From contig CANSRZ010000001.1 of assembly GCA_947649575.1 (NCBI GenBank), forward strand, positions 1 to 64,000: a stretch of 64,000 nt of DNA, written 5' to 3'. Made by a program: the position numbers and the translations under genes. Below are positions 1 to 64,000 of this stretch, piece by piece. Positions within the stretch are counted from its first letter, which is position 1, and the number at the start of each line of letters is the position of its first letter. The DNA comes from an uncultured Clostridia bacterium. GTDB lineage: Bacteria; Bacillota; Clostridia; Christensenellales; UBA1242. The notes beneath the pieces were generated by a model, which had not been told where the DNA came from, did no database searches, and saw nothing but the letters and a program-made list of their open reading frames with translations.

Positions 1-41
1 CCGTAAGACTCAATAACACAGGTACAAGCTTATCTAATTAC

Positions 42-75
42 AAAAAAGAACTATGAGAAATCATAGTTCTTTTTT
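42..75. terminator. Strong bidirectional terminator hairpin
   Basis: A perfect 15-bp inverted repeat (42-56 with 61-75) around a GAAA loop, with an A run on the left and a T run on the right, so it can act on both strands. It presumably ends the gene left of the window. Bases 1-41 may be the tail of that gene, but the reading frame cannot be decided. Confidence 0.85.
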
Positions 76-80
76 GGTGC

Positions 81-105
81 TAGAAAGTGCCATTGGCACA
101 CTTTT
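81..105. repeat. Hairpin of the GTGCC-ATT-GGCAC repeat family
   Basis: The 13-base palindrome at 87-99 followed by T residues is identical to hairpins near 22535 and 22613. It looks like an isolated arm of the dispersed hairpin-tail repeat, and could work as a second terminator. Confidence 0.5.
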
Positions 106-138
106 TCAATATTTTTTAAGAAATTTCAAAAAAAATAC

Positions 139-165
139 TTGACAAATCCCCCCCCCGAGTATAAT
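139..165 (+). promoter_or_regulatory. Sigma-A promoter with a C9 homopolymer in the spacer
   Basis: The -35 box TTGACA (139-144) and -10 box TATAAT (160-165) are both perfect but only 15 bp apart. Nine consecutive C residues (148-156) fill most of the spacer. Slippage by two C would give the optimal 17 bp, so this has the layout of a phase-variable promoter for the regulator at 208. An SD (TAGGAGGAT, about 197-203) precedes the ATG. Confidence 0.75.
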
Positions 166-207
166 AGGGGTAGGAAGTAGAAAAATCTACTCATTTAGGA
201 GGATATT

Positions 208-900
208 ATGGCAAAAAAGTTGACACTGGAAGAGCGTAGAGAGCAAAATTATAGAAAGCTTGCAGAAGTGGCTTATGGCAGAGAAGTTCAAAGAGATGTT
301 GAAGGATTTATTCAAAAGATGAACGAAGTTTTGGGAACTCTATTGCCAACCGAAGAATTAATTATAAGAAAATATTTTGGGCTTGATCAAAACTCAAGTA
401 CAGACGAAATTGAAGTTTGTAAACCTAAAACTTTAAAAAAGATTGCTGAATTGTATAATATCGATACAAGAAGAATAAAAGCAATCAGAAATAAAGGCTT
501 GAGAAAATTAGCAAGTATTTCTAGAGAAAAAAAGCTTTTGGATTTCATTGCTACAGAAAATGAACTTGAAATGAAAAAGGAAAATGAAGAGCGAGCAGAA
601 AGATTAAGACAAGAGAAGAAAGAAAAATTTAAAAAATTGTCTGAAATTACTCTTGAAGAGTTGCCGATAAGTGTTAGGGCATATAATTGCTTACATTATC
701 ACTCTGGCGTTCAATCAGTTGCTGATTTGGCTACAATGACAAGGGAAGATTTGATTAAAATTAGATATCTTGGTGGTAGATGTGCTGATGAAATTATAGG
801 TGCGCTTGCAGAAATTGGAGTTGAAATTAAAAGTGCGGAAGAGCAGACAGAAAAACCAGTTGAAACATCAACAGAAAAAAGTGATAACGCAGAACGATAA
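208..900 (+). CDS. Hybrid regulator: sigma-region-4-like HTH plus RNA polymerase alpha-CTD-like domain
   Basis: This 230-residue protein combines two promoter-recognition folds. Residues about 46-103 look like sigma-70 region 4 (LPTEELIIRKYFGLD, then an HTH ending RRIKAIRNKGLRKL). A charged coiled-coil-like linker covers about 105-145. Residues 146-206 match the alpha C-terminal domain, a helix-hairpin-helix unit: VRAYNCL corresponds to the UP-element-binding R265/N268/C269 region of E. coli RpoA, and YLGGRCADEI to its second DNA-contact loop. There is no sigma region 2, so it cannot be a full sigma factor. It may contact DNA at -35/UP positions or replace alpha-CTD contacts; that role is inference. 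The tail is acidic and disordered. The start is set by a strong SD. A terminator follows at 910, so it is monocistronic. Confidence 0.8.
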   Translation: MAKKLTLEERREQNYRKLAEVAYGREVQRDVEGFIQKMNEVLGTLLPTEELIIRKYFGLDQNSSTDEIEVCKPKTLKKIAELYNIDTRRIKAIRNKGLRKLASISREKKLLDFIATENELEMKKENEERAERLRQEKKEKFKKLSEITLEELPISVRAYNCLHYHSGVQSVADLATMTREDLIKIRYLGGRCADEIIGALAEIGVEIKSAEEQTEKPVETSTEKSDNAER

Positions 901-909
901 TAAGAAAAG

Positions 910-937
910 AATCCGCAATTAAGTTTGTGGATTTTTT
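910..937 (+). terminator. Rho-independent terminator
   Basis: An 8-bp stem (910-917 with 926-933, one G-U pair) is followed by a T run, just after the stop at 900. Confidence 0.75.
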
Positions 938-955
938 ATTGTATAATTTAGTTTG

Positions 956-984
956 TCATATTTTTTAATCTCGTCCCATATATT
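956..984 (+). promoter_or_regulatory. Sigma-E-like sporulation promoter
   Basis: TCATATT (956-962) fits the KMATATT -35 consensus of Bacillus sigma-E. It is followed after 14 bp by CATATATT (977-984), one base off the CATACANT -10. The predicted start falls at the ATG (991), and no SD is visible. The downstream gene is a PdaB-type deacetylase, a class that is sigma-E-controlled in B. subtilis. Confidence 0.5.
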
Positions 985-990
985 GATGGT

Positions 991-1722
991 ATGAAAAGAA
1001 TTCATTTTGGTGTTATCAATTTTAGAAAGTATTGGTCTAACGTGCTTATTGGGGCAATGATTGTTGTGGTCGGTTTAGTTGCGTTCTTGGGCGGAGCGGG
1101 CGTTTTTACTTCGTCGGCGGTTAGCGGCGTTTATTATAATGGTGACCGAAATAGCAAAAATGTTAGCCTTATGATAAACGTTTACTGGGGGACTGAGTAT
1201 CTTGACGATATGCTTGCTACTCTTAAAGCAAACGAGGTTAAGACTACCTTTTTTGTGGGCGGAACATGGGCTGTTATTAATGAAGACATGCTAAAAAAGA
1301 TTAAAGAGGACGGGCACGAAATTGCGAACCATGGATATCATCATAAAGACCATGATAAAATTTCTGAACAGGAGAACTTGAACGAGATTTCCAACACTCA
1401 CAAAATTGTTAAGGAACTTATCGATGTTGAAATGAACTTGTTTGCTCCACCAAGTGGCGCATATAATAAGGTTACAGTTGAGGCTGCTCAAAATATGGGC
1501 TATAAAACGATTATGTGGACACGTGACACGATTGACTGGCGTGACCATGACACCAACCTTATATATAACAGGGCTATCAAAAAAGCGAGCGGTGGTGATT
1601 TGATTTTGATGCATCCAACAAAGAACACAGCAGAAGCGTTGCCAAAAATAATCGACTGGTTTAAAGATAATGGCTTTAATTTGACAACTGTCAGCCAAAA
1701 TATCGGGGGAACAATTGATTAA
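991..1722 (+). CDS. NodB-like polysaccharide deacetylase family protein (PdaB/YlxY type), altered active site
   Basis: A 243-residue membrane-anchored protein: one N-terminal TM segment (about 17-42), then an extracellular NodB fold. It belongs to the family that deacetylates peptidoglycan or chitin-like sugars. The first catalytic motif, normally TFDDG, reads MINVYWGTEY, so the catalytic aspartates are missing. The metal-binding HxxxH-type motif survives as NHGYHHKDHD. The RPPSG motif is APPSG, losing the Arg. The family with an NVYWG motif recurs in sporulating Firmicutes, so this is probably a conserved non-canonical or inactive subfamily rather than a decayed gene. The start is uncertain because no SD exists and the promoter-like element abuts the ATG. 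Confidence 0.8.
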   Translation: MKRIHFGVINFRKYWSNVLIGAMIVVVGLVAFLGGAGVFTSSAVSGVYYNGDRNSKNVSLMINVYWGTEYLDDMLATLKANEVKTTFFVGGTWAVINEDMLKKIKEDGHEIANHGYHHKDHDKISEQENLNEISNTHKIVKELIDVEMNLFAPPSGAYNKVTVEAAQNMGYKTIMWTRDTIDWRDHDTNLIYNRAIKKASGGDLILMHPTKNTAEALPKIIDWFKDNGFNLTTVSQNIGGTID

Positions 1723-1833
1723 AATTGTTAAATATATGTCAAAAATGTAACTTTAAGGTTGAGATTGCGGATAAAGTTGGTTGACTGGCTTGAAAAATAC
1801 TATTATTTGTCAAAATTTTCTGTTTTGTTTTTA

Positions 1834-1863
1834 AAAATATCTCAACTTTTGTTGAGATATTTT
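1834..1863. terminator. Hairpin overlapping the ftsK -35 box
   Basis: A perfect 13-bp inverted repeat (1834-1846 with 1851-1863) with a TTTT loop and A/T flanks. Its right arm contains the TTGAGA used as the -35 of ftsK, so termination of the upstream unit and initiation of the next overlap physically. Confidence 0.7.
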
Positions 1864-1880
1864 GTTTAATGTGGTATAAT
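1852..1880 (+). promoter_or_regulatory. Sigma-A promoter of the ftsK operon
   Basis: TTGAGA (1852-1857), 17-bp spacer, TATAAT (1875-1880). The start would be near 1887, giving a leader of about 26 nt with an SD (TAGGAGTG). Confidence 0.75.
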
Positions 1881-1912
1881 TCTTGTTAGAAGATAGTAAA
1901 TTTAGGAGTGTT

Positions 1913-4873
1913 ATGGCAACTTTTAAGGTTTCTAAAAAGAATAAAAAAGAAAAAAACTTGACAAACACCAAAAAAATTGTTGGCGCTTCTTTGCTTGGCG
2001 TTTCTTCTGTTTTATTCCTTTTTTCTGCAACAGGGCTTTGGCCTTGGTTTCAAAGCGTTATTTTAGGTATTTTTGGAGTATTTTGCTACCCGCTCTGCAT
2101 AGTTTTGATGATTGTTGGACTAGCTCTCCTCAATAACCGCAAATATGTGATGAGCAAGCGTTATGCAATTTTTCTTTGTTTGAGCATTTTCTTCTTACTG
2201 GCTATAATACAACTTGCTATTGTTGGGAACAAGTATAACGCTGACGGAACTCAATACAATTTTTGGCAATATTGGGCTTTAAATTTTACTAAAAAATGGA
2301 CAGCAGGTGGTTTTATTGTTGGACTTTTGAACGCTGCTTTATTATTGCCTCTGAATTTGGCAGGAACTTATGTTATTTTGTGCCTTGCTTTTGTAATTTG
2401 TATGGCTTTCTTTGTTGAGGCACTTATATCTTATCGTAAAAACGCTAATCTTAATAGTCCTGTTAAAATCCAGATTAAGGATAAAAAGAAAAAATCGGCT
2501 GAAGTGGCTCGCGGTGAGGCTATGAAGCCTAAAGAAGAAGTTAATGTTGTGCTTAATGGTGAAATCGCCGACGCTCTTTCTCGTGAGCAAAATGCAAAGC
2601 GCAAACTGGGCTTGATGGGAAGTATGACAACTGAGGATAATTTTACAAACATGCCTCAACCTCAAATTCAAGAGAGAAGAAAGGGTGGAATTCCTGAGGG
2701 AACAAGCGTTAAGGAATATTTGCTTGAGCCTCCAAGTGTAGACATGGACGAATTTATGGCAAGACAAGAAAGGTTTGCAAGAGCGCACAACAAACCTGTA
2801 AAAATCGCAGGAGTTGAAGAAAGCAAAGCAAGCATTGATAATAATTTTGCTTCACTTAAAGAGCAAGAGCCTATTAGACCAAAACATCATATCTATGAAG
2901 AACAATATGATTTCTCTCAAAATTCAAGTGTTGTAAAACGCGGCAATTTGCCTGAAATTAAACCTGAAGAGCTTTTGTCAGAGGCTGATAATATCATCTT
3001 TAATGCAACGCGTGAAGAGCTTGCTGATATTTCTGCAAATGGCGATGATGACTTTATTATTCATCGAGAGCCACCTAAGCCAGCTAACGAAATTAATACA
3101 AATTTCACAAGCCGAAGCGACGGCTATATGAGAGAAAACTCTGGCTATAATCGTGATAGAAATGATAGTGAAAATCTTACGAGAAATCGCAATCTTGAAA
3201 GTCTTACAAACTTTAATGACAGAACTCAGCATAGAGAAAATATTGCTGAAAACAGCAGAGATTTTGCAAGACGGGAGGGGGGCTTATCTCGCGATAATTC
3301 CTTGCAAAGAGGCAGAGAAGACAGTTTGAACAGAACTGCCAATTTGCAAAACAATGACCGCTCTCGTAGATTTGAAACTGAAAACAAAAATCAAGATGAA
3401 GTTACTCGCTTTAAGCCATATAAATATAATCGTCCGTCAATTGACTTGATAACAACAAGGTCTGATGACCCTGCAATGTTGAACGATGAAGTTCCTGCAA
3501 AACGAGTTGCTCTTGAAAATGCGCTCGAAAAGTTTGGCGTTCCTGCAAAAGTGCAAAGCGTTGTTGTTGGCCCAGCCGTTACAAGATATGAAATCGCAAT
3601 GCCTGAGGGAATAAGCGTTAAGAAAATTTTATCTCTTGACGCTGACATCGCTTATGCCTTGTCTGCAAGAGGGCAAATCAGAATTGAAGCGCCTGTTCCA
3701 GGGCGTAGCATTGTGGGCATTGAAGTTCCAAATGATAAAAACCTTAAAGTTTCAATCAAAGACGTGTTGCAATCCAAAGAATATACAATGAGTCCATCTC
3801 CGCTTTGCTTTGCTCTTGGAAAAGACATCACTGGAACAGTTAAAGTTTGCAATCTTGCAAAAATGCCACACCTTTTGGTTGCTGGTACAACTGGCTCAGG
3901 TAAGTCTGTCTGCCTTAATGCTATCATTGTTTCTGTGCTTTACAAAGCGTCGCCTGATGATGTTAAATTTATCATGATTGACCCAAAACAAGTTGAGCTT
4001 TCTATGTATGAGGGCTTGCCTCATATGGTTGTGCCAAAGGTTATCACTGACGCAACAAAGGCTGTCAATGCTCTTCAATGGGCTGTTGATGAAATGGAAC
4101 GCAGATTTAATCTTATCAGCGAAGCGCGCGTGCGTAATATTGACGAATATAACAAAACCGACGATGTAACCTCTGGCAAAAAGAAAAAAATGCCATTCCT
4201 TGTTATCATCTTTGACGAGTTTGCTGACTTTATGCTTGTGGCTAAAAATGAAATCGAAGATAAAATTATGCGTCTTGCTCAAAAAGCCAGAGCGGCGGGT
4301 ATTCACCTTATTTTAGCCACTCAAAGACCGTCGACGGACGTTGTTACTGGAACAATCAAAGCCAACTTCCCAGCACGTATTGCCTTTAAAGTGGCAGGGC
4401 GTGTGGACAGTGAGGTTATCATGGGTGCAACTGGCGCTGAAAAACTGTTGGGCTATGGTGATATGCTTTATAAGCCGTCCGATTCTGCTCCTGCAAGAAT
4501 TCAAGGTTGCTTTATTGATACACCTGAAACTAAGGATATTGTGAACTATATCATTGAAAACAACGAAGAAACTTATGATGAAGACGCTTTAAATGCCATA
4601 AATGGCAATGGAAAACCTTCAAGCGGTGGCAATGATGACACTGCTGGCATGGACCCACTTCTTCCTCAGGCGCTTAAAATTTGTATCGACGTTGGCGTGG
4701 CTTCAACCACAATGGTTCAGCGTAAACTTTCAATTGGCTATCCTCGCGCGGCACGCATAATTGACCAAATGGAAGAGCGCGGTTATATCTCTTCAGCTGA
4801 GGGTTCTAAACAGAGAACTGTTTACACCAGCATTGAAGAATTCTACGAAATTTTTGGAGATACTTATGAATAA
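1913..4873 (+). CDS. ftsK: FtsK/SpoIIIE DNA translocase
   Basis: A 986-residue membrane-tethered dsDNA pump that moves chromosomes through the closing septum. About four TM segments lie in the first 185 residues. A long linker rich in Arg, Asn, Asp and Glu runs to about residue 500. The motor follows, with Walker A GTTGSGKS (about 658) and Walker B VIIFDEFADF. The C-terminal gamma winged helix (about 911-975) carries GYPRAARIIDQMEERGY, the element that reads KOPS/SRS polarity sequences. An upstream in-frame TTG at 1883 exists, but the SD TAGGAGTG favours ATG 1913. The stop overlaps rimO by 8 nt, so the genes are translationally coupled. The same gamma domain recurs in the PgsA homologue two genes on. 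Confidence 0.97.
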   Translation: MATFKVSKKNKKEKNLTNTKKIVGASLLGVSSVLFLFSATGLWPWFQSVILGIFGVFCYPLCIVLMIVGLALLNNRKYVMSKRYAIFLCLSIFFLLAIIQLAIVGNKYNADGTQYNFWQYWALNFTKKWTAGGFIVGLLNAALLLPLNLAGTYVILCLAFVICMAFFVEALISYRKNANLNSPVKIQIKDKKKKSAEVARGEAMKPKEEVNVVLNGEIADALSREQNAKRKLGLMGSMTTEDNFTNMPQPQIQERRKGGIPEGTSVKEYLLEPPSVDMDEFMARQERFARAHNKPVKIAGVEESKASIDNNFASLKEQEPIRPKHHIYEEQYDFSQNSSVVKRGNLPEIKPEELLSEADNIIFNATREELADISANGDDDFIIHREPPKPANEINTNFTSRSDGYMRENSGYNRDRNDSENLTRNRNLESLTNFNDRTQHRENIAENSRDFARREGGLSRDNSLQRGREDSLNRTANLQNNDRSRRFETENKNQDEVTRFKPYKYNRPSIDLITTRSDDPAMLNDEVPAKRVALENALEKFGVPAKVQSVVVGPAVTRYEIAMPEGISVKKILSLDADIAYALSARGQIRIEAPVPGRSIVGIEVPNDKNLKVSIKDVLQSKEYTMSPSPLCFALGKDITGTVKVCNLAKMPHLLVAGTTGSGKSVCLNAIIVSVLYKASPDDVKFIMIDPKQVELSMYEGLPHMVVPKVITDATKAVNALQWAVDEMERRFNLISEARVRNIDEYNKTDDVTSGKKKKMPFLVIIFDEFADFMLVAKNEIEDKIMRLAQKARAAGIHLILATQRPSTDVVTGTIKANFPARIAFKVAGRVDSEVIMGATGAEKLLGYGDMLYKPSDSAPARIQGCFIDTPETKDIVNYIIENNEETYDEDALNAINGNGKPSSGGNDDTAGMDPLLPQALKICIDVGVASTTMVQRKLSIGYPRAARIIDQMEERGYISSAEGSKQRTVYTSIEEFYEIFGDTYE

Positions 4874-6185
4874 AAAAGAACTTTTGACAAAAAAAGTTTC
4901 TGCAATCAGTTTGGGCTGTGATAAAAACAAAGTCGACCTTGAAAATATGCTTGGTCGACTTGCTTGTTATGGCTTTGAAATTTTGCCAGAGCCAACTGAG
5001 GCCGATATTGTTATTGTGAACACTTGCTCATTTATCGCGCCCGCAAAGGAAGAGGCTATTAATACAATTTTTGAAATGCTCGCTTTAAAAAGAAAGGGCA
5101 TTATAGAAAAAGTTATTGTTACAGGTTGTTTGCCACAGCGTTATTTGAATGAAATGAAAGACAGCATTCCTGAAGTTGACAGATTTGTGCTTTTGCGTGA
5201 AAATAAAGAAATTTGCCAGATAATTGAAAATCTTTATGATGTGGAACAATCAAAAATTTCAACAAAATTTGAAAGAGTTTTAACGTCTTCACCAAGTTAT
5301 GCTTATCTTAAAATTGCCGACGGGTGCAATAACGTTTGTGCGTTCTGTGCAATTCCTCGCATTAGAGGAAGATATGCCAGCACGCCTATGGGCGACCTTA
5401 TTTACGAAGCAAAAAATCTTGCTGCGCGTGGCGTGAAAGAACTTATTTTGGTGGCTCAGGATATTACAAGATATGGCGAGGATTTGTATGAGAAAAACTG
5501 TTTGATTGACCTTTGCGATAAGCTTTGCAAAATTAAAGGCATTGAATGGATACGCTTGCATTACACTTATCCTGAAAAAGTTGACAAAGAGCTTTTAGAC
5601 TACATATCACAAAATCCAAAGATGTGTAAATATATTGATATACCGCTGCAACATATTGACGACAATATTTTAAAAAGCATGCGCAGGCGTGTTGACGAGC
5701 AAGCCACTCGTGAACTTATAGAACTTTTGAAAGATTATCCAGAAATCAAAGTTCGTTCCACTTTTATTGTGGGCTATCCTGGCGAGGGACGCAAGGAGTT
5801 TAAAAAACTTTGCAAGTTCTTGCAAGAAGCTAGGCTTGATTATGTTGGCTTTTTCCCTTATTATAAAGAAGAGGGCACAAGCAGCTTTTATATCAAAAAA
5901 CATGTCAAGCAGCTTGTTAAAAATTTGCGTTTAAACAAGGTTAAAAATATACAAAATAATATTGTAAGTCAAAAAGCAAAAGAGCTTTTGGGTTCAACTA
6001 TCAAGGTTTTGGTGGATTATTTTGACGAAAACACTGGAGAATTTGTTGGTCACAGCAATTTTCTTTCTCCAACAGTTGACTTTGATGTCAAATTTGTGGA
6101 TAATGGAAATATACAGTTGAATACTTTTGTTGAGGTTAAGCTTTTTGATTTCGACGGAAAAAGTTATTCGGGGGAGGCATTATGA
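4866..6185 (+). CDS. rimO: Ribosomal protein S12 methylthiotransferase RimO
   Basis: A 439-residue radical-SAM enzyme that adds a methylthio group to an aspartate of ribosomal protein S12. The N-terminal UPF0004 domain has its three cluster cysteines (SLGCDKNK, NTCSFI, TGCLPQR). The radical-SAM cluster motif is CNNVCAFC. The C-terminal TRAM-type segment is present (about 375-439), unlike in the MiaB homologue at 11779. ATG 4866 is chosen because it overlaps the ftsK stop and the protein then begins like its family (KVSAISLGC); a longer frame from 4761 would only add ftsK-overlapping residues. It couples by ATGA-type overlap to pgsA. Confidence 0.95.
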   Translation: MNKKELLTKKVSAISLGCDKNKVDLENMLGRLACYGFEILPEPTEADIVIVNTCSFIAPAKEEAINTIFEMLALKRKGIIEKVIVTGCLPQRYLNEMKDSIPEVDRFVLLRENKEICQIIENLYDVEQSKISTKFERVLTSSPSYAYLKIADGCNNVCAFCAIPRIRGRYASTPMGDLIYEAKNLAARGVKELILVAQDITRYGEDLYEKNCLIDLCDKLCKIKGIEWIRLHYTYPEKVDKELLDYISQNPKMCKYIDIPLQHIDDNILKSMRRRVDEQATRELIELLKDYPEIKVRSTFIVGYPGEGRKEFKKLCKFLQEARLDYVGFFPYYKEEGTSSFYIKKHVKQLVKNLRLNKVKNIQNNIVSQKAKELLGSTIKVLVDYFDENTGEFVGHSNFLSPTVDFDVKFVDNGNIQLNTFVEVKLFDFDGKSYSGEAL

Positions 6186-7252
6186 ATTTACCTAATAAAA
6201 TAAGTTTGACAAGAATTTTTCTTATCCCTCTTGTTGTCTTTTTCTTTCTTGCGGATTTTATCCCTTGGGGAAAGTTTGTTGCAGGATTGATTTTTGTTAT
6301 TGCTTGTTTAACTGATTTTGTCGATGGCAAGATTGCAAGAAAATATAATTTGGTGACTGACCTTGGCAAGTTTTTGGATACAATTGCTGATAAAGTTTTG
6401 ATTATGGCAGGGCTTGTACTTCTTGTTGCAACGCCTGTTAAAGATGGCTTAACAGTTTTCACAAATCTTCAATGGCTTGGCATTATTTGCGCTATTATAA
6501 TTTTGGCAAGAGAGTTTGCCGTTTCTGCTTTAAGACAAATTGCTGCTGCAAAGGGCATTGTTCTTGCGGCTGATAAAAGCGGAAAAGTTAAAGCCGCGCT
6601 TCAAGATGTTGTGTTGTCTTTATATTTCTTTTTTGCTTTCTATGCAAGCACTTTTTATAACGGAACAATTCAAGCTCATAAAACTGCAAGTGCAATAATC
6701 TCAATAGTTTTAATCTGCGCCTTTGCAGTGACTACAATTTTGACTATCACTTCTGGTATTGAATATTTTGTGAAAAATAAACAGGTCTTTGCAAGTGAAA
6801 ATAAGGCTGTCAAAATTGAAGAGCCTGTGCAAGAGATTGTAAAGGTTGAAGAAAAGCCAGCACTTCAAGACCAAATGCAAGAAAAACCTGCTAATAAAAC
6901 TGTGGCAAAGAAATCTAATACAAAAAAGAAAACAGCAACAAAGGCTAAAAAAGCAAAGCCAACAGCACCTAAGCCAGCAAAACCTTTTTATAATAAGGCT
7001 GGTCAATTGCAAGAAAATGATGCTCGTGGCAGAGCTTTTGACGAACTTATTCCACAAGCACTTGATTTATTTAGCCAATCTGGCTGGGCATCAACAACAA
7101 TGCTTCAAAAACATATGGGCGTTGGATATCCTCGCGCTTCAAAGATTGTTGATCAAATGCAAGAACTTGGCTATATCTCAGCAGGCGAGGGCTTAAAAAC
7201 TCGCAACCTTTTGATAACAAAAGAGGAATTTGAAAATTTGCACAATAATTAA
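6182..7252 (+). CDS. pgsA: Phosphatidylglycerophosphate synthase fused to an FtsK-gamma winged helix
   Basis: Residues 1-200 form a complete CDP-alcohol phosphatidyltransferase, which makes phosphatidylglycerol phosphate from CDP-diacylglycerol in the membrane. The signature is intact: D45, D48-G49, A52-R53, G62, D66, D70, within several TM helices. After about 200 the protein continues for 156 residues not found in ordinary PgsA (usually 180-200 residues). First comes a Lys/Ala/Thr/Pro-rich linker (about 205-268), then a domain (about 283-345) closely matching the gamma domain of the FtsK encoded upstream: ASTTMLQ, GYPRASKIVDQM, LGYIS. The predicted result is a membrane lipid enzyme with a cytosolic DNA-binding head. 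It lies between rimO and cinA, the usual pgsA place. The fusion is in one uninterrupted frame. Confidence 0.92.
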   Translation: MNLPNKISLTRIFLIPLVVFFFLADFIPWGKFVAGLIFVIACLTDFVDGKIARKYNLVTDLGKFLDTIADKVLIMAGLVLLVATPVKDGLTVFTNLQWLGIICAIIILAREFAVSALRQIAAAKGIVLAADKSGKVKAALQDVVLSLYFFFAFYASTFYNGTIQAHKTASAIISIVLICAFAVTTILTITSGIEYFVKNKQVFASENKAVKIEEPVQEIVKVEEKPALQDQMQEKPANKTVAKKSNTKKKTATKAKKAKPTAPKPAKPFYNKAGQLQENDARGRAFDELIPQALDLFSQSGWASTTMLQKHMGVGYPRASKIVDQMQELGYISAGEGLKTRNLLITKEEFENLHNN

Positions 7253-7277
7253 AATTTTAATGTACTGATGAGGAGTT

Positions 7278-8282
7278 ATGAAATATAAGATTTTTGTTTT
7301 TACTGATAACGTGTTTCAAAATGTTGATTTAGACTTAAATTCGCTTTCTCGAATTTTGGCCTCTTTTAATGTCACTGTCCAGATGTTTTCTATTATGGAA
7401 AACAATCAATCTAGTTTTGAAAATGCGCTCGGTCAAGGCGGAAATCTTATTTTGTTTTGCCAAAATCAGCAGATTGATAAAATTATCATTGACAATATTT
7501 CAAAGCTTAGCAATGATAAAAATATTATTGACGAAGAGGTCGTGATTTTTAAAAAAGATGGCAACAAAATTATTTTTGTGCCTTATGACAGCAATTGGCA
7601 AGCAATGCTTTCAAAAATAAATCTTAACGAAAATAGAGCTAACAAGACCTGTCAGTTTAAGATGTTCGGGATTTCTCGAACAAAAGTTTTGCAAGATATG
7701 CAATCGCTTGTAGGGCAGATTGATGACCTAAAATTTAGCGTTATCGGTAATGAACTTATGGTGGAATTGTTCGTTTCATATTCGGGAAGCGAAGATTTGA
7801 TTGATGAGGGGCAAATTAAAATTGCTTCAATGTTTAAAAATTATATTTATAGTGAAAACAGTTTGAACTTATCTCAAACTTTATGTCAACTTGCAAGGCT
7901 GAAAGATATGAAACTGTCTATCTGCGAGGGGATAACTGGTGGCGCGCTTATGAGTGAAATTTGTTTAAATAATCGTGGCGTCAGTCAAGGCATTGTGTTC
8001 AGTAAACTTAAATTTTTGAATAAAGAGTTGACTGCGGAAAATGTTTATGAGCAGACTTTGACAATGTTTAGTGACTCAACTGATACAAGCTTTGCAATCA
8101 ATGTGCAAGGAGAGTATGAAAATGATACTTTAACTTGCATTTACGCAATCGGAACTGCCAATAGTATTGATGTTTACAAAAATGTGTTCAAGGCAGAAAA
8201 AGAAAAAGCGTTTAAGTTTGCAATCAACGCAATTATGTTTAATATTGTTAAAAAAATGCGTCAAAATAGTTTGGAAATTTGA
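7278..8282 (+). CDS. Degenerate CinA-like protein
   Basis: A 334-residue protein in the conserved pgsA-cinA-recA position. CinA normally has an N-terminal MoCF/COG1058 pyrophosphatase domain and a C-terminal PncC (NMN amidohydrolase) domain. Here the N-terminal half is short and lacks recognisable motifs. The C-terminal half keeps a PncC-like pattern (KLSICEGITGGALMSEI), but the canonical ESCTGG reads EGITGG, so the nucleophilic serine is gone. Synteny and this remnant argue for a CinA descendant that has lost both enzyme activities. An SD (GAGGAG) precedes the ATG, and the frame is intact, so it is probably still made. The assignment rests mostly on position and one motif. Confidence 0.65.
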   Translation: MKYKIFVFTDNVFQNVDLDLNSLSRILASFNVTVQMFSIMENNQSSFENALGQGGNLILFCQNQQIDKIIIDNISKLSNDKNIIDEEVVIFKKDGNKIIFVPYDSNWQAMLSKINLNENRANKTCQFKMFGISRTKVLQDMQSLVGQIDDLKFSVIGNELMVELFVSYSGSEDLIDEGQIKIASMFKNYIYSENSLNLSQTLCQLARLKDMKLSICEGITGGALMSEICLNNRGVSQGIVFSKLKFLNKELTAENVYEQTLTMFSDSTDTSFAINVQGEYENDTLTCIYAIGTANSIDVYKNVFKAEKEKAFKFAINAIMFNIVKKMRQNSLEI

Positions 8283-8321
8283 TAGAAATTTGTTAAAATG
8301 GAATAGAAAGGATAGGTTATT

Positions 8322-9353
8322 ATGGAAAAGAAAGATTTAAAAAAAGATGCGCTTGAACAAGCGTTACTTCAAATTGAAAAGGAATATGGCAAAGGTGCAA
8401 TCATGAAACTTGGTGAGCAACCTGCTCAAAAAGTTGAGGTTATCCCAACTGGCTGTTTAACTCTTGACATGGCTCTTGGAATAGGTGGTGTGCCACGCGG
8501 AAGAATTATTGAAATTTATGGACCTGAATCATCAGGTAAAACAACAGTTTCTTTGCATATTGTTGCAGAGGCTCAAAAACTTGGCGGAACTGCTGCTTTT
8601 ATTGACGCTGAACATGCGCTTGACCCAAGTTATGCAGAAAAATTAGGGGTTAATCTTAAAGACCTCTATGTTTCTCAGCCTGATAATGGTGAGCAAGCTC
8701 TTAACATTGCCGAAATGCTTGTTAAATCTGCTTCCGTTGATATTATTGTTATTGACTCTGTTGCTGCGCTTACTCCAAAAGCCGAAATTGACGGCGAAAT
8801 GGGTGATAACCATGTTGGACTTCAAGCAAGAATGATGAGCCAGGCTTTAAGAAAACTTACTGGCATTGTTAATAAAACAAGAACTACAATTATCTTTATC
8901 AATCAGCTTCGTGAAAAAGTTGGAGTTATGTTTGGCTCGCCTGAAACAACAACAGGTGGCAAAGCGCTTAAATTTTATGCCAGCGTTAGACTTGATGTTA
9001 GAAAAACTGACACAATCAAAGATGGCACAAATATCATAGCAAACAGAACAAAAGTTAAGGTTGTTAAAAATAAGATGGCTCCTCCATTTAAGGTTGCCGA
9101 GTTTGATATCGTTTATGGCAAAGGCATTTCACAGGTGGGTTGTCTTGTTGACCTTGCTCTTAATGCAGGCATAATTGGCAAGTCAGGCTCATGGTTCTCT
9201 TATAACGATGAAAAAATTGCTCAAGGCAAAGAGAACGTTAAAGATTATCTTGAAAAAAATCCAGAAATGTATAACGAAATTATGGAAAAGGTCAAGGCTT
9301 CAGCAGGACTTGTTGAAACTGATGAAAGTGTTGACGAAGAAGACGGAGAATAA
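8322..9353 (+). CDS. recA: Recombinase RecA
   Basis: A 343-residue recombinase of typical length. It polymerises on ssDNA, drives strand exchange and stimulates LexA-type self-cleavage. Walker A is GPESSGKTT (about 67), Walker [13 protein letters not shown], and the loop L2 region contains [17 protein letters not shown]. It is preceded by AAGGAT at SD distance. No LexA-type box was recognised upstream, so SOS control is not shown. A strong terminator follows immediately, shared with the convergent PBP gene. Confidence 0.98.
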
Positions 9354-9354
9354 T

Positions 9355-9382
9355 AAAAAAGCCACCTCATGTGGCTTTTTTT
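9355..9382. terminator. Bidirectional terminator between recA and the PBP gene
   Basis: A perfect 11-bp stem (9355-9365 with 9371-9381) with A and T flanks sits between the two convergent stop codons. Confidence 0.9.
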
Positions 9383-9388
9383 GTTGGA

Positions 9389-11644
9389 TTAAACAAACCA
9401 TTTTTGCGATAAGTTGTTTTCTGTTGTGTTTTTCATTGTTTTAATCAAATCTACAGTTGATGTTAAAGTTTGAACCATTCCTGATTGATTTGTGAATGTT
9501 GTAACAAGCACAAATTTTTCTCTTTGCTTTGGCATTGCCAATTCTATCGCTTGCTTGCCAGATTTGCCAGAAATTTCTTTAAGCAGATTGGCTTCGTTAA
9601 TGCTCTCGCGATATATTTTATAACTATAATATTCCTTTGCGTCAAAGCTCAAAACCGCATTATCAGATTGAGTTATGCCTTTAAAGTCTGGCTCTTTTAT
9701 CTGTGTAAACTTATTTGAAATCTCGCTTGGCAAGTTGAAGCGTGAGAAAAGTTCCTGTTTGGTGTAACGCTCTGGCGTAAATGAATTTGCAAGCACAACT
9801 TTATGATTTTCTTCAAGTTCTGTCACGTCAATTGGCATGCTGACTATGCTTGACGGCTTCTCAAAAGTTGACTTGTCATTTGAGGAAGCAAAATAATTTT
9901 TTGCAACCTGTGTTGGCAATCCGCCTCCAACCGCTGAAATAGGGGTGTTATCAAGATTTCCAACCCAAATTCCGCAAGTTTGCTCGCTAGTATAGCTCAT
10001 GTTCCATGCGTCATTGTTCTCTTTGCTTCCGCTTTTGCCAACAGTTCCTGTTTTTGATACAATGTCAAGTTCCAAGTCTGCAAGCTTGCGGGCTGTTCCA
10101 GTTTTGGCAGATGTTTTAAGCATATCTGTCATAAGATATGATGCATCCTCGCGCAAAACTCGCGTTTCCTCTGGTCTATGAACATAAACCAACTTGTCAT
10201 TTTTGTCGGTTATGTAAGATACAAAGCAGTTTGGCGCATATTGTCCGCCGTTTGCAAGCGTAGTGTATGCCGACGCCAATTGATTTATTGTCACGCCATA
10301 ACGCATCCCGCCAAGAGCAAGAGCGTAGTTGTCATCCTGTTCATCAAATTCAATGCCCATGTTTTCGGCATAACTCTTTGCTTTGTCAATTCCAACATAA
10401 GACAGCACTTTAACGGCTGGAATATTGATAGATTTTGCAAGTGCTTCACGCGCGCTGACATAGCCGACATATTTATCGCCAATATTTTTTGGAGTATATT
10501 CAGAAATTGTTGTTTTTTCGTCCAAAAGTTGAGTGCTTGGCGAGATTATATCTTCATTGAGTGCAGGGGCATAAACAAGAATTGGCTTGATGCAAGAGCC
10601 TGGTTGGCGTTTTGCAGTTATAATTTTGTAAGCACTTCTGCCAGTGTATGCCTCAACTGCGTGCTTTGCATTATTGATAACGATTCCTGCATAGTCATCT
10701 TCTGTCATGTTGCTGTTTGCAAACGCCTCTTCAAGTTGTTTCTGCTTTTCAAGATTTTGATAAGTGTGAATTTGATAGCCGTGCAGGGCAATCTGTTTTG
10801 CGGGCAGTCCTAAAATTTTTCTAGCCTCTTCAATAGACGCCTCGCTGTAAGAGTTAAGCTTGTTTTCTTCTTTCGGATTCAGTTTAAGTTCTAAGTCAGA
10901 GTTTTTTGCATTCATGTATTCTTGCATTGAAATTTTTTCATCTTTTTCCATTTCTCTTAGCACAATATTGCGTCGCTTTAAACAATTTTCAGGGTTGGAA
11001 ACTGGCGAATATTTGTAAGGCGACTTGATTATTCCCGCAAGCGTTGCGCTTTCTTGTAAGTTCAGGTCATGCGCTGATTTTGAAAAATAAAATTGTGAGG
11101 CAGACTCAATTCCATAACAACTGTTGCCAAAATAGATAACATTCAAATATTGCTCCAAAATTTCATCTTTAGAATATTGCTTTTCAAGTTTTTTTGTTAA
11201 AACAACTTCCTTTATTTTTCTATCAAAGGTCTTTTCGCTTGAAAGGTGAGTGTTTTTGATAAGCTGTTGGCTTATTGTTGAGCCTCCCTCTTTCAAGTTC
11301 ATAGATTTAAGGTTATTAAACATGGCTTTTGCTATGCGTTTGTAGTTAACGCCGTTGTGAGAATAAAAATTTTTGTCCTCAATTGAAATAAATGCTTGCT
11401 TGACATGCTCAGGCAGCTGGCAACCTTTTATGTAACTTGAATTAAACATGTTTTCTTCTTTGATAGGTCTGTTATTGCTGTCAAAAACGTCAATAGCAAG
11501 GCTAGGCGATGTCAATTTTGAATTGTCCAATTCTGTTTTTGAGTATTTTGACCAAGCAATGCCAAAATAAATGCCTAGTGCTGAAAGTGACAGCACCATA
11601 GTTATGCCAAAACTTAAAAATCCTATCTTGACAAATTTCTTCAT
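9389..11644 (-). CDS. Class A penicillin-binding protein (bifunctional transglycosylase/transpeptidase)
   Basis: A 751-residue cell-wall synthase. One N-terminal TM (about 7-30) anchors it. The GT51 glycosyltransferase domain has EDKNFYSHNGVN, GGSTISQQLIKN and a KLEKQYSKDEILEQYLN segment (about 90-230). The transpeptidase domain shows the SxxK serine in GSCIKP, SIN (SxN motif) and SKTGT (KTG motif). It polymerises and cross-links peptidoglycan outside the membrane. The gene is divergent from miaB and has no SD; a CATAAT about 7 nt before the ATG hints at a near-leaderless transcript. The C-terminus extends beyond the KTG domain by roughly 180 residues without a motif I recognise. Confidence 0.95.
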   Translation of the reverse strand: MKKFVKIGFLSFGITMVLSLSALGIYFGIAWSKYSKTELDNSKLTSPSLAIDVFDSNNRPIKEENMFNSSYIKGCQLPEHVKQAFISIEDKNFYSHNGVNYKRIAKAMFNNLKSMNLKEGGSTISQQLIKNTHLSSEKTFDRKIKEVVLTKKLEKQYSKDEILEQYLNVIYFGNSCYGIESASQFYFSKSAHDLNLQESATLAGIIKSPYKYSPVSNPENCLKRRNIVLREMEKDEKISMQEYMNAKNSDLELKLNPKEENKLNSYSEASIEEARKILGLPAKQIALHGYQIHTYQNLEKQKQLEEAFANSNMTEDDYAGIVINNAKHAVEAYTGRSAYKIITAKRQPGSCIKPILVYAPALNEDIISPSTQLLDEKTTISEYTPKNIGDKYVGYVSAREALAKSINIPAVKVLSYVGIDKAKSYAENMGIEFDEQDDNYALALGGMRYGVTINQLASAYTTLANGGQYAPNCFVSYITDKNDKLVYVHRPEETRVLREDASYLMTDMLKTSAKTGTARKLADLELDIVSKTGTVGKSGSKENNDAWNMSYTSEQTCGIWVGNLDNTPISAVGGGLPTQVAKNYFASSNDKSTFEKPSSIVSMPIDVTELEENHKVVLANSFTPERYTKQELFSRFNLPSEISNKFTQIKEPDFKGITQSDNAVLSFDAKEYYSYKIYRESINEANLLKEISGKSGKQAIELAMPKQREKFVLVTTFTNQSGMVQTLTSTVDLIKTMKNTTENNLSQKWFV

Positions 11645-11663
11645 TGCATTTATTATGTAACTA

Positions 11664-11737
11664 TTGACAAAAATTATTTAAGATATAGAATAATTTTTTT
11701 TATTTTTGTTGTGAAAAAATTAAAAAAAATGTATAAT
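11664..11737 (+). promoter_or_regulatory. Tandem promoters of the miaB operon
   Basis: The distal promoter is TTGACA (11664) with a 16-bp spacer and TAGAAT. The proximal promoter is TTGTGA (11709-11714), 17 bp, TATAAT (11732-11737). A leader of about 35 nt ends in an AGAGGA SD before the ATG at 11779. Confidence 0.6.
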
Positions 11738-11778
11738 TGAACTATATGTCTTAGATACATTATATATAGAGGACTTAG

Positions 11779-12906
11779 ATGAAATATTTTATTGTTACTT
11801 TTGGCTGCCAGATGAATGTTCATGATTCTGAAAAAATCGCTGGCATTTTGGAAAATATGGGATATCAATGTGGGGAAACTCGTGAAGAGACCGACATTAT
11901 CGTTTTTAATACTTGCGCTATTCGTGAGGGTGCTGAGGACAGAGTTTTTGGCAATGTGGGTGCTTTGAAGAGGCAGAAAAAGGCAAACAAAGACCTTATT
12001 ATTGTTGTTTGCGGGTGCATGACTCAGAAAGAAAAAACTGCAAAATATATGCGCGAAACTTTTCCGTTTGTGGACATAGTTATTGGCACGCACAACGTTC
12101 CAAAGCTTGGAGAATATATTGCCGAGGTGCGCGCAAAGCGACAGAAAAGACTGCTTCAACTTTTTGAGGAGGGCGAGATTGACGAAAGCCTGCCTTATGT
12201 AAGAACGAGCGGTGAAAATGCATGGGTTAACATTATGCAAGGTTGCAACAATTTTTGCACTTATTGCATCGTGCCTTATGTGAGAGGTCGCGAAAAATCT
12301 CGACAAGAAGAAAGCATTTTGAATGAGATTAAAAATCTTATTGCGAGCGGGAAATACAAAAAGATAACTCTGCTTGGACAGAATGTGAACTCTTATGGCA
12401 AAGATTTGTCTCCACAGGTTTCTTTTGCCAAACTTTTAAAAGATATTTGTGCTTTGGACGGCAATTTTTCTGTTAGCTTTATGACCTCTCATCCAAAGGA
12501 TCTGACCGATGAAGTTATTGATGTGATTGCAAATCAAGAAAAGATTGAAAAATACATACATTTACCTGCTCAAAGTGGAGACAATCGCATTTTGAAGTTA
12601 ATGAATAGAAGTTATACACGAGAAAAATATCTTGATATTATCAAGAAAATCAAAGAAAAAATTCCAAACTGCAAAATAACGTCTGACTTTATTGTTGGCT
12701 TTCCAACTGAGACAGAAGAAGAATTTTTAAAGACCATGTCACTTGTGGAAGAGGTTAAATATGACAGCATTTTTGCTTTTATGTATTCGCCTCGTGAGGG
12801 CACTGTGGCTGAAAAAATGGACGGACAGATTGAAGAAAGCGTTAAAAATGACAGAGTTAACAGACTGCTTGCTTTAAGCAAATGTTTACAAAAGGAGGAT
12901 AAATAA
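11779..12906 (+). CDS. miaB: tRNA methylthiotransferase MiaB, lacking the TRAM domain
   Basis: A 375-residue radical-SAM enzyme that converts i6A37 to ms2i6A37 in tRNAs; its partner MiaA is encoded 4.6 kb downstream. The UPF0004 cysteines are present (FGCQMN, NTCAIRE, VCGCMTQ), as is the radical-SAM motif CNNFCTYC. MiaB is normally about 430-480 residues with a C-terminal TRAM RNA-binding domain. This copy stops just after the SAM barrel (KNDRVNRLLALSKCLQ), exactly where TRAM should begin. The SD of mutS lies in its last codons and mutS starts 3 nt after the stop, so the end is a real operon junction, not a sequencing frameshift with leftover TRAM sequence. Confidence 0.93.
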   Translation: MKYFIVTFGCQMNVHDSEKIAGILENMGYQCGETREETDIIVFNTCAIREGAEDRVFGNVGALKRQKKANKDLIIVVCGCMTQKEKTAKYMRETFPFVDIVIGTHNVPKLGEYIAEVRAKRQKRLLQLFEEGEIDESLPYVRTSGENAWVNIMQGCNNFCTYCIVPYVRGREKSRQEESILNEIKNLIASGKYKKITLLGQNVNSYGKDLSPQVSFAKLLKDICALDGNFSVSFMTSHPKDLTDEVIDVIANQEKIEKYIHLPAQSGDNRILKLMNRSYTREKYLDIIKKIKEKIPNCKITSDFIVGFPTETEEEFLKTMSLVEEVKYDSIFAFMYSPREGTVAEKMDGQIEESVKNDRVNRLLALSKCLQKEDK

Positions 12907-12908
12907 TC

Positions 12909-15530
12909 ATGGCTATTGGAGAGAAAAAAGCTGGATTTTATGCACAGTGGCATGAGATCAAAGCGAAATATAATGACTGCATTCTATTTTTCAGAATGGG
13001 CGACTTTTATGAGATGTTTGACAATGATGCAATAACTGCGTCAAATGTTTTGGATCTTGTTTTAACTAACAAAAGATGTGGAGAAGAAACAAACGCTCCA
13101 ATGTGTGGCGTGCCTCACCACTCAGCACAATTATATGTTGCAAAACTTATTGATGCTGGTTATAAAGTTGCAATTTGCGAACAGTTTGGCGAAGCGAAAA
13201 AAGTTAACGGCAAATTGTTGATTGAGCGCGATGTTGTCAGGGTTGTAACTCCTGGAACTGTCACAGAGAGTGAGCTTTTGGATATGTTCCGCAATAATTA
13301 TCTGCTTGCAATTTACAAAAATCTTGACAAAATTGGCGTGAGCTATATTGATGTTTCGACTGGCGAATTTTTTGTTATGCCAATAAAAGAGTCGGTCAAT
13401 GATTTAACTGACCTTTTGACTCGCATTATGCCAAGCGAGGTTATTGCAAACAAAGACGGCAAAGATTTTTATGATGAACTTCCTATTCATAGACTTGGTG
13501 GATTGCCAAAAGCTACTGAATATTATGATTGGGCTTTTACAGATTCAAGGGCTAATGAAAATCTGCAAGAAAGTCTTGGAGAAAATTATCTTAACGTTTA
13601 TGAACTTTCAAAGCAAAAGCCATTAATCTATGCGGCAGGCGCTATTCTTGAATATATCAAAGAGACTCAAAAGCAATTGATGAAAAACATTAACAAGCTT
13701 AAGGTTGTTCGTAATGAGGATTTCTTGGTTATTGATATGAACTCTCGCCGAAATCTTGAACTTGTTGAAACTATCAGAGATAGAAAGAAAACTGGCTCAC
13801 TTTTGAACGTTGTTGACAAAACTGTAACTCCAATGGGGGCAAGAAAGATGCGCCAATATTTTGACGAGCCTCTTGTGGACAGCAAAGAGATAAATCTTCG
13901 TCTTGACGCAGTTGAAGAACTTGTTAAAAGGCTTGTTGTGCGAGATAGATTGTCAAGCGCGCTTAATGGCATTCGTGACATTGAACGTCTTTCTGGCAAA
14001 ATTGCAAACAGTGGGTTGATGCCAAACGAAATGTTAACTATCAAGCAATCTTTAAAGAGATTGCCAGAGGTTAAAGAAACTTTAGCAGATATCAAAAGTG
14101 CAAAGCTTATTGCTTGCAGAGAAAATATTATTGATTTTTCGCCAATGGTGGATTTGCTTGAAAAAGCAATTGTAGAAAAAGACTGTCCATCTGTTTTGAA
14201 AGATGGTGGCTTTATCAAAGACGGATTTAACGCAGAGCTGGATGATTATCGCAATGCAAGAACTAAGGGCGAGGAGTGGATAAAAGAACTTGAAACAAAA
14301 GAAATTCAAGCCACTGGTATTAAAAATCTTAAAATTGGCAGAAATCGTGTGTTTGGATATTTTATCGAAATCAACAGGCAATATTCTAACCTTGTTCCGC
14401 TTCGTTATATTCGCAGGCAGACGATTGCCAATAACGAGCGTTATATAACTGACGACCTTAAAACGATTGAAGAAAAAATCGTTGGTGCTGATGAAAAAGC
14501 TGTTAAACTTGAAATCGCTTTGTTCAATAAAATTCGTGAGTATATGAGGGAATATGTTGAACATATTCAAACAGTTTCTAAGGCCATTGCTGAAATTGAT
14601 ACATTGTTGTCTTTTGCCCAAATTTCTGCAAAATATGGCTATGTTAAGCCTGTTATCAACAACTCAATCAAGCATATAAAAATCTCAGAGGGCAGACATC
14701 CTGTTGTTGAGGCTTATCTTAAAAACGGAACTTTTATTCCAAACGATACTTTTATAAATTCTGACTCAGACCGCACAATGATTATCACTGGTCCAAACAT
14801 GGCGGGCAAAAGCACTTATATGAGGCAGGTTGCTATTATAACTTTCCTTGCTCATATTGGTTGTTTTGTGCCTGCAAAGTACGCCGAAATTGCAATAACT
14901 GACCGTATATTTACTCGCGTTGGCGCAAGCGATGACTTGGCATTTGGGCAATCTACATTCATGGTGGAAATGAGCGAAGTTGCAACAATCCTTATGAATG
15001 CAACAGACAAAAGCCTGGTTATTCTGGACGAAATTGGTAGAGGCACTTCAACTTTTGACGGGCTTAGCATTGCTTGGAGCGTTGTAGAATATATTTCAAA
15101 CAGCTTCAAATGTAAAACACTTTTTGCAACTCATTATCATGAGTTAACTGACCTTGAGGGCGTGATTGACGGCGTTAAGAATTATAAAGTTGCTGTTAAA
15201 GAAACAGATAACAGTGTTGTATTTTTAAGAAAGATTGTCAGAGGCGGAGCAAACAAAAGTTTTGGTGTTGAAGTTGCTAGACTTGCAGGGCTTCCACAAG
15301 AAGTGCTTGATAGGGCAAATGATATAAGTAAAAATCTTGAAAAGGTTAACACCAAGCTGGACGCGGACATCTTTAAAGATAATAGAACAAAAGCCGAAGT
15401 TAATGCTAAAAAAGCAATTGCACTTATGAACAGAATAAAAGATATTGATATGAACATGGTTTCTCCAATGTCGGCATTTGACACATTGATTGACCTTGTT
15501 AATCAAGCTAAAAGCGCAGAGGAGGATTAA
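12909..15530 (+). CDS. mutS: DNA mismatch repair protein MutS
   Basis: An 873-residue mismatch sensor. The N-terminal wedge motif is GDFYEMF (Phe-x-Glu inserts at the mismatch). The C-terminal ABC-type ATPase has Walker A GPNMAGKST, signature-region FGQSTFMVEMSE and Walker B VILDEIGRGTST. The length is typical of MutS1. It is translated from an SD (AAGGAGG) inside the end of miaB and is followed by mutL after 2 nt, the classic mutSL arrangement. Confidence 0.98.
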   Translation: MAIGEKKAGFYAQWHEIKAKYNDCILFFRMGDFYEMFDNDAITASNVLDLVLTNKRCGEETNAPMCGVPHHSAQLYVAKLIDAGYKVAICEQFGEAKKVNGKLLIERDVVRVVTPGTVTESELLDMFRNNYLLAIYKNLDKIGVSYIDVSTGEFFVMPIKESVNDLTDLLTRIMPSEVIANKDGKDFYDELPIHRLGGLPKATEYYDWAFTDSRANENLQESLGENYLNVYELSKQKPLIYAAGAILEYIKETQKQLMKNINKLKVVRNEDFLVIDMNSRRNLELVETIRDRKKTGSLLNVVDKTVTPMGARKMRQYFDEPLVDSKEINLRLDAVEELVKRLVVRDRLSSALNGIRDIERLSGKIANSGLMPNEMLTIKQSLKRLPEVKETLADIKSAKLIACRENIIDFSPMVDLLEKAIVEKDCPSVLKDGGFIKDGFNAELDDYRNARTKGEEWIKELETKEIQATGIKNLKIGRNRVFGYFIEINRQYSNLVPLRYIRRQTIANNERYITDDLKTIEEKIVGADEKAVKLEIALFNKIREYMREYVEHIQTVSKAIAEIDTLLSFAQISAKYGYVKPVINNSIKHIKISEGRHPVVEAYLKNGTFIPNDTFINSDSDRTMIITGPNMAGKSTYMRQVAIITFLAHIGCFVPAKYAEIAITDRIFTRVGASDDLAFGQSTFMVEMSEVATILMNATDKSLVILDEIGRGTSTFDGLSIAWSVVEYISNSFKCKTLFATHYHELTDLEGVIDGVKNYKVAVKETDNSVVFLRKIVRGGANKSFGVEVARLAGLPQEVLDRANDISKNLEKVNTKLDADIFKDNRTKAEVNAKKAIALMNRIKDIDMNMVSPMSAFDTLIDLVNQAKSAEED

Positions 15531-15532
15531 AA

Positions 15533-17503
15533 ATGGCAATAAATTTGCTTGAGCCCAAAGTATATAACAGAATAAGTGCTGGTGAAGTTGTTGAAAGACC
15601 AGCTTCTATTGTGAAAGAACTTGTTGAAAACTCTATTGATGCAGGGGCAAACGCCATTGCAATTGAGATTGAAAACGGTGGAACAAAGAAGATTTTGGTT
15701 TCTGACAATGGTTGTGGGATTGAAAAAGATGACCTTGTGGTTGCTTTTAAACCCCACGCTACAAGCAAGATAAAAAATATTGAGGACCTTGACTCAATCA
15801 TGTCTTTAGGCTTTAGGGGAGAAGCTCTTGCAAGTATCTCTTCTGTTTGTCATGTATATCTTTCTTCAAAAGTAAAAAGCAGTGACATTGGCTATTCACT
15901 TAGAGTTGACGGAGGCTCTTTTGGACAAGTTGAGCAGGTTGCAAGGCAAAACGGAACAACTATGATTTGCCGTGATTTGTTTTATAACACTCCAGCCAGA
16001 GCTAAATTTTTGAGAAAGACAAAAAATGAAGAATCAGAAGTGACTCATCTAGTAGAAAAATTTATGCTTTCTCATCCAGAAATTGCATTCAATTATGTTG
16101 TTGATAACAAATTGATTTACAACACAATAGGCAGTAGTATGCAAGACATAATATATACAATATATGGTAGAGATGTTTTTGAAAGCCTTATTGAAATTGA
16201 CTATCAAGAGCAAAATTACAGACTTAAAGGCTTTATCACAAAGCCAAAGATTTCAAAAAGCAACCGAACTTTTCAGACATTTTTTGTTAATGGCAGATAT
16301 GTTGAAAATTATTTGGTTTCTTCTGCCGTTCAGGGCGTTTATGAAAGCTTTTTGATGAAAGGGAAGTTTCCTGTTTATGTGTTAAATTTAATTATTCCTG
16401 CTGATTGTGTGGATGTCAATGTTCATCCGTCTAAAAAAGAAGTTAAATTTGAAAATCCAAATTGGATTTATGGTTTTGTTCGTAGAGCAGTTGAAAAAGC
16501 ACTTTCTTCTTTAGACCAGATTGCAAGTTTTGGATATGACGAAGAGTATGACACTGAAGAGCTTGTAAATGATAAATTGAATTTGAATAGCGAATTTAAT
16601 CCAGACGGATTTAGTGCTAGAAATGTCAATAAACGAGAGCCTATCAGCGAAACCGAGGGTGCGAGTTTTATTGTCAGCATTGATAACACAGAGGGTATGC
16701 CATCACTTCAAGAGGCCGTGCTTGATACTGAGCCTGTTGAAATGGTTGAAAAGAGAAAGAAAGTTATGCCTCCTGATTTTATGCAAGGGAAAGAAGAGAA
16801 AGAGATGATTGTAAAAAACAAAGAGGGCAATGAAACTTTATTGTTTGACCAATCTCAATCTGGTATGGCTTATGACTTATTCAACAAAGAAAAATATAAA
16901 ATTGAAACCAATAAATTTATAACTTCTGATGTTGAATCTGAAATGAAAATAATAGGCAATATTTTTAAAACTTATATTATTGTTGAACTTGGCGAAAGTA
17001 TTTATTTTATTGACCAACATGCAGGTCATGAAAGAATTTTATATGATAAACTGATAAATGATATCGACAAAAAAACAGTTATCAAGCAAGACCTTATGCT
17101 TCCTTATGATGTGACTCTTGGCGCAAAAGAGGCGCAAAAAATGGAAGCCTTGCTTGACGAATTGAACAAAATCGGTTTTGAAATTGTCTATGCTGGAAAT
17201 TATAAATATACTTTTAAGGCTGTTCCACTTGTGCTTGAAAATGTTAAATTAAACGATTTTGTTGATGAAATTATTAAAGATGAAGTTGCTTATGATAAAC
17301 AGCTTAGCCAGTTTATGCATGAGAAAATTTGTCAATCGGCTTGCAAACATGCTATCAAAGCAGGCGATACTATAAATAAAGAACAATGTGCCTATCTGAT
17401 TGAAAAGGTTAGAGAGGGGACTATGCTTTGTCCTCATGGCAGACCAGTTGTGCTGGAAGTTAAAAAGAAAGAAATTGAAAAAATGTTTGGACGAATCGTG
17501 TAA
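15533..17503 (+). CDS. mutL: DNA mismatch repair protein MutL (endonuclease type)
   Basis: A 656-residue GHKL ATPase that couples MutS mismatch detection to strand removal. N-terminal motifs: VKELVENSIDAGA (Mg/ATP Asn and Asp), DNGCGI, GFRGEALASI. The C-terminal endonuclease domain keeps DQHAGHERILYDK (near residue 494), ACKHAIKAGD and CPHGRP. The last acidic residue of the DQHA(x)2E(x)4E motif is Asp instead of Glu, a conservative change. Endonuclease-type MutL fits an organism without MutH. It is coupled to mutS by a GAGGAGG SD. Confidence 0.97.
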   Translation: MAINLLEPKVYNRISAGEVVERPASIVKELVENSIDAGANAIAIEIENGGTKKILVSDNGCGIEKDDLVVAFKPHATSKIKNIEDLDSIMSLGFRGEALASISSVCHVYLSSKVKSSDIGYSLRVDGGSFGQVEQVARQNGTTMICRDLFYNTPARAKFLRKTKNEESEVTHLVEKFMLSHPEIAFNYVVDNKLIYNTIGSSMQDIIYTIYGRDVFESLIEIDYQEQNYRLKGFITKPKISKSNRTFQTFFVNGRYVENYLVSSAVQGVYESFLMKGKFPVYVLNLIIPADCVDVNVHPSKKEVKFENPNWIYGFVRRAVEKALSSLDQIASFGYDEEYDTEELVNDKLNLNSEFNPDGFSARNVNKREPISETEGASFIVSIDNTEGMPSLQEAVLDTEPVEMVEKRKKVMPPDFMQGKEEKEMIVKNKEGNETLLFDQSQSGMAYDLFNKEKYKIETNKFITSDVESEMKIIGNIFKTYIIVELGESIYFIDQHAGHERILYDKLINDIDKKTVIKQDLMLPYDVTLGAKEAQKMEALLDELNKIGFEIVYAGNYKYTFKAVPLVLENVKLNDFVDEIIKDEVAYDKQLSQFMHEKICQSACKHAIKAGDTINKEQCAYLIEKVREGTMLCPHGRPVVLEVKKKEIEKMFGRIV

Positions 17504-17548
17504 GAGTTTTCTCTTATGCGTTTTTGTCGTTTGAATGATTGGAGAAAT

Positions 17549-18454
17549 ATGGACAAAGTTGTTTTTATATTGGGCGCAACAGGTGTTGGGAAAAGCGAAA
17601 TAGGTGTTAAACTTGCCAAGCAATTTGATGGCGAGATTATTTCTTCAGACTCTGTTCAAATTTTTAAAGGCTTTGATATTGGCTCGGCAAAGGTTACAGA
17701 AAATGAAATGCAAGGGGTTATTCATCATTGTATTGATATTTGCCAGCCAGAAGAATATTTTTCTGTTTTTGATTTTGTGGAACTGACAAAGAAGAAGATT
17801 GCAGAGATTAATGCAAAAGGAAAGCTTCCAATTGTAGTTGGCGGAACTGGACTTTATATAAAAGCGTTAATAGAGGGTTATAACTTTGGCGGAACTGATA
17901 AACATGATAAGTTTAGGGCTGAAATGCAAAAATATGCTGAAAGCGAGGGGGCTGACAAGTTATGGCAACTGCTTTTCGACAAAAACAGGGAAATGGCTGA
18001 AAAGATTGAGAAGAATAATGTCAAGCGTGTGATAAGGGCTTTGGAACTTTGCGAATTTGGAGAAGAACAGACCAAAACGCAAGCAGATTTCAATTATCTT
18101 ATTTTTGCGCTTAATATTGATAGGGCAATTTTATATGACAGGATAAACAAACGTGTAGATTTAATGGTCAAGCAAGGGTTATTTGAGGAAGTGGAAAAAT
18201 TATTGCAAAGAGGAATAAGCGAAAATTGCCAGCCTATGAAAGCGATTGGATATAAAGAGATTGTTGAATTTTTTAAAGGGAACTATTCAAAAGGAGAAGC
18301 AATTGAGATTGTTAAGCAACATTCTAGAAATTATGCAAAGCGGCAATTGACTTTTTTGAGAGGCATAAACGATGTTCAATACGTGGATGCGAGTGATAGG
18401 GGTATCGCTTTTAAGAAAATAGAAGCTAAGATTAAAATATTTTTACAACAATAG
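17549..18454 (+). CDS. miaA: tRNA dimethylallyltransferase MiaA
   Basis: A 301-residue enzyme that transfers a dimethylallyl group to A37 of tRNAs reading UNN codons, making the substrate of MiaB. The P-loop is GATGVGKSE near the N-terminus, followed by SSDSVQIFKGFDIGSAK and GGTGLYIKAL. ATG 17549 is preferred over an in-frame start at 17516 because GGAGAAAT precedes it and the family begins right at the P-loop strand. It closes the miaB-mutS-mutL-miaA run. A large palindrome follows before ynbB. Confidence 0.96.
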   Translation: MDKVVFILGATGVGKSEIGVKLAKQFDGEIISSDSVQIFKGFDIGSAKVTENEMQGVIHHCIDICQPEEYFSVFDFVELTKKKIAEINAKGKLPIVVGGTGLYIKALIEGYNFGGTDKHDKFRAEMQKYAESEGADKLWQLLFDKNREMAEKIEKNNVKRVIRALELCEFGEEQTKTQADFNYLIFALNIDRAILYDRINKRVDLMVKQGLFEEVEKLLQRGISENCQPMKAIGYKEIVEFFKGNYSKGEAIEIVKQHSRNYAKRQLTFLRGINDVQYVDASDRGIAFKKIEAKIKIFLQQ

Positions 18455-18463
18455 TTTTTGTTA

Positions 18464-18559
18464 GCACGACCTCATTGCAAGCACGCGTGAGCGTGCTTGC
18501 TGGAAAATCCAAAGGATTTTCCGCTTAAAATTTTTCAAATTTTAAGCATGAGGTCGTGC
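18464..18559. repeat. Perfect four-way-junction (cloverleaf) palindrome
   Basis: A closing stem of 12 bp (18464-18475 with 18548-18559) encloses three hairpins with no mismatch: 10 bp with a 4-nt loop (18477-18486/18491-18500), 9 bp with a 3-nt loop (18502-18510/18514-18522), and 11 bp with a 3-nt loop (18523-18533/18537-18547). Single unpaired T residues separate the first arms. There is no T run, so it is not a plain terminator. It lies in the only sizeable gap of the miaB-ynbB run. Confidence 0.9.
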
Positions 18560-18594
18560 GATATAAATATTAAAAGAAATATAAAGGAGCAATT

Positions 18595-19806
18595 ATGAAA
18601 ATAGATATCAAAAAATGTGAAGAAAAATTGAAAACTCAGTTTGAAAAAGTGGATGAAATTGCATATTTTAATCAGAAAAAAGTTCTGAATGCCTTTATTG
18701 ATTGCAAAGTTTCTGCCACAGATTTTGCAGGGACTACTGGTTATGGCTATGATGACCGCGGTCGTGACAAATTGGCAAAACTGTATGCAAAAGTGTTCGG
18801 CGGAGAAAGCGCTATTGTTTCTCCACTTATCACATGTGGCTCACATGCCATCTCCACAGTCCTTTATGGACTGCTTCGCCCAAAAGATGTTATTTTGTCT
18901 ATTTCTGGAGAGCTTTATGATACGCTTCATGATACACTTTTTGGCAAAAATAATGGCAGCCTAGAAAATTTTATGATTGAGTACAAACAAATCGACCTCA
19001 CAAAAGAGGGGAAACTTGACGAAGAGAAAATTTGCAAAACAGTTAAAAAATTAAAACCAAAGGTTGTCTTCTTGCAACGCTCACGAGGCTATTCCAGCAG
19101 AAAGCCTTTTGCTGTTGAAGATATGGAGGATATTTTTAAGAAAGTTAAACAATTTTCTCCAAACTCCTTTATTGTTGTTGACAATTGCTATGGCGAGTTT
19201 GTTCAGACCAAAGAGCCAACTGAGGTTGGCGCTGATGTTATTGTAGGCTCGCTTATCAAAAATCCAGGCGGTGGGCTTGCTCCAACAGGCGGATATATTG
19301 TTGGCAGTCAAAAAGCAATAGATATGATTGCAACGCGTTTTACATCGCCGTCATTGCTGCTTGAAGTTGGCTCTTACGAACAAGGTTATCGTCTTTTCTA
19401 TCAAGGTCTTTTTATGGCTCCTCATGTTGTTGCGCAAAGCATTAAAGGTGGATATCTTGTTGGAAAAGTTATGGAAGAAAAAGGATATAAAGTTTTGCCA
19501 ACAAGCAATGAAAGAGCTTATGATATTATAAAATCAGTGGTTTTCAATACTGCTGAAGAACTTATCAAGTTTGTTCAACTTGCGCAGGCACTTTCGCCAG
19601 TTGATAGTTTTGTAACACCTATGCCTTGGGCTATGCCTGGCTATGACGACCAAGTGATTATGTCCGCTGGCACGTTTGTTGGGGGAGCAAGCATAGAGCT
19701 GAGCTGTGACAGCCCAATCAAAAAGCCATACATTGCATACTTTCAAGGTGGCTTAACTTATGAACATGTCAAGCTGATGGCAGAAAAGCTTAATGAGATA
19801 TATTAA
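18595..19806 (+). CDS. ynbB: YnbB-family PLP-dependent protein (aluminium-resistance / methionine gamma-lyase-like)
   Basis: A 403-residue fold-type I PLP enzyme related to cystathionine/methionine gamma-lyases. The PLP lysine is expected in GSLIKNPGGG; the cofactor-binding Asp is in VVDNCYGEF. N-terminal DFAGTTGYGYDDRGRD is characteristic of the family labelled 'aluminum resistance protein', which sits next to miaA or glnA in many Firmicutes. Its true substrate is not established. A clear AAGGAG SD precedes ATG 18595, and a terminator follows the stop within 1 nt of it. Confidence 0.9.
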   Translation: MKIDIKKCEEKLKTQFEKVDEIAYFNQKKVLNAFIDCKVSATDFAGTTGYGYDDRGRDKLAKLYAKVFGGESAIVSPLITCGSHAISTVLYGLLRPKDVILSISGELYDTLHDTLFGKNNGSLENFMIEYKQIDLTKEGKLDEEKICKTVKKLKPKVVFLQRSRGYSSRKPFAVEDMEDIFKKVKQFSPNSFIVVDNCYGEFVQTKEPTEVGADVIVGSLIKNPGGGLAPTGGYIVGSQKAIDMIATRFTSPSLLLEVGSYEQGYRLFYQGLFMAPHVVAQSIKGGYLVGKVMEEKGYKVLPTSNERAYDIIKSVVFNTAEELIKFVQLAQALSPVDSFVTPMPWAMPGYDDQVIMSAGTFVGGASIELSCDSPIKKPYIAYFQGGLTYEHVKLMAEKLNEIY

Positions 19807-19832
19807 AAAAGACTTCGTTTGAAGCCTTTTTT
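19805..19832 (+). terminator. Terminator after ynbB
   Basis: A hairpin (19805-19816 with 19821-19832, one mismatch) with a T-rich right arm starts at the ynbB stop codon. Confidence 0.8.
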
Positions 19833-19843
19833 ATAAGAATGAT

Positions 19844-19967
19844 TTCTAGTGTGATACTGGGGTTAAGACCCCACCCCCGCAGGCAACCCCAGTATCACGC
19901 TAGAAAGAATCTCTGCTGTTCTACTGAGGATAAAACCTCGCCCCTGAAGTTAACCCCAGTAGAACAG
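19844..19967. repeat. Tandem pair of covarying hairpin elements
   Basis: Two hairpins in direct order: 19844-19905 (19-bp stem with one G-U) and 19916-19967 (14-bp stem). Both enclose loops of exactly 24 nt that share 15 bases, while the outer stem sequences differ but still pair. Inside each, the inner strand GGGG/GAGG can also pair with a nearby CCCC/CCTC, and that G-C to A-T change is compensatory. They lie between two convergent terminators. Confidence 0.75.
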
Positions 19968-19975
19968 TAAAAATA

Positions 19976-20006
19976 AATAAAAAGACTTGTAAAAAGTCTT
20001 TTTATT
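19976..20006. terminator. Bidirectional terminator
   Basis: A perfect 13-bp stem (19976-19988 with 19994-20006) with a 5-nt loop overlaps the end of the minus-strand gene at 20002. Confidence 0.85.
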
Positions 20007-20463
20007 GTTCCAAATATTTGTTTGCAAGCTCGTTGAATTCAGTAAATTGCTTATTGTATTGTTCTTCCATTTCTAAAACTTCGTCAGCATCAGTACAGTT
20101 GGCTACTTGCTCAATCAGCATATCTTCGTTTGCTTCGTCTGCTTTGATACGTGCATCGATAAGTTCGTCATAAACTTGTGCTACTTCTGTTGAGTTAAAA
20201 TATTTATTTTTGTTTTCGATTAAGTCATACATATATGACGGAATGATGTTCTCTTGTTTTTCTGCATGATTCCATGTAAAAACAACTTCATAACTCAATT
20301 TGCTTGTTCCGTTTTGAAAAAACTCCTCAGTTTTCTTGATTAGATAACATTTTGCAGGTACATAAGCCAAAGTTTTTTCGCCATCATAATCTCCAACTGG
20401 ATGTATTGGCATAACGGCATATTTGATAGGGTAGTTTAATTTTGCAATTCCTTTATTTTTCAT
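20002..20463 (-). CDS. Hypothetical protein, 153 residues
   Basis: I do not recognise a family. The N-terminal half (about 1-75) looks like a compact beta-rich domain (PIKYAVMPIHPVGDYDG, LAYVPAKCYLIKK, LSYEVVFTW). The C-terminal half (about 85-153) is acidic and helical and resembles a coiled coil. There is no signal peptide, TM segment or cysteine cluster, so it is probably cytosolic. A convincing promoter (TTGACA, 16 bp, TATACT; 20483-20510 on this strand) and an AAGGAG SD show it is a real, separately transcribed gene. It is isolated between convergent ynbB and a divergent membrane-protein gene. Confidence 0.75.
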   Translation of the reverse strand: MKNKGIAKLNYPIKYAVMPIHPVGDYDGEKTLAYVPAKCYLIKKTEEFFQNGTSKLSYEVVFTWNHAEKQENIIPSYMYDLIENKNKYFNSTEVAQVYDELIDARIKADEANEDMLIEQVANCTDADEVLEMEEQYNKQFTEFNELANKYLEQ

Positions 20464-20482
20464 ATTTAACTCCTTTATATAA

Positions 20483-20510
20483 AGTATAGCACAAAATTAA
20501 AATTTGTCAA
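20483..20510 (-). promoter_or_regulatory. Sigma-A promoter of the 153-residue hypothetical gene
   Basis: On the minus strand, TTGACA (20510-20505), 16 bp, TATACT (20488-20483), then an AAGGAG SD before the start at 20463. Confidence 0.7.
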
Positions 20511-20575
20511 TGGCTATTTAAAAATATGGACAGCTTTTTTGTTCTTTTTTAAATTGCTATACAATATTTTATTAT

Positions 20576-21193
20576 ATGAAAAAATCATATAAAGGGCAAT
20601 CTATGTGGAGCGAACTTAAATGGACGCTTGGCGATTGTTTTAAACAGAATAAACTTAAATTAATAATCTCAGGATGTGTTTTGATTGTTTCGCTTTTGAC
20701 GGGGATAATCATTGCAATAAAATATTATAATGCGTCCTATTGTTTATCAGATTATGGGCTTGTCAACTTTAATGGAGGGCTTATTTCGTCAAGCTTTTTT
20801 ACTAGATTTTTTTCTATGTTACTGATAATGTTGTTGCTTTTTTTATGTTCTTTCACAAGTTGGACTTTCCCACTTGCAATATTGATTTTGGCATATAGGA
20901 CTTATTTATTGGGTTTAAACTTAACATTGATGTTTATTCTTTTTGGCATTCCTGGAATGGTCGTTTCCTTGATAATTGCCTTGCCTTGCCAGCTTTTAAT
21001 TCTTGGCATATTGTTGATTTATTTTATACTTTTATATAACAACAATTGCTCTTGTAAATGCTATGGCGGGAAAGGGGTTTGGAACAACAGAATAAAAATA
21101 ACTTTAATAATTCTATTACTTTTGTTTCTCTGCAATTTTGGAGAAACGCTGTTGCTTGTGATATTTAATGTTAAAGTGATTTTAGTTATATAA
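20576..21193 (+). CDS. SpoIIM-like multispanning membrane protein
   Basis: A 205-residue integral membrane protein with about five hydrophobic segments: one near 28-47, a cluster over about 75-155, and one near 178-200. The layout (short cytosolic N-terminus, one TM, an extracytoplasmic loop, TM bundle, and a final helix with FGETLL) resembles SpoIIM, part of the DMP peptidoglycan-hydrolase complex of engulfment. Sequence identity is too weak to be sure. There is no SD. TATACAAT ends 10 nt before the ATG and resembles a sigma-E -10, but its -35 is poor. The following gene is a DacF-type carboxypeptidase, so an envelope or sporulation role fits. Confidence 0.55.
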   Translation: MKKSYKGQSMWSELKWTLGDCFKQNKLKLIISGCVLIVSLLTGIIIAIKYYNASYCLSDYGLVNFNGGLISSSFFTRFFSMLLIMLLLFLCSFTSWTFPLAILILAYRTYLLGLNLTLMFILFGIPGMVVSLIIALPCQLLILGILLIYFILLYNNNCSCKCYGGKGVWNNRIKITLIILLLLFLCNFGETLLLVIFNVKVILVI

Positions 21194-21248
21194 TTCATGC
21201 ATAAAATAAACATTTTGGAAAAAACTATTTCTGAAAAGGAGTGGTTTT

Positions 21249-22412
21249 ATGAAGAAAATTGCTATATTTGGTATTATGTTATGCATACTAGTCACAACAT
21301 TTTGTGCTAGTCTGTCAAATTCAGGTTTAATGGCTATGGCTACTGGCGAGGGCTTGGATTTGAAAAGCAAGTCAGCACTGTTGTATGATGTAGCTTCAAA
21401 AGAGGTGCTTTATGAGAAAGACGCTACTGAGCATTTGCCTGTTGCAAGCATGGTTAAAATGATGACAATTCTTTTGACTTTGGAAGAAATTGACAACGGA
21501 AACCTTACGCTTGATACAATGATTACAACATCTGAAAATGCTTCTGGAATGGGCGGTTCACAAGTGTTTATTGACCCTTTTGTGGAATACAAAACTGAGG
21601 ATTTATTGAAAGGCGTTATTATTGCTTCTGCAAACGACGCGTCAGTTGCAATTGCAGAACATATTTCAGGTAGCGAAAAAACTTTTGTTGCAAAGATGAA
21701 CGAAAAAGCCAAAGAGCTTGGCATGAACGATACTCATTATTCAAACTGTACAGGCTTGCCAGCGCCTGAACAATATTCTTGTGCAAAGGATAGTGCCATT
21801 CTTCTTGGCGAGGTTATCAAGCATGACCTTTATCACAATTACAGCACTATTTGGATGGACGAGCTTATTCATCCGTCAGGGCGCAAAACTGGGCTTGTAA
21901 ACACTAACAGATTAATCAGATATTATGACGGCTGTGATGGTGGAAAAACTGGCTCAACAAACGAAGCAGGCTGTTGTTTATCAGCTTCTGCAAAGCGCGA
22001 GAATATGCGTCTTATTTCTGTAATAATTGGCGCACCGAACAGTCAAACACGTTTTAACGAATGTTCAAGTTTATTTAACTATGGCTTTGCCAACTTTGAA
22101 AATAAAAACATTTTTGACATGTCAAGTCCTGTTCAAGTTTTGCCAGTTAACAAAGGCAAGATTGACGAAGTTTCTGTTTATCCTAGTGAGGACTTTTCAG
22201 TTTTAGTTAAAAAGGGGGACAAGACAGAAGTTGAGATTAATTATGAATTGCCAGAAACTGTCAAAGCACCTGCTCAGCAAGGAGAGGTTGTTGGGAAAGC
22301 AATTCTTTCAAAACAGGGGAATGTAATCAAAGAGATAGAAATAATAATAAATGAAAACCTTGAGAAGCTTACTCTTAAGGACTGTTTAAACAGGATTGTT
22401 GAAAAATTTTAA
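21249..22412 (+). CDS. dacF: D-alanyl-D-alanine carboxypeptidase (DacF/PBP5 family)
   Basis: A 387-residue low-molecular-weight PBP that trims the terminal D-Ala of peptidoglycan stem peptides outside the membrane. It has an N-terminal signal segment (about 1-27). Active-site motifs: SMVK (SxxK, in PVASMVKMMT), SAN (SxN, in IASANDASVA) and KTG (GGKTGSTNEAG). A C-terminal PBP5-type beta domain (about 285-360) and an amphipathic tail (LTLKDCLNRIVEKF) for membrane attachment follow. A strong AAGGAG SD precedes the ATG. The DacF assignment over DacA rests on size and clostridial context. Confidence 0.92.
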   Translation: MKKIAIFGIMLCILVTTFCASLSNSGLMAMATGEGLDLKSKSALLYDVASKEVLYEKDATEHLPVASMVKMMTILLTLEEIDNGNLTLDTMITTSENASGMGGSQVFIDPFVEYKTEDLLKGVIIASANDASVAIAEHISGSEKTFVAKMNEKAKELGMNDTHYSNCTGLPAPEQYSCAKDSAILLGEVIKHDLYHNYSTIWMDELIHPSGRKTGLVNTNRLIRYYDGCDGGKTGSTNEAGCCLSASAKRENMRLISVIIGAPNSQTRFNECSSLFNYGFANFENKNIFDMSSPVQVLPVNKGKIDEVSVYPSEDFSVLVKKGDKTEVEINYELPETVKAPAQQGEVVGKAILSKQGNVIKEIEIIINENLEKLTLKDCLNRIVEKF

Positions 22413-22416
22413 TTGG

Positions 22417-22442
22417 AAAGGGCGGATTTAATCCGTCTTTTT
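22417..22442 (+). terminator. Terminator after dacF
   Basis: GGCGGAT-TTA-ATCCGTC hairpin with an A run before and a T run after, 5 nt past the stop. Confidence 0.8.
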
Positions 22443-22643
22443 CAAGCCAAATGTTCGACGCCAGCCCAAGCGCTGGGCGACTATCATAAAACGATTTATA
22501 AATTTAAAATTTGTACGTTCAAAACAAAAAGAAAGTGCCATTGGCACACGCTTGGCGAGCATCAGCAGTCTTTATTAAAAGTGAAACTCTATTCGTTCAA
22601 AACAAACAGACAGTGCCATTGGCACACGCTTGGCGAGCAACCA
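22443..22643 (+). repeat. Array of hairpin-tail repeat units (two 78-bp direct copies)
   Basis: This is the content of the 305-bp gap before comEC. A CCAAATGTTCGACG remnant and a palindromic CCCAAGCGCTGGGCGACTA unit are followed by two direct copies, 78 bp apart, of GTGCCATTGGCACACGCTT plus GGCGAGCA, each preceded by CGTTCAAAACAAA. The motifs recur at 81, 28862 (minus), 42652 and 54252. Confidence 0.8.
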
Positions 22644-22676
22644 AAGTATTCTAATTCAATTTTTGCTACATATAGG

Positions 22677-22705
22677 TTGACTAATTTTGTTATTTTTGTT
22701 ACAAT
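22677..22705 (+). promoter_or_regulatory. Promoter of comEC-holA
   Basis: TTGACT (22677-22682), 17 bp, TACAAT (22700-22705). The predicted start is about 22712, so the leader before ATG 22718 is only about 6 nt and has no SD. Confidence 0.6.
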
Positions 22706-22717
22706 AAAGCATAATTT

Positions 22718-24886
22718 ATGAACGAACAAAAGAGAACCGCTACTGACGATAAGCCTGCAAAGAAGAAATTTACAATCATCCATAAAAGATATCTCTTCTT
22801 TGGCTTTTTGGCACTTTTGTTTGGAATAACTCTTTCTCGTGGTCTTTATTCAGGGAAAGGGCTTTATATTGCAATCACTGTTGTTGCGATTGTTGCTTTG
22901 ATTTTGGCTTTATGTTTGACAAAAAAGTTCAAACTGCTGATTGTTATGTTAGTTTTGTTTTTTGCGGGCAATGGGTTATACTTTGCAGACTTTGCAATGT
23001 TTAAAGGGAACACTTATAGCGAAGCCTGCGCTGTTGTTGGGCGAGTTAGTGACGATTTACAGAAAACCACAAGCGGGTGGGAATGCACACTTGACCATGT
23101 TTACATAAATGGCCAGCAAGAAAGAAATATTTCTCTTCTTATTTCAAAGAGTTATGATGAACAAAATTTTTCTTTGAAAGCGGGGGAGTTTATTGCGTTT
23201 GAGGGAGAAATTTACAATGCCAAACTTTTCAATTTGGGAACTTTTCAATTAAAATATCATCGCAAAAACACGCCTTATGTTTCAAATATTTTTGCGGATA
23301 AAATAACCAAGCCGGACATTGAGGGATATTTGTCTTATGACGAAGTTATCAGGCTTAAAACGCGTTTGGCTCTTTACGAGAACATGAGCGAGGACAATGC
23401 TGAAATTTGTTTTGCTGTTTTGTTTGGCGATAAAAGTGGAGTGGATTACAATTTCAAAAATATTTATAACGAAGCTGGAATTTATCATATTCTTTCAGTA
23501 TCTGGCTTACATGTAGGTTTTCTTGTTGCTCTCCTTTATTTTTATCTTAAAAAATGTAACCGTTTTGTGCGCTTTGGAGTTTTGTTTGCAGTTCTGCTTT
23601 TATACAATATTCTATGTGGCTTTGCACCGTCTGTTATGAGAGCCTCAATTATGGCGATTGTGCTTCTTTTGGCTAAACTGAGCGGTCGAGAATATGACCC
23701 ATTGTCATCTCTTGCATTAGCAGGATTTATTATTGTGTTGTTCAGTCCTTTAACAGCACTTGATAATGGCTTTTTGATGAGTTTCTTTTCAGTTGCAAGC
23801 ATTATATTGCTAGCTAAACTTCTTGAAATTTTATTTAAAAAATTTATGCCTGTAAAAATGGCAAAATATATAGCATTGTCTATTTCTGCACAAATAGGAA
23901 TTCTCCCTTTTGCTGCAACATTCTTTTCAAATTTAAATATCCTTTCAGTTTTTGCAAATCTGATTATTGTTCCAATGTTTGCCGTTATATTCCCAATTTT
24001 GTTTGTGCTTGTGATTTTAACTTTGATTGCTCCGTTTATGGGGGTGCTGTTGCATGCTGTGGATTGGGGAATGTTTTTGGTCAATATGATTGCAACATTT
24101 TTTGCCAATACAAGACTTAAAATTGATTTGAAAGAATTTTCGGTTGTTTTTAATATTCTGATTTATCTGACAATATTTGTAATAAGTTATTTCTTTATGG
24201 TGCCAAAAGTTGTCAAAGGGCTTGTGCTTTCTATAATCATCTTGGCTTCTTGTGTAACTTTTGTTGTGACTGACGCTGGCAAGTTTAGAAAAAACACAAT
24301 ATCTTATACAGATTATGGAGGCAAAGGGCTTATCTATGCTGTAAACGACTTGGGCGAAAGTTTGCTTGTTTGCAATGAGTTCTTTGAAGAGGACTTCGAA
24401 ATTTATGCTCATATCAGAGGCATAAAGAGCATTGACTATGTTTTGACAACGAACGGCAATTTTGACAGCGATTTTATAACTAAATATGACATCAAAAGCG
24501 TGGCATATCCAAATCGCATTGCGGTGAACAACGGATATTATGAAATTAGCGGGGAGCAGGTTGTTGCTCTTGGCGGATACAAATTTAACTATTTGTATTT
24601 TGACGGCAATTTGGCAGGCGTGCAATTTTGTGTAAATATTTATCAAAATTTCTTTGCAAGCGAAAGCGTTTTGAGTTATAATAATAGAGAAAGGCTGAAA
24701 GCTTTCTTAAAAATGAAAAACAACGCGTTCAATTTTATGAACACGCAATCTATAAGGTTGGATGATTGCGACAGTGTTAATTTTTATACTTATAGAAAAA
24801 CCTATTCGCGTTACTCTCTTGGCGAGTCGGGCAATATGCAGATAAATCTTAATAAACAAAAATGGTCTTTGAGGTGTATTGATTGA
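22718..24886 (+). CDS. comEC: ComEC/Rec2-family DNA-uptake channel protein with degenerate C-terminal domain
   Basis: A 722-residue multispanning protein. Its competence domain (about 215-470) shows the family core: NIYNEAGIYHILSVSGLHVG, PSVMRASIM and LSISAQIGILPF. ComEC carries incoming single-stranded DNA across the membrane during transformation. The N-terminal OB-like domain (about 90-195) is present. In most Firmicutes the C-terminus is a metallo-beta-lactamase-type nuclease with HxHxDH. Here the C-terminal 220 residues keep a vague beta pattern (YTDYGGKGLIYAVNDLG, IDYVLTTNGNFDSDF) but no HxHxDH or later His ligands. DNA processing must be done otherwise or uptake is lost. It overlaps holA by 4 nt. 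Confidence 0.9.
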   Translation: MNEQKRTATDDKPAKKKFTIIHKRYLFFGFLALLFGITLSRGLYSGKGLYIAITVVAIVALILALCLTKKFKLLIVMLVLFFAGNGLYFADFAMFKGNTYSEACAVVGRVSDDLQKTTSGWECTLDHVYINGQQERNISLLISKSYDEQNFSLKAGEFIAFEGEIYNAKLFNLGTFQLKYHRKNTPYVSNIFADKITKPDIEGYLSYDEVIRLKTRLALYENMSEDNAEICFAVLFGDKSGVDYNFKNIYNEAGIYHILSVSGLHVGFLVALLYFYLKKCNRFVRFGVLFAVLLLYNILCGFAPSVMRASIMAIVLLLAKLSGREYDPLSSLALAGFIIVLFSPLTALDNGFLMSFFSVASIILLAKLLEILFKKFMPVKMAKYIALSISAQIGILPFAATFFSNLNILSVFANLIIVPMFAVIFPILFVLVILTLIAPFMGVLLHAVDWGMFLVNMIATFFANTRLKIDLKEFSVVFNILIYLTIFVISYFFMVPKVVKGLVLSIIILASCVTFVVTDAGKFRKNTISYTDYGGKGLIYAVNDLGESLLVCNEFFEEDFEIYAHIRGIKSIDYVLTTNGNFDSDFITKYDIKSVAYPNRIAVNNGYYEISGEQVVALGGYKFNYLYFDGNLAGVQFCVNIYQNFFASESVLSYNNRERLKAFLKMKNNAFNFMNTQSIRLDDCDSVNFYTYRKTYSRYSLGESGNMQINLNKQKWSLRCID

Positions 24887-25827
24887 AAACTTTAAAAAAT
24901 CGACTTAATGCTGAAATAAAATCTTGTTATCTGTTGCAAGGGGACGACCTCTATCTTTTTGATAAGGCTCTTTCTATGATTAAAAAAGCGTGCGGGCTGA
25001 ATTTGCCAGATTTTAATCTTGCAATTTTTGACGACGAGAATTATTCTATGAAAGCATGTCTTGACGCTTGTGAAGTTATGCCAATGGGTGACGAAAAAAG
25101 AATTGTTATTTTGAAAAACATCACAAAAGTGAGCGAAAGCGACAAAAAAGAACTTGATAAATATCTATCAAATCCTGTTGACAGCACATGTTTGATTATC
25201 AGCGATATTGACGGCAAGTTTTTGTCGTTAAAGCCAAGGTGCGAGTTTGTTGACTGTAAAAGAATGGACAAAAATCTTGCAACGGCAATTATAGCGTCTG
25301 ACCTATCAAAGCGTGGCAAGCAAATAAGTGGTGAGGCAGTTGCAACACTGCTTGACTATTGCAATGGATATTTGACAGGCGTGATGAATGAACTTGACAA
25401 ACTTGTGTTTTATGATGTGAATGAACCGCTTGTGACTAAAAAGATTGTTGAAAATGTTGTTACAAAGAACCTTGAATTTACTGTTTTTGAATTGACTGAA
25501 GCTTTGGGCAAGAAAAACACAGATAAAGTTATGGAACTTGTCAGTCTTATGGAAAAGGATGGCGCAACGCTTGGACTTATCACAAATCATTTCAGAAGAT
25601 TGTTTTTTATCGCAATAAGTGACAGCGATAATGCAGACCTTGCAAAGATTTTAAATGTCAAAGAATATGCGATAATCAAAGCACGTGAGCAAATCAAAAA
25701 CTTTTCAAAAATGCAACTTAAAAAAATATATGCGCTGTTAGAAAAAGTTGACTTGATGATAAAGTCAGGTCAAATGCAAGCGTTAAACGCGTTATACTTT
25801 CTTGTTTTTTCAATTTTATATATTTAA
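24883..25827 (+). CDS. holA: DNA polymerase III delta subunit
   Basis: A 314-residue clamp-loader subunit that opens the beta clamp. The N-terminal start of the fold reads CYLLQGDDLYLFDKAL, and the C-terminal collar helices follow (LGLITNHFRRLFFIA). The length is near the usual 330-340. It starts with TTG at 24883, overlapping the comEC stop, and the first residues match the family start; no nearby ATG fits. Downstream comEC-holA is a common Firmicutes pair (often followed by rpsT, absent here). Confidence 0.9.
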   Translation: MKTLKNRLNAEIKSCYLLQGDDLYLFDKALSMIKKACGLNLPDFNLAIFDDENYSMKACLDACEVMPMGDEKRIVILKNITKVSESDKKELDKYLSNPVDSTCLIISDIDGKFLSLKPRCEFVDCKRMDKNLATAIIASDLSKRGKQISGEAVATLLDYCNGYLTGVMNELDKLVFYDVNEPLVTKKIVENVVTKNLEFTVFELTEALGKKNTDKVMELVSLMEKDGATLGLITNHFRRLFFIAISDSDNADLAKILNVKEYAIIKAREQIKNFSKMQLKKIYALLEKVDLMIKSGQMQALNALYFLVFSILYI

Positions 25828-25851
25828 AGCCACAAATCAAGTGGCTTTTTT
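25826..25851. terminator. Bidirectional terminator between holA and the HTH gene
   Basis: An 8-bp stem AAAGCCAC/GTGGCTTT around a 7-nt loop with T run; it contains the ends of both convergent genes. Confidence 0.85.
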
Positions 25852-26056
25852 AGTTTTGTTCGGCATTAAACCAAATTTCATTGACTGAGCGGTCAAGTTT
25901 TTGGCTTATTTCAAGTGCAGTTTCAAGGCTTGGATTTGCTAAATTGTTTTCATAGCGCAAATATTGCTGCTCGCAAATTTGCAAAAAGTTTGAAAACTCT
26001 CTTTTTGTTGCCATAAATTCTGCCATTCGTATTTTTTTAAGATTGTTTTTTATCAT
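25850..26056 (-). CDS. Small XRE/Cro-type HTH protein
   Basis: A 68-residue single-domain DNA-binding protein. The XRE pattern is clear: an initial helix, then TKREFSNFLQICEQQYLRYENNLANPS with the recognition helix around QYLRYENN, and a final LETALEISQKLDRSVNEIW. There is no effector domain, so it is probably a small autoregulated repressor. Its promoter shares a -35 hexamer with scpA, so it could influence scpA transcription. It lacks an SD; Met11 or Met15 are alternative starts. The target is unknown. Confidence 0.8.
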   Translation of the reverse strand: MIKNNLKKIRMAEFMATKREFSNFLQICEQQYLRYENNLANPSLETALEISQKLDRSVNEIWFNAEQN

Positions 26057-26076
26057 AGTATAATTTATGTGTATAT

Positions 26077-26128
26077 TTTATACAAATTATCATTTTTGTT
26101 TGCAAAAGCTGTCAAAATATGCTAAAAT
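26077..26128. promoter_or_regulatory. Divergent promoters sharing one palindromic -35 box
   Basis: TTGCAA (26100-26105) is its own reverse complement. On the plus strand it is 17 bp from TAAAAT (26123-26128, scpA). On the minus strand it is 17 bp from TATAAA (26082-26077, the HTH gene). Only one polymerase could sit there at a time. Confidence 0.6.
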
Positions 26129-26136
26129 AGCCTAGT

Positions 26137-26910
26137 ATGGAAGAAATCAAGCAAACGGCTGATAATGTCGAAACTGAACAACTTAATATGTTGGATGATA
26201 AATATAGATTTCATTTGGATAATTTCGAGGGGCCTCTCGACCTTTTGTTGCACCTTATAAAAGACAGCAAACTGGATATTATGACTGTTAAACTTGCTGA
26301 TATCACTGAGCAATATCTTGAATACATGAAAGACATTGACAGCATTGATATGGACAGAGCAAGTGAATTTATAATTGTTGCGGCAACGCTTTTGGAAATT
26401 AAGTCAAAGCATCTTCTTCCTGTTGAGGTTGAAGAAGACCCTGAGGAAGAGGACAGCGAAACGCTTTTGCTTAGACGACTTAAAGAATATGAACTTTTTA
26501 AAGAAACAGGTCAACGCCTCAGAGAAATTGAGGACATCAACAAAATGTATCGCGCACCTGGTAAAGAAACCGAAAAGGTTAAGATTGTTATCAAAGATAT
26601 GGTGCTTGATAAACTTTTGGACGCTTTTGCAAATTTGCTATCTCGTCAAAAGGCAAGAGGCGATGAAAAGCCAGAGCCTAAAACGGTTGTTAAAGACCGC
26701 TTCACGGTGGCAGACAAAATGGTTTCAATCCGCTCTTATACAAAAGAGCATAAGCGCTATCCATTCGAGGAACTCTTTGCCAATGATATGACAAAGTCAG
26801 AAATGATAAATGTATTTTTGGCGTTGTTAGAGTTATTAAAACTGCAAACATTGCGCGTTGAGCAAAGCGGAATTTTTGGACAAATCAACGTTGTTTCAAC
26901 AGAAGAATAA
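26137..26910 (+). CDS. scpA: Segregation and condensation protein A
   Basis: A 257-residue kleisin that bridges the two SMC heads of the condensin complex with ScpB. The N-terminal signature is YRFHLDNFEGPLDLLLHLI, followed by the KLDIMTVKLADITEQYLEY helix; an acidic linker (VEEDPEEEDSE) and a C-terminal winged helix follow. The family core begins near residue 22, so the first 20 residues are an extension. No SD is present; the -10 box ends 8 nt before the ATG, so the mRNA should be essentially leaderless. SMC itself is encoded at 45447. Confidence 0.95.
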   Translation: MEEIKQTADNVETEQLNMLDDKYRFHLDNFEGPLDLLLHLIKDSKLDIMTVKLADITEQYLEYMKDIDSIDMDRASEFIIVAATLLEIKSKHLLPVEVEEDPEEEDSETLLLRRLKEYELFKETGQRLREIEDINKMYRAPGKETEKVKIVIKDMVLDKLLDAFANLLSRQKARGDEKPEPKTVVKDRFTVADKMVSIRSYTKEHKRYPFEELFANDMTKSEMINVFLALLELLKLQTLRVEQSGIFGQINVVSTEE

Positions 26911-26921
26911 TGGGGGAATTT

Positions 26922-27608
26922 ATGGCAAGTATTGATACAATAACCAATTTAAAAGAAGTGCTTTTAAGCGTTCTGTTTATTTCTGGCGACGGAATTGAAC
27001 GCGACTTTTTGGCTGAAAAGCTTGACGTTGACAAAAAGAGCATTGATAAAGCGATTGACGAGTTGAAAGAAGAATATAAGGGTGAAAAAGGTGTACATGT
27101 GATAACTTATAAAAACAAAGTTCAACTTTCTTCAAATCCAAATTATGCAAATTATATCAGCGATGTGCTTAATCCTATTCGTGAAAAATCGCTCACTCGT
27201 GCGGCGCTTGAAACTCTTGCAATCATTGCTTATAAACAGCCAGTAACTAAACTTGAAGTTGAAGATGTGCGTCGTGTGAACTCTGATTATGCTGTGCAAG
27301 TGCTTTTGGACCAAGATATGATTGAAGTTGTTGGTCGCAAAGATGCTGTTGGCAAACCTTTAATGTTTGGCACAACTGAAAACTTTTTGAAGCGATTTAA
27401 TATCAAAGAACTTGCAGAGCTTCCTGACTATGAAGAACTTATGGAACGCATCAATGTTATTCGTGAGGAAGAGGGACGCGAGCAAGAAACCTTATTCCGC
27501 AATGTTGAAGACCTTGAATTTAACGAAGAACTTCCAGACTTTTTGAAAGATGAAAACTATCAAAGGGTTGAGGGAGATTCTTTGCCAGCCGAGGATGTAG
27601 GAGCGTAA
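26922..27608 (+). CDS. scpB: Segregation and condensation protein B
   Basis: A 228-residue partner of ScpA in the SMC condensin. Two winged helices are expected; visible motifs are VLLSVLFISGDGIERDFLAE in the first and TRAALETLAIIAYKQPVTK in the second, the latter diagnostic of ScpB. ATG 26922 is chosen because GGGGGAA lies at SD distance. An in-frame ATG at 26910 overlaps the scpA stop and cannot be excluded. The C-terminal tail is acidic. A terminator follows at 27633. Confidence 0.95.
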   Translation: MASIDTITNLKEVLLSVLFISGDGIERDFLAEKLDVDKKSIDKAIDELKEEYKGEKGVHVITYKNKVQLSSNPNYANYISDVLNPIREKSLTRAALETLAIIAYKQPVTKLEVEDVRRVNSDYAVQVLLDQDMIEVVGRKDAVGKPLMFGTTENFLKRFNIKELAELPDYEELMERINVIREEEGREQETLFRNVEDLEFNEELPDFLKDENYQRVEGDSLPAEDVGA

Positions 27609-27632
27609 AAATCACTATAAATTATTTAATAT

Positions 27633-27656
27633 AAAGTGGCATTGCCACTTTTTTGT
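27633..27656 (+). terminator. Terminator after scpAB
   Basis: An 8-bp stem AAAGTGGC/GCCACTTT with an ATT loop and T run, 25 nt after the stop. Confidence 0.85.
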
Positions 27657-27684
27657 TTTATTTAGATTTTGCTTCGCATACAAT
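27656..27684 (+). promoter_or_regulatory. Sigma-E-like promoter of the SpoIVFB-like pair
   Basis: CATACAAT (27677-27684) is a perfect fit to the sigma-E -10 consensus CATACANT. Fourteen bp upstream, TTTTATT (27656-27662) matches KMATATT at five of seven positions. The start would be at or next to ATG 27690. In B. subtilis the spoIVF operon is also sigma-E-dependent. Confidence 0.5.
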
Positions 27685-27689
27685 ATTCT

Positions 27690-27893
27690 ATGGATTTGCA
27701 GGACAAGTTACGAACCGTTCCGCGTGAGGACGAGGTGCTGGTGGAAGAGAAAAAAATTAAATGCTTTGGCGAAAATTATCAGGCTGTGCGGGCGAAGAAT
27801 AAGATGAGGCTTAAGGTTATGGTTTCGCTTGTTTTTGGCTGTCTGATTTTATCCGCAATTGTTCTCTCGGTGCTGGTGATATGCGGTATTTGA
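27690..27893 (+). CDS. Small single-pass membrane protein preceding the SpoIVFB-like protease
   Basis: A 67-residue protein: a charged cytosolic N-terminus (about 1-40) and one C-terminal TM helix (about 42-66). I know no family for it. It overlaps the next gene by 13 nt, so the two are co-translated. By position it occupies the SpoIVFA slot (regulator of the SpoIVFB protease), but it is far shorter and has no LytM/M23 domain, so orthology is only a guess. ATG 27690 is preferred over a start at 27669, which would lie upstream of the promoter -10. There is no SD and the transcript is predicted leaderless. Confidence 0.6.
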   Translation: MDLQDKLRTVPREDEVLVEEKKIKCFGENYQAVRAKNKMRLKVMVSLVFGCLILSAIVLSVLVICGI

Positions 27894-28750
27894 TTTTAAA
27901 GTTAAAAGGCAAACTTAAAGGTAAAAAATTTCCGGTTCATCCGTCGTTTATTTTGTTGTTTTTGTGGTTTATGGTGACGGGCAATTATTCGGCATTTTTT
28001 ATCTTTGTTGGCGTTGTTTTGATGCACGAGTTTGGACATTATTTTGTTGCAAAAAAGTTAGGCTATAAACTTGACAGCTTTTTTCTTGCTCCTTATGGAG
28101 TTAGTTTGAACTACAAAGAAAAAACTTTTGAAAACAGCGACGAAATAAAAATTGCTCTTGCAGGGCCATGTATAAACCTTTTGCTTGCGCTTCTAGGAGT
28201 GGGGCTTTGGTGGTGCTATCCTGAAAGCTATAACTTTACTGATGTGTTTGTAACGCAGTCTGTGATGCTGGCATGTTTTAATCTTTTGCCTGCTTATCCA
28301 ATGGACGGCGGACGAGTATTGTTATCATTTTTATGCAAAAATATGATAAGAGAAAAAGCAATTAAATTGCTTAAGATTTTTAACTTAACTTTTGCTAGCA
28401 TATTCTTTGCGCTTTTCATATATTCTTGCACGATTGACTATAATCCAACGTTTGCGCTCGCGGCCACATTTTTGATAGGCGGAATAATTCAGACAAAGTT
28501 TGAAAGCAAATATCACGTTATGGCACTGCTCAAAAAAAAGAACAAAAACTTTTCGCGCCCGCTGATAATGTATGTTTCTAGCGAGATAGAACTTGGGCAA
28601 CTTTTGAAACATATTCAGCAAAACCGCTACACAGTTTTTTATGTTGACTTTGCAGGTCAAAGAACGCGCATTTTAGACGAAAACAACATTATGAACTTGA
28701 CATTAAAATATCCGTTAAATATGAATTTATGTGACATTTTTAAAAATTAA
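27881..28750 (+). CDS. spoIVFB: SpoIVFB-like site-2 protease (M50)
   Basis: A 289-residue intramembrane zinc metalloprotease. The catalytic motif is HEFGH, within VVLMHEFGHYFVAKKLGY, and the third ligand motif is LLPAYPMDGGRVL (NPxDG-type, here YPMDGG). Several TM segments cover about 22-190. The C-terminal third (about 200-289) fits a CBS-like regulatory domain as in SpoIVFB, though a complete CBS pair is not evident. SpoIVFB removes the pro-sequence of sigma-K in the mother cell; a sigma-K-like factor is encoded at 50659, so substrate and protease may both be in the window. Confidence 0.85.
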   Translation: MRYLILKLKGKLKGKKFPVHPSFILLFLWFMVTGNYSAFFIFVGVVLMHEFGHYFVAKKLGYKLDSFFLAPYGVSLNYKEKTFENSDEIKIALAGPCINLLLALLGVGLWWCYPESYNFTDVFVTQSVMLACFNLLPAYPMDGGRVLLSFLCKNMIREKAIKLLKIFNLTFASIFFALFIYSCTIDYNPTFALAATFLIGGIIQTKFESKYHVMALLKKKNKNFSRPLIMYVSSEIELGQLLKHIQQNRYTVFYVDFAGQRTRILDENNIMNLTLKYPLNMNLCDIFKN

Positions 28751-28759
28751 GATTAAATA

Positions 28760-28798
28760 AAAGCATTTTCTAAATTTTAAAAAAGTAGAAAATGCTTT
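28760..28798. terminator. Hairpin after the M50 gene
   Basis: A perfect 13-bp inverted repeat (28760-28772 with 28786-28798) and a 13-nt A-rich loop; probable terminator although the T run is weak. Confidence 0.6.
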
Positions 28799-28814
28799 AG
28801 TTTTATTTTCTTTT

Positions 28815-28883
28815 GGGTGCATTATGCACCTTTTTAGAAGTAAAAAATCAATACTTTTTAGTCGCCAAGCGCTTGGGCTTGTT
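28815..28883 (-). repeat. Hairpin-tail repeat, minus orientation
   Basis: Read on the minus strand, CCCAAGCGCTTGGCGACTA follows directly on the stop of the 28882 gene, then an AT-rich tail, then GGTGC-ATAAT-GCACC (28816-28830). On the plus strand this last hairpin plus TTTTT is a terminator. The same module lies at 22443 and 54310. Confidence 0.75.
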
Positions 28884-29328
28884 ATTCGTCCAAATATGGA
28901 ATAAGTTTGTCAATGCTGTCGCGTTCAAGCTTTTTGAGTTTGGCAAGAAGTTCGTCAATCTCTTTGCTGACGCCTTTGTGGTCGTTCTCGTCTTTAATGC
29001 AAGTTATTATGCCCATAAATGTGCCAAGCAATAACAGTTCAGCAATCTTGCGGTTAGATTTATCCATCATGGTTGACATATTTACTGATGCCCAAAGACG
29101 TGATTTTTCAAACCAGTTATTATCTTTGATTTGTTCTATCTTTTCGCTCTTGGCAAGCAGCTCACATTCGTTGGCAAGCACGATATAATCGTCTTGAATT
29201 AGTGCAAGTTCTTTTTTAAATTTTGGGTCATCAACTTTTATCATTATATCTTCCAAAGATTGAACTCCTGTTCTGCAATTTTGATATACAGCGTTAAGAT
29301 AATCCACCATAAGTTCTTTATCGTTCAT
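28882..29328 (-). CDS. Conserved ferritin-like four-helix protein, function unknown
   Basis: A 148-residue all-helical soluble protein of a type common in Clostridia. Recurrent features are MNDKELMVDYLNAVYQNC at the N-terminus and KSRLWASVNMSTMMDKSNRK followed by IAELLLLGTFMGI. The four long helices suggest a ferritin-like or PA2169-like bundle, but no iron-ligand ExxH motif is evident, so it probably does not bind a di-iron centre. It has a good SD (TCCTCC complement before the ATG). It is transcribed divergently from the cyclase-like gene. No function can be assigned. Confidence 0.75.
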   Translation of the reverse strand: MNDKELMVDYLNAVYQNCRTGVQSLEDIMIKVDDPKFKKELALIQDDYIVLANECELLAKSEKIEQIKDNNWFEKSRLWASVNMSTMMDKSNRKIAELLLLGTFMGIITCIKDENDHKGVSKEIDELLAKLKKLERDSIDKLIPYLDE

Positions 29329-29414
29329 ATTTTCCTCCTGAGTGTAATTTGTGCCGTTTGCAAAATTTTATGCTTGTTTTGCATAGATTTTAATTTTTGG
29401 CTTAGCATAATAGT

Positions 29415-30824
29415 ATGAAACTTTCAACAAAAATTTTAATTGGCGCATTTGTTTTAACCTTAGTTCCAGGAATTTGGCTGGGGCAGTATTTTATTGCAGG
29501 AATTATTCCAACTGACTCTGGCTTTACTTTTGATTTTAATGCGCTTGGCATAACTGGAATAATTTTTATGATTGCCAATTCAGTGATTGGAGGAATATTA
29601 TATAACCGATTTCTTCATTCGCTAAGTTTGTCAAAAGCGTTGTTCTTTTCAATTATGCCACTAACCATTGTGTATGGCGTGTTATTATTTTTAATCGCGG
29701 ATATTACAACTTTTAACAACAAAACTGCAAAGTCTGTTAGAATGCTTTTGAATATCAGTGAAAACAATAGTTATAACACTATTCTTTGGGCAGTGCTTTT
29801 GTCTGTTGTGTATATTTCAGCGCTGTTTCTTATCTTTTTGCTTGTTTGCAAGCCTGTTTCAAGAATGGAGAAAATTGTAAATCGTCTTAGCGATGGAAAA
29901 GTTAAAGACCCAAAATTCAAACTTGGTGGTGGCAAGCAATTTAAAGAGCTTGAACACAGTTTGAATAAAATAAATTACAATTATCACGCTAAGGATCATG
30001 CTATTAAACAAAGTGATGTCGAGATTAGAAAATTTATTCCAAAAGAGTTTTTGAAATTCCTTGGCAAAAACAGTTTAAGCGAACTTGAACTTGGGCAACA
30101 AGTTACAAAACATGCTACAACTTTGTTTTGCGATTTGAAAAGTTCAAAAGATATGTCCGCGCTCAGTTTGGAAGATAATTTTAAATTTATAAATTCATAC
30201 ATGAACACTGTTTCGCCGATTATTAAACGCTATCGTGGCTTTATTGATAAATATCTTGGCGACGGTGTTCTGGCAGTGTTCTCGCGTGCAGAGGATGCTC
30301 TTGATTGTGCCAATCAAATTATAAAAGCGATTGAGATTAAAAATAAAAATAATTCTAATGGAACAAAAGTGGAAAGTAGCATTGCAATACACTCAGGCGA
30401 GGTTGTATTCGGGCTTTTAGGCGACCAAGAAAGGCTTTCGCCAACAATTATTTCAGACATTGTTACAACGCTTGAAAAGCAAAAAGAAATCAATAATCTT
30501 TTAGGCACAAAGCTTATATTCACAAAAGCTGTTTTGTCTGAATTGCCTACAAAATACAAATTATATTATCGCTACATTGGCTCGTTAACGCAAAAAAATC
30601 ATGAAGATAAACTTGCGATTTTTGAAAGTTTAGAAGTTTACTCAAAAGATAAGCGCGAGAAACTTGTTGAATTAAAAAAGGATTTCGAGCAAGCTGTTAG
30701 GGCATACAACGACAAAAAATACGATGAAGCAAAGTTAAGTTTAAGCGATGTTTTGAGATATATTCCAGATGATAGGGCAAGTTATGTGTATTTTAATAAG
30801 GCTAGCGAAAAAGTAAATGCTTAA
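29415..30824 (+). CDS. Class III nucleotidyl-cyclase-like membrane protein, probably inactive
   Basis: A 469-residue protein with four or more N-terminal TM helices (about 5-155), a HAMP-like linker and a class III adenylate/guanylate cyclase domain (about 220-385). Both metal-binding aspartates are visible: LFCDLKSS and KYLGDGVLAVF. The transition-state Asn and Arg, normally in D-x-V-N-x-A-x-R, read SDIVTTLEKQ, so both are gone. The IHSGEVVFGLLG segment is kept. This predicts a sensor or regulator that binds but does not cyclise nucleotides. A C-terminal helical region (about 405-469) looks TPR-like. There is no SD, and a TAGCAT element 6 nt before the ATG suggests a leaderless transcript. 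Confidence 0.8.
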   Translation: MKLSTKILIGAFVLTLVPGIWLGQYFIAGIIPTDSGFTFDFNALGITGIIFMIANSVIGGILYNRFLHSLSLSKALFFSIMPLTIVYGVLLFLIADITTFNNKTAKSVRMLLNISENNSYNTILWAVLLSVVYISALFLIFLLVCKPVSRMEKIVNRLSDGKVKDPKFKLGGGKQFKELEHSLNKINYNYHAKDHAIKQSDVEIRKFIPKEFLKFLGKNSLSELELGQQVTKHATTLFCDLKSSKDMSALSLEDNFKFINSYMNTVSPIIKRYRGFIDKYLGDGVLAVFSRAEDALDCANQIIKAIEIKNKNNSNGTKVESSIAIHSGEVVFGLLGDQERLSPTIISDIVTTLEKQKEINNLLGTKLIFTKAVLSELPTKYKLYYRYIGSLTQKNHEDKLAIFESLEVYSKDKREKLVELKKDFEQAVRAYNDKKYDEAKLSLSDVLRYIPDDRASYVYFNKASEKVNA

Positions 30825-30829
30825 ATTTA

Positions 30830-30858
30830 TTGACAAAAGTTTTTGCAAGTGCTAAACT
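30830..30858 (+). promoter_or_regulatory. Promoter giving a leaderless mRNA (TM2 gene)
   Basis: TTGACA (30830-30835), 17 bp, TAAACT (30853-30858), then exactly 6 nt before ATG 30865. The A of AUG is therefore the predicted +1. No SD is possible. Confidence 0.8.
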
Positions 30859-30864
30859 TTTTAT

Positions 30865-31374
30865 ATGTTTGGGAAAAGAAAAGCAAAGTTTGTGACATGC
30901 CCACGTTGTGGACTTAAAATGCTTGAGGGAACACCATCTTGTGAAGATTGTGGTCTTGTTTTTGAACGACTTGAAATGGCTACAAACAAGGACGCTAAGC
31001 GAAAAATCAAAAGAGGGGATAGAGATTTTATTATCAAAACAACAAAGTTGCCAAAAGATGTTAAATGGTGGAAATTGTTATTAATGGCAATTTTTACAGG
31101 TCTTGCTGGCGGGCATAATTATTATGTTGGCCGCTATTTGCGAGGCGCAATTTATTCAATAATATTTGGAATAACTGTTTTATGCGTTGTGTTTAACAGT
31201 TATATTATGGCTTACTGGGAGGGCTATATGGAGCTTATTGGCGGATTGTTGATAGGTCCATTTGGAATTGCTTGGCTTTGTGATATACTTTTTATAATTA
31301 TCAGAAAATTTAAAGTTCCTATTGCGATAGACCTGCAAGCTCAGGATATGGACGAGCTTATAAAGGAAAACTAA
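30865..31374 (+). CDS. Zinc-ribbon TM2-domain membrane protein
   Basis: A 169-residue protein. A zinc ribbon (CPRCG and CEDCG, residues about 12-33) is followed by a basic stretch, then a TM2 domain (about 70-150) with LAGGHNYYVGRYLRGAIY and two to three TM helices. TM2 proteins are common but without a general function. The ribbon suggests nucleic-acid or protein binding on the cytosolic side. It begins on a predicted leaderless mRNA and is followed by mnmA after 9 nt, so mnmA and the HIT-RNase HI gene probably ride on the same transcript. Confidence 0.8.
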   Translation: MFGKRKAKFVTCPRCGLKMLEGTPSCEDCGLVFERLEMATNKDAKRKIKRGDRDFIIKTTKLPKDVKWWKLLLMAIFTGLAGGHNYYVGRYLRGAIYSIIFGITVLCVVFNSYIMAYWEGYMELIGGLLIGPFGIAWLCDILFIIIRKFKVPIAIDLQAQDMDELIKEN

Positions 31375-31383
31375 GGAAGATTT

Positions 31384-32472
31384 ATGAAGATTGTTGTTGG
31401 AGTTAGCGGTGGAGTTGATAGTGCAGTTGCGGCATATTTATTGAAACAGCAAGGTCACGAAGTGATTGGCTTGTTTATGGTCAACTGGGAAGAAAAGGAC
31501 GGCACTTGCACTGCGGAAGAAGATTTTGAAGATGTTAAAAGGGGGTGCAACAAAATTGGCATTCCTTACTTTTCTGTGAATTATGCAAAGGAATATTATG
31601 ACCGCGTGTTCACATATTTTTTGGACGAGTATAAAAAAGGCAGAACGCCAAATCCTGATGTTTTATGTAATCGTGAGGTTAAGTTTGGTCCATTTTTGGA
31701 GCAAGCAAAAAAACTTGGCGCTGACTATATTGCAACAGGGCATTATGCTAAAAAAATAGTCAAAGACGGCAAGGTCTATCTTGCCAAAGCGGATGACCTT
31801 AACAAAGACCAGTCTTATTTTTTAAATCAACTCAGTCAAGCACAACTTGCAAGTGTTATCTTTCCGCTTGAAAATATCGAAAAGCCAGAAGTTCGCCGAA
31901 TCGCCAATGAACTTGAACTTTCTAATGCCAACAAAAAAGACAGCACAGGCATTTGCTTTATTGGCGAGCGCAATTTTAAAAAGTTTTTGAAAGAATTTTT
32001 GCCAGCTCAGCCAGGCGACATTGTTGATACTGAGGGCAGAGTTGTAGGCCAGCATGACGGGCTTATGTATTACACTCTTGGTCAGCGTCGAGGCTTAAAC
32101 ATTGGCGGAATGAAAGGCGGGAATGGCGAGCGCTGGTTTGTTTTGAAAAAAGACATTGAAAAGAACATCCTCTATGTTTCGCAAGGTGAGGATGACGAGC
32201 TTTTCACTGACGGGCTTTATGCCACAGATTTCAATTGGATTCCAGAAAAGCCAAAAGAGAAAGAATTTGAATGTTTTGCCAAAACGCGTTATCGTCAGCC
32301 TGACCAAGCCTGCAAAGTGACAATAATAAATGACACTGAAATCAAGGTTGACTTTGCTGAGAAACAGCGCGCTGTCACACCAGGGCAGTTTGTTGTGCTT
32401 TACAGCGAGGACGGCATCTGCTATGGCGGGGGGATTATTGATAAAGCATTCAGTTGCAAGGAGAAAAAATGA
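31384..32472 (+). CDS. mnmA: tRNA 2-thiouridylase MnmA
   Basis: A 362-residue enzyme that puts sulfur on U34 of Lys, Glu and Gln tRNAs. The PP-loop is [15 protein letters not shown]. The two catalytic cysteines are in [13 protein letters not shown] and [10 protein letters not shown]. The C-terminal beta-barrel domains are complete and the length is typical. SD AAGGAAG overlaps the preceding stop. The last codons overlap the next gene through ATGA. Confidence 0.97.
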
Positions 32473-33353
32473 AAGATTGTATTTTTTGCAAAATCGTGAG
32501 GGGAGAAATCCCTTGCTATAAAATTTATGAGGACGAAAACGTGCTTGCTTTTTTGGATATCGAAAACGATGTTTATGGTCATACTTTGGTTGTTCCTAAA
32601 AAGCATTGCACAAATATTTTGGATGCTGAGGACGAAACATTGGCTCAGGTTATGAAAGCTGTTCAAAAGATTGCTAAGCATTTTGTTGACGATTGCGGCT
32701 TTGACGGCGTGCATACTTTTAATAATAATGGTGAAGTTGCAGGGCAGAGCGTTATGCATTTGCACTTTCATATAAAGCCAAGAAAAACGAACGACGGAAT
32801 TAAGTCGGAGTTTTCTAATCCAAAGGTTGAGGCAAGTTTGGAAGAAATTTGCGAGAAACTTAAACTTAAGGAAGAAAAGCGGGAGTGTCAGGGCGAGTGC
32901 GATAAGCAAACAGTTGGCAATGTTGTTTTATACACTGATGGCGCTTGTTCTGGCAATCCTGGGCTTGGAGGATGGGCAGCGATTATGCAGAGCAGTGGCA
33001 AGACCAAAAAACTAAGCGGGGGAGAAGAAAACACGACCAATAATCGCATGGAACTTATGGGCGTTATTTCTGGCTTGGAGGCGATTAAAAAGCCTTGTAA
33101 GGTGGATATTTACAGCGACAGCGCTTATGTTGTTAATGCATTTTTGCAGAACTGGATAGAGGGTTGGCTCGCAAAGGGTTGGAAAGGCTCAACAGGAAAA
33201 GACGTTTTAAATATTGAGCTTTGGAAGCGACTTTTGCAGGCTATGAAACCACATAAAGTTGCATGGCACAAGGTTAAGGGGCATGCGGACAACGAGCTTA
33301 ACAACGAATGCGACGCACTCGCGCGCGCAGAAATTGACAAATTACGTTTGTGA
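32469..33353 (+). CDS. HIT-domain hydrolase fused to ribonuclease HI
   Basis: A 294-residue two-domain protein. Residues 1-115 are a HIT (histidine triad) hydrolase of the Hint type: [12 protein letters not shown], and the triad HLHFHIKP near residue 97. Residues about 150-294 are RNase HI with all four carboxylates and the His: [47 protein letters not shown] short Lys/Glu-rich linker with two Cys joins them. Hint-type HIT enzymes cleave adenosine phosphoramidates; RNase HI cuts RNA in RNA-DNA hybrids. The ATG at 32469 has an AAGGAG SD and overlaps the mnmA stop. No stop or frame irregularity is seen between domains. Confidence 0.93.
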
Positions 33354-33357
33354 TTTG

Positions 33358-33626
33358 ATTTACTTTTCTTTTAAAGAAAAGTAACAAAAGAAAGATAAAA
33401 ACAAAGCGTTCTAACTTTTTACAAAAGTGTCGAACGCTTTTTTTTTGGTTTAACTTTTATTTTTTAAATAAGGAAATTAAAGATTTTTATCTTTTAAAAA
33501 GATAATTTTTTTTGGTTTTAACATTTCGAAAAATTGGCGTATTTGTTATATGAAGAATTTTATTAAAGCCAATTTAAGAAATGTTAATGCTTAAAAGTTT
33601 TTTGCTTCTTTTTTTCAAAAAAGAAG
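33358..33626 (-). repeat. Structured dispersed element, copy 1 (minus orientation)
   Basis: This fills the 282-bp gap between the convergent RNase HI and ABC permease genes. Its ends are the hairpins 33361-33385 (TTACTTTTCTTT... with its complement) and 33605-33626 (CTTCTTTTTT with complement). Inside are a long stem of AACATTTC/GAAATGTT type and a second one (AAAGCGTTC/GAACGCTTT). Copies lie at 49041, 50248 and 62364. Confidence 0.85.
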
Positions 33627-33635
33627 ATATTTAAC

Positions 33636-35357
33636 TTATAAATCTTGACGTTTAAAGATTTGTGTGCTGGCAGTAATCAAAATTGCAATGAAAGCAATCA
33701 GATAGCAAAGCGATAAAGCATAACTTGCTCCGCTGTAAATCAGATTGCTTAAAAAGGCATTACTCCAACTGCCTCCGCCAAAGAAGAACGAATGCTCAGC
33801 ATGTATGAACGGCAAGAACTTTACAAACGCGGTCTTTGCAAGCAGAGTGTTTGTGAGAAGAGCAAAGATATAAACAAGATATGATATAACAACGGAAAAT
33901 ACTGGATTAGAGAATAAAATTGAAATAAAGCAAGCAATGATGATATAAAATCCGTTGGCTATAAAAAGGCTAAAAATTTTGTAGATGAAGTTCCAGAATG
34001 GTGCAACGGCAAAGGCTTTGCTTCCAGAGAAAACTGCAATCAGAGTTGCTCCGCTTGCCCCATAAATGCACGCGCCTATGGCTAAGAATATAAGCCCAAG
34101 CGCAAGGTGTGCAACAAAGCTTATTGCAAGCAAGGCAGAGATTTTGGCAAAATATAATTTTGTACGTGAGCATGGCTTTGTTATATTCATCCTCATAAGC
34201 CCGTCATGTTTTTCGCCAGCAAAAGAAAGCGAGGCAAGATAAATCATAATAATTGTAAGCATCAAGCTTGACACTGCCATAAGATAGTATGCAAAGTCAT
34301 AGCAATTTGTTTTAAGGTGACTGTTCTGCTGAAAATTTAGGGCAGTCATGGCTTTGGAATAAGGAATTCTGTTTGTTATCGCATATTTATAAAACGCTGT
34401 TTCCTCTTTCAATTTGTAAACTGAGATTTCTTCAAAGCCTAAATAACTGTTTTCATTGCCTGATTTATATTTCAACTTTTCAATATTAATCATATTATTG
34501 ATAACAATTTTGCTTGTTTCAACAGTGGCTTTATAGTCATTAAGCATTGCTCTAAATTCAAGCACCTGAGTGCGGTCATTGTCATAGGCTATGTTTTGAT
34601 TGTAATATTTTTCAAGTTCTGCTGCTTGAACTGCCAACATAGCATTGGCATATATTTTGAACTCTTGAATATCTTTTAAAAACTGTTCATCAAATTCAAT
34701 TTTTTGAATGCTTTCGCAAACTTTTATCATGTTGTCAACTTCGGCTTTATAACTTGTCCAAATAAGTTTAACTTTTGTGATAAGTGCGTTTCTATCGTTT
34801 TGCAAATTGTTAATATCTTCTTTTGTGCTTGGCAGACTTGCTCTGATATTTCTTAAAAGTGCTGAAAAATTTTCAAAATCCTTTGATTTAAAAAGATAGT
34901 TGACTGGCTGAGAACTGTTTTTGATGCTGTCAAAATATTGTAGCAAACTGCTACTTTCGTCATAAATGTCAGTCAACAGCTTTGTTGTGTATTGCGCATT
35001 TTCAATTGCAGTTTCAAGGTTATAGAAATAGCTTTTAAATATAACACTAACACGCGAAACAAGTTCTTGATGATTGCTTTGATTGTTAAAATTTGTCGCT
35101 TTATCAAATTCTTCATTCAATTCATTTTGCAAATATTCCTTGCTGTCAATGATTGAGGAATTCCCTGAATTAAAATTATTATGCATAACTGTTATGCTGC
35201 TTCCTGAGATTTGGCTTGTGTAAGCTGAGCGCTCAGCAGGGGAGAAAATGAACGCAGAAACAATTATCGCAACAAAAAGGCAGCCAACCATGATATAAAA
35301 AGCTGGTCTAAAAATTATCTTTTTTATTTCTGCCCATGTCAGCTTGATAAATTTCAT
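33636..35357 (-). CDS. ABC-2 type transporter permease
   Basis: A 573-residue membrane protein paired with the ATPase gene upstream (ATGA overlap). TM1 lies at about 18-35. A very large predominantly helical extracytoplasmic segment (about 40-340) follows, then five or so TM helices between about 355 and 570. This is the layout of ABC-2 permeases for antimicrobial-peptide resistance or for lipids and envelope components. The exported substrate cannot be read from sequence. Confidence 0.85.
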   Translation of the reverse strand: MKFIKLTWAEIKKIIFRPAFYIMVGCLFVAIIVSAFIFSPAERSAYTSQISGSSITVMHNNFNSGNSSIIDSKEYLQNELNEEFDKATNFNNQSNHQELVSRVSVIFKSYFYNLETAIENAQYTTKLLTDIYDESSSLLQYFDSIKNSSQPVNYLFKSKDFENFSALLRNIRASLPSTKEDINNLQNDRNALITKVKLIWTSYKAEVDNMIKVCESIQKIEFDEQFLKDIQEFKIYANAMLAVQAAELEKYYNQNIAYDNDRTQVLEFRAMLNDYKATVETSKIVINNMINIEKLKYKSGNENSYLGFEEISVYKLKEETAFYKYAITNRIPYSKAMTALNFQQNSHLKTNCYDFAYYLMAVSSLMLTIIMIYLASLSFAGEKHDGLMRMNITKPCSRTKLYFAKISALLAISFVAHLALGLIFLAIGACIYGASGATLIAVFSGSKAFAVAPFWNFIYKIFSLFIANGFYIIIACFISILFSNPVFSVVISYLVYIFALLTNTLLAKTAFVKFLPFIHAEHSFFFGGGSWSNAFLSNLIYSGASYALSLCYLIAFIAILITASTQIFKRQDL

Positions 35358-36277
35358 TTTGCTCCTTTGTCATTATGCTTTATGCTTGATAAAAATTTCT
35401 GTTCAAGTGCAACTTTAACATTGCCTATTCCATAAACTTCAATTTTGTTGGAAGTTAAAAGTTTTATTATCTTTGCTCTGTTTTCTTTCTCAGCAAAGAA
35501 ATAAAGTTTGTTCTCTTTCTGCTTAGAAGAAATATTGAAATGCGCTTTTAGAAGTTGGCTTGCAAGCGTTGGCTTATCAACATTGATAAACGTGTTGATT
35601 GCCATGCTTTTGCTTGAAATTGTTTGCTTTGTGAATTCATCCTTAATTTTGCCGTTGTCGATTATAATAAATCTGTCGCATAAATTTTGAAGTTCTGATA
35701 AAATGTGGCTTGATATAAATATCGTAACATTTGTTTTCTTGGCAATATCTTGCAAGAAATGCCTGATTTCAACAATTCCCTCAGCGTCAAGTCCGTTTGT
35801 AGGCTCGTCAAGAATAAGCAGTTTTGGATTGTTTAAAAGTGCTTGCGCAATTCCAAGTCGCTGTTTCATGCCAAGCGAATATTTGCCAACTTTGTCATCT
35901 TTTCTGTCAAATAGTCCAACAAGTTTAAGCATTTCTTCAATTCGATTTTTGTCAACCTTGTCAAAGTATGAAGCAAAGTATTCAAGATTTTGTTTGGCAG
36001 TTAAATATTCATAAAAATGAGGTGCTTCAACAATTGCTCCGATGTTGGCAAGCGCTTTTTCACGATTTTTTATATCCTGCCCACAAATATAAACCTCGCC
36101 AGTTGTCGGCTTGATAAGCCCAGTGATAAGTTTGATTGTTGTGCTTTTGCCTGCACCGTTACTGCCAATAAAGCCTACAATTTCTCCCTCATAAAGACAA
36201 AAATTGAGGCATTCAACAGCAGAACGCTCCTTATAAACCTTGCTTAAATTATTGACTTTTAAAACGACTTTTTTCAT
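35354..36277 (-). CDS. ABC transporter ATP-binding protein (BcrA/CcmA type)
   Basis: A 307-residue ATPase that powers the ABC-2 permease. Walker A is GSNGAGKST, the signature YSLGMKQRLGIAQALL, Walker B LLILDEPTNGLD, and the H-loop ISSHILSEL. A C-terminal extension of about 85 residues is typical of the bacitracin/lantibiotic-type ABC ATPases. There is no SD. The promoter (TTTACA, 17 bp, TAATAT) ends exactly 6 nt before the ATG, so the mRNA is predicted leaderless. Confidence 0.93.
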   Translation of the reverse strand: MKKVVLKVNNLSKVYKERSAVECLNFCLYEGEIVGFIGSNGAGKSTTIKLITGLIKPTTGEVYICGQDIKNREKALANIGAIVEAPHFYEYLTAKQNLEYFASYFDKVDKNRIEEMLKLVGLFDRKDDKVGKYSLGMKQRLGIAQALLNNPKLLILDEPTNGLDAEGIVEIRHFLQDIAKKTNVTIFISSHILSELQNLCDRFIIIDNGKIKDEFTKQTISSKSMAINTFINVDKPTLASQLLKAHFNISSKQKENKLYFFAEKENRAKIIKLLTSNKIEVYGIGNVKVALEQKFLSSIKHNDKGAK

Positions 36278-36283
36278 ATGTAT

Positions 36284-36312
36284 ATATTAGCATATATTTA
36301 TATATTTGTAAA
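36284..36312 (-). promoter_or_regulatory. Promoter giving a leaderless mRNA (ABC ATPase)
   Basis: On the minus strand TTTACA (36312-36307), 17 bp, TAATAT (36289-36284), 6 nt, ATG at 36277. Confidence 0.7.
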
Positions 36313-36322
36313 TACCTAAAAT

Positions 36323-36349
36323 AAAAAAAAGTTAGCAAAAGCCAACTTT
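36323..36349 (-). terminator. Terminator after the DUF4364 gene
   Basis: A stem AAAGTTGGC/GCTAACTTT (minus strand, one mismatch) followed by a run of T, overlapping the stop. Confidence 0.75.
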
Positions 36350-36905
36350 AATCAATATTGATAAGATTGCCATAAATCATTTCATAAATAGACGGCGCTT
36401 TGTTTTTCCATTTGTGAATAGCCTCATTGGCTGACTGACGAGAGGGTGCTTTGATTTTGAGTTCAAACATTGGGTCAGTCACAAGCGGCTCATAAATTTT
36501 GAGAATGACAGTATAAGAGCCATCGTCATTTTTGTTATAAGTTGCGGTGTATTCCTGTGACGATTTGACAGTTAATCTGTTTGCCTGAATATATGCAGAA
36601 ATTTCTTCACGTTTTCTTAAAGGAATTCTGCGATAAAGACAACTTAAACATTCTCGACCCTCATAAGAGAGTGCAAAAAGTTCTTTTTCTTCACTCTCGT
36701 TGCCAAGGCGATAAAAAAGATTTGTCTCCACAAGTTCATGGATGATTGCTTTGCAATCCATATAGTTTTTTATCCACTCGTTTTTCACAGAGCAAATGTC
36801 AAGAATGGAATCTTCCGTTAAAGGAATTCCCATTTGTTCCACCACAAAAAGCATTGTAAGTTTGTCAGAAATTTGCTGTTCTTTATCTGAAAGTATTTTA
36901 TCCAT
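36348..36905 (-). CDS. DUF4364 family protein
   Basis: A 185-residue protein of the clostridial DUF4364 family. Residues about 10-85 look like a winged helix (SDKLTMLFVVEQMGIPLTED, then LVETNLFYRL and YEGRECLSCLYRRIP), and a mixed alpha/beta domain follows. It is thought to be DNA-binding, with no established role. The promoter is one of the clearest leaderless ones in the window. Confidence 0.8.
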   Translation of the reverse strand: MDKILSDKEQQISDKLTMLFVVEQMGIPLTEDSILDICSVKNEWIKNYMDCKAIIHELVETNLFYRLGNESEEKELFALSYEGRECLSCLYRRIPLRKREEISAYIQANRLTVKSSQEYTATYNKNDDGSYTVILKIYEPLVTDPMFELKIKAPSRQSANEAIHKWKNKAPSIYEMIYGNLINID

Positions 36906-36911
36906 TGCTAC

Positions 36912-36940
36912 ATTTTAGCATTTTTTGCAAAAAGTTGCAA
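36912..36940 (-). promoter_or_regulatory. Promoter giving a leaderless mRNA (DUF4364)
   Basis: On the minus strand TTGCAA (36940-36935), 17 bp, TAAAAT (36917-36912), then 6 nt to the ATG at 36905. Confidence 0.75.
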
Positions 36941-36995
36941 ATTATTGTTTGATATTTTTTAAATTTATGCTAAAATATTTTGGTGTGAGGTGAAT

Positions 36996-37799
36996 ATGAA
37001 CGAAACTGATAACAAAAAAATAGAATATTTTATTGCTCTTTGCGATGACCTTATCACTTGTAAATTTTTGGTCGCTGAGAGTAAAATCAAAAAATTGCTT
37101 GTTGCGCTCGCTGAAACAGAGCCTATTTGTTCGCTTGTGGCTGAGTGCATGGAACAATTTAATCGTGATAGAGAATTTAACAAAACTTTTGTTGCAGACG
37201 GCAAAGGACATTTTTATTGCTTTATGCCAACTGAGGAATATAAAATCATTGCACTTGTTTTTTGCGTGCTGGCTGATATTGATAAAGGTAAGGACAGAGG
37301 TGGAATTGACTTTACAGATTTTATCAAACGTTATTTTGATGATGAAGAGGGTGTAAATTGCTATACTCATTTTGCAAGAAAAATCATCTTGCCTTTCAGA
37401 GAACTTATCGCTGAAGCTTTTTCTTTCCCAAAACGTTATGCAAAGGAAAGCGAGGGCGAAGAAGAAACCTCGTTAAAAAATGTGTTTGATGGTGATGAAG
37501 ATTTGCTTCCAGAGCCTTTTGCGACTCAGCAAAAATTTTTAAAAGATTGCATGAATATTGCTCAGGATATGCTTGTTGAAATTGATGAATATGAAAGAAA
37601 ACATGACGAGCATGTTAAAGAACTTAAAACTCTTTTAACTCAATTGATTTTGTCAGCCAAAGAAAACGATCTTGAAAGAACTTATGCTCTTGCAGTTGGT
37701 GCAAAGTATGCTTGCAAAGGTGTTAAGAGCGTTAAGTTTTTGCTTAGAGAACTTATCTGCGTTGTCGACGATTATACATTTAGTCTTGAAGAAGAATAA
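36996..37799 (+). CDS. Hypothetical protein, 267 residues
   Basis: I do not recognise a family. It is soluble, acidic and mostly helical. The central part has CFMPTEEYKIIALVFCVLADIDKG, then FTDFIKRYF; a long helical C-terminal region contains two heptad-like stretches (YERKHDEHVKELKTLLTQLI). There is no TM or signal segment. The promoter is TTGATA (36949-36954), 16 bp, TAAAAT (36971-36976), and a GAGG element precedes ATG 36996; a GTG at 36990 is an alternative start. It is divergent from DUF4364, and a terminator follows the stop. Confidence 0.7.
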   Translation: MNETDNKKIEYFIALCDDLITCKFLVAESKIKKLLVALAETEPICSLVAECMEQFNRDREFNKTFVADGKGHFYCFMPTEEYKIIALVFCVLADIDKGKDRGGIDFTDFIKRYFDDEEGVNCYTHFARKIILPFRELIAEAFSFPKRYAKESEGEEETSLKNVFDGDEDLLPEPFATQQKFLKDCMNIAQDMLVEIDEYERKHDEHVKELKTLLTQLILSAKENDLERTYALAVGAKYACKGVKSVKFLLRELICVVDDYTFSLEEE

Positions 37800-37801
37800 A
37801 C

Positions 37802-37831
37802 AAAATCCACGAATCTAATCCGTGGATTTTT
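37802..37831 (+). terminator. Terminator
   Basis: A perfect 10-bp stem (37802-37811 with 37821-37830), 9-nt loop and T run, directly after the stop at 37799. Confidence 0.85.
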
Positions 37832-37837
37832 TACCCC

Positions 37838-37865
37838 TTGACAATTGCTTAAAATATGTTATAAT
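37838..37865 (+). promoter_or_regulatory. Sigma-A promoter
   Basis: TTGACA (37838-37843), 16 bp, TATAAT (37860-37865), followed by a TGGAGGG SD before ATG 37887. Confidence 0.8.
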
Positions 37866-37886
37866 GTTTCTAATTGGAGGGTAAAA

Positions 37887-38897
37887 ATGGCAGAAATTAA
37901 AAAATATGATATAAACGTTTATCCAAATTCAGTTATTTATGCGACAGTGAGATCAACTTTTCCTAAATTAGATATTGATTCAGATGAATTAAAGAAATTT
38001 TTTCATCCTGAAACTCAGGAAGAAGTTGAAAAATATGAAAAATTTCTTAAAAAAGTGAATGCTTTAAATAAAAAGTGTTCGTCAAAATTCCCACATTTGA
38101 TTATTAAAGAATTTGTGCCAGGGTTATCTTGCGTTGAAGTTGTCACAAAAGATTATTATTTTTCAAACAGTAGTAAAGAAATGATAATTTCAGTTCCTAA
38201 CAAGAAACTTGATGAAATTTTTGGCAAAAAAGAAAGTATTAATAATAAAGAAAAAACAATCAGTTATCAAGACTTTTGTGAGCAAAACAAAGGGTGGCTT
38301 AAAAAAGATGATAACCAGTTAATGAAATTGTTTGGGCTTAAAGATTACAGTTCACTTAACAGTTGGTATTTCTTCTGTCATCACGCTTACTTTCCAATCC
38401 CTGCATCTCTGATAAGGCTGGCTTGCATAAAAGACGAGAAATTGCTGGAAAATTCACAAGAGTTTTTTAGAAATAGGAATAAAGACTTTAGAGATGATTT
38501 TATGGCAAATGAAGAAAAATATGCAACAAAATTGAAAGAAATTGCTGAGAATTATGCCAATAATAAAATGTCTGCTGACGAATTTAAAGACGCGGTTAAC
38601 AATTGTCAAAAAGCAAGATGTGCAAGACAATATAGAATAGAAGATTCTTTTGAAGAGCACAACTGTTTTTTGAAAAATCTTGATAGACTTGGACTAAAAT
38701 TTTTGTATTCAAAACAGTTCAATAGCCCTCTACTTGAGAAAGTAAGAATTGGATTTGGACAAGAATATTATCTTGCAACCGACAAATATTTATTGAAAAT
38801 TAAAGAGGCTGCATATAATCACTCTGACGACCCTTACACCTATTTACAATTAGATAAGAAACTTGAAGAGTTGTATAAAAAACAGTTGGCTAAATAA
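37887..38897 (+). CDS. Hypothetical protein, 336 residues
   Basis: No family is recognised. It is soluble, Lys- and Asn-rich and mixed alpha/beta. The N-terminal 110 residues contain beta strands (SVIYATVRSTFPKLDIDS; LSCVEVVTKDYYF), and the rest is helical with HAYFPIPASLIRLACI near the middle and an FGQEYYLATDKYLLKIKEA stretch near the end. The strong promoter and SD show an actively expressed single gene. The C-terminus ends 5 nt from the convergent ylbJ stop. Confidence 0.7.
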   Translation: MAEIKKYDINVYPNSVIYATVRSTFPKLDIDSDELKKFFHPETQEEVEKYEKFLKKVNALNKKCSSKFPHLIIKEFVPGLSCVEVVTKDYYFSNSSKEMIISVPNKKLDEIFGKKESINNKEKTISYQDFCEQNKGWLKKDDNQLMKLFGLKDYSSLNSWYFFCHHAYFPIPASLIRLACIKDEKLLENSQEFFRNRNKDFRDDFMANEEKYATKLKEIAENYANNKMSADEFKDAVNNCQKARCARQYRIEDSFEEHNCFLKNLDRLGLKFLYSKQFNSPLLEKVRIGFGQEYYLATDKYLLKIKEAAYNHSDDPYTYLQLDKKLEELYKKQLAK

Positions 38898-38902
38898 AAT
38901 TA

Positions 38903-39829
38903 TTATATCAAAATCAATATCAACCCTGCGATTAGGCTTGAGAAAATCGCATGGGTTGTTTTTTGCAGGATGAATAGCGAAATCGGCATTTTGAGTTTGT
39001 TAAGCATTGTGATTGACTGCAAGATTGTTGAAAGACCGCCAAAAGATATCACAAAAGTGCAGGCTAAAATTGTGCTTTTAAAAGAAAGATTGCTTGATAT
39101 ATCAATGCATCCTTTTGTGATTTCAATCAAGCCCTCAAGCACTCCTGATAGTGGGGCAGGGAAGAGATTGAATAGCGGAGTTAGCGAATGGATTATCACA
39201 AAAAATATTGCTATGATAGTTCCGACTGAAATTATACTGATTGCGCTGTCAGTCACAATTTCGCCAATATTGAATTCAGGCTTTGTTGTTTGAACAAAGT
39301 CTTGTTTTTCTTCCTCTTTGACTTTTATGTTTTTATAAAACAAACCATTTATCAAAGCACCAAGTGCGTGAGAGATAAAAATTATATAGCCAAAATATGC
39401 ATTTTTAAGCATGCCAACACCGACCGCACCTATAATAAACATTGGGCCAGAAGTCGAGCAAAATGATGTCATGCGAAAAGCGTCAGCTTTTGAGATTTGT
39501 CCGTTTTGATAAAGGTCGGCAGTCATCTTTGCGCCAACGGGATAGCCCGAGATAACGCTCATCAAAAACACATAACTCGCGCAAGGCGGACAGTTATAAA
39601 ATTTGGCTATCGGCTTAGCAAATATTTTTGAAAAGGATTGAATGTGCCCAAGGCTGGACAAAATTTTTGTTAGAAAAATAAAAGGCAGCACGCTTGGCAA
39701 AACATTAAAAGCCCAAGCAGAAAAACCATTTAAAGTGACCTGCATATATTCTGCGGGACTTATGACCATTCTTATTATGATGTATATAAGAAAAAATGTG
39801 ATTAAAATTTTAAATTTTTTCAAAATCAC
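38903..39829 (-). CDS. ylbJ: YlbJ-like sporulation integral membrane protein
   Basis: A 308-residue protein with about eight TM segments and the nucleoside-recognition (Gate) fold: SVLPFIFLTKIL, then SGYPVGAKM and FCSTSGPMFIIGAVGVGML. These match YlbJ, a sporulation protein of B. subtilis needed for cortex formation, related to SpoVV and the dipicolinate-transport Gate proteins. The start is uncertain: GTG at 39829, or a TTG two codons later behind a GAGGTG SD. It is divergent from pta. Confidence 0.85.
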   Translation of the reverse strand: MILKKFKILITFFLIYIIIRMVISPAEYMQVTLNGFSAWAFNVLPSVLPFIFLTKILSSLGHIQSFSKIFAKPIAKFYNCPPCASYVFLMSVISGYPVGAKMTADLYQNGQISKADAFRMTSFCSTSGPMFIIGAVGVGMLKNAYFGYIIFISHALGALINGLFYKNIKVKEEEKQDFVQTTKPEFNIGEIVTDSAISIISVGTIIAIFFVIIHSLTPLFNLFPAPLSGVLEGLIEITKGCIDISSNLSFKSTILACTFVISFGGLSTILQSITMLNKLKMPISLFILQKTTHAIFSSLIAGLILILI

Positions 39830-39839
39830 CTCAAATTGT

Positions 39840-39868
39840 TTGACTAAATTTTGCGTAATGATTATAAT
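39840..39868 (+). promoter_or_regulatory. Promoter and ~100-nt leader of pta-ackA
   Basis: TTGACT (39840-39845), 17 bp, TATAAT (39863-39868). The leader carries a small GTGG-ATTT-CCAC hairpin near 39880 before the SD (AGAGGA). No known riboswitch is recognised. Confidence 0.65.
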
Positions 39869-39973
39869 TAAAAAGTGAGTGGATTTCCACTTTCAAACTT
39901 TTATAAAATTAATATATGATCAGTGTAAAACAATTAGGACAAGCCTTTTGTTTTTGCGTTAAGAGGATAAAAT

Positions 39974-40987
39974 ATGTTTAAGATTAAAAAACTTTTTAAA
40001 AGAGCAAAAGAAGCTCAAAAGACAATTGTGTTTCCAGAAGTGGCGTTCAGTGCCAGAACTGTTGAGGCAGTTCGCATTGTGGCAAAAAAGAAAATTGCAA
40101 AACCAATTTTGATTGGCGATGAAAGCGCTATCATTTTGGCTAATAAAGACCTTGCAAAATTTCAGATTATCAATCCAGCAACTTTTGATAAAACTCCTGA
40201 ACTTGCAAAAGCACTTTACAAGATTCGTAAAGAAAAGGGATTGACTTTGGAAGAAGCTCAAAAACTTGTGCTTGACCCATATTATTTTGCAACTATGCTT
40301 GTTGAAGAGGGCTATGCTGACGGAATGGTTGCAGGCGCAGAAGCTTCAACAGCTAAAACTGTTAAGCCAGCATTGCAAATCATTAAGGCTGAAAAAAAGA
40401 ATGGCGTTGTTTCAAGTTGTTTCCTGGTTTATGGCAAAAATAAATTTTTGAATGGCAAAACATTAGTTATTGCCGACGCAGGAGTTTTGCCAAATCCTAA
40501 CGCTGACGAACTTGCTCAGATTGCTCATGATACGCTTAACACTTATAAGCGTCTAGGCGTGGCCGAAGAGCAAGAGCCAAAAGTAGCATTCCTGTCATAT
40601 TCAACAAAGGGGAGTGCAAATGGCGACAGCGTTGAAAAGGTGAGAACTGCATTTGCAAAGTTTAAGAAAGAGCACCACCCTGATAAGGTGGGGCTGTCAA
40701 TCAAGTGCGACGGCGAGCTTCAATTTGACGCAGCTATGGTCAAAGAAGTTGCTCAGCATAAATGCCCAGACAGTGAAATTGAAGGAGATGCAAATATATT
40801 GATTTATCCAGATTTAAACGCGGGAAATATCAATTATAAAACAATTCAATATATTGGCGGCTTGAATGCAATTGGGCCAATCTTGCAAGGGCTTAAAAAA
40901 CCAGTTAATGACCTTTCAAGAGGTGCAAGCGTGGAAGATATCGTGGTTGTAACCGCAGTTACAGCACTTCAAGCGATTAAAGATTGA
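39974..40987 (+). CDS. pta: Phosphate acetyltransferase
   Basis: A 337-residue enzyme converting acetyl-CoA and phosphate to acetyl phosphate and CoA. Family features: DGMVAGAEASTAKTVKPAL, VLPNPNADELAQIA and LIYPDLNAGNINYKTIQY. It is the short clostridial form without the N-terminal DRTGG domain. Together with ackA, 87 nt downstream, it makes ATP and acetate by substrate-level phosphorylation, as in fermenters. The C-terminus has GPILQGLKKPVNDLSRG. Confidence 0.95.
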   Translation: MFKIKKLFKRAKEAQKTIVFPEVAFSARTVEAVRIVAKKKIAKPILIGDESAIILANKDLAKFQIINPATFDKTPELAKALYKIRKEKGLTLEEAQKLVLDPYYFATMLVEEGYADGMVAGAEASTAKTVKPALQIIKAEKKNGVVSSCFLVYGKNKFLNGKTLVIADAGVLPNPNADELAQIAHDTLNTYKRLGVAEEQEPKVAFLSYSTKGSANGDSVEKVRTAFAKFKKEHHPDKVGLSIKCDGELQFDAAMVKEVAQHKCPDSEIEGDANILIYPDLNAGNINYKTIQYIGGLNAIGPILQGLKKPVNDLSRGASVEDIVVVTAVTALQAIKD

Positions 40988-41074
40988 TAAGTTTAAAAAC
41001 TTAAAGAGTTATTTGAAAAGTAACACAAATAAAAAAATAATAAAAAAGTGCTAAAAGCACAAGGAGGAAAATAA

Positions 41075-42280
41075 ATGAAAATTTTAGTTATTAATGCAGG
41101 AAGTTCATCACTCAAATATCAACTTTTTGATATGGAAAATGAAAAGGTGATTGCAAAAGGCAATTGCGAAAAGATAGGTCTTAAAGAGCCAATCATTTCA
41201 TATAAACATGATGGTCAGTCACAAACTTTTCCAGGTGCAAAAGACCATACAGAAGCTGTTGAAAAAGTTTTGGCTATTTTGACCAATCCAGAAAGTGGCG
41301 TTATCAAAGATTTGCGTGAAATTGAAGCTATTGGACATCGTCTTGTGTCAGGTGGCTGGGTTTATAGCGAAAGTCAATTGATTACTTCTGCGCTTCTTAA
41401 GCAAGTTGAAAAATTTAATGAACTTGCACCACTTCACAATCCTGCAAATATTTGCGGAATTAATGCATGTAAAAAAGTGCTTCCAAAAGTGCCTCAAGTT
41501 GCAATTTTTGATACAGCTTTTCATGCAACTATGCCAGAAAAAGCTTACACTTATGCAATTGACCACAAAGATACAGAGAAATTTCATATTCGCAAATATG
41601 GTTTTCATGGCTCAAGTCACAGATTTATCACACTTGAAACTGCAAAAATCTTAAAGAAAAAACTTGATAAAACAAATCTTGTTATTTGTCACCTTGGCAA
41701 TGGCTCAAGTATCACCGCAGTGAAAAACGGTCAAAGCGTTGACACAACAATGGGCTTCTCACCACTTCCAGGAGTTGTTATGGGAACTCGCTCAGGCGAT
41801 ATTGACCCAACGGTTGTTCAATATCTTTGCAAAAAGAAAAATATGAATATTGATGAGGCTATCAACTATCTTAACAAACAGTGCGGACTTCTTGGCGTGA
41901 GCGGGGTGTCATCTGACCAACGCGAACTTTTGGCGGCAGTTGAAAAAGGTAATGAGAAAGCAAAACTTGCACTTGAAATGCTTGCATATTCAGTTAAGAA
42001 AGCTGTTGGAAGCTATTTGGCTGTGCTCAATGGAGCAGATGCACTTGTGTTCACTGGCGGAATAGGTGAGAATGGTTGGGAAACTCGTGAAATGGTTGCT
42101 GGCGAACTTGAAAATCTTGGCGTAATTTTGGATAAGAAGAAAAATCAGAATTTTGTTCGAGGACAAGTTCAAGAGATTTCAGCCAAGAAGAGTAAGGTTA
42201 AAATCTTGATTGTGCCAACTGATGAAGAACTTATGATGGCACGCGATACAAAGAAGATTGTTTCAGAAATGAAAAAGTAA
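41075..42280 (+). CDS. ackA: Acetate kinase
   Basis: A 401-residue ASKHA kinase that makes ATP and acetate from acetyl phosphate. Motifs: NAGSSSLKYQLFD at the N-terminus, HLGNGSSITA, and VFTGGIGENGWETREM. The length is exactly typical. An AAGGAGG SD precedes the ATG. It forms an operon with pta. Confidence 0.97.
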   Translation: MKILVINAGSSSLKYQLFDMENEKVIAKGNCEKIGLKEPIISYKHDGQSQTFPGAKDHTEAVEKVLAILTNPESGVIKDLREIEAIGHRLVSGGWVYSESQLITSALLKQVEKFNELAPLHNPANICGINACKKVLPKVPQVAIFDTAFHATMPEKAYTYAIDHKDTEKFHIRKYGFHGSSHRFITLETAKILKKKLDKTNLVICHLGNGSSITAVKNGQSVDTTMGFSPLPGVVMGTRSGDIDPTVVQYLCKKKNMNIDEAINYLNKQCGLLGVSGVSSDQRELLAAVEKGNEKAKLALEMLAYSVKKAVGSYLAVLNGADALVFTGGIGENGWETREMVAGELENLGVILDKKKNQNFVRGQVQEISAKKSKVKILIVPTDEELMMARDTKKIVSEMKK

Positions 42281-42398
42281 GCCTAGTGCTTGGTCTAAAA
42301 CAAATGTTTTGCAAGTGCTTTACAATAATTGTTTTTGTTGAAAATGCATTTGCTAACAATAAATTAAAAAATAAATATAAACAAATTAACAAAAATGC

Positions 42399-42427
42399 TT
42401 GACAAATGGCGTTATAAACGCTATAAT
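42399..42427 (+). promoter_or_regulatory. Consensus sigma-A promoter of rpmF
   Basis: TTGACA (42399-42404), 17 bp, TATAAT (42422-42427): fully consensus, followed by an AAGGAGG SD. Confidence 0.9.
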
Positions 42428-42460
42428 AGGCAAGTATGATTTGATTTTAAGGAGGAAAAT

Positions 42461-42652
42461 ATGGCTGTTCCAAAGGGTAAAGTTTCAAAAGCTAGAAGAA
42501 ATTCAAGAAATTCTGCAAATTTTAAAGCAAGCGCTCCAACACTTGTTGAGTGTCCAAAATGCCACGAGATGAAAGAATCTCATAAGGCTTGCAAAAAGTG
42601 CGGAACTTATAAAGGCGAGACTGTAAAGGTTACAGAAAAACCTGCAAAATAG
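42461..42652 (+). CDS. rpmF: Ribosomal protein L32
   Basis: A 63-residue 50S protein. It begins MAVPKGKVSKARRNSRNS, as the bacterial L32 family does, and keeps the zinc-binding form with CPKCHE and CKKCG. It stands alone with its own consensus promoter; the usual upstream DUF177 (yceD) gene is absent. The plsX gene follows after 474 bp, a frequent rpmF-plsX synteny but with a large insertion of repeats. Confidence 0.97.
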   Translation: MAVPKGKVSKARRNSRNSANFKASAPTLVECPKCHEMKESHKACKKCGTYKGETVKVTEKPAK

Positions 42653-42850
42653 GCAACCAAATGTTGCGCGACTGTCTTATAAACTAGATTAAAAACTCTA
42701 TTTTATTCGGTCAGGGCAACCAAATGTTGCGCGACTGTCTTATAGACTAGATTAAAAACTCTATTTTATTCGGTCAGGGCAACCAAATGTTGCACGACTG
42801 TCTTATAGACTAGATTAAAAATCCTGTTTTATTCGGTCAGGGCAATTAAA
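42652..42850 (+). repeat. 63-bp tandem repeat, three full copies plus a partial
   Basis: Units begin at 42653, 42716 and 42779, with a decayed fourth start at 42842. Each starts with the hairpin GCAAC-CAAAT-GTTGC, then GCGACTGTC, an AT-rich stretch and TTTATTCGGTCAGG. This is the same hairpin-tail family as at 22443 and 54252. The copies are 95% or more identical. Confidence 0.9.
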
Positions 42851-42873
42851 TCTTGTATAAAATTTGAAAAATC

Positions 42874-42899
42874 AGACCTTTTTGTTAAAGGTCTTTTTT
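42874..42899 (+). terminator. Terminator after the rpmF repeat array
   Basis: AGACCTTT/AAAGGTCT stem with a 5-nt loop and six T residues. Confidence 0.85.
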
Positions 42900-42913
42900 A
42901 TTGCCATAATTTC

Positions 42914-42977
42914 TGCATAATACTATAATAAGTATCTAGTATGCATTGCATAATACTATATATTGTGGTAGTATGCA
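42914..42977. promoter_or_regulatory. Two tandem palindromes, candidate operators upstream of plsX
   Basis: Inverted repeats at 42914-42945 and 42947-42977 each run from TGCATAATACTATA to TAGTATGCA. They are 33 bp apart, three helical turns, suggesting cooperative binding of a dimeric regulator. FapR plays this role before plsX in Bacillus; the motif is not the Bacillus FapR box. Confidence 0.6.
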
Positions 42978-43058
42978 AACTTGTAACTATTTATTTAGCT
43001 TGAATTATAAATTGATTTCTATAAATTTTATCAAATTTTCAAAAACGCTTAAAATTTC

Positions 43059-43087
43059 TTTACAAATTTTTTTAGTTTTGATATTAT
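43059..43087 (+). promoter_or_regulatory. Promoter of plsX
   Basis: TTTACA (43059-43064), 17 bp, TATTAT (43082-43087), about 80 bp downstream of the paired palindromes. Confidence 0.6.
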
Positions 43088-43126
43088 AAAAAGGACTATT
43101 TATATATAGGGAGATTTTTTGTCGTT

Positions 43127-44218
43127 ATGAAAAAAGATAAAACAAAAACTTCAATTGAAAATAATGTTATCAAATATAAAATCGTTGTAGACGCATTTGG
43201 TGGGGATAATGCACCGCTTGAAATCATTGAGGGCGCAATTTTGGCTGTTCAAAAACATGAGGATTTGCAAGTTATTTTATGCGGTGACGAAAAGAAAATA
43301 AAAGATATTTTGAATGGCAGAGAAGAGCGTGTTGAAATTGTTCATGCAAGTGAGGTTATTTCTAATTGCGACCAACCAACAGAAGCGATTCGTCATAAAA
43401 AAGACAGCTCACTTGTAAAGGCGTTTGATATTTTAAAAGAGCGCGACGATGTTATTGGACTTGTTTCTGCTGGCTCTACTGGCGCAGTTCTCGCAGGGGC
43501 TATTATGAAAATTGGTCGCATAAAGGGTATTTCGCGTCCCGCACTTGGCCCAATTTTGCCGACTAAAAAAGATAGCGATGTTATTATCATTGACAGCGGA
43601 GCAAATATTGATTGCAAGCCAATCAATCTTTTGCATTTTGCTGTTATGGGCAGTGCATATTATTCAATCATTTATAACAAGCCAAATCCACGCGTAGCAC
43701 TTTTGTCAAACGGTGCAGAGGAAAGCAAGGGCAACGAACTTGTAAAAGAGGCTTTTCCACTTTTGAAACAAGCTCCGATTAACTTTATAGGCAATCGCGA
43801 GGGCAACGACTTCATGAGCGGTGATGTTGATGTTATGGTTACTGATGGTTTCCCTGGCAACGCACTTTTGAAAGGAACTGAGGGTGCTGTTAAAGCGGTT
43901 GTTTCTATCCTTAAAGGGAGCATCAAAAAGGGCTTTATAAGCAAAATTGGCGCTATTTTAATGAGGCGAGTTTTTAAAGATATCAAAAATCGTGTTGATG
44001 TTCAAGGCAAGCATGCAGGCAGTCCGCTGTTAGGATGCAAAAAGCTTGTTGTTAAAAATCATGGCGTTTGCAAGCGTAAAAATATTTCCGCTTCAATTGA
44101 CCAAACAATTTTGCTTTATAATGAAAAACTTAACGAAAAAATTGAAAAGGCAGTGAACGAAGTTTCTGCTAAGCTTAAAGATATTGAAGTTAGCACTCTT
44201 GAAAAGGCTGAAAAATAG
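43127..44218 (+). CDS. plsX: Phosphate acyltransferase PlsX
   Basis: A 363-residue enzyme that makes acyl-phosphate from acyl-ACP for phospholipid synthesis with PlsY. Motifs: VDAFGGDNAPLEI at the start of the core, GSTGAVLAGAI, GNREGNDF and VTDGFPGNALLKG. The first 18 residues are a Lys-rich extension. The GGGAG element is about 13 nt from ATG 43127, which is far for an SD, so the start is only fairly certain. The next gene is rnc after 8 nt; acpP and fabD, often between them, are missing. Confidence 0.95.
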   Translation: MKKDKTKTSIENNVIKYKIVVDAFGGDNAPLEIIEGAILAVQKHEDLQVILCGDEKKIKDILNGREERVEIVHASEVISNCDQPTEAIRHKKDSSLVKAFDILKERDDVIGLVSAGSTGAVLAGAIMKIGRIKGISRPALGPILPTKKDSDVIIIDSGANIDCKPINLLHFAVMGSAYYSIIYNKPNPRVALLSNGAEESKGNELVKEAFPLLKQAPINFIGNREGNDFMSGDVDVMVTDGFPGNALLKGTEGAVKAVVSILKGSIKKGFISKIGAILMRRVFKDIKNRVDVQGKHAGSPLLGCKKLVVKNHGVCKRKNISASIDQTILLYNEKLNEKIEKAVNEVSAKLKDIEVSTLEKAEK

Positions 44219-44226
44219 GAGAGAGG

Positions 44227-44853
44227 ATGAGTAAAATAGGTTATAAATTTAAAAATCAAGCCTTGCTTGTGCGTGCAATGACTCACTCGTCAAAATCAGC
44301 GGAGAACTATGAACGACTCGAATTCTTAGGCGATGGCATACTTGACTTTGTGGTTGGGGATTATCTCTTTCAACATTGCAACGACAAGGCAGAGGGCGAG
44401 TTAACTGTTTTGCGTTCGCACTTTGTCAGCGAGGCTAACCTTTGCAAAGTGTTTGACGAGCTCGGGCTTGAAAAAGAAGTTATCTTAGGCAAAAGCTATC
44501 AAGGGCAGATTTCAAAGGCTATCAAAGGCGACATTATTGAAGCAATTATCGCAGCAATTTATCTTGACAGCGGACTTGAAAATGCTAAAAAGTTTATCAT
44601 TGATAAGCTTGACCTTGCTTCCTTTGACAGCGTGGTTGACGACAACTACAAATCGCAATTGCAAGAGCTTATTCAAGCGTCATTTAAGTGTAAAATGCAG
44701 TATCTGACAGAAAAGGACGACAAATCGGACAACTTTGTTTCAAAGTTTTATATGGACGAAGATGAAATATCAACTGGCTATGGCCAAAGCAAACTAGACG
44801 CCGAGCAAAACGCCGCACATCTTGCAATAAAAAAACTGTTTAAAGATTTTTAA
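44227..44853 (+). CDS. rnc: Ribonuclease III
   Basis: A 208-residue dsRNA endonuclease for rRNA and mRNA processing. The signature is ERLEFLGDGILDFVVGDYL, and the second acidic pair is in KGDIIEAIIAAIYLDSG. A C-terminal dsRBD (about 145-208) is present with GYGQSKLDAEQNAAHLAI. It is some 15-20 residues shorter than usual at the N-terminus. It is followed by a small isochorismatase gene and smc, extending the common rnc-smc-ftsY order. Confidence 0.95.
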   Translation: MSKIGYKFKNQALLVRAMTHSSKSAENYERLEFLGDGILDFVVGDYLFQHCNDKAEGELTVLRSHFVSEANLCKVFDELGLEKEVILGKSYQGQISKAIKGDIIEAIIAAIYLDSGLENAKKFIIDKLDLASFDSVVDDNYKSQLQELIQASFKCKMQYLTEKDDKSDNFVSKFYMDEDEISTGYGQSKLDAEQNAAHLAIKKLFKDF

Positions 44854-44862
44854 GGAGAAAAG

Positions 44863-45435
44863 ATGAAAGAAGCACTTCTTGTTATTGATGTTCAAAATAT
44901 TTACACACAACCAGAAAGCGAATTGTTTATAAAAGGTAATGCAAAAGTTATTAGCAATGTTAACAAGTTGATTTCAAAGTTTAGAAATGAGAACAAGTTG
45001 ATTGTTTTTGTTAAACATCAACATAAACAGGATTTATCCGATTTGGGTAGAATGTTTGATTTTGCTGGGGAAACTGATGAAACTCAATTTATTGAAAATG
45101 AAACTGAAACTGAGTTTGACAAAAGATTGAAAATAAGAAAAAAAGATTTGGTTGTTATCAAAACTCGTTATGACGCTTTTGAAAAGACTGATCTTCAAAG
45201 TGTATTAGAAAAAAACAGAATAAACAAAGTTGTTATTTGTGGGTTTATGACCAATTTTTGTTGTGAGACAACCGCAAGAACGGCTCACGGCAAAGACTAT
45301 TATGTTGACTTTGTTATTGATGCAACTGGCACTCCAGGGACTGAAACACTTTCACCAAAACAAACTATAAAAGCAACTATTGCTACATTATCAAGTGGTT
45401 TTGCAATTGTCAAAAATACATCTGAATTGATTTAA
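44863..45435 (+). CDS. Isochorismatase-family cysteine hydrolase
   Basis: A 190-residue cytosolic hydrolase. The catalytic triad is visible: Asp9 in LLVIDVQNIY, a Lys in VFVKHQHKQ-type position, and the nucleophilic Cys in MTNFCCETTARTA. The family includes nicotinamidases and other amidases, and the natural substrate cannot be told. It is inserted between rnc and smc with an AAGGAG SD, 9 nt from rnc and 11 nt from smc, so it shares the transcript. This gene is not usually in the rnc-smc-ftsY cluster. Confidence 0.85.
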   Translation: MKEALLVIDVQNIYTQPESELFIKGNAKVISNVNKLISKFRNENKLIVFVKHQHKQDLSDLGRMFDFAGETDETQFIENETETEFDKRLKIRKKDLVVIKTRYDAFEKTDLQSVLEKNRINKVVICGFMTNFCCETTARTAHGKDYYVDFVIDATGTPGTETLSPKQTIKATIATLSSGFAIVKNTSELI

Positions 45436-45446
45436 AGGGGAAACAA

Positions 45447-48400
45447 ATGATTTTTAAGAAAATTGAAATGGTGGGGTTTAAATCCTTTGCCGACAGAACT
45501 GTTATTGAATTTGATAACAATTTTACAGCTATCGTTGGGCCTAACGGGTGCGGAAAAAGTAACGTTTCGGACGCTATCCGATGGGTTCTCGGCGAACAAA
45601 GTGCAAAGAGTCTGCGTGGTGATAATATGCAAGACGTTATTTTTGCGGGAACTGAAAAGCGTAAAAGTCTTTCTTACTGCGAAGTAACGCTTACTTTTGA
45701 CAACTCTACGCGTTTCTTTAATTTTGACTATGACGAGCTTGCAATCACTCGTAAGCTTTATCGTTCTGGCGAAAGCGAATATCTTATCAACCGCAACACT
45801 TGCCGTTTGCTTGACATTACAAACCTTTTGTATAACAGCGGTCTTGGCAAGAATGGTTATTCGGTTGTAGGGCAAGGTAAAGTGACCGAAATGGTGGATG
45901 CTAAGCCTGAAAGCCGTCGTGCTATGTTCGAGGACGCCGCAGGCATTTCAAAATACAAAAAAGACAAGGTGGACGCTGAAAACAAACTGGCAAGAACTCA
46001 TGATAATCTTACACGTTTAAATGATATTTTGCTTGAACTTGAACGCCAAATGGGGCCACTCAAAAAGCAAGCAGAAAATGCTAAGAAATATCTTGAATAC
46101 AAAGGGCAACTCAAAGACCTTGAAGTCAATGCTTATATTTATCAATATGACCATGCAAGCGATGTTAAAGAAAGTATCAATCTGAAACTTCGCGGAATTG
46201 AGGAACAACTTGCTCTTCGCAATCATGAACTTGATAAGGCTAATGGCGACTATGATGAGGCTATGAATAACCTCAACAATTTTGACCGCTCGCTGGCTGA
46301 ATTAAATCAAAAAATTCTTGAACTGACTGTTGGTCTTGAAAAGCAAGAGGGTGAGACTAGGCTGGCTCGCGAGAGAATTAACTTTACTCATAAAGAAAAT
46401 GACCGTTTGCATTTAGATTTATCAAACGCAAACCTGGCTATTGAGCTTGCAACAGAGCAAAAAGAGAAAAAAGAAAGTGAAAAGGCAGACCTTATGTCAG
46501 ACTTGGAAGCTCTTGAAAAGTCCTTTGACGAACTTAGTCAAACTTATTCTCGTCTTGCAAGTGAGGTCACTTTAAATGAAAGTCAAGCTGGGCTTTCTCA
46601 ACAAAAAATTATTGAAACTCTTGGCTCGCTGAGCGATATTAAGTCATCGCTTTCACGATTACTCGCCGAAAAGGAACTTTTGACGGGCAGTTTGTCTAAT
46701 CTTGAAAAAGATATTACTTTGTTGACTGACAGGAAAGAAGAATTCGAGAAGTTTGTCAAAGAAAGTAACGCCAAAGTTGAGGACTCAGAAACTCTTTTGG
46801 CAAGCGCTAAAAGTGAATGTGAAAATCTTTCAAGCAAAAACTTTTTGGCAGAAAGCAAGCTTAAAAATCTTGAAAATGAAAAGGCTAACACAGTTACTCA
46901 AATCAAGGTTTTTGAGAACAGAAAGAAACTTCTCTCTGAACTTCAAGCCGAATACGAGGGCTATACTTATGCTGTTAAAAAACTTTTGAAAGAAAGTGAG
47001 AAAAATAGCGGATTAAAATCAAAAATTGTGGGCGTTGTTGCCTCATTAATCAAAGTGCCTGACAAGTTTGAAACTGCTATTGAGGTGGCTCTTGGCGGAG
47101 CAGTGCAAAACATTGTTACTTTTGACGAAAACGGCGCAAAAGACCTTATTAATTTCCTCAAAAACAATCAATATGGACGAGCAACTTTCTTGCCAATCTC
47201 TTCTATGAAACGTCGTGACCTTGATAGTCGCTCTTTTGCAAACAAAAACGGAGTTTATGGCGTTGCTTCAAGCCTTGTTGACTATGATAAAAAAATCGAC
47301 AATGTTGTTTCTTCACTTTTAGGAGCAACTGTTATCGCTGAAAACTTGGAAGTCGCTGTTAACCTTGCACGCGAGTTTAAATATTCCTTTAGAATTGTTA
47401 CCCTGGACGGAAATGTTGTAAATCCTCAAGGCTCACTGACTGGCGGAAGCAAGAAAGCAGAAAGCGCAAATCTTATGGGGCGCGAGCGCGAAATTCAAAC
47501 GCTTACTTCTGAGATTGAAAAGTTGCAAAACAGACTTATTGAACTTGACAAAGAAATTGCTTTGTTCAGTCAAAACTTTGCAAGCGATAAAAATAAATTG
47601 ACTGAGGCAATCAATCAGCAAAATTCTATTTCAGTTGAACTTGCCAAAGAGAAAGAAAAGCGTGATAGTTTGAACAGCAAGCTTATTGAAGTTGCTGATA
47701 ATTTGAAAGTTAATGAAATGGAAGCGGAGACTGTTCGCAATAAACTTAAACTTATCGGTGACGAGCTTGCACGCAGTGAAAAACTTGAAAGCGCATTAAG
47801 CGGAAATCGTGAGGACGCTGACGAGCTTGCAAAAGAGCAAAAGGCTAGATTTGAGAAACTTCGTGAAGAGCGCGATAAGATTTCTGAAAATCTTTCTACT
47901 GTTAAGGTGGAACTTGCTTCAACTAGGGCAAAAATCTCGGCTGTTGACAGTGAAATAGCAAGACTTGAAGATGACCTTGGCAGAAACAACCTTATATTAG
48001 AGGATACTAAATCTAAAATCGCTAAAAATGATGAGTTTATTGCTCATGCAGAAGAGATGATAAAAGTTCAACTTGCATCTGCTCCGTCATCGGCTAAGAA
48101 AGATGAACTTAACTCTATGCTTTCTAAGCGTGGCAAAATTGAAGAAGAAAAGGCAAATATTTCTATTCAAATCAAGAATTTGGACAACCAAAAAGCGGGC
48201 TTAATGGAAGAAATTTCAAGGATTAATGACCGCAAGTTCAGGGAAGAGATGAACCTTTCTAAGGTTGACACCGAACTTGAACAAATGCAAGAGCGTATTT
48301 ATGAAGAATATTCACTCACTTATGCAAGTTGTCTTGATTTGCGCAGACCTGACTTTAATATTGATGAGGGCATGCCTGAAATCAATCGTTTGAAGAAAGC

Positions 48401-49028
48401 TATCAGCGCGCTTGGATATGTTAACGTAAATGCGATTGAGGACTGCAAGGCTGTGCTTGAACGTTATGAGGATATGTCAAGTCAATGTGCAGACCTGCAA
48501 AAGGCTGAGGATGATCTTAACAAAATTATCAAAGACCTTTCAAGCATTATGATTGAGAAGTTCTCTAACGAACTTGACCGAATAAACGAAAGCTTTAAAA
48601 TCACATTCCGTGAACTCTTTGGTGGTGGAACTGCCAAGCTTGCATTATCAGACGAGAGCAATCCTCTTGACAGCGGAGTTGAAATTTTTGCTCAACCGCC
48701 AGGAAAGAAAATTCAGAACATGACGCTTTTGTCAGGTGGAGAAAAGTCTTTGACTGCTATGGCTGTTATTTTTGCGATTTTGCGCATTAAGCCATTGCCA
48801 TTCTGCTTATTCGACGAAGTTGAGGCTGCTCTTGACGACTCTAACGTTGAAATTGTTGACAAATATCTCAAGAAACTTTGCAACGAAACTCAATTTATTC
48901 TTATCACTCACAAGAAGCCAACTATGGAATACGCCGAAGCGTTATTTGGTGTGACCATGGAGGAAAAGGGTGTGTCTAAGATTGTTTCAGTCAAACTTGC
49001 TGACGCTATCAAACATGCTATGGAATAA
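45447..49028 (+). CDS. smc: Chromosome segregation protein SMC
   Basis: A 1193-residue condensin ATPase. Head motifs: Walker A GPNGCGKSNVSDAIRW near the N-terminus, signature LLSGGEKSLTAMA and Walker B CLFDEVEAALDD near the C-terminus. Two long coiled coils surround a hinge (about 500-660) with GVVASLIKVPDKFETAIEVA and GSLTGGSK. It partners with ScpA and ScpB encoded at 26137-27608. A GGGG-type SD precedes the ATG. Copy 3 of the structured element follows the stop. Confidence 0.98.
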   Translation: MIFKKIEMVGFKSFADRTVIEFDNNFTAIVGPNGCGKSNVSDAIRWVLGEQSAKSLRGDNMQDVIFAGTEKRKSLSYCEVTLTFDNSTRFFNFDYDELAITRKLYRSGESEYLINRNTCRLLDITNLLYNSGLGKNGYSVVGQGKVTEMVDAKPESRRAMFEDAAGISKYKKDKVDAENKLARTHDNLTRLNDILLELERQMGPLKKQAENAKKYLEYKGQLKDLEVNAYIYQYDHASDVKESINLKLRGIEEQLALRNHELDKANGDYDEAMNNLNNFDRSLAELNQKILELTVGLEKQEGETRLARERINFTHKENDRLHLDLSNANLAIELATEQKEKKESEKADLMSDLEALEKSFDELSQTYSRLASEVTLNESQAGLSQQKIIETLGSLSDIKSSLSRLLAEKELLTGSLSNLEKDITLLTDRKEEFEKFVKESNAKVEDSETLLASAKSECENLSSKNFLAESKLKNLENEKANTVTQIKVFENRKKLLSELQAEYEGYTYAVKKLLKESEKNSGLKSKIVGVVASLIKVPDKFETAIEVALGGAVQNIVTFDENGAKDLINFLKNNQYGRATFLPISSMKRRDLDSRSFANKNGVYGVASSLVDYDKKIDNVVSSLLGATVIAENLEVAVNLAREFKYSFRIVTLDGNVVNPQGSLTGGSKKAESANLMGREREIQTLTSEIEKLQNRLIELDKEIALFSQNFASDKNKLTEAINQQNSISVELAKEKEKRDSLNSKLIEVADNLKVNEMEAETVRNKLKLIGDELARSEKLESALSGNREDADELAKEQKARFEKLREERDKISENLSTVKVELASTRAKISAVDSEIARLEDDLGRNNLILEDTKSKIAKNDEFIAHAEEMIKVQLASAPSSAKKDELNSMLSKRGKIEEEKANISIQIKNLDNQKAGLMEEISRINDRKFREEMNLSKVDTELEQMQERIYEEYSLTYASCLDLRRPDFNIDEGMPEINRLKKAISALGYVNVNAIEDCKAVLERYEDMSSQCADLQKAEDDLNKIIKDLSSIMIEKFSNELDRINESFKITFRELFGGGTAKLALSDESNPLDSGVEIFAQPPGKKIQNMTLLSGGEKSLTAMAVIFAILRIKPLPFCLFDEVEAALDDSNVEIVDKYLKKLCNETQFILITHKKPTMEYAEALFGVTMEEKGVSKIVSVKLADAIKHAME

Positions 49029-49040
49029 TATCATTTAGCT

Positions 49041-49310
49041 CTTCTTTTTTGAAAAAAAAGAAGCAAAAAACTTTTTCTTATTAACGCTTCCATGTTTTTG
49101 CTTTCGCTGTTTTCTACAATAACAAATTTGCAAAAACAAGAAAGCGTTAAGATTAAACTTTATTTAACTATTTTTTAAATAATAAATAAAAGATAATTTA
49201 AAACGCTTTATTAAAGACGCAGATTTGTTAATATTTGATAAAATGAAAGCGGATTTATTAAAGCGTTTAATAGTTTTCTTTTGCTTACTTTTCTTGTTAA
49301 GAAAAGTAAC
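49041..49310 (+). repeat. Structured dispersed element, copy 3 (plus orientation)
   Basis: This fills the 306-bp gap between smc and ftsY. Left hairpin 49041-49063, right hairpin 49285-49309. Between them are a long stem A (TAACGCTTCCATGTTTTTGC with a partner ending AAAGCGTTA) and stem B (AAACGCTTTATTAAA with TTTATTAAAGCGTTT). Copies at 33358, 50248 and 62364. Confidence 0.85.
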
Positions 49311-49334
49311 ACAACAAGAAGAGGAGAATTATAT

Positions 49335-50231
49335 ATGGGAATTTTTAAAAAGATAGGCAAGGCACTGGCTAAAACCAGAGAGAGCATTGCCAGAAAGTTT
49401 GACGCACTTTTAAGTCACGGGGAACTTGATGACGATTTTTATGATGACTTGACTGATATCCTTATCTCTTGCGATATTGGCGCAAGAACAAGCATGGATA
49501 TGGTAGAAGAACTGCGTGTAAGGGCAAGAAAAGAAAAACTTAGGAACGGCGAGGATGTTAAAAACTGCCTTAAAAGCATTTTGACTGATGAATTTGACGC
49601 TTTGCCAAAGATTGAAATTGAATATCCTGCTATCATAACAATTATCGGCGTTAATGGTGTAGGCAAAACTACAACGATTGGTAAACTTTCCAACTATTTT
49701 AAAGGGCAAAAGAAAGAAGTTACGCTTGTTGCGGGAGATACTTTTCGTGCGGCGGCTTCTGCACAGCTATCTGAGTGGGCAAATCGCACAAAAACAAGGA
49801 TAATCAAGCATGACGAGGGCGCGGACGCGGCAGCCGTTGTTTTTGACGGCTTAACTTCTGCAAAAGCTAAGAAAACCGACGTTTTATTGATTGACACGGC
49901 TGGCAGACTTCACACAAAGACAAACCTTATGGAAGAGCTTCGCAAGATTGACAAAGTTATCACGCGTGAATATCCAGAAGCACATAGATATAACTTTATT
50001 GTGCTTGACGCGACAACTGGGCAGAATGCGCTTACTCAGATTGAGGCGTTCAACGAATTTGTTCATATTGATGGCATAGTTTTGACTAAGCTTGACGGGA
50101 CTGCAAAGGGTGGTGTCGTGGTTGCTATTGAGAAAGACCTGGAATTGCCTGTTGTTTTTGTCGGTGTCGGCGAGGGTGTTGACGATATCGAAGAATTTAA
50201 CTCCAAAGAATTTATTGATAGTTTATTTTAA
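49335..50231 (+). CDS. ftsY: Signal recognition particle receptor FtsY
   Basis: A 298-residue SRP GTPase that receives ribosome-SRP complexes at the membrane. The four-helix N domain is followed by the G domain: GVNGVGKTTTIGKL, GDTFRAAASAQL, DTAGRLHT and TKLDGTAKGG. The acidic A domain is absent, as in many Gram-positives. ATG 49335 is chosen for its GAGGAG SD; an upstream in-frame TTG at 49281 would put the N-terminus inside the repeat. Confidence 0.97.
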   Translation: MGIFKKIGKALAKTRESIARKFDALLSHGELDDDFYDDLTDILISCDIGARTSMDMVEELRVRARKEKLRNGEDVKNCLKSILTDEFDALPKIEIEYPAIITIIGVNGVGKTTTIGKLSNYFKGQKKEVTLVAGDTFRAAASAQLSEWANRTKTRIIKHDEGADAAAVVFDGLTSAKAKKTDVLLIDTAGRLHTKTNLMEELRKIDKVITREYPEAHRYNFIVLDATTGQNALTQIEAFNEFVHIDGIVLTKLDGTAKGGVVVAIEKDLELPVVFVGVGEGVDDIEEFNSKEFIDSLF

Positions 50232-50247
50232 TGTTTGTTTTTTATGT

Positions 50248-50514
50248 GTTACTTTTCTTTAAAAGAAAAGTAACCAAAAGAAAAGTAAACAAAACGCAAT
50301 ATTTTTAAAATAACAACTTCTTCTACTTCTGCAAATTTTAAAAATTTTGCGTTTTGTTAAACTTTCATTTTATTTATTTTCTGAAAAATAAAAAATAAAT
50401 TTAATCTTAACGCTTTGCAAAATTTGCGAAGTTGTTATATAAGAACTCGCTTAAAGCAAATTTAAAAAGTGTTAATTGTTAAAAGTTTTTTGTTTCTTTT
50501 TTTCAAAAAAGAAA
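50248..50514 (-). repeat. Structured dispersed element, copy 2 (minus orientation)
   Basis: Part of the 427-bp gap between ftsY and the sigma gene. Terminal hairpins: 50248-50274 (perfect 12-bp stem GTTACTTTTCTT) and 50493-50514. Internal stems pair ATTTGC-type and AAAACGC/GCGTTTT-type arms. It is most like copy 1, sharing a TATATAACAA segment. Confidence 0.85.
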
Positions 50515-50522
50515 AGGAATAT

Positions 50523-50558
50523 AAAAAATAAGGACAAAGTTGATTGTCCTTATTTTTT
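50523..50558. terminator. Strong bidirectional terminator
   Basis: A perfect 15-bp stem (50523-50537 with 50544-50558), 6-nt loop and T run. Confidence 0.85.
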
Positions 50559-50658
50559 GTGGTCAAGCAAGGGAAAGAAAAAGCGGTCATATATACATTT
50601 TAGTTGCAAAATTTGAATAATTTTGTCGATTATTTTTGTTTTGCATAAAGGGGTGTAT

Positions 50659-51354
50659 ATGATTTATGAAAATATAATGGCTTTTACTAGCAAAATCTAT
50701 TGCTTTTCTTCTTTTGTTAATAATGCGCAAGGCTTTCCTAAACCGCTTTCAAAAGAAGAGGAACTTGAACTCATAAAAAAAGCAAGAGCAGGTGATAAAA
50801 GTGCTAGAGATAAGGTTATTAGTCATAATTTGAGGCTTGTTGTGCATATAGTTAAAAAGTTCGGGAACTCTTTGGAAGCCGACGACCTTATTTCTGTTGG
50901 CACAATTGGACTCATCAAAGCTGTTGATACATTTGACTATACAAAAGGTGCGCAATTGTCCACTTATGCGTCGAGGTGCATTTCTAATGAAATTTTAATG
51001 CTGATACGTGCTAACAAACGCCATAAAGATGTTATTTCATTGAATTCTGTTTGTAACACTTCACATGACGGCGCTGAAATTGAGCTTGAAGATATTGTTC
51101 CAGCCAATGACAAAGAGGTTTATGACCAAGTGGAGCAATCGTGTTTGATTGACAAAGCCAAACTTGCCATTGAAAGCGAATTGTCTGACGTTGAAAAAGA
51201 CGTAATTTACAAGCGTTATGGGCTTGAAAACGATGATGGAATGACGCAAAGAGAAGTCGCCCAAGGGTTAGGAATCTCGCGTTCATATGTTTCAAGAATT
51301 GAAAGCAAAGCTTTAAAAACTATTAGGAAAACATTAGACCCTGAATTTGAATAA
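50659..51354 (+). CDS. sigK: Sigma-K-like sporulation sigma factor
   Basis: A 231-residue sigma-70 family protein of the sigma-E/sigma-K branch. After a hydrophobic-rich N-terminal segment of about 25 residues comes GFPKPLSKEEELELIKKARA, the typical start of mature sigma-K; the segment fits a pro-sequence cleaved by SpoIVFB. Region 2 shows HNLRLVVHIVKKF and DLISVGTIGLIKAVDTFD; region 4 has TQREVAQGLGISRSYVSRIE. ATG 50659 has an AAAGGGG SD; an earlier TTG at 50623 has none. Sigma-K directs late mother-cell genes. The sequence is continuous, with no skin-type interruption. Confidence 0.85.
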   Translation: MIYENIMAFTSKIYCFSSFVNNAQGFPKPLSKEEELELIKKARAGDKSARDKVISHNLRLVVHIVKKFGNSLEADDLISVGTIGLIKAVDTFDYTKGAQLSTYASRCISNEILMLIRANKRHKDVISLNSVCNTSHDGAEIELEDIVPANDKEVYDQVEQSCLIDKAKLAIESELSDVEKDVIYKRYGLENDDGMTQREVAQGLGISRSYVSRIESKALKTIRKTLDPEFE

Positions 51355-51395
51355 AAACAGCTCTGCCTTAATATTGTTATAATGTGGGGGCGTTT

Positions 51396-52004
51396 ATGGA
51401 AAAGCAAAAAGAAAGCAACGAGGTATTGTTTGCCAAATACAAAAGTGGTGATAAAAAAGCAAGAGAAAAACTGATTTTAAATAATATTCCTTATGTTGTT
51501 TATGTGTTTAACAAATGCATGTCTTGCAACGCTGATGAATTTGATGATTATTTTCAAATTGGCATGATTGGACTTATTAAAGCTGTTGAAAGTTATAAGC
51601 CAGGAGTTTCTTTGTTTGCAACATATTCTTATAGATGTATCCAAAATGAAATGTTAATGGCAGTAAATAAACAAAACAGACATAAAACTATTTCATTGGA
51701 AGCGCCTGCGTTTAACTATGTGAAAGACGAGCGCGAAGACACTGTTGGCGACAGGATAAGTTCTCCAATCAACCTTGAAGAGATTGTTTTTGAAAGTGAA
51801 AGAAAGCAAGCTGTTAAAGCATTTATCAAAAACAATTTGCCTGAGGATGAAAAAAATATATTATCATTGCGCTATTATTCTGGTGACAAAACTATGACGC
51901 AAAATCAAGTTGCCAAAAAGTTGAACATTACGCAGAGTTGCGTTTCAAGAATAGAAAAAAGTGCAATTGAAAGCATTAAAACGGCACTTGCGGGGGAGTA
52001 TTAA
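51396..52004 (+). CDS. Sigma-70 family RNA polymerase sigma factor (small, divergent)
   Basis: A 202-residue sigma factor. Region 2 reads FDDYFQIGMIGLIKAVESY with TYSYRCIQNEMLM; region 4 reads TQNQVAKKLNITQSCVSRIEKS. It lacks a clear region 1 or 3. It is a divergent relative of the sigma-K-like factor located 41 bp upstream, possibly an old duplication. TATAAT (51378-51383) precedes it and a GGGGG element serves as SD for ATG 51396. Its regulon is unknown. Confidence 0.85.
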   Translation: MEKQKESNEVLFAKYKSGDKKAREKLILNNIPYVVYVFNKCMSCNADEFDDYFQIGMIGLIKAVESYKPGVSLFATYSYRCIQNEMLMAVNKQNRHKTISLEAPAFNYVKDEREDTVGDRISSPINLEEIVFESERKQAVKAFIKNNLPEDEKNILSLRYYSGDKTMTQNQVAKKLNITQSCVSRIEKSAIESIKTALAGEY

Positions 52005-52084
52005 AAAATATTTCAAAAATTTTGCAAAATCAGTTGTCAAAAATTTAAAAATATTTTATACTCCTTTTGAAAGGTTTGTGTGCT

Positions 52085-53455
52085 ATGGAAAAAGAAGAAT
52101 TTAGAAAGGTTGTTGAAAAATTGATTTTGCCTCTTTTTACTGGCTCGTATGTTTGTGGGGAAGAGCTTTCCACCACACGTGACAGCGAGGTTGCTTTTGG
52201 CGAAAAAAATTGTGTTTTGATTAAACCTAACAAGTCAGCTGAATATAGATTGGTGTTAAACAGAAGTCAACGCTTCAAGTCTTTTGAAATCAATTTGTTA
52301 AAATCTGTTATAAGTGAACTTGCGCTTGTAAATGACCTTTCTATTCATGATGAAAATTATACTTCGCTACTTCAAGCACATGCAATTGAAATGGCAATTT
52401 GTTCGGCGCTGGCTGACGACCATGAACTATTTTCAACTTTGCTGGGGCTTGTTGGTGAAATTGATAAATGGGCAAGCCGTACTTATGAGGGCAAACGCGT
52501 AGCGCTTGGCATTATTATCAATCAAACAGCTGAAAACGCTAGTGCTAATAAAATTAACTATTCAGATATAATTGGACAAGACTTCTTTGCGCTTCTTTCT
52601 GACGGCAAAAATAGTTATGTGGAATTTGATAAGTTTGGCAATCTTATGGGCTATGTTCAGCTTGCAAAAATCAAAATGGCACAAACAATTTCTCCTGTTG
52701 ATTATGAACTTATTGCTCGTTATTGCAATGAAAAACGTATCGGTCTTATTTTGACAAGCTCTGGCGATTTGTTGGTGTTCAAAAATCGTCAGCTTTTGTT
52801 CGCAAAACGCAGAGGCTCTTGGAATGTTTATTCTCATGAAGAGGTTATTCAACTGCTTGCTGGAAGAAAGGAAAATTATTCTCTTAAAGAAATTCGTAAG
52901 TCAATTTATTACACGGCGCTTGACAGTTCATTTGTTTATAACGGCGGTTGCTTGATTTATCTTGAAAAAGGGCAGGCTGAAAATGCGCTTGCTCATATAA
53001 ATGAACATGATATTTTAAGCGAAAAATATTATGAAATGAAAAAAGCGCAAGAAATTGAAAACGCAGGCAAACTTTATAACTTGCAAACTTTGTCAACTGT
53101 TGAGGCATTGTATTCTCAGCCTTATGAGCAGTTTTTGATTGACCAAAAATGCTATAAAGCTATGGCACTGCGAAAAATTATTGCTGATAAGCCATTCCAA
53201 GAGCTGAACAGACGACTTCGTCAAGAAATTGTCGGCATGGACGGAGCAACCATTGTTGATTTTGACGGAACAATCATTGCAACTGGTGCAATTTTGAAGA
53301 TTGAAGCGGGCAGTGAAGGTGGTGGACGCTTAGCCGCTGCCATGACACTTGCCAAATATGGTATTGCAATCAAGATTTCACAAGACGGAACTCTTCAAGG
53401 CTTTTATAGCGATAGAAAAACAGGCAAACTCAAATCTTTATTCAATGTGGGTTAA
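52085..53455 (+). CDS. DisA_N/DAC-like domain protein (putative diadenylate cyclase relative)
   Basis: A 456-residue soluble protein. The C-terminal part (about 380-450) resembles the DisA_N (DAC) nucleotide cyclase core: MDGATIVDFDGTIIATGAIL carries the DGA motif, and GGGRLAAAMTLAKYGIAI lies where DAC enzymes have RHRAA. Only one Arg of that motif remains, so c-di-AMP synthesis is doubtful. The first 370 residues match no domain I know, though DAC-associated sensor domains are known. An in-frame TTG at 52067 is an alternative; GAAAGG favours ATG 52085. It follows two sigma factors and precedes a small zinc-ribbon gene. Confidence 0.65.
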   Translation: MEKEEFRKVVEKLILPLFTGSYVCGEELSTTRDSEVAFGEKNCVLIKPNKSAEYRLVLNRSQRFKSFEINLLKSVISELALVNDLSIHDENYTSLLQAHAIEMAICSALADDHELFSTLLGLVGEIDKWASRTYEGKRVALGIIINQTAENASANKINYSDIIGQDFFALLSDGKNSYVEFDKFGNLMGYVQLAKIKMAQTISPVDYELIARYCNEKRIGLILTSSGDLLVFKNRQLLFAKRRGSWNVYSHEEVIQLLAGRKENYSLKEIRKSIYYTALDSSFVYNGGCLIYLEKGQAENALAHINEHDILSEKYYEMKKAQEIENAGKLYNLQTLSTVEALYSQPYEQFLIDQKCYKAMALRKIIADKPFQELNRRLRQEIVGMDGATIVDFDGTIIATGAILKIEAGSEGGGRLAAAMTLAKYGIAIKISQDGTLQGFYSDRKTGKLKSLFNVG

Positions 53456-53486
53456 AAAACAGGCTTATTTTGTAGCCTGTTTTTTT
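53454..53486. terminator. Terminator between convergent genes
   Basis: AAAACAGGCT/AGCCTGTTTT stem with an 8-nt loop, A and T flanks. Confidence 0.85.
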
Positions 53487-53812
53487 CAATTTTCTTTATC
53501 TGTTAAGTCATTTGGTTCGTCTGTTAGGTTAGTTTTTCCCTTACGAATACTAGCCACATATTCTGCTGCTGTAAGCGTATGACGGCAAGATGACCATTTG
53601 CATTTATATTGCTTGTGAGTTGGGTTATAGTCCATAGAAGGATCATCTAAATAAAAACAGCCGCGTCTTGCAGAATAAAATTTTTCTGGTGGGTTTTGAC
53701 ATTCTGGACAATAGATATGCTCTGGAATTTTGTATGTGTTTTTTTCAACTTTCAATAATGCTCCATCATTTATTTCAATTTCTTCTTTAACTTTTACTTT
53801 AAAATATCTCAT
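53486..53812 (-). CDS. Small zinc-ribbon protein, paralogue 1
   Basis: A 108-residue protein with a TYKIPEHIYCPECQN core and a second cysteine pair in YKCKWSSCRH. The pattern (YKIP, hydrophobics, CPxC, about 30-residue insert, YKC, C, then Y at the end) is shared with the genes at 55417 and 55663. A four-Cys zinc ribbon is the likely fold. GAGGTG precedes the ATG. The function is unknown; ribbons of this type usually bind nucleic acid or protein partners. It is convergent with the DAC-like gene and divergent from rnpB. Confidence 0.7.
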   Translation of the reverse strand: MRYFKVKVKEEIEINDGALLKVEKNTYKIPEHIYCPECQNPPEKFYSARRGCFYLDDPSMDYNPTHKQYKCKWSSCRHTLTAAEYVASIRKGKTNLTDEPNDLTDKEN

Positions 53813-53895
53813 TTTTCACCTCGATTGTTAGTTATATTCTATCATAAATTTTTCATTTGTCAATATCAAAATTAAATTTTTAATTTTGATAACAC

Positions 53896-53924
53896 TTGAC
53901 ATATATTTGTGTTTATGCTAAACT
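53896..53924 (+). promoter_or_regulatory. Promoter of rnpB
   Basis: TTGACA (53896-53901), 17 bp, TAAACT (53919-53924). The predicted start is 53931, exactly at the P1 helix. Confidence 0.85.
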
Positions 53925-53930
53925 TGTATT

Positions 53931-54251
53931 GAGTTAAGCAGACAGTCGCGTCGAATGACGAGGAAAGTCCGGGCTTCAAGAGAACTGGGTGCTGGTTAAC
54001 GGCCAGTGGAGGCGACTCTAAGGATAGTGCAACAGAAATAAACCGCCTATTTTTTAGGTAAGGATGGAAAGGTGGTGTAAGAGACCACCGATGGGGTAGG
54101 AATATCCCATGCTCTGTAAACCCCACCTGAAGCAAGGCTGTCGGAGCTATAGGCTTGTTCTCTCCTGCTCCAAACGCTGCTAGAACTTATGGGCAACTGT
54201 AAGTGTAGATAGATGACTGTCTAATACAGAACCCGGCTTACAGCTTAACTC
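53931..54251 (+). ncRNA. rnpB: RNase P RNA, class A
   Basis: About 321 nt, the catalytic RNA that matures tRNA 5' ends. P1 is formed by GAGTTAAGC (53931) with GCTTAACTC (ending 54251). Conserved universal segments are GAGGAAAGTCCGGGCT, AGTGCAACAG followed by AAACCGCC, GTAAACCCCACC, and TAGATAGATGACTGTC with ACAGAACCCGGCTTAC. These, with the layout, identify class A rather than the class B of Bacilli. No protein-coding frame overlaps credibly. A hairpin-tail repeat begins at its last base. Confidence 0.95.
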
Positions 54252-54398
54252 CGAACCAAATGTTCGACGATTATCTATTGAGTGAAATCAAAGTCATTAT
54301 TGTATTGCGTTCACCCTAAACCCAAGCACTTGGCGACTATCAATTAACAGATAGAAGAAACAAATTTTATCCGTTCAAGGTGCAATATACACCTTTTT
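54252..54398 (+). repeat. Two hairpin-tail repeat units plus terminal hairpin after rnpB
   Basis: Unit 1 starts CGAACCAAATGTTCGACGA, unit 2 starts CCCAAGCACTTGGCGACTA about 66 bp later, and the array ends with GGTGC-...-CACC and a T run (54380-54398), which is a likely rnpB terminator. Confidence 0.75.
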
Positions 54399-54487
54399 TG
54401 TTGTTGCGAAGGGGCTGGATATAACAGCAAATCACAAAGTTATGAGTGTTCTTTGGGCAATTTTAAAAAGCCTGCAGAAGATTTTGG

Positions 54488-54515
54488 AAAAGAGTGCTAG
54501 AAGCACTCTTTTTTG
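54488..54515 (+). terminator. Terminator hairpin
   Basis: AGAGTGCT-AGA-AGCACTCT with A run before and T run after. Bases 54399-54487 hold nothing I recognise. Confidence 0.8.
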
Positions 54516-54519
54516 TGTA

Positions 54520-54548
54520 TTGACAATGTGATAATTTTATGTTAAACT
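54520..54548 (+). promoter_or_regulatory. Promoter of the third sigma gene
   Basis: TTGACA (54520-54525), 17 bp, TAAACT (54543-54548); a TTGGAGG SD precedes ATG 54572. Confidence 0.8.
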
Positions 54549-54571
54549 ATGTGTGTTGGAGGAAAAAAGTT

Positions 54572-55321
54572 ATGTTGCCTGAAGAAAATAAAGCAAATAA
54601 TAATAAAAGTAACAAAGATAAAAAAATTATAAATTTAAACAAAATTAAATTTCTTAAATATGGCGGAAATAAATCTTTTTATTTGCAAAATTGTGGGCGT
54701 GATAAGCAGGCTATGTCATATGATGACATACTTGAACTTATAGAGAAAGCTCAAGCAGGGGATAAAAAAGCTGAAGAAATGGCAATTTCTCAAAATATGG
54801 GGTTGGCGCATTATATGTCAAAAAAATTGAGTTTTGTTGCAGAATATGATGATTGTTTTCAATTGGCAATGATTGGATTAATGAACGCTGTAAGAAATTT
54901 TGATGAAAGCAAAAACTTAATGTTTAGCACTTTTGCTTGCAAATGCATTGCTAATAGTATTTTTCACGAATATAATTATTATTTGAAAGATATGTCAAGT
55001 TTTTCTAAATCTATTGATGAAGAGCGTTATTATGATAATGGAGATTCATACACAGAACTTGAATTATTAGCTGTAAATGACGCTCCAGTTTGTGACCAAG
55101 TTGAAAAAATCTGCGTAATGGAAGAAGTTAAGAAAGCAATTTCAACTCAATTGAAATCAAAAGAAATTTATATTTTGAATTGTCGATATATGCAAGAGCA
55201 AGAATTATCTCAAAGAGCAATTGGCAAACAAGTTGGGGTTGCAAAGCAATATATCAGCAAAGTTGAGCTGGAAGCAATTGGTAAACTTAAAGATTATTTT
55301 GGCAAAAGCGAAGCTGAATAA
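54572..55321 (+). CDS. Divergent sigma-70 family factor
   Basis: A 249-residue protein with an Asn/Lys-rich N-terminal 40 residues, then a sigma region 2-like part (EYDDCFQLAMIGLMNAVRNF, STFACKCIANSI) and a region 4-like HTH (SQRAIGKQVGVAKQYISKVE). It is more diverged than the two sigma genes at 50.6-52 kb but has the same order of motifs. The typical DxFQxGxxGLxxA residues are partly kept. It is a plausible alternative sigma factor or a sigma-derived regulator. ATG 54572 is chosen over 54539 because the SD lies between them. It heads a small unit with two zinc-ribbon genes. Confidence 0.8.
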   Translation: MLPEENKANNNKSNKDKKIINLNKIKFLKYGGNKSFYLQNCGRDKQAMSYDDILELIEKAQAGDKKAEEMAISQNMGLAHYMSKKLSFVAEYDDCFQLAMIGLMNAVRNFDESKNLMFSTFACKCIANSIFHEYNYYLKDMSSFSKSIDEERYYDNGDSYTELELLAVNDAPVCDQVEKICVMEEVKKAISTQLKSKEIYILNCRYMQEQELSQRAIGKQVGVAKQYISKVELEAIGKLKDYFGKSEAE

Positions 55322-55416
55322 AATTGTTAAAGTTTTGAAACAAAAGTTTAGTTAACAACAGATATTGACAAAGCATTTAAGCAGTGATAAAATATTTGTA
55401 CACTTGGAGGGGAACT

Positions 55417-55647
55417 ATGCATACAATAAAAATCAAAGAAATCACCAAAAATTCTGATGAGGTTGCCGAAATAAAAAGTTATAAAATACCTTTTGTTATA
55501 AGTTGCCCAAACTGTAAGGCAACGGTTGCCTATTTATGCAAGGGCAAGGATTATTCTTACAAATGCACGCGACCTGGTTGCGATTTTGAAATGTCTGGCG
55601 AGGATTATGCAAAACAGCTCTTTGTTGAAGCAGAGGATGAACAATAA
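55417..55647 (+). CDS. Small zinc-ribbon protein, paralogue 2
   Basis: A 76-residue protein: SYKIPFVISCPNCKATV, then YKCTRPGCDFEMSGEDYAK. The four cysteines form a compact zinc ribbon. It is clearly related to the genes at 53486 and 55663. A GGAGGGG SD precedes ATG 55417. Acidic tail. Unknown function. Confidence 0.75.
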   Translation: MHTIKIKEITKNSDEVAEIKSYKIPFVISCPNCKATVAYLCKGKDYSYKCTRPGCDFEMSGEDYAKQLFVEAEDEQ

Positions 55648-55662
55648 TTTTTTGAGGCGAGT

Positions 55663-55872
55663 ATGTTTAGAAATAAAAAAACAAAGAATCAAAAAATATC
55701 TGGAATAGTCAAACTTAGCGATGGAACATATAAAGTTCCTTTGAATATTTGTTGTCCAAAATGCGGAGGCGTGGCGTATTTTAACTCATATTTTGGAGTT
55801 TACACCTGTCGAGAATTTTGCGGATTTGAGCAAAAAGCAAGCAAATATATTGAATTAAACAAAGAAAATTAA
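55663..55872 (+). CDS. Small zinc-ribbon protein, paralogue 3
   Basis: A 69-residue protein: TYKVPLNICCPKCGGVA, then YTCREFCGFEQKASKYIE. It has the same YKxP...CPxC...YxC...C pattern as paralogues 1 and 2 and lies 15 nt after paralogue 2, so the two are co-transcribed. The N-terminus is basic. GAGGCGA serves as SD. A terminator follows at 55884. Confidence 0.75.
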   Translation: MFRNKKTKNQKISGIVKLSDGTYKVPLNICCPKCGGVAYFNSYFGVYTCREFCGFEQKASKYIELNKEN

Positions 55873-55883
55873 CTTTAAATTCT

Positions 55884-55905
55884 GGGTGGCAAAAGCCACT
55901 TTTTT
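55884..55905 (+). terminator. Terminator after the zinc-ribbon pair
   Basis: GGTGGC-AAAA-GCCACT stem with T run, 12 nt after the stop. Confidence 0.8.
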
Positions 55906-55942
55906 GTTGTTTAAATAATTTTTTTTTGTCAATAAATCTTTT

Positions 55943-57169
55943 ATGAAACGCAAAGAATATATTCAAAAAATGGCAATGTTGATTAAAAATAGAGTACTTT
56001 TTCATGCACCAATTGTGTTTGATGACGAGGTGGATTTTGAGCTTTTGGACGCCGTTGGAATTGATAAAAATTTGCCAATTTTTAAATTTCAAAAAAATAT
56101 GACAAAAAATCTCTATAAGGCTTTTATTCAGGCGCAAAGAGCGATTTCTTTTAACTTAATTTTGTCATATAAAAATTTACCAAAAAAATCATGGCTAAAA
56201 AGGCTTAAAAACGTCTTTGTTTTGGAAGAGGAAGAGTGTGGATACAGCTTGCTTTCAAGCATAAACAAATTGAACATAAATTATCTTTCTCATTCATCAT
56301 TTTCGCAGGCTGTGACGGAGGAATATTTAAAGATAAATGACGAGGTTATCAATCTTTCTTACAAGCCTTTTTATTTGTCAAAAAAGGCAAGCAGTGGGGG
56401 CATTGTTTATGATATCAAAGAGTTTATTTTGAACGGGAAAAACTATTCATTAACTTTCTCAAATCCCCACAAAGAGCGCCACGTTTGTGGCTTTGAGATT
56501 AATGTGCCGTTGCCAAATGGATATTACAGATTTTCAAAAGTCAGAACAGGCATAAAAATCACAAATTTAACCAATGGCGTTGTGGAATATTTTAACTATA
56601 ACACAAAAAATGCAAAGCTCTCTTTCTCAGCAATTGACGGCATAGAAAGCAGTACAAGGGCATGCGTTAATCTGCGTATAAATATGGAACTTAAAGGGTT
56701 TGAACAAAAGCGATTTTACTTCAATTATGGACGCAATGCATATCTATTAAATTCACAAAAAGAAGTGGATAATTTTTTTGAACTTTCGCAGGTTAAGACT
56801 AATCAAAAGTTTGATATCAAAGTGAGAAGTCATGATAAACTTTTTGATGAAAAATTTAACAACATTTTGCCACAAAAAATTTGGAATGCTTGGAATAGCG
56901 GTGAATGCGATTTTGCCAGTGAAAGCGAGTATATAAAACTTAAAAAAACAATTGTCACTGAGAATGCGAAAGGCTACTTTATAAACGAGGATTTTAAGGG
57001 GCTTAAAGAGGTCAAAATTTATCAGAATAACTCATATAAAAGGGTGTTTATTATTGAGGGTGAAAAGCGCTATGTTATGAGCGAAAAAACTAAATTTTTT
57101 AATTTTACGCAAATTGCAAAAGAATTTTTTGATAAAAGTAATGAAATATATTTGTGTTTTGGCAAATAA
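55943..57169 (+). CDS. Hypothetical protein, 408 residues
   Basis: I do not recognise a family with confidence. The N-terminal 100 residues are helical and basic. The middle (about 140-290) is beta-rich with LSFNPHKERHVCGFEINVPL-like strands and FYFNYGRNAYLLNSQKEVDN. This last stretch faintly recalls the N-terminal beta-sandwich of GH94-type phosphorylases and cyclic-glucan synthases, but no catalytic domain follows. There is no signal peptide or TM. It has no SD. It is very Asn/Lys/Phe-rich, like an AT-skewed accessory gene. Confidence 0.6.
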   Translation: MKRKEYIQKMAMLIKNRVLFHAPIVFDDEVDFELLDAVGIDKNLPIFKFQKNMTKNLYKAFIQAQRAISFNLILSYKNLPKKSWLKRLKNVFVLEEEECGYSLLSSINKLNINYLSHSSFSQAVTEEYLKINDEVINLSYKPFYLSKKASSGGIVYDIKEFILNGKNYSLTFSNPHKERHVCGFEINVPLPNGYYRFSKVRTGIKITNLTNGVVEYFNYNTKNAKLSFSAIDGIESSTRACVNLRINMELKGFEQKRFYFNYGRNAYLLNSQKEVDNFFELSQVKTNQKFDIKVRSHDKLFDEKFNNILPQKIWNAWNSGECDFASESEYIKLKKTIVTENAKGYFINEDFKGLKEVKIYQNNSYKRVFIIEGEKRYVMSEKTKFFNFTQIAKEFFDKSNEIYLCFGK

Positions 57170-57180
57170 TATGTTATACT
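57152..57180 (+). promoter_or_regulatory. Promoter of rarA, near-leaderless
   Basis: TTGTGT (57152-57157), 17 bp, TATACT (57175-57180). Predicted start at 57187, 3 nt before ATG 57190; no SD. It lies within the end of the preceding gene. Confidence 0.6.
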
Positions 57181-57189
57181 CGTGCTGAA

Positions 57190-58464
57190 ATGGAGAATAT
57201 AGAACCTCGAATTCCTCTTGCCGAAAGAATGCGTCCAAAGTCTATGGAGGACTTCATCGGGCAGGAACATATTGTTGGCAAAAACAGTTTGCTTTACAGA
57301 GCTATCAAATTTGGAACGCTTGGTAGTTGCATTTTTTATGGCCCGCCTGGAACTGGCAAAACAACTCTTGCAAATATTATTGCAAACACTTTGAAAGCGC
57401 GATATGTTAAACTTAACGCAGTCACAAGCGGAGTTGCCGACGCAAAGGCGATTATTGAGCGCGCAAGAGCTGACAAGGCTATGTTTGGCACTGACACGTT
57501 TTTGCTTCTAGACGAATGCCATCGCTGGAATAAAGCTCAGTCTGACTGCGTATTAGAGGCTATTGAGGATGGGAGCATTTTCTTTATTGGCTCAACGACA
57601 GAGAACCCATACACTGCTATGACAAGGGCGATTGTGTCAAGATGCAGGGTGTTTGAGTTTAAATCACTTTCTACAAAAGACATTGTCAAAAAGTTGAAGC
57701 AGGCAATTGAGGACAAAGAAAACGGGCTTGGCAATTTGCCAGTAGAGTGTGAAGATAAAGCCCTTGAATATTTTGCTTTTGCAAGTGGAGGCGATGCCAG
57801 AAGCAGTTTGAATGCTCTTGAACTTGCCGTGAACACGACACCGCTCTCTAAGGATAAAAAGATACATATAACTTTGGAAGTTGCTCAGCAATCAATTGAT
57901 AAAAAAGCCTTATCGCTTGACGAAAATATGTATTACGACAATCTTAGTGCTTTTTGTAAAAGTCTTCGCGGTTCTGATACAGAAGCAGCGCTATATTATA
58001 GTATGAGGCTTATTAAAGCTGGACTTGACCCAATGATTATTGCGCGCCGACTTGTGGCTCATTCAAGTGAGGACGTTGGCATGGCTGACAGTAACGCAAT
58101 GCTGCTTGCAACCTCAGCTATGTATGCGGTTGAAAAAATGGGGCAACCTGAGGGATTGATTCCGCTTACGCATGCAATCATTTATGTTTGCGAAGCAGAA
58201 AAATCTAATTCTGTTGTGAACGCTATGCATTTGGCTCAAGAGGACGCCGAAAATGCAACAGATAACAAAGTTCCAAATCATTTAAAAAATCATCCGTCTA
58301 CCAATAAAGACGGTCATGGCAAATATAAATATCCGCACGATTATGGTGGCTATGTTAAGCAACAATATATGCCTGATAGTTTGAAAGACAGGGTTTATTA
58401 CACGCCGAGCGCAAACGGGCGTGAGAAAAATTTAATTCGTAAAAAATTTAGAGGAGAAAACTGA
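57190..58464 (+). CDS. rarA: Replication-associated recombination protein A (RarA/MgsA AAA+ ATPase)
   Basis: A 424-residue clamp-loader-like AAA+ ATPase acting at stalled forks. It starts PRIPLAERMRPKSMEDFIGQ; Walker A is GPPGTGKTT, Walker B FLLLDECHRW, and sensor 1 is IGSTTENPYTAM. The C-terminal tetramerisation part contains GLDPMIIARRLVAHSSEDVG and YKYPHDYGGYV, characteristic of RarA. ATG 57190 is used; the upstream in-frame TTG at 57154 lies before the promoter. Confidence 0.96.
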   Translation: MENIEPRIPLAERMRPKSMEDFIGQEHIVGKNSLLYRAIKFGTLGSCIFYGPPGTGKTTLANIIANTLKARYVKLNAVTSGVADAKAIIERARADKAMFGTDTFLLLDECHRWNKAQSDCVLEAIEDGSIFFIGSTTENPYTAMTRAIVSRCRVFEFKSLSTKDIVKKLKQAIEDKENGLGNLPVECEDKALEYFAFASGGDARSSLNALELAVNTTPLSKDKKIHITLEVAQQSIDKKALSLDENMYYDNLSAFCKSLRGSDTEAALYYSMRLIKAGLDPMIIARRLVAHSSEDVGMADSNAMLLATSAMYAVEKMGQPEGLIPLTHAIIYVCEAEKSNSVVNAMHLAQEDAENATDNKVPNHLKNHPSTNKDGHGKYKYPHDYGGYVKQQYMPDSLKDRVYYTPSANGREKNLIRKKFRGEN

Positions 58465-58465
58465 T

Positions 58466-59470
58466 ATGTTTGGATTGAGATGCGACGGAAAAAGAGTTAA
58501 AGGAATGGGGATTATTGAAAAAGCCGAGCCATTCTTTATGCCAATGCGTATTGATGCTGTAAATTATATTACAGTTCAAGCGCCTTGTTCCCATCTTGAT
58601 GAGTTTATCGCAAGAGAAAGAAAAAAGGGCAACAACTATACTTATATGCATGTTGTGATTGCTACGCTTGTAAGGCTTTTATATTTAAGACCATATCTTA
58701 ATCGCTTTATCATGCGCGGGACAACATATCAAAGAAATGGCATTCAAGTTTCTATGGACGTTAAGCGCAAAATGGAAGATGCTGGTGCAAACGAGACTTT
58801 GAAGTTTGAGTTTACTGGACGCGAAACCATTGCTGAGATTAAAGAAATTGTTGACTCTTTGATTGCAAAAACAATTCAGCAAAACGAAGAGGGGAAAACT
58901 TCTGGCTTTATCAAGCATCTCACTTGGACTCCTGCTTGGGTTATTCGTTGGGCGCTTGCGCTTCTCCGTTGGCTTGATAAGCACGGCATGCTGCCAAACT
59001 CAGTTTTAAGATGCAGTCCTTTTCACACAAGTGCGTTTTTTACAAACTTAAAGTCAATCAAGATTGGCAAAATTTATCATCATTTGTACAATTTTGGAAC
59101 AACTTCTATCTTTATTGCAATGGGTAAAGAAAAAATGATGCCTGTGATTGAAAATAACAAAGACCTTAAAGTTGCAAAGATGCTTGAGCTTGGCATTTCT
59201 CTTGATGAGCGCATTGCTGACGGCTTTTATATGGGCAAATCTCTTAGAATGATGAAAGATATTTTGGCTAATCTTGACAGTTTGAATGAGCCTATGCCTG
59301 AGGGCGAAATCCCTACAAAAATTAAAAAGAAGAGCAAGAAAAAGAAAGTAAAAAAGGTTAAAAAAGTTAAAAATGAGGGCAAGAAAAAACGTCCAAAATC
59401 TAAGAAACTTAAGCCTGTAAAAATCAAAGAAAGCAAAACTGAAAAAAGTGTTGACGACAAAAAAGACTAA
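58466..59470 (+). CDS. E2-acyltransferase/CAT-like protein lacking the catalytic His, with Lys-rich tail
   Basis: A 334-residue protein. Residues about 20-265 resemble the trimeric catalytic domain of 2-oxoacid dehydrogenase E2 and chloramphenicol acetyltransferase (NYTYMHVVIATLVRLL, FTNLKSIKIGKIYHHLYNFG, SLDERIADGFYMG). The last motif corresponds to DHRxxDG; the catalytic His is Glu. There is no lipoyl or E1/E3-binding domain and no dehydrogenase genes nearby. Several hydrophobic helices around 160-190 may touch the membrane. The final 60 residues are almost wholly Lys-rich, like a nucleic-acid- or membrane-binding tail. It starts 1 nt after the rarA stop with a GAGGAG SD. Confidence 0.75.
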   Translation: MFGLRCDGKRVKGMGIIEKAEPFFMPMRIDAVNYITVQAPCSHLDEFIARERKKGNNYTYMHVVIATLVRLLYLRPYLNRFIMRGTTYQRNGIQVSMDVKRKMEDAGANETLKFEFTGRETIAEIKEIVDSLIAKTIQQNEEGKTSGFIKHLTWTPAWVIRWALALLRWLDKHGMLPNSVLRCSPFHTSAFFTNLKSIKIGKIYHHLYNFGTTSIFIAMGKEKMMPVIENNKDLKVAKMLELGISLDERIADGFYMGKSLRMMKDILANLDSLNEPMPEGEIPTKIKKKSKKKKVKKVKKVKNEGKKKRPKSKKLKPVKIKESKTEKSVDDKKD

Positions 59471-59546
59471 GTTTTTTGTTGATGTGGCTTAAAATTGCTT
59501 TGCGATGCGTTGTTTGTTTTATATAATTAATTAGGAGGATAAAACT

Positions 59547-59867
59547 TTGAAAACTGTGCTGTATTTTATTCTGTCATTGTTAACCATTGTTTATGTTGGC
59601 TTAATGTGCTATATCAATATTGTGCCAAGCGCGCTTTTGGCTGGAACTTGGTTTGCAAAAGTGTTGCAAATAGTAAGTCAATATGGCGGAGTTGCTCTTG
59701 TGTTTGTGTTTGCTTTTGTAAACTTTTTTGGCAGTCCGCTTAAAGCTGTGTTCTTCACAATCTTGATTGTTGTTGCAATCTTTTATATCATCACGGCTGT
59801 TGTGCCTGATATTTTCTTGGGAGGCAAGGCATTTATTGATGCAGGAAGTGTATGGATAAACTTTTAA
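59547..59867 (+). CDS. Small membrane protein, 106 residues
   Basis: A hydrophobic protein with three TM segments (about 3-24, 47-66, 68-90). No family is recognised. It starts with TTG behind a TAGGAGG SD at ideal distance, and a TATAAT lies just upstream. Its last 16 nt overlap polA, so polA translation is probably coupled to it. Confidence 0.65.
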   Translation: MKTVLYFILSLLTIVYVGLMCYINIVPSALLAGTWFAKVLQIVSQYGGVALVFVFAFVNFFGSPLKAVFFTILIVVAIFYIITAVVPDIFLGGKAFIDAGSVWINF

Positions 59868-62356
59868 TTATTGATGGAAATTCAATCGCAAATAGGGCAT
59901 TTTACGCAATGCCTTATTTGTCTAATCGCAGAGGTAAACCGTCGGGCGCGGTTTTTGGCTTTGCCAATATTTTGATAAAAATAATTCAAACGCAAACTCC
60001 AACGCATATTGCAGTTGCTTTTGACCATGCAAGAAAAACTTTTAGAAATAAAATTTATGCCGATTATAAAGGACAAAGAAAGCCAACTCCACCTGAACTT
60101 GTTCAGCAGTTCCCAATGATTAAGGAAATGCTTGGACATATGTCAATCCAAACATTTGAGTTCGAAAATATTGAAGCCGATGACATTATCGGTTCTATTT
60201 GCAATAAAACCGCTTGCGAAAAGATGATTTTGTCGGGAGATAAAGACCTTTTGCAACTGATTGACAACCGCACAACTGTTTGCTTGACACGAAAGGGCGT
60301 TTCTGAGATTGACTTTATGGATAAGGACACGTTAAAGACCAGCATGGGCATAGCGCCTTATCAAATAATTGAGCTTAAAGGGCTTATGGGCGACCAGTCC
60401 GACAACATTCCAGGCGTTAAAGGGGTGGGAGAAAAAACGGCTTTTGACTTGCTTGAAAAATATCAAAATATTGAAAATGTTTACAAGCATATAGATGAAA
60501 TTTCTGGCAAATTGAAAGAAAAATTGATTGACGGGCAAGAAATGGCAAAGATTTCAAAAACGCTTGCCACAATCAAAACAGATTGTGATTTTGATTTTAA
60601 TCTTGATAAGTGCAAAGTTAGATTTCCATTTGATAGCGAAGTTTTAAAATATTTTTCAGAAATGGATTTTTCTTCGCTTATTAAAAACAAAAATCTATTT
60701 AGCGAGGATGTTAAAGAGCCTGAAATTGTCAAGACTGAGCGCATTGATTTAAGTGATAAAAATCAACTTGATAATTTGATTTCAACAGTTAAGAATATGT
60801 TTTGTTTTAACCTTAAAGACATGACTTTTGCTTGCGATGACAAAAGAGAATATTTTTTAAGTCAGAACTATGACATGTTTGGAAGCAGTCTCAGTTTTGA
60901 GGATGCTTTGCTTGCTTTTAAAACTATTTTTGAAAATGAAAACGTTTTGAAGTTAACCTTACACCTGAAAGAGGATTTGCATACTTTGGGCAAGCTTGGG
61001 ATAAAACTGAACAACGCTTTTGACCTTGAACTTGCAAGTTATGTGACTTCTGCGGGGGTTAAAAAAGGTGAAAGAAAACTTCCAGTTTGCGAATATATAA
61101 CTGAAAAAGATATACTTGAAAAGCTTTTGCAAGAACAAGGCACAATGCATATTTTTGAAGACATAGAAATGCCTCTTGTTGAGATTTTGAAGAATATGGA
61201 AGAGGCTGGTTTTAAGATTAACGAAGAAAAACTTGATGAACTTGCTGAATATTTTAACAATAAAATGCAAAGTTTTGTTAAAGATATTTACGCTGATGCT
61301 GGAGAAGAATTTAATATAAATTCGCCAAAACAAGTGGCATATATTTTGTTTGAAAAACTTGGCATAAAGGCTTATAACAACAAAAAAGGCTCAACGCGCG
61401 TTGACGTGCTTGACGAGTTGAGATTTATTCCAATCGTGGACAATATTTTAAAATTTAGAAAATTGTCCAAAATTATAAATACTTATGTAGATGTTTATAA
61501 AAAGATTTGCCTTAATTCTGGCGACATAATTCATACAACTTTTAATCAAACTTTAACAAGCACTGGCAGGCTATCTAGCAGTGAGCCAAACTTGCAAACA
61601 ATTCCAACGCGTGACGACGAGGGAAGAGAACTTAGAAAAATCTTTATCTCAAAATTTGAGGGTGGCAGTCTTATTTCTGCCGATTATAATCAAATTGAAC
61701 TGCGCTTACTTGCTCACATGTCGGGCGAGGAAGAACTTATCAAAGCTTATAACAATGGCGACGACATCCATGCCTTGACTGCTTCTCAAATTTTTGAAGT
61801 GCCAATCAGCAAGGTGACCTCGGCAATGCGCCGAGAGGCAAAGGCTGTTAATTTTGGCATTATTTATGGAATAAGCGATTATGGATTAAGTCAAAATATC
61901 AAAAGCACACGCTTAAAAGCAAAGGAATATATCGATTCATATTTCAATCGCTATCCGCGCGTGAAAGAGTTTATGGACAGCAATATTGAGTATGCTAAAA
62001 AGCATGGTCAAATTGCGACTATGTTTGGCAGAGTTCGCAAAATTCCTGAGATTTCATCGGCTAAATATCAACTGCGTCAGTTTGGCGAGCGCGTGGCTAT
62101 GAATATGCCTCTTCAAGGCACAGCGTCTGACATTATTAAAATGGCAATGCTGAGAGTTCATGATGCGATGAAAGCTGAAAATATGAAAAGCCAGCTTATT
62201 TTGCAGATACACGACGAACTTATTATTGATGTTTTTCCAGGCGAGGAGGAGAAAGCCAAAAAGCTTTTGAAAGAGCAAATGGAAAATGTTGCAGAGCTTA
62301 AAGTTCCGCTTGTTGTCAGCATTGGCACAGGTGAAAACCTTTACGACTGTAAATAA
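59852..62356 (+). CDS. polA: DNA polymerase I without active proofreading
   Basis: An 834-residue polymerase for gap filling and primer removal. Residues 1-290 are the 5' nuclease (IIDGNSIANRAFYAMP; GDQSDNIPGVKGVGEKTA). The 3'-5' exonuclease region (about 290-425) lacks the DxE and later Asp residues, so it is a structural remnant. The polymerase domain has ADYNQIELRLLAHMSG (motif A), RREAKAVNFGIIYG (O helix with the Phe) and QIHDELI (motif C). Loss of proofreading occurs in several Firmicutes. It starts within the preceding gene. Confidence 0.96.
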   Translation: MDKLLIIDGNSIANRAFYAMPYLSNRRGKPSGAVFGFANILIKIIQTQTPTHIAVAFDHARKTFRNKIYADYKGQRKPTPPELVQQFPMIKEMLGHMSIQTFEFENIEADDIIGSICNKTACEKMILSGDKDLLQLIDNRTTVCLTRKGVSEIDFMDKDTLKTSMGIAPYQIIELKGLMGDQSDNIPGVKGVGEKTAFDLLEKYQNIENVYKHIDEISGKLKEKLIDGQEMAKISKTLATIKTDCDFDFNLDKCKVRFPFDSEVLKYFSEMDFSSLIKNKNLFSEDVKEPEIVKTERIDLSDKNQLDNLISTVKNMFCFNLKDMTFACDDKREYFLSQNYDMFGSSLSFEDALLAFKTIFENENVLKLTLHLKEDLHTLGKLGIKLNNAFDLELASYVTSAGVKKGERKLPVCEYITEKDILEKLLQEQGTMHIFEDIEMPLVEILKNMEEAGFKINEEKLDELAEYFNNKMQSFVKDIYADAGEEFNINSPKQVAYILFEKLGIKAYNNKKGSTRVDVLDELRFIPIVDNILKFRKLSKIINTYVDVYKKICLNSGDIIHTTFNQTLTSTGRLSSSEPNLQTIPTRDDEGRELRKIFISKFEGGSLISADYNQIELRLLAHMSGEEELIKAYNNGDDIHALTASQIFEVPISKVTSAMRREAKAVNFGIIYGISDYGLSQNIKSTRLKAKEYIDSYFNRYPRVKEFMDSNIEYAKKHGQIATMFGRVRKIPEISSAKYQLRQFGERVAMNMPLQGTASDIIKMAMLRVHDAMKAENMKSQLILQIHDELIIDVFPGEEEKAKKLLKEQMENVAELKVPLVVSIGTGENLYDCK

Positions 62357-62363
62357 CTTTTAT

Positions 62364-62612
62364 TTTCTTTTTTGAAAAAAAGAAACAAAAAACTTTTAGT
62401 TATTGACGATTTCATGTTTTTGCTTTAATAATTTGCACTAAACAATCAATTTGCAAAAACACAAAATCGTCAACTGAAAATTTAATGTTAATAAAAATAA
62501 TTTTAAACGCTTTATTAAATACGCAAATATGTTATGATTTGACAAACTAGAAGCGGATTTATTAAAGCGTTTATAGTTTTCTTTTGGTTACTTTTCTTGT
62601 AAGAAAAGTAAC
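62364..62612 (+). repeat. Structured dispersed element, copy 4 (plus orientation)
   Basis: Part of the 459-bp gap after polA. Left hairpin 62364-62385, right hairpin 62587-62612 (12-bp GTTACTTTTCTT stem). Stem A pairs TTGACGATTT with AAATCGTCAA, where copy 3 has TTAACGCTT with AAGCGTTAA: two compensatory base-pair changes. Stem B nearly equals that of copy 3. Confidence 0.85.
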
Positions 62613-62651
62613 ATATAAAAAATAACGGCACACGCGGCGGGGGTTTCGACT

Positions 62652-62756
62652 TTGTGTGTAAATCCTGATAAAACTGACCCTTATAACAAGGATTATTGGG
62701 ATAATTACATAGAAAATATTGAAAATTTGCAAGAAATTTTAGGTTTTGTTCAATAA
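62652..62756 (+). pseudogene. Short ORF or 3' gene remnant
   Basis: The frame ending at 62756 encodes 34 residues with good protein-like character (CVNPDKTDPYNKDYWDNYIE, then ENLQEILGFVQ) but has only a TTG as possible start, behind a GGGGG stretch. It stands directly after repeat copy 4 and may be the 3' end of a gene truncated by it, or a small peptide gene. Confidence 0.35.
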
Positions 62757-62770
62757 AATGTTAAAATTGT

Positions 62771-62800
62771 TTGACTTAATTTGTCAAATTGGGTTATACT
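62771..62800 (+). promoter_or_regulatory. Promoter of ruvX
   Basis: TTGACT (62771-62776), 18 bp, TATACT (62795-62800); start about 62807, leader about 9 nt before ATG 62816. Confidence 0.5.
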
Positions 62801-62815
62801 CATAATGGTGAAGTA

Positions 62816-63235
62816 ATGCAATACAAACGTTTGATGGGTGTTGATTATGGCGACAAAAGGATAGGCATTGCCTTGTCTGACCCTTTGTGCATCATTTCGT
62901 CTGCCTTTGAGGTTTATCAAAGCAAAGGCGAAGATGACGGAATTGCACATTTGGCTGAACTGATCAAAACCTATAATGTCAGTGATGTTGCTTTTGGACT
63001 TCCACTTAACATGGACGGCAGTGAGGGCGAGCGCGCTTTAATCCATAAAAGGATTGGGCAGAAACTTGAACAAATTGCCAGTGTTAAAGTTCACTTTATT
63101 GATGAAAGACTGACTTCGTCAGAAGCAGAGGATTATCTTAAACAAAGTGGCATGAAGTGGGAAAAACGTAAAGAAGTTATTGACAAAATTTCAGCGCAGA
63201 TAATATTGCAAACTTACATGAATTCCAAAAAATAA
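62816..63235 (+). CDS. ruvX: Holliday junction resolvase-like protein RuvX (YqgF)
   Basis: A 139-residue RNase H-fold nuclease linked to 16S rRNA 5' maturation and to recombination. Motifs: GVDYGDKRIGIALSD (first Asp), VAFGLPLNMDGSEGER, and FIDERLTSSEAE with the second acidic pair; the final Asp is in VIDKISAQIIL. An in-frame start at 62789 would precede the promoter -10, so ATG 62816 is chosen. A DUF1292 gene follows after 16 nt, the standard ruvX-yrzB order in Firmicutes. Confidence 0.93.
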   Translation: MQYKRLMGVDYGDKRIGIALSDPLCIISSAFEVYQSKGEDDGIAHLAELIKTYNVSDVAFGLPLNMDGSEGERALIHKRIGQKLEQIASVKVHFIDERLTSSEAEDYLKQSGMKWEKRKEVIDKISAQIILQTYMNSKK

Positions 63236-63251
63236 AAGGGGATAAAATTAT

Positions 63252-63719
63252 ATGAGCGAAAAGAAAGTAACAAAAAAAGAACAGGCACAACCAGTTGATT
63301 TATTAGACGTGCTTCTTGACAAAAACAATAAAGAGCCTATTGTTTTAATGGATGAAAAAGGCAGACAAATCTCTTTTGAACAAGTTGCTATCATTCCTTA
63401 TGATATCAATGACACAAAAGTTCTTTATGTTGTTTTGAAACCAATCGACAAGATTGACGGCATTGCTGATGATGAAGCTGTTGTTTTCCTTGTAGACCAA
63501 GACAAAAACGGCAATACTGTTTTAAGAGTTGAAGAGGATGAAGAAGTTGCAATCGCTGTATTTGATAAATACTATGACTTGCTTGAAGAAGCAAGAGCTG
63601 CTGCTCCTAAGAAAACAACAACTGCTAAAAAAGCTCCTTCTAAGACTGCAACAACTAAGAAAGCTCCTGCAAAAACAACTGCACCTGCTAAGAAAGTTGC
63701 TGGCAAAAAAAGCAAATAA
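63252..63719 (+). CDS. DUF1292 (YrzB-like) protein with a histone-H1-like tail
   Basis: A 155-residue protein. Residues about 18-110 are the DUF1292 fold (IVLMDEKGRQISFEQVAIIP; EAVVFLVDQ). DUF1292 proteins are usually 85-110 residues and of unknown role. This one adds a 45-residue tail of KKTTTAKKAPSKTATTKK type, rich only in Lys, Ala, Thr and Pro, as in bacterial histone H1-like proteins. It probably binds nucleic acid; that is inference. GGGGAT is a weak SD. A terminator follows. Confidence 0.85.
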   Translation: MSEKKVTKKEQAQPVDLLDVLLDKNNKEPIVLMDEKGRQISFEQVAIIPYDINDTKVLYVVLKPIDKIDGIADDEAVVFLVDQDKNGNTVLRVEEDEEVAIAVFDKYYDLLEEARAAAPKKTTTAKKAPSKTATTKKAPAKTTAPAKKVAGKKSK

Positions 63720-63729
63720 TTGTTTAAAA

Positions 63730-63760
63730 CAAAGCACCACCTTTATTGGTGGTTTTTTTT
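63730..63760 (+). terminator. Terminator after the DUF1292 gene
   Basis: ACCACC-TTTATT-GGTGGT with eight T residues. Confidence 0.85.
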
Positions 63761-63841
63761 GTTTTTATATTGGTATATATTTTTGCTTTTTGAGCAAACT
63801 ATAATTACAAGGCTTGTCCTTGAAAACAGGAGGTGAAAACT

Positions 63842-63967
63842 ATGTTTGGTAAAAAAGCCAAAAAAGAAAAGGCTTCAAAGAAAGCAAAAAACGCTAATGT
63901 TGAAGCTTCAACTGACACTGCAAAAAATTGCTCAGCTAAAAATTCTAGTGCAAAAAACAGCAAGTAG
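63842..63967 (+). CDS. Small Lys/Ala/Asn-rich peptide, 41 residues
   Basis: It begins MFGKKAKKEKASKKAKNAN, has one Cys (KNCSAKNSS) and ends at 63967. A nearly perfect AGGAGGTGAAAACT SD precedes the ATG, and TATAAT lies at 63800-63805, so it is probably expressed. The composition (about one third Lys) suggests binding to nucleic acid or rRNA. No family is recognised. A downstream A run and GAGGCGATTGCC at the window edge may begin its terminator. Confidence 0.65.
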   Translation: MFGKKAKKEKASKKAKNANVEASTDTAKNCSAKNSSAKNSK

Positions 63968-64000
63968 TCAATAGTTTTCAAAAAAAAAGAGGCGATTGCC

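Follow-up and report, generated by a model that had tools for sequence, protein, structure and literature searches.

We found that a phospholipid-synthesis enzyme of an uncultured Clostridia bacterium, a predicted CDP-diacylglycerol--glycerol-3-phosphate 3-phosphatidyltransferase (PgsA), carries the gamma domain of FtsK at its C terminus, and that this architecture is real, recurrent and selected. In the window, as we call the 64,000-nucleotide stretch of contig CANSRZ010000001.1 analysed here, it is encoded by one open frame of 356 aa on the forward strand (6182–7252), of which residues 1–168 match PF01066 (Pfam, E 6.4e-34; 118 bits against a cut-off of 22) and residues 287–346 match PF09397, FtsK_gamma (E 4.7e-17; 61.9 bits against a cut-off of 30.6). 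A catalytic part of six long helices (residues 1–203; 6182–6790, +), supported by Pfam, NCBIfam, motif, PDB match and AF2, is followed by a linker rich in Lys, Ala, Pro and Glu (residues 204–284; 6791–7033, +) and by the FtsK gamma winged helix (residues 285–350; 7034–7231, +; Pfam core at 7040–7219), recovered by PF09397, BLASTP and AF2. The full-length AF2 model predicts two folded parts joined by a disordered linker, with pLDDT below 50 at residues 223–267 and 276–282. The first-pass annotation of this DNA had described PgsA fused to an FtsK-type gamma domain through a Lys-rich linker, and both points are confirmed: a single frame holds PF01066 and PF09397, the protein passes the NCBIfam pgsA model TIGR00560 (123.3 bits against a cut-off of 109.1), and the linker is Lys-rich with a net charge of +9. 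Neither PF01580 nor PF17854 matched the 356-aa protein at E ≤ 0.1, and with the RecA-like motor absent it is classed, by sequence, as a homologue of FtsK gamma on PgsA and not as an FtsK/SpoIIIE DNA translocase.

Every genome compared here is a metagenome-assembled draft, a setting in which a join could arise from assembly or gene calling. Such an artefact is nevertheless extremely improbable, as the frames are unbroken in independently assembled genomes, including at least seven of 80 separately obtained named records (all labelled uncultured Clostridia or Clostridiales bacteria), and the fused sequences differ from one species to the next and so cannot be copies of a single error. The assembly error that the annotation had foreseen as a refutation falls away because many relatives carry the extension.

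The CDP-alcohol phosphotransferase motif is D-x2-D-G-x2-A-R-x8-G-x3-D-x3-D, and the window has it intact (D45-x2-D48-G49-x2-A52-R53-x8-G62-x3-D66-x3-D70), with the motif columns invariant across the 43 PgsA rows aligned. AF2 places helices at residues 3–23, 30–55, 60–83, 94–124, 132–158 and 165–198, and S. aureus PgsA (PDB 7drj/7drk) matches at E 3.5e-26; catalytic part and motif are common to the window protein, the S. aureus enzyme and TIGR00560, whereas the 212-aa chain of 7drj ends where the window's linker begins and has no gamma. The window's own genome (95.43% complete) yielded one PF01066 match, as did 23 of the 24 other genomes searched (G084, with its pgsA cut, gave none). Among the 19 other fused genomes tested, the fused protein was the sole PF01066 protein in 18, and a contig edge cuts the gene in the remaining one. 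PgsA-gamma therefore appears to be the only detected CDP-alcohol phosphatidyltransferase of the cell, where "sole" means sole PF01066 protein and PLD-type cardiolipin synthases fall outside that family. Four loci (L118, L120, L122 and L189, of G065, G062, G076 and G648) have a first motif half one residue short, TDIDG against TD-x-x-DG; each is nevertheless the sole PF01066 match of its genome.

Compared with the gamma of the FtsK encoded upstream, the window's PgsA gamma shares 34 of 66 residues (52%; E 1e-19 in a single BLASTP comparison). The motifs that the annotation named as common to both are present, but its wording "nearly the same" was too strong. These two were the only gammas found in the genome at E ≤ 1e-3. 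Modelled alone, the domain reached an AF2 pLDDT of 85.5, and about 91–93 over residues 291–330 in the full-length model; the top rows for the gamma model in VIA-align were FtsK gammas. The predicted fold is a winged helix like that of solved FtsK gammas, in a model built without templates from an alignment rich in FtsK gammas. Five of the 19 in-genus fused copies pass the Pfam gathering score (the window, L116 at 66.6, L113 at 49.3, L120 at 34.8 and L190 at 32.9 bits), as does L182, the fused PgsA of G187 (38.6 bits); 13 of the 19 score below it at 13.7–29.6 bits, and L109 has no PF09397 match at E ≤ 0.1. L304 scored 28.8 bits (31.6 in the genome search), and the gamma of L305 was not recognised by PF09397. 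Such sub-threshold copies are assigned to gamma through their alignment with stronger members, not through their own scores.

The annotation had proposed a search for this architecture in related genomes, and we found it in the genus, in a sister genus and in another family. A profile of fused proteins (model length 285) matched 109 of 112 genus genomes, and 19 of the 112 carry the fusion: 18 reach at least model position 282 of 285 without a stop, and in G084 the fused end lies on a contig-edge fragment. The other 93 lack a full gamma match, some through a missing or cut pgsA; with three genomes unmatched and a few others giving only fragments or FtsK hits, the share among readable pgsA genes is slightly higher. 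A family draw of 297 genomes added at least one fusion (G187, sister genus) and an order draw of 396 at least two (G336 and G487, which belong to a single genus in another family), these counts outside the genus being lower bounds; in a phylum draw of 398 genomes, only the window's own protein reaches the gamma end without a stop among the matches listed. The fused species are gut bacteria with small genomes of roughly 1 Mb. Most relatives have no gamma, and relatives without the extension, which the annotation had also considered, do exist, including near ones (L004 and L005). Tails behind PgsA are highly variable across the genus. Long PgsA frames in G286, G315, G284, G471 and others showed no detectable gamma, and L235, L238 and L265 were rejected as full-length fusions, the match having crossed a stop into cinA. 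The near relatives without gamma L004, L005 (G002, G054) and L252 carry long Lys/Thr/Ala-rich tails that resemble histone H1 and could possibly bind DNA or lipid.

The genes ftsK, the source family of the gamma (1883–4873, +; PF01580, PF17854 and PF09397, with gamma at residues 923–982, 4649–4828), rimO (4866–6185, +; TIGR01125, 433 bits against a cut-off of 357) and pgsA follow one another in the order given by the annotation. Their ends overlap, the rimO ATG at 4866 preceding the ftsK stop (4871–4873) and the pgsA ATG (6182–6184) overlapping the rimO TGA (6183–6185), which suggests co-expression. On the 3' side of pgsA lie a CinA-like gene (7278–8282, +), which scores 33.5 bits with the NCBIfam model for competence/damage-inducible protein A, far below the cut-off of 379, and has no Pfam match at E ≤ 0.1, and then recA, starting at 8322 and recognised by eye from its translation.

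The origin of the fused gamma was approached through trees of the locus and of the domain. In a RimO plus PgsA tree of 92 loci the fused label needs six changes, and one subclade of 30 rows has no fused member. Gamma trees, built on 71–72 columns with long branches, gather the 13 short-linker rows in one clade (100/100), group L182 with its own FtsK (98/84; 93/76 in a second tree) and group the two PgsA gammas of the other family (g92) with their own FtsK gammas (98/82); the relatives' set of 90 loci includes 10 whose FtsK tail was not recovered, and the tree with other-family copies was built after thinning the in-genus FtsK rows. Forcing in-genus (g1) and g92 PgsA gammas into one clade was rejected (p-AU 0.0154) and forcing all 21 PgsA gammas together was weakly rejected (p 0.0444), whereas a single in-genus origin was not rejected (18 rows, p 0.133; 19 rows, p 0.108). 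Because the joint clade is rejected and the in-genus clade is not, the trees point to at least two captures of gamma by PgsA, and perhaps three or more.

That the ftsK 3' end was duplicated locally, as the annotation had proposed, is supported in part, by relatives: in four of the genomes read (G039, G267, G179 and G368) ftsK is immediately followed by a separate gamma ORF, and the g92 gammas group with their own FtsKs. Such duplicates offer a possible source of the fused gamma. In G039, of the window's genus, a free-standing protein made up of two FtsK gammas sits between ftsK and rimO (L216:798-1406). For the window itself the idea of a recent duplication does not hold, since its PgsA gamma and ftsK gamma are 61% identical in nucleotides (pS 0.60, pN 0.32) and differ in third-position GC (0.296 in the PgsA gamma, 0.255 in the rest of pgsA, 0.541 in the ftsK gamma); nor does the gamma tree join the window's PgsA gamma to its own FtsK. 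The window copy thus appears old.

With ftsK 3' ends duplicating locally near pgsA, and PgsA tolerating C-terminal tails, a stray gamma might simply have been fused and carried along as a neutral by-product. The local duplicates, the wide variation of PgsA tails in the genus, the position of pgsA directly behind ftsK in the g92 genomes G336 and G487, and the gammas carried by several further proteins of the order all agree with this, yet we judge it distinctly unlikely. In 11 of 11 pairs of fused relatives the gamma pN (0.053–0.304) is well below pS (0.60–0.86), the 13 diverged rows retain the gamma as one clade, there appear to be at least two origins, PgsA is the sole detected enzyme of its kind, and the 73 non-fused pgsA genes read have no gamma remnants behind them (best 3.5 bits), as decay would leave. 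Gamma dN/dS was 0.14–0.33 in the five of 11 pairs where it was computable, and that of the catalytic part 0.03–0.12 where computable, with synonymous sites near saturation; the figures describe the relatives' copies, the window copy having no close fused relative. These values suggest that the gamma fold is kept under selection in fused relatives, and the arm is very probably functional and selected.

What the arm binds was approached through the DNA-contact positions of E. coli FtsK gamma, as given in excerpts of PMC2533119, PMC2680272 and PMC5052618. At N1296, R1297, R1300, E1303 and E1306 the window PgsA reads P, R, K, D and Q, and each of these letters also occurs among 82 FtsK gammas (81 of the genus and one of G187): P in 82; R in 81 and K in 1; R in 66, K in 15 and M in 1; D in 82; and E in 69, T in 12 and Q in 1, respectively. 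At the KOPS-contact positions N1296, R1300 and E1303 the window's P, K and D are as in the genus FtsKs and unlike E. coli, from which the reference positions come. In 18 of 19 PgsA gammas the residues at R1297 and R1300 are both basic, with P kept at N1296 in 3 of 19 and an acid at E1303 in 8 of 19. In the short-linker clade, whose linkers span 10–15 residues, none of the 13 rows keeps P1296, the gammas carry net charges of −3 to −12, and the wing charge is −3 or −4 in 11 of 13; the window gamma is near neutral (−2, wing +1). The window's letters fit DNA reading at the same site, and the large clade fits a changed specificity or another ligand. DNA reading by the gamma in the window's species thus remains a tentative assignment, its chances slightly below even. 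The tethering to chromosomal octamers suggested by the annotation should not be taken as the general function, because the largest fused clade lacks FtsK-type contact letters. Candidate octamers in 144 kb of contig 1 gave counts of 3:0 (GGGCAGGG), 0:0 (GAGAAGGG) and 13:1 (AAGAGGGC); this skew is uncontrolled for gene strand or base skew, and we therefore claim no target motif.

The same surface allows a different reading, as FtsK gamma binds XerD and DNA through one surface, with R1289 as a critical XerD contact (excerpts of PMC5052618). The window has Lys at that position, and the large clade has other residues there. The winged helix may no longer read DNA and may serve as a protein-protein or self-regulatory PgsA module, contacting for instance FtsK, a Xer recombinase or a PgsA partner subunit, with the window copy merely the least diverged. 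The short linker, acidic surface and altered contact letters of the 13-row clade, and a fold retained under selection, are compatible with it; the two basic recognition-helix positions, which 18 of 19 copies retain, and the FtsK-type letters, neutral charge and Lys-rich linker of the window copy, argue against it, and we hold it to be somewhat unlikely. On contig 1 the genome also encodes a Xer-type recombinase of 347 aa (L292:1060-2103), which among NCBIfam models scores highest with XerS (182 bits, below the cut-off of 267).

We favour, at about even chances, the view that the arm is a docking or regulatory device kept by selection, which links the making of acidic phospholipids to the apparatus for chromosome segregation and division that supplied the domain. 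The fold, the recurrence (19 of 112 genomes, G187, G336 and G487), the selection, the sole-enzyme status and the contact letters speak for it, and the many relatives without the domain, the divergent contacts and acidic charge of the 13-row clade, the substitutions at R1289 and the weak Pfam scores against it. The membrane-bound PgsA, presumably a dimer like known PgsA structures and with its arm on the cytoplasmic side, would carry a flexible arm tipped by the gamma winged helix. In the window's species its ligand would most likely be DNA, in the form of the oriented octamers of its own FtsK gamma, or a XerD-like contact made by that surface. With two gammas per dimer, the enzyme could then be kept close to chromosomal DNA at the membrane or, alternatively, DNA could be kept close to new phosphatidylglycerol. 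A bolder version, which we think rather unlikely, is that PgsA-gamma reads the same oriented octamers as FtsK. Chromosome position would then steer the only phosphatidylglycerol pathway, so that acidic membrane is made at the division site, where the terminus is being pumped; related lineages would have gained the fusion anew and later exchanged DNA for a protein as the ligand.

The window gamma differs from that of FtsK/SpoIIIE (PF09397) in lacking a motor, in sitting on a lipid-synthesis enzyme and in having Lys for Arg at R1289 and R1300. RodZ, a separate protein of another HTH family whose gene adjoins pgsA, has a cytoplasmic HTH. This membrane protein (YmfM) is functionally tied to PgsA in B. 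subtilis (PMC5073135). FtsK gamma outside FtsK is already known from phages: excerpts of PMC8190038 describe an N-terminal FtsK_gamma on the small terminase of Sam46/Sam112, likewise separated from FtsK and joined to a different protein, but on a soluble phage packaging protein; its authors view that gamma as host-derived, and assign no role to the single gamma ORFs that they report in phages. By title and opening of the abstract, we found no PgsA-gamma fusion among the papers listed in searches of the openly licensed PMC literature. In the order, ten chosen proteins carry FtsK gamma outside FtsK, all above the Pfam cut-off (among them L183:1474-2214, L187:1803-3251, L188:1030-2607, L191:1190-2188, L197:1997-2917(-), L192:1846-2730, L184, L185 and L195), and four have partner domains above cut-off (HTH_3, Mrr_cat, PadR and LRR_5). 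The partners include an XRE-type HTH (along with a DnaA_N-like stretch that falls barely short of the cut-off), an Mrr-type endonuclease, PadR, LRR_5 with two gammas, and others.

FtsK gamma thus emerges as a reusable winged helix outside FtsK. To our knowledge, the links among acidic phospholipids, DnaA activity, the choice of division site and nucleoid position have long been indirect ones only. With a predicted phosphatidylglycerol synthase and a homologue of a domain that reads chromosome orientation in one polypeptide, in genomes of about 1 Mb and evolved more than once, a direct link becomes testable on purified domains.
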